Origin: Willaertia magna
Lineage: Eukaryota; Heterolobosea; Eutetramitea; Acrasida; Naegleriidae
Reading direction: 5' to 3'
Length of the DNA stretch: 10,564 bases
Assembly: GCA_902984215.1 (NCBI GenBank)
Contig: CADWAF010002672.1
Coordinates: 1-10,564, forward strand
In this document: piece by piece, positions 1-10,564 of the stretch
How the letters are laid out: every line of letters starts with the position of its first letter
Numbering within the stretch: position 1 is the first letter of the stretch
Notes under the pieces: model-generated
Seen by the model: only the letters and a program-made list of their open reading frames with translations
What the model was told of the DNA's origin: nothing
The model's database searches: none
Translations under genes and position numbers: made by a program

Positions 1-3
1 TAT

Positions 4-3000
4 TTAATTAAGTTTTTTAAATTCTGCATTGTTTGATTGTACGTATTTATCTAAGAAATTCTTCAAAATGTTGTTTTTAACAAGGTCAATGGCCTTATTG
101 AACATGTTTTGATCCGCTTCTAACACTTTAGTTTTCACAATACGTTCTTCAAAACCAATGTTGACAGGATGAGTTGCTTCCCCAGAAGAATCAATAAAGA
201 TATCATAAATTTGTTGCGCTAATTTCTTTCTAATAGTAGTGTCCTTAATAGATTTGAAGTGGAATTGAACACATTCAATAAATAGTAAAGCATTGAAAGC
301 TTTTTCGTCATTATTAGTGAGGGCAAATATTCTCATTTGTTCTAAAATCTCACGTTTGCAAAGCATTTGTTCAGCAGAAACCAATTGTTTTGGTTCAAAT
401 ATTTTCTTGACAACCTTCTTTTCTTCATTTTCTGACAACACTTCATAAATATCTTTACTGGCATCTTGTTTAATAACTGTTTTCTTCTTGAAGCTGATTT
501 CTAATGGTTTAGGTATTTTCTTTAATTCATAGTTCTTATTATTGATATCATTAAGCAATCCCTTATGCATTGGAGGAGGTTTAATTCTTGGAGTTTCTTC
601 CATTCCTCTTGGAGTTTTTGGTGGTGCAACATAAATATCATCTTCAACAGGTTTGTATCCCTTTTCTGTCACTAATTCAACAAATGGTTTATCTTTACTT
701 GCAAATTGAATATTCATTTTCATTGAGTTTCTTTGACCTGGGGTTCTTGGAGTTCTAGGACTTGAAGATGTTCCAACATTTGTTTGTTCTTCATCATGTA
801 ATCTCTTTTCTTTCAAACCCTTAATTGCCATAATACCCTTCTTATTAGAATCAACATCTTTGGTGTCAATTATTCCTGGACCAACAGGTGGTACATCTTC
901 TTCTATTAATTGTTTAGTAGACTTTTGATTTTGGACTGTCTTCTTAGGTAGGAAATCATCATCTCCAAGGTCAAGTAATAATGTTTCTTCTTTAACAGTA
1001 ATTTCCTTCTTGGATTCTGCTCTCTTCTTAAAGTGACCAGCTCTCTTTCTTTCTCTAATAACCCTCAATAATGATGCGCGGCCATCCTCTTCCTTCTCTT
1101 CTTCTTTTCTTGGGACAACATGGAATTTAGGTTGTTTAACTGGTGACTCAGTTACTTCAATTATCTTTGTTGGAGGAGGTGGTATAACAGGCTTGTTGAC
1201 AACAACTGGTTCAACATTTCTTGGGGTGGAAGTTTTAGGTGCTCTTGGAGTTGGAAGATATTCATCGTCACCCATTACGAAAGGTGAAATATCTTCTTCT
1301 TCATCTGAGGAAGAGCTGTCCTCTACAATTCTTGGCTTTCTTGGAAGACCTCTTCTTTCTCTGACAGCCCTCAATAAAGAAGAGCGACCTTCATTATCTT
1401 CTTCTTCACTATCGTCTTTTTTAACATCTTTCTTTTCTTCTCTTGGACTAAACATATCTTGGTGTGTTGGTTTCTTCTCACCTCCAGCTTGTTTTTTCTT
1501 TCTAATAAGACTAAGCATAGATTTACGACCATCTCCATCATCAGTATTTTCACTCTTTTCACTTTTTGGACTTGTTAAAGTGTTATTATCTTTCTTTACA
1601 GAACCAACATCAATCTTTTTAACAGACTCGCCTCTTTTTCTACGAATAATACCTAATAGTGCAGAACGACCCTCATCATCTTCATCATTTTGTTGTTTGT
1701 TTTGATTGCTTGAACTTGTTGTAGAAGAGGAACCAACAATGGAGGAATTGGAAGGATTAATTTTGTTTAATAAACCTGTTCGTCTTAGGTTTGCCCTGGC
1801 TCTTATTAACGCTAAGAAAGAAGTACGTCCATCTTCATCTGGGTCAAACTTCTTCACAGGTTTTTCAACTGGTTTCAATTCAACTTGATCTTTGTGTGGA
1901 ATTATGTTCTCTTTTTTACGTTCGAAAAATCCTTGTTGTTTTCTAAGTCTAATGAGTCTAAGGAATTCTTGACGTCCATCAAGTTCTTTTTCGGTGTCAA
2001 CATGTCTTAAAACTACCTTTTCATTTTGTTCTTCAACTGTTAGTTCTTTTGGTTTTTTAACAATCTTAAATCTTCTTCCTTGTTCTTCGGGATTGTAGGT
2101 TATCTTTGTAATCTTGGCTGGCGGTGGAGGAATGTAAGGTTCTTGTTTCTTTGTTACGTCCTTACTTGGAATAACAGGTTCTACATAGTTATTAACAGTA
2201 GGTGGATAGTCCGTGTCATTATTGTTGTTAACTTCATTCTTTGTTCCTTGTTCTACATGTCTTAGAGAAGTACCATTATTATCTTGGGTTGGACTTGGAT
2301 CACGTTGTTGAACGTTTTTCTTTCGCACAGCGTCTAGGAATTCTTGCTTTCCGTCCTTCTCTTTGTCAATAGCAACTGTGGACACTGTTTTTGTGTCTTT
2401 AATTTCATTTTCATTTGGTTTTTCTTGCTCATCTTTGGTTTTATCTTCAGTTTTAATGTTATCTTCTTTCACAACTACTGTTTCAATATTTGGAGTTGGT
2501 TCAGTTTGATTTGACTTATTTTCTTCATGCTTGACTTTGTTTTCTAGAATCAAGTCGTCCTCAATGTTTGTATTATCTATAGATTGTTTGTCGTCTTTTA
2601 CAAGATCTCTTACTTCATTATTTTCTGTTGAGGTAGTGTTGGTATTGTCTTCGAATTCAACTACAATATCATTGACATCAGTAATGTTGTCAACTTGATT
2701 TGTTTGTTCTTCTGACTCAGGTTCCTTTACAACTGTAGGAGTTTTGTCTGTATGCACATTTATAGTGACATTAAGTAATTTAGGCTTCTTCTTAGGAATG
2801 ATTGGTTCTGTAATGTTTGACTGTTGGGCAGAAGAACTATCTTGTGTATCATTTGTATCAATACCTGATAATCCGGCGGCGTCGAGTCCATCACCATCAG
2901 TAGTAGTTTTTGGTACGTTGTCTTTAGGCTCATCTCTAGGTTCCTCCACTTCTTTTTGTTTCTCTGCTTCAAGTCTCAATCTCTCTTCTTCTTCTTTTTT

Positions 3001-6000
3001 AAGACGTTCCTCTTCTTCTCTTTGGCGGCGTTCTTCTTCTTCTTTTTTGATTCTTTCTTCCTCTTTCCTTAATCGTTCCTTTTCTTCTTCTTCTTTGATA
3101 CGTTTTTCTTCCTCCTCCTTAAGACGCTTTTCTTCTTCTTCCTTGAGACGTTTTTCTTCTTCTTCTTTGTTCTTGTCAATTATTACAGGATTATCATCTG
3201 TTGTTGGTTCTACGGTAGGCATTGGTGGTTCCTCGATAATAGGTGGTTTGTCGAAAGTAGGCTTAATCCATTGTGATTCTCCTGTTTCTGAGTTGAAGTA
3301 ATAGTACTCACCATAAATTTCATCATAGTGCTTTGTCCATCCAGGTGGTAATTCTTCTTCAATTGGCTCAGTTGGCTCAATTGGTTCAGTTGGAGTAAGT
3401 GGTACTGGAACTGGTTCATCTTTTGGATCCACAGATTCAATTGGAACAACAGGTGGGCTATACATCTTTGTCAAGTACATTTCATTTTCTGTTATTGCAA
3501 CATACATTAGGGAGAAAACTGTTCTAATGAGAACGATGTCAATTATAAAGGCAACAAACCAAGCAAAGAACCATTGTTGTGTATTAAATGGGAGGGTATA
3601 CGTTGTAATAGCACCTGATCCACCAACCAATGATAATATAACACAAATAATAATCCATGCAAAGGAAATAATGTACCCAAAGAATTGTGACTTAGTACTC
3701 TCATGACTAAAGAGAATAAGTAAGGCAATTTGAACAACCCAAGCACAAGGTAATGAAATAATAACACCAATTATAAACAACCAAGAGTAATTGTAAGATC
3801 CATAAATAATTGCATTGACCATTACCAAACTCTCAAGCATGACTGCAATCATCAACAAACGAGATGTTCTTGAAGGGCTTCTAAAATTGAATTTAGGATT
3901 AAATACAGTACCTAGATATAAATGATGTCTCTTAAAACCGTCTAAAACTCTGTCAACTAAAGGTAGCTTGGTGTAGCTAATGTAAGGATCAATAAAGCTT
4001 TCTTCTTCTTCACTTTTAACTCTATGTTTAATATGATAAAATATAGAAATAGCCATCAAACAAGCGAATATGGCAATAATGGCACAGTTGACAAATGCAA
4101 CAATAGCAATGGCAGTTTCGTAACCAAATACAACAGGTTCCACAATTGGTGGGAGTGGAGTTGTTAAAACACCAAATGTAGTTGTATGGTCACAAGAACA
4201 AACAAATGATGAGCTATCATGTGAAATGTATTTACAACCAGTAGGTGACCATGATGTGTAGGTGGAATTGGATTCTAAATAAACACATTCTGGTTTTAGT
4301 AAGGTATCTGTCTTACTTGGTATAATGGAAACATTCAGATCCATTTCTCTAGCAGATAATGTGGTTGGAATTGTAAGTATGATTGGGTCTGTCAGAGACT
4401 TGAGTTCAATCTTTTGTAAAGTAGATGGATCTAAAAGCTTAAAATCAATTTGAGTACTTGAAAGTGTTTGAGAGGCGTTATCTGACTGGGGGGCAACTGA
4501 TAGTTGTTTTAGGTAAACTACAACATAGTCGGTTGAAATACTTAAAGTTGATGGAAGTACAACACTGACTTGTGAGGCAAGCTCAAATGTTTTACCAGCT
4601 ATTTGATTCACAGGAGACCTTTGGAATAATACTTCATGAACCTTTAATTGTCTTACATCTGAAGGTTTAATCAATTTACTATAAATAGTTTCCCAAAGAG
4701 ATACAGCTTCAGGAAGAGGGGAAAGGGCTAATCTTTTTCCATCATTCGAAACTCCTGTTCCAATCTGTTTTAAAACAGTGTACAATACATTCAAGTTGTC
4801 CATTCCAACAGTCCTCATAAATTTCTGTTCCTTAGAAATGTAGGCATAGTTATAAACTGCATTGTTTGATTCTGTTGTTGTAATACGAAATTCATTTAGT
4901 AATACTTGAATATATTGTTTTAAGTTAACAAATAATGCTTGCAGTTGAGCTTGAGTGAAACCTGTTAATATCTTGTCCATTGGAGAAATGTTGAATAATT
5001 GTGACAAAATAAGTAAGCTCTCAGTAGGTCCTTGTAAATTACCAACTCCTGAATTACTAGAAATAAATGAAGTAGATGAATAAAACTTAAACAATAAATC
5101 AAATAAATCGCTGTAATAAGCAACTATTTTGTTTAAATTTGCATCAGAAATTTTTCCATTACTTTCTACATAAGTAACAAACTCTGCTAACGTATCAGCG
5201 CATAATAAAACCATTGATGGTGTTTGGAAATATTTGTACTTTGTTGGACTGTTTATAGTAGCAATAAGGGAGTCAATTGTAGATAAAATTGTGTTTAGTT
5301 GACTATCAAAATTATTTGCACCTGTCAGTATGTCCCCCACATCCACCTTAATACTTCTTATAACAGAATCAGTGGCTATTCCATTGCTTGAATTAGAATA
5401 AATATTTAGTGAATAAGTCCCATCAGATTGAAGAACACCAATAGGAAGTCTCAAAAAGTAGTCAGTAATATAACCACTAGGTATTCCAGAAGAAATGTAA
5501 AGATATTGTCCATTGGTAAGTGATAAAGTCTTTCCTGATTTTGTAATGGCCAAGTGAATACCAGAATCCGCACTTACCATAACGTGCCTGGCCGTAATTT
5601 CATCAGACATCGACTTAATATTATCTGTTGAACCAATAAATCTAGCAGAAGTAATGAAAGGAACTACATAAAAAGTGGTAAATGAATATTCCATTTGAGA
5701 GAGCCTTGTAGTTCCAAAAAATCTTACTACACACCTAATCACATACTTCTTATTTCTCTTTAAGTATGTCGATGGAATTATAATTGTCTTGGTTGTTCCA
5801 AGAGCGATGTTGCTAGTAGCATCTGTCCAGCTATAGGCAAAAGTTCTTCCTGATACTGGTTCCATAACAGCTGTTAAAATTACATCATCTGTGAATGGAT
5901 GGTATAAATCCATTAGAATGTTTGAATCAATTCTCAATATTCTTGGGTAATCTGTATCTTGAAAACTAGAAAAAATTTCGAATGTCTCTGAATTAGCAGT

Positions 6001-8200
6001 ATAATAATCTCCAAGCTGATAAAAAAGGTTAAGATTAAACTTTGAAGCAGAACTACCTTTGTTTGTTAAATCTATCTTATCACAATTATTAGTTAAAAAT
6101 GTTCCCTCGTTAGCCATGTTAAGGCAACCTAATAGAGAACCAGCAGAATTTACATAACTGCATGTCCATCTACATTTAGGTACTGCCAAGCTCACTTCTG
6201 AAGTAAAGGAGGTTGAATATCTCACCACATTAATATCATAATATTGAATTTTTGAATAAACAAACAATCCATTAGATTGTGGCGGTATCTTTTGATTTCT
6301 TCCCTGAATAGAAATACTTGATGACAAGGCGTTTACTGTGACTGGAATTGTTTTTCTTGTACGAAATATTATAACATTTGTGTGAGGGTTTCTTCCAACC
6401 ATAGTTGCAATAACGTCAAAAGAAGCAGAGTTTAATAAGGTACCACCAGACAAAAATATAGTTTCAGGGTATTGAGAAATTCTTAATACAGGATGATCTG
6501 TCACAAGGGCTTGCTTCGAGTTAACAAAGGTTTGATTAGTGCTTAAGATTTCTGCTCCTCTCCACTCATACTTTATGTCAATCCCAGGGTACTTACTGGT
6601 AATAGAATAATCTTCTTTCACAATTATTGGAATAATTAACTCATTATTTGTATATACATTGGCAAAGTTTGGAACAGATATTTCTGGAGCACATTGTGGC
6701 TTTAGTGAACTACAATTACCCGTAGAATAGTAGCAAGTATTAGATTCACTTGGACAAGCACATAAATCTGTACCATAACAAGTTCCTCTTCTTTCATCAC
6801 ATACATTGGAATGTTCGAAACCATATCCAAAGCAAGAAATCTTATGGTACGCAATTATAGCATTAGTTGTACTAGTTGCAACGATAGTATTAATACTTCC
6901 ATCCGCAATAATTTTCTTTGGAGCAGTAGAATAACCACTTGTTGCTCTACCAAATGTGTAGAGGTTTCCCCAATTACTCTTTAAAACTGTAGAAACAGTG
7001 GAGGCAGCGGTTTCCACTATATATTCACCTTTTGAAACACTCCATGTTTGGTCAACCAATCCAAGGGCATAATAAGAAGCTCTGGAGCTTGGCACTGCAT
7101 TACCTAATAATAGTACAGCTCCCACAGAAAATACTCTTCCACGATTTGTCAAGAAAATTGTATGATCATTTCCAGAAGATACACTTGTAAACACTTCTCC
7201 ACTTTGTAAAGTAATTCCATTTGTTGATAATGCTGCTATTTTTCTTATTTGTTGTGGTGTGACAACTGGAAATACATCACCACTTATTCCAATACCCAAT
7301 CTACCATTTCTATTATCTCCAAACGTGTAAATATCAATTCCATTTTGATCAATTAGAAAAACACTGTCAATACCGCAGTGAATAGATTTCATAGTACTTG
7401 GTAAATTTATCGCCGTTCGTTGTTCATGTAATAATTGAATTAAAGTATTATCATTTAATAATAAAAAACTATCTTTTCCGGTACTACAAATATCAACAGG
7501 ATAAGCTGAAGGATTAGTTAAAGAAATAGTTGGAAGTCTTGTAGGTTGAGAAAGAAAATATCTACCGGATACACCAGTTTGTTCTAAAGCTAATTGTTGT
7601 ACTTCTGCATTAGAAAAACCTAATCCACCATTATTTAAAACATTAGTACCAGTTACAAATAATTGATAAGGTTCCATATTTCCTTGTTCATTAGCACTAG
7701 CTAAAATTAAAGTATAACCATCTCCAGGTACTACTTTCTTTACTCTTCTATTTGAATTAGCATTAATCTTTAAATCACCTCGATCCGATAAATATCTTGG
7801 TGATAAATTCATATTATTATTTGCTACATTATTATCATAGGCTAAACCGAGCTGTAAATTATTATTTTTTGTATTTAAAAAATTAGGCTTATTTTAAATA
7901 GAAGAAGAAACTTACCTGACCAAGAGAGTTATCTCCAAATGCTGCTAATTGATAATCTTTTGTTAATATAAAACCTGAATATGATGTTGGACTATTTACA
8001 TTTCCAATAATGATCTTATCTATTACTGGTGAAAGAGAAACTGTTCCGTCGGCATTTGAAACTACCGAAAATAAAAATTGGGGAATTTGAATAGAATATG
8101 AAAGAGTTGGACGTGTTGATGTTCCTATATATTGTCCATTATTTACAAAGATATCTAAAATACCAACCAATTCAAATGGAAAGTAGAGTTTAAAAGCCAC
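4..8200 (-). CDS. Giant RCC1-GPS-5TM-WW-WH2-RGS membrane protein; join(4..7851,7916..8200), 5' end incomplete
   Basis: Two open frames join at a clean phase-0 intron to give at least 2,710 codons, ending in TAA at 6-4. I do not recognise it as a named gene. Order of parts, numbered from the Met at 7812: RCC1-like propeller (exon 1 to about 326), Cys-rich EGF-like segment (327-374), REJ/GAIN-like region (about 500-1175), GPS motif (1176-1217), five hydrophobic helices (1234-1440), Pro-rich linker, WW domain (1487-1519), E/K/R rod (1549-1624), seven WH2-like repeats (1820-2263), WH2 (2418-2433) and RGS (about 2490-2592). Five helices with an extracellular GPS put the C-terminal tail of about 1,160 residues in the cytoplasm. 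Many N-x-S/T sites lie before the GPS. The likely role is a surface receptor or adhesion protein linked to actin and G-protein signalling; this is inference from domains. Exon 1 has no in-frame ATG (its open frame begins after a TAA at 8212-8210), so the start and any signal peptide are missing from this model. Confidence 0.85.
37..345 (-). other. RGS domain (regulator of G-protein signalling)
   Basis: Residues about 2490-2592, close to the C-terminus at 2602. Recognisable blocks in order: FNALLFIECVQFHFK (helix with the LLF core), KKLAQQIYDIFID, HPVNI, R2557, then N-M-F-N-K-A-I-D-L-V and L-K-N-F-L-D-K-Y. These match the RGS fold's ENLLFW, A-x-x-IY-x-x-F, VNI, F-x-x-A-x-x-x-V and F-L-x-S-x-x-Y positions. 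RGS domains speed GTP hydrolysis by G-alpha. The Asn of VNI is kept; the Asn of the ENLLF block appears shifted or replaced, so GAP activity is uncertain. Confidence 0.8.
511..564 (-). other. Near-canonical WH2 motif
   Basis: Residues 2417-2434 read KGLLNDINNKNYELKKIP. L2419-L2420-x-x-I2423 followed by L2430-K-K-I is the full WH2 signature (LLxxI ... LKKV/T), with six residues between Ile and LKK where five is common. It lacks the leading DGR of the array copies, so it is a separate actin-monomer-binding candidate, about 60 residues before the RGS domain. Confidence 0.65.
1105..1188 (-). repeat. IPPPP module, copy 2
   Basis: Reads VIPPPPTKIIEVTES, then P-V-K-Q-P-K-F-H-V-V-P-R-K, and is followed within 20 codons by the seventh WH2-like copy. 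The match to copy 1 extends well past the Pro run, so the two are a duplicated unit and not chance Pro tracts. It fills the double-length gap between WH2-like copies 6 and 7. Confidence 0.7.
2056..2136 (-). repeat. IPPPP module, copy 1
   Basis: Reads YIPPPPAKITKITY, then N-P, Q and R-F-K-I-V-K-K. It shares with copy 2 (1105-1188) the frame I-P-P-P-P-x-K-I-x-x-[IV]-T-x-x-P...Q...[RK]-F-x-[IV]-V and, like it, precedes a WH2-like copy. Short Pro runs next to WH2 motifs are typical binding sites for profilin, SH3 or EVH1 partners; that role is inferred. Confidence 0.7.
2941..3168 (-). repeat. E/K/R-rich single-alpha-helix rod encoded by GAA-rich tandem repeats
   Basis: 76 residues (1549-1624) consist almost only of E, K, R and L in short units such as EEEEKRLK (three near-identical copies, then variants KEEERIKK, EEEERRQR, EEEERLKK). 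At DNA level this is a run of degenerate 21-24-nt repeats, (TTC/TCT)n on the plus strand. Alternating acidic and basic quartets allow i to i+4 salt bridges, the pattern of stable single alpha-helices (ER/K rods), although a coiled coil is possible. As a rod of 76 residues it would be about 11 nm at 0.15 nm per residue and would hold the WW domain away from the actin-motif array. Confidence 0.85.
3258..3354 (-). other. WW domain
   Basis: Residues 1487-1519 start ELPPGW and contain the tyrosine block EYYYFN, the turn S-E-T-G-E-S and Q-W-I-K-P. The two signature Trp are W1492 and W1515, 23 residues apart as in typical WW domains, with the conserved P1518. WW domains bind short Pro-rich ligands (PPxY, PPLP or phospho-Ser/Thr-Pro). 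It follows a Pro-rich linker with repeated E-P-I-E/T-E-P units (about 3345-3459) right after the last membrane helix. Confidence 0.93.
3493..4113 (-). other. Five predicted transmembrane helices, polycystin-1-like core
   Basis: Hydrophobic helices lie at about residues 1234-1259, 1318-1338, 1344-1368, 1377-1397 and 1413-1440. The loop between the first two is about 58 residues and rich in charge, too short for a PLAT domain. Its end and helix 2 (S-R-T-S-R-L-L-M-I-A-V-M-L) resemble the 'R-x-Q-R-L' entry into polycystin-1 helix 2. Helix 5 has an I-D-I-V-L-I-R-T-V-F pattern like the polycystin core. With GPS outside, an odd number of helices leaves the C-terminus inside. No six-helix channel unit follows. 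Confidence 0.75.
4160..4290 (-). other. GPS motif (GPCR proteolysis site)
   Basis: Residues 1176-1217 carry C1176, W1188, G-C1193, then C1205-S-C1207-D-H1209-T-T-T-F-G-V-L. This is the four-Cys GPS pattern with the C-x-C-x-H-x-T-x-F-x-V-L ending just before the first membrane helix. In known GPS sites autoproteolysis occurs between the residue after His and the following Thr/Ser. Here the triad is H-T-T rather than the usual H-L-T/S, so cleavage is possible but not assured. Confidence 0.88.
4291..6330 (-). other. REJ/GAIN-like ectodomain region
   Basis: About 680 residues lie between the Cys-rich segment and the GPS. They include beta-rich stretches with paired Cys (CRWTCSYVNSAG) and a W/Y strand pattern (FAYSWTDATSN ... 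YVIRCVV) like REJ/PKD-type modules of polycystin-1. Then come several amphipathic helices (DSQLNTILSTIDSLIATI; LNKIVAYYSDLFDLLFKF) and a beta-rich part leading into the GPS, the order expected for a GAIN domain. N-x-S/T glycosylation motifs are frequent. Assignment is by pattern and by position before GPS and helix 1; boundaries are rough. Confidence 0.5.
6691..6834 (-). other. Cys-rich EGF-like segment
   Basis: Residues 327-374 hold eight cysteines: C327, C338, C345, C351, C353, C360, C367 and C374. The C-x-C pair (351, 353) and the spacing C-x6-C-x5-C-x-C are EGF-like. It directly follows the RCC1 propeller. A full EGF module cannot be assigned with certainty because the glycine pattern near the end is poor. 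Confidence 0.65.
6850..8140 (-). other. RCC1-like beta-propeller region of the giant protein
   Basis: Repeated blade signatures appear on both sides of the intron. FGDNSLGQLG spans the splice junction, TGTNVLNNGGLG and FGDNRNGRLGIG follow, and later blades are more degenerate (FSVGAVLLLG; LYTFGRATSG). Each is preceded by the usual short 'S/H-x-hydrophobic, T-x-G' strand, for example DHTIFLTNRGRVFSVG. About six to seven blades are plausible, enough for a closed propeller. The region lies before the membrane helices, so it is extracellular or lumenal, unlike nuclear RCC1, and is more likely a ligand-binding or adhesion module than a Ran exchange factor. Confidence 0.8.
7852..7915 (-). other. 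Spliceosomal intron, 64 nt, phase 0
   Basis: On the minus strand the donor is CAG|GTAAGT (GT at 7915-7914) and the acceptor TTTACAG (AG at 7853-7852). The interior is AT-rich and holds in-frame stops. Removing it joins ...FGDNSLGQ to LGLAYDNN..., which restores the RCC1 signature G-x-N-x-x-G-Q-L-G exactly. The 13 codons between the acceptor and the Met at 7812 stay open. A model that starts translation at 7812 would therefore lose a propeller blade. Confidence 0.93.
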
Positions 8201-8261
8201 TTCGCTTTGTTAGTTTGATCACAATAATAATCAATTAAAAAAATTAATTTAACATTAACCA
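8201..8261. promoter_or_regulatory. Short AT-rich divergent intergenic region
   Basis: This 61-bp gap separates the first coding base seen in the giant gene (minus) from the ATG of the CBS gene (plus). It is strongly AT-rich (runs of A and AATTAATTT), so both promoters or 5' leaders must lie here or overlap the neighbouring coding sequence. On the minus strand it also holds candidate splice acceptors for exon 1 (AG at 8206-8205 and 8201-8200) and an ACTAAC string at 8214-8209. No defined promoter element can be named. Confidence 0.45.
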
Positions 8262-9239
8262 ATGTCTTCCCATAGAAATCCAGTTTATGAATATTTCCAC
8301 AACATCCAAGTTAGTGATCTAGTACCATCAACCAGACAACTAGTGACTGTAAAGGTTGACACTACTTTACAAGAAGCAGTCAAGGTTCTTTCTACAAATA
8401 AAATTCTTGCAGCACCAGTTTTAGATAGTGGAGATAAATTAGCTGGAATGTTGTCAGTATTAGATATTGTTCAATACATTGTTTCAGCTGCACCAAACAG
8501 TGACCAACTTAAAGATATTGACCAAGTTGAAATTGCAGGGCGTTGCATCACTTTACACCCTGTTAAACACATTATGGGAAAGTCACAAAAAGATCAGTTA
8601 GTTCCACTTAAAACAAATAATGCTTCAACTTTTGCAATTGACTTAATGGCAGCAGGTTTGCATCGTGTTGTTTTAGAAAGCGACATTGCTTCTGATAAAT
8701 TAACAAATACACTTTCACAAACTGATATTGTAAAACGTTTAGCAGATCATTTACACATGGGTAAATTAAAGGTTGTTGGTGAAAAGTTAGTGGAAGAATT
8801 GGGTATTGGGCTAGTTGAACCTATCACTGTCACAACAAAAACTATTGTTTTGGATGCAATGAAGAAATTAGCTGAGAATAATGTTTCTGCTGTAGCTGTT
8901 GTGGATGAAAATGGAAAATTAGTTGGAAATATGTCAGCAAGTGATCTTAGAGGTTTTTATCTTGACAGATTACCACATTTTGAATTGACAACAGAAGAAT
9001 TCTTAAAGAAATATTCCCCAACTTCATTATCACCATTTTCAACAAAATTAAATAATTTAACTTTATTAGATGTTGTACGTAAATTAGTTCATCCAACAGT
9101 AGTTGTTGATGGCAAGGAACAAAAATTAGAACATTCAATGCATAGAGTTTGGGTTGTTGATGATGAAGGCAAATGCAAGAGTGTTATTACTTTAACTGAC
9201 ATTATGAAAGTAATTAGAGATTTAGATTACCAAGTTTAA
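8262..9239 (+). CDS. Four-CBS-domain protein, SNF4/AMPK gamma-subunit-like
   Basis: A complete 325-residue intronless frame. The ATG at 8262 follows an in-frame TAA (8256-8258) and has A at -3 and purine-rich surroundings; the stop is TAA. Four CBS motifs make two Bateman modules: about 18-76, 108-166, 183-240 and 258-323. Each ends in a strand-Asp-helix (LD68I, TD155I, SD228L, TD313I), the Asp that contacts ribose in AMPK gamma. CBS2 and CBS4 keep the His-Arg pair (H134-R135; H294-R295) of gamma subunits that contacts nucleotide phosphates. The length matches yeast Snf4 (322) and human gamma1 (331). Expected role: adenine-nucleotide sensing within a SNF1/AMPK heterotrimer in cytoplasm or nucleus. 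In CBS1 the usual Arg before AAP is Leu (NKILAAP). Plant-type PV42 SNF4-like proteins are the main alternative. There is no link in function to the flanking RCC1 genes beyond position. Confidence 0.85.
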   Translation: MSSHRNPVYEYFHNIQVSDLVPSTRQLVTVKVDTTLQEAVKVLSTNKILAAPVLDSGDKLAGMLSVLDIVQYIVSAAPNSDQLKDIDQVEIAGRCITLHPVKHIMGKSQKDQLVPLKTNNASTFAIDLMAAGLHRVVLESDIASDKLTNTLSQTDIVKRLADHLHMGKLKVVGEKLVEELGIGLVEPITVTTKTIVLDAMKKLAENNVSAVAVVDENGKLVGNMSASDLRGFYLDRLPHFELTTEEFLKKYSPTSLSPFSTKLNNLTLLDVVRKLVHPTVVVDGKEQKLEHSMHRVWVVDDEGKCKSVITLTDIMKVIRDLDYQV

Positions 9240-9282
9240 ATTGTATTTTTAATTTTGTAGTATTAATATCCAAATTTTTTTA
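9240..9282. other. 43-bp convergent 3' intergenic region
   Basis: It separates the stops of the CBS gene (plus) and the RCC1 gene (minus). It is almost pure A/T. On the minus strand an AATAAA (9284-9279) overlaps the RCC1 stop codon and could serve as its poly(A) signal. No AATAAA is seen for the plus-strand gene in this gap. The two 3' ends very probably overlap as transcripts. Confidence 0.4.
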
Positions 9283-10564
9283 TTATTTTAATTTTCTTTT
9301 CTTTTCAGGTATAAAACAATTTGATTCTTGAACTATTGTAATATCCGTCAATAAATTATCTCTTGCTTTTTGTAAACATTGTAATTGGAAGGAATCATTA
9401 TCATTTACTTCATTAATTTTATAATTTGTAGCAAACATAAAATACTCTGTTGGAAATATTAGTAAATGTATAAATCTTAAATCTGTTTTAACGTAATTAA
9501 TTTTTGTAAATCTATTATAATTGTATTCATTTGAATAACTTTGATTCATTCCATCTAATTTACAACATTGTTTATCAATACCCAGTTGACCATACGTAGT
9601 ATTACCAGAACCATACAATTCATTATCCATTGTACATAAAATATTATTTATACCTAACGATTTAAATATATTTTTAACTTTAATATCATTATTATCAATT
9701 ATAATTTTTGTAAAAATATTTCTATCATTAAAATCTCCTAATCCTAATAATCCAGATTCATTATGTCCAGTTCCAAATAATTCATTAAATTCATTAATTA
9801 AAATAACTCCTAAAAAATTACAAACTACTTTCTTAACTTTAAATGATAAATTAATTTTTGTAAATTCATAAACATTTCCATTGTAACCTAATCCTAATTG
9901 ACCAAATTGGTTATTTCCAGTACCATAAATAATACCATTGTAATCTAATAAAATAGAATGTGAATAACCACATTGTATATCTTTTACATTTATATTTTTT
10001 AAATAATTTATTTTTGTAAATTTAATTAATCTATTCATATTTTTATTTAATCCCAATTGTCCAAGATCATTATTTCCAATCCCATAAATATTATTATTTT
10101 GTGTTACAAAAAAGAAATAATTATACCCACAAGTAATTATCTTAATCTTTTCATTGATATCTGTTTCTATTTTTGTAAAAATATTAACCTTCCTAATTCT
10201 ATCATTTAAACCAAAACAATTAAAACCAGCACCAAACATCTCATTCTTATCATTTAAAATTATAGAGAAACTATAACTACAATCTAAGCTCTTAATATTC
10301 CCAATATTAAGTTTCTCTATAGCTTCTACCTTTGTAATCTCATGTTCAATGCTGTCATCATTACCTGTACCTAATTGTCCGAAATAATTTCTACCATAAG
10401 CATAGATTTCATTATCTTTTGTAACAATTAAGAAATGTGTCATTCCATTCTTTACAAATTTAATTTTTTTATTAAATTTAATTTTATTTATTGCAGGCAA
10501 CGTTTCTTCTTCTAAATTAATGTTAGTATTTTCATATGAGGTAAAGTCACATTCATAATCAACC
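9283..10564 (-). CDS. RCC1-repeat protein, 5'-partial at window edge
   Basis: The frame is open from the right edge (first whole codon 10563-10561) to TAA at 9285-9283, giving 427 visible codons including the stop. The apparent start at 10500 is a TTG with open frame before it, so the true start lies outside. Six RCC1 blades can be read: AYGRNYFGQLG, GAGFNCFG (lacks the GQLG end), GIGNNDLGQLG, GTGNNQFGQLG, GTGHNESGLLG and GSGNTTYGQLG. A seventh strand pair may lie near EYFMFATNYKINEV. Five of the linkers between blades carry an F-T-K-I block. RCC1 propellers act in Ran exchange or as binding platforms; the exact role is unknown. The C-terminus (LLTDITIVQESNCF) resembles the first strands of a BTB domain but stops about ten residues later, after KKRKLK. 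The coding sequence is visibly richer in A/T, Lys, Asn and Ile than its neighbours. Confidence 0.88.
   Translation of the reverse strand, partial: VDYECDFTSYENTNINLEEETLPAINKIKFNKKIKFVKNGMTHFLIVTKDNEIYAYGRNYFGQLGTGNDDSIEHEITKVEAIEKLNIGNIKSLDCSYSFSIILNDKNEMFGAGFNCFGLNDRIRKVNIFTKIETDINEKIKIITCGYNYFFFVTQNNNIYGIGNNDLGQLGLNKNMNRLIKFTKINYLKNINVKDIQCGYSHSILLDYNGIIYGTGNNQFGQLGLGYNGNVYEFTKINLSFKVKKVVCNFLGVILINEFNELFGTGHNESGLLGLGDFNDRNIFTKIIIDNNDIKVKNIFKSLGINNILCTMDNELYGSGNTTYGQLGIDKQCCKLDGMNQSYSNEYNYNRFTKINYVKTDLRFIHLLIFPTEYFMFATNYKINEVNDNDSFQLQCLQKARDNLLTDITIVQESNCFIPEKKRKLK

Follow-up and report, generated by a model that had tools for sequence, protein, structure and literature searches.

A GPS-bearing receptor-like protein of Willaertia magna with a WW domain, WH2-like helix repeats and a degenerate RGS fold in one reading frame

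A minus-strand gene of Willaertia magna (family Naegleriidae, sister of Naegleria) combines, in one reading frame, an RCC1-type ectodomain, a GPS motif, five hydrophobic helices, a WW domain, a charged rod, seven repeats resembling the helix of WH2 domains, and an RGS fold. Our analysis directly supports the one-frame architecture, the GPS, the WW domain, the RGS fold, and the presence of repeats that resemble the WH2 helix. The explanation that we tentatively prefer, with a confidence that stays just short of even, is an adhesion-type GPS receptor whose tail scaffolds actin and whose RGS-like end probably does not act as a GAP. What would be new is the unusual combination of a five-helix core unlike 7TM cores, a WW-rod-repeat tail, and a degraded RGS domain.

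Positions refer to the window, which is the whole analyzed stretch of 10,564 nucleotides and forms a complete 10.6-kb contig (C497) in a genome set of 894 contigs and 19.2 Mb. According to the available parts of the respective papers, the published W. magna C2c maky assembly has 36.5 Mb (PMC6892926) and W. magna T5(S)44 has also been sequenced (PMC11702301). The 19.2-Mb assembly examined here may be partial, or may come from a strain other than C2c maky. The features of the receptor gene are collected in Table 1.

Table 1. Features of the receptor gene, arranged along its reading direction
Feature	Position	Strand	Basis or remark
5' exon	7916..8209	-	open frame, no Met; encodes N-terminal stretch of RCC1-type ectodomain
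Intron	7852..7915	-	64 bases, GTAAGT...TTTACAG; read from sequence
Main exon	4..7851	-	frame open from 7893; stop codon 4-6
RCC1-like propeller	6922..7866	-	residues 10-324 of 2,629-aa frame; PF25390, RCC1
Cysteine-rich EGF-like segment	6658..6840	-	by eye against EGF repeats of relatives
Probable GAIN region, GPS at its end	4144..5406	-	boundary by eye
GPS motif	4165..4293	-	Pfam profile
Five hydrophobic helices	3487..4137	-	residues 1253-1469, downstream of GPS
WW domain	3259..3351	-	PF00397, 44.2 bits vs cut-off 26.9; 51.1 in another scan
Glu/Lys/Arg-rich rod	2929..3174	-	charge-pair pattern
WH2-like helix repeat 1 (weakest)	2320..2352	-	
IPPPPAK proline motif 1	2113..2133	-	
WH2-like helix repeat 2	1945..1977	-	
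WH2-like helix repeat 3	1798..1830	-	
WH2-like helix repeat 4 (best match, GRSALLGIIRR)	1639..1671	-	
WH2-like helix repeat 5	1498..1530	-	
WH2-like helix repeat 6	1357..1389	-	
IPPPPTK proline motif 2	1165..1185	-	
WH2-like helix repeat 7	1051..1083	-	
WH2 candidate MHKGLLNDINNKNYELKKI after PPP	511..570	-	
RGS-fold domain, degenerate on G-alpha face	34..372	-	Pfam, genome-grown profile, PDB

Ectodomain and GPS

The initial annotation placed an RCC1 propeller, an EGF-like segment, and a GPS ahead of the membrane helices. The whole-protein Pfam scan confirmed the propeller: the RCC1 repeat model passed its cut-off (33 bits vs 21.7), and the RCC1-like propeller model PF25390 matched under its own (62.2 bits vs 150). 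The cysteine-rich segment is EGF-like by eye, and there is no Pfam EGF match in the receptor protein. The GPS was confirmed at 38.8 bits against a Pfam cut-off of 22.5; it is the top-scoring of the seven GPS places in the genome, and four Cys, the Trp, and the His-x-Thr are present. The expected GPS cut lies between HT and T in the window receptor and between HL and T in another GPS protein of the genome (C402), so that the residue ahead of it is Thr and Leu, respectively. The probable GAIN region contains an LTDPIILT-type strand that by eye resembles that of a further GPS protein, C654.

Relatives with GPS and RGS

Five of the seven GPS places in the genome have an RGS match in the same frame (the window, C218, C654, C416, and C93). 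The GPS frames of C402 and C754, the latter seen only as a 265-aa frame, have no RGS match. C100, a close relative of C93, has an RGS domain and a GPS-like stretch that is visible by eye and unlisted by Pfam. The GPS of C93 and C416 scored 25.4 and 30.4 bits, respectively, in the genome scan; the whole-protein Pfam scans of these two (E <= 0.1) listed RGS and not GPS. By Pfam, the ectodomains of C218, C416, and C93 contain RCC1 and EGF, that of C100 contains EGF only, and that of C654 neither. Seven hydrophobic peaks were counted in C218, C654, C416, and C100, and six in C93, and in these relatives too the RGS domain lies downstream of the membrane core. In the genome as a whole, matches at exon level (E <= 0.001) were found at 79 RGS, 8 REJ, 2 PKD_channel, and 55 G-alpha places.

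In Naegleria fowleri, the available text of PMC9283941 describes 28 7TM-RGS proteins, a number of them with a GPS and several with EGF. Given these GPS-bearing proteins and the GPS-RGS frames of W. magna, a single chain with both GPS and RGS is nothing new. The initial annotation, which knew of no described protein with all of its domains, is thus superseded for this pair; for the full set, searches of the openly licensed PMC literature listed no protein with GPS, RGS, WW, and WH2-like repeats, and the closest system among the papers considered is that of PMC9283941. The main text of a choanoflagellate GPCR paper (PMC12716839), in its available part, contains no WH2, WW domain, or polycystin term.

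Among public proteins, with candidate length limited, a search of 2,592 candidates gave two WW-sharing proteins and no orthologue, and no orthologue was present among the best 7,989 candidates by shared words. The window's own protein was not returned either, though at least one W. magna protein is present there; its gene model may be missing from the protein database, split, or outside the length limits.

The five-helix membrane core

The five hydrophobic helices after the GPS bear out the five-helix core of the initial annotation. If the GPS is outside, five helices place the tail in the cytoplasm. A single-sequence AlphaFold model of the core has five long helices and one further helix at low confidence, and the models of the helix core and the RGS end are both poor (pLDDT 49.7 and 40.8).

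We looked for a seven-helix core related to the 7TM-RGS family and found five peaks, with a likeness to that family not above shuffles. The window core scored 41-57 against C93, C416, C100, C218, and C654, and between 22 and 336 of 400 shuffles did at least as well; its score against C402 was reached by 11 of 400. The 7TM cores of the other relatives scored 264-1267 against C100, with shuffle maxima of 106-298. Besides the window itself, a search of the same genome gave no relative of the helix core or of the repeat tail at E <= 1 (1 and 8 candidates scored, respectively).

The label polycystin-like found no statistical support in NCBIfam, the PDB search, or pairwise shuffles. The score of the window core against TM2-3 of polycystin-1 (PC1) was reached by 351 of 1000 shuffles with BLOSUM62 and 476 of 1000 with BLOSUM45, and that against TM4-5 by 814 and 712 of 1000, respectively; the C218 core outdoes it against TM2-3 (22 of 1000). 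An ungapped PC1 TM2 stretch found its best match in the whole frame at RTSRLLMIAVMLESLVMVNAIIYG (score 25, reached by 20 of 5000 block shuffles), and a stretch of C93 scores higher, at 30. Neither REJ nor PLAT was listed by Pfam at E up to 10, a range in which the HMMER filters drop most matches above about 0.1. The core is polycystin-like in layout; a kinship with polycystins is suggestive.

The clearest polycystin-1-like protein seen in the genome is C402 (L026 546-8861, minus strand), with a LamG-EGF-REJ-GPS order and ten hydrophobic peaks; it is identical to the W. magna hypothetical protein ABK040_005501 (100% over the 613 residues compared). The 3' parts of two of the eight REJ places, C802 and C732, showed no likeness to the window core, and by eye their REJ frames each end in a single hydrophobic stretch.

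WW domain, rod, and proline motifs

The tail opens with the predicted WW domain and rod, both confirmed, the first by its Pfam score and the second by its charge-pair pattern. Over 90 residues from residue 1574 the rod consists of 42% Glu, 20% Lys, and 14% Arg, and 48 of 86 i,i+4 pairs in this stretch are of opposite charge; it is likely a single alpha-helix. The IPPPP modules are present as well, as IPPPPAK and IPPPPTK.

Two other proteins have parts of such a layout. P0001 (EukProt g2502.t1), another protist membrane-type protein with a WW tail, is a CD36-domain protein whose tail has several WW domains and repeated proline/TPKGFR motifs. In the 816-aa frame of C744 (L035 4280-6727, minus strand), a single WH2 match of 18.8 bits, below the cut-off, comes after a long stretch rich in Glu, Lys, and Arg, a rod-plus-WH2 layout without a receptor.

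Seven WH2-like helix repeats

The pattern [DE]G[RK]xx[FLM]Lxx[IV]R occurs seven times in the tail; in 2,000 shuffled versions of the tail it occurs 0.0005 times on average. For a scored comparison we built a matrix of the WH2 helix and an HMM from nine WH2 stretches, five solved and four genomic. In the matrix ranking, the repeats have the amphipathic helix xxLLxxI(R) of WH2: they take ranks 1-7 of 2,619 positions with scores of 10.5-19.0, and the eighth position scores 6.4. Each of the nine training WH2s, when omitted in turn, scores between 10.7 and 31.1; both of those with the top value contain the same N-WASP helix and so are not independent. This range holds six of the seven repeats, with repeat 1 just under it (10.54 vs 10.67). 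Four positions in six related proteins reach 7.5, and the top one, 11.1 in C402, exceeds repeat 1. When the background is derived from the tail, six repeats hold ranks 1-6 and repeat 1 drops to rank 8, overtaken by an ectodomain stretch; in 500 shuffled tails with this background, the best single score was 16.2 and the seventh-best never rose above 5.2.

The likeness is confined to the helix half. After the repeats, the LKK(V/T) half of WH2 is missing from its expected place, and scores for it are mostly at background level: the best LKKV-like scores there range from -3.1 to 4.3, compared with 7.7-12.0 for the nine training WH2s (in-sample) and a 95th percentile of 5.1 for random tail pieces. 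With the profile HMM of the nine WH2s, the best repeat scored below zero, at -1.1 bits when the tail was scanned and -2.6 bits for the whole frame, and Pfam matched no WH2 in the receptor, whether the whole protein or the tail end alone was scanned. That the repeats are plain Pfam WH2 domains is ruled out by the absence of a Pfam match and the negative HMM score. When a profile of the repeats was compared with 177,635 PDB sequences, the best match was the tandem W repeats of N-WASP, at a non-significant E = 0.079. Of the separate WH2 proposed after the array, the LKKI half stands and the rest does not: LLNDINNKNYELKKI has a good second half (7.7) and a poor helix half (1.88, rank 32 of 2,619), and this LLND...LKKI candidate has no Pfam or PDB match. 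Domain searches find GPS and RGS together and no Pfam WH2, and the proposal that the protein gathers actin monomers would draw on the WH2 helix half, the only half present.

A plainer reading, possible though somewhat doubtful in our view, is that of an ordinary heterolobosean GPS-RGS receptor with a long disordered linker for a tail; its DGRxxLLxxIR repeats would then be amphipathic helices of basic character, with membrane, calmodulin, or a formin-like partner as their target in place of actin. The strongly basic sequence after the helices would suit it, as do the lack of an LKKV half and of any Pfam or positive HMM evidence for WH2, and GPS plus RGS frames are common in the genome; the position of six repeats inside the WH2 leave-one-out range with polyproline nearby speaks for the actin scaffold instead, and a membrane core no closer to 7TM-RGS cores than shuffles sits poorly with ordinary membership.

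A degenerate RGS-fold end

The RGS domain of the initial annotation is retained as a fold. The Pfam RGS model (cut-off 23.9) gave 19.6 bits in the whole chain, below the cut-off, 27.1 bits with the end scanned alone, and 26.9 bits in the genome scan. A profile trained on RGS10 and on RGS domains of this genome, with the window domain in none of the training alignments, gave 25-27 bits when the domain was scanned alone; in its first form, scanned over the whole frame, this profile did not find it. The top PDB match is RGS10 (E = 0.0018).

The G-alpha face was read at five contact positions of the RGS4-G-alpha structure, RGS4 E87, N88, N128, D163, and R167. The alignment comprised 68 sequences: the window, RGS10, and 66 other domains drawn from the 79 places of the genome at one per frame, with short, weak, and repeated matches dropped. 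The window domain keeps one of the five residues, N128, the alignment of the first two positions (the E-N motif) being uncertain. Among the 66 genome domains, all five residues are present in 24, four in 14, three in 9, two in 16, and none in 3, and C218, C654, C416, C93, and C100 all have five of five. From the aligned residues, the RGS-like end is probably not a GAP, and with most contact residues lost, the earlier suggestion that the protein ends G-alpha signals finds no support.

It seems improbable that the domain is a working GAP that would couple an actin scaffold to local shut-off of G-alpha: fewer contact residues are found in only three of the 66 other domains, and five relatives have the complete set. 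In its favor are the RGS fold, the kept key Asn (N128 in the RGS4 numbering), and the many G-alpha matches in the genome, at 55 exon-level places. A further point in its favor comes from N. fowleri, where RGS domains of 7TM-RGS proteins act as GAPs (PMC9283941, available text; three were tested, and the authors doubt one pairing).

Gene frame and 5' end

The minus-strand frame runs from 7893 to 4 over 2,629 codons without a stop and is preceded by the short 5' exon; the 64-base intron between them splits an RCC1 motif, and its removal joins ...GDNSLGQ and LGLAYDNN in frame. Third-position GC is 0.10-0.27 throughout (14 blocks of up to 200 codons each), and the third position has the lowest GC of the codon in 12 of the 14 blocks, the exceptions being the final two, around the RGS domain. 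The open frame, this codon-position pattern, and single-frame relatives that likewise combine GPS, helices, and RGS support one chain, in agreement with the single continuous frame of the initial annotation, and a single transcript would be expected. The frame contains five donor-like GTAWGT strings (donor side only scored), at which an internal intron may lie. A joining of two genes, by assembly or a missed intron, from a GPS/five-helix receptor and a WW/WH2-like/RGS cytoplasmic protein is very improbable, since the stop-free frame with its low third-position GC and the relatives with RGS after the membrane core outweigh these donor-like strings, the missing start, and the absence of the protein from the matches in a database that contains W. 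magna protein.

No convincing start codon was found for the receptor; there are three weak candidate first exons, all beginning in antisense of the first coding bases of a neighboring CBS gene. As no Met precedes the 5' exon, the N terminus is missing together with any signal peptide, and no convincing signal peptide was found. The CBS-domain gene (8259-9239, plus strand, three matched Pfam stretches) is head-to-head with the receptor gene; with the CBS start codon at 8262, the 5' end of the receptor gene has a space of about 50 bases. A second RCC1-propeller frame (9283-10563, minus strand, 426 aa, 162.1 bits) is open at the contig end, and no membrane helix was seen in it by eye.

Proposed mechanism and significance

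In the adhesion-type receptor with an actin-scaffolding tail that we prefer, the RCC1 propeller and a GAIN/GPS of the adhesion-receptor/polycystin-1 kind would lie outside the cell, the GPS probably self-cleaved, and five helices would cross the membrane. The WW domain, rod, polyproline, seven WH2-like helices, WH2 candidate, and RGS fold would lie inside. Contact at the putative cell-surface location would alter the GPS/helix core and bring a scaffold that binds or nucleates actin to that site. The stiff rod may hold the repeats at a distance from the membrane, the WH2-like helices and the polyproline would recruit actin or profilin-actin, and the RGS-fold end could dock a partner or bind G-alpha while lacking normal GAP activity; a signaling role is predicted. 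A bolder version, which we regard as unlikely, makes the protein a five-helix GPS receptor of the polycystin type and an actin-assembly scaffold at once: surface contact would put a seven-fold array derived from WH2 directly in place, and a pseudo-RGS would capture or sense G-alpha and not switch it off. In that version, a single protein would lead from adhesion to actin in a free-living amoeba.

For animals, it has long been asked how adhesion receptors and those of the polycystin-1 type communicate with G proteins and with actin. There, a separate protein provides the RGS link: the PC1 tail binds G-alpha and RGS7, according to the available part of PMC9672506. A fusion of GPS core, WH2-like array, and RGS fold would wire these functions into one chain and offer a testable system outside animals. 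The genome also provides a natural experiment, as the G-alpha face of the RGS domain is intact in five 7TM relatives and decayed in the window receptor.

Comparison with known systems

The tail resembles tandem WH2 proteins of the WASP/WIP/Spire type in its tandem GRxxLLxxIR-type helices with polyproline nearby; it differs from them in that its repeats are without the LKK(V/T) half at the usual place and stand in a membrane receptor. With the polycystin-1 family the window receptor shares the succession of a GPS, one helix, and further helices, the GPS being assigned by profile and the GAIN by eye only, as well as an RxxR...NAxxYG motif in helix 2 that was noticed after the fact; unlike polycystin-1, the window receptor has no REJ or PLAT match and no channel half. 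C402 (P0003, ABK040_005501) and the window receptor both have a GPS and a KxHHxY stretch ahead of helix 2, whereas C402 has REJ and ten hydrophobic peaks and no RGS, WW, or WH2 match.

The N. fowleri 7TM-RGS proteins with GPS and the W. magna proteins C218, C654, C416, C93, and C100 are like the window receptor in having a large ectodomain, a GPS (by eye in C100), helices, and a C-terminal RGS domain. These relatives mostly have a seven-peak core and intact contact residues, in contrast to the five helices and degenerate RGS domain of the window receptor, which is also set apart from them by its tail of WW domain, rod, and repeats.
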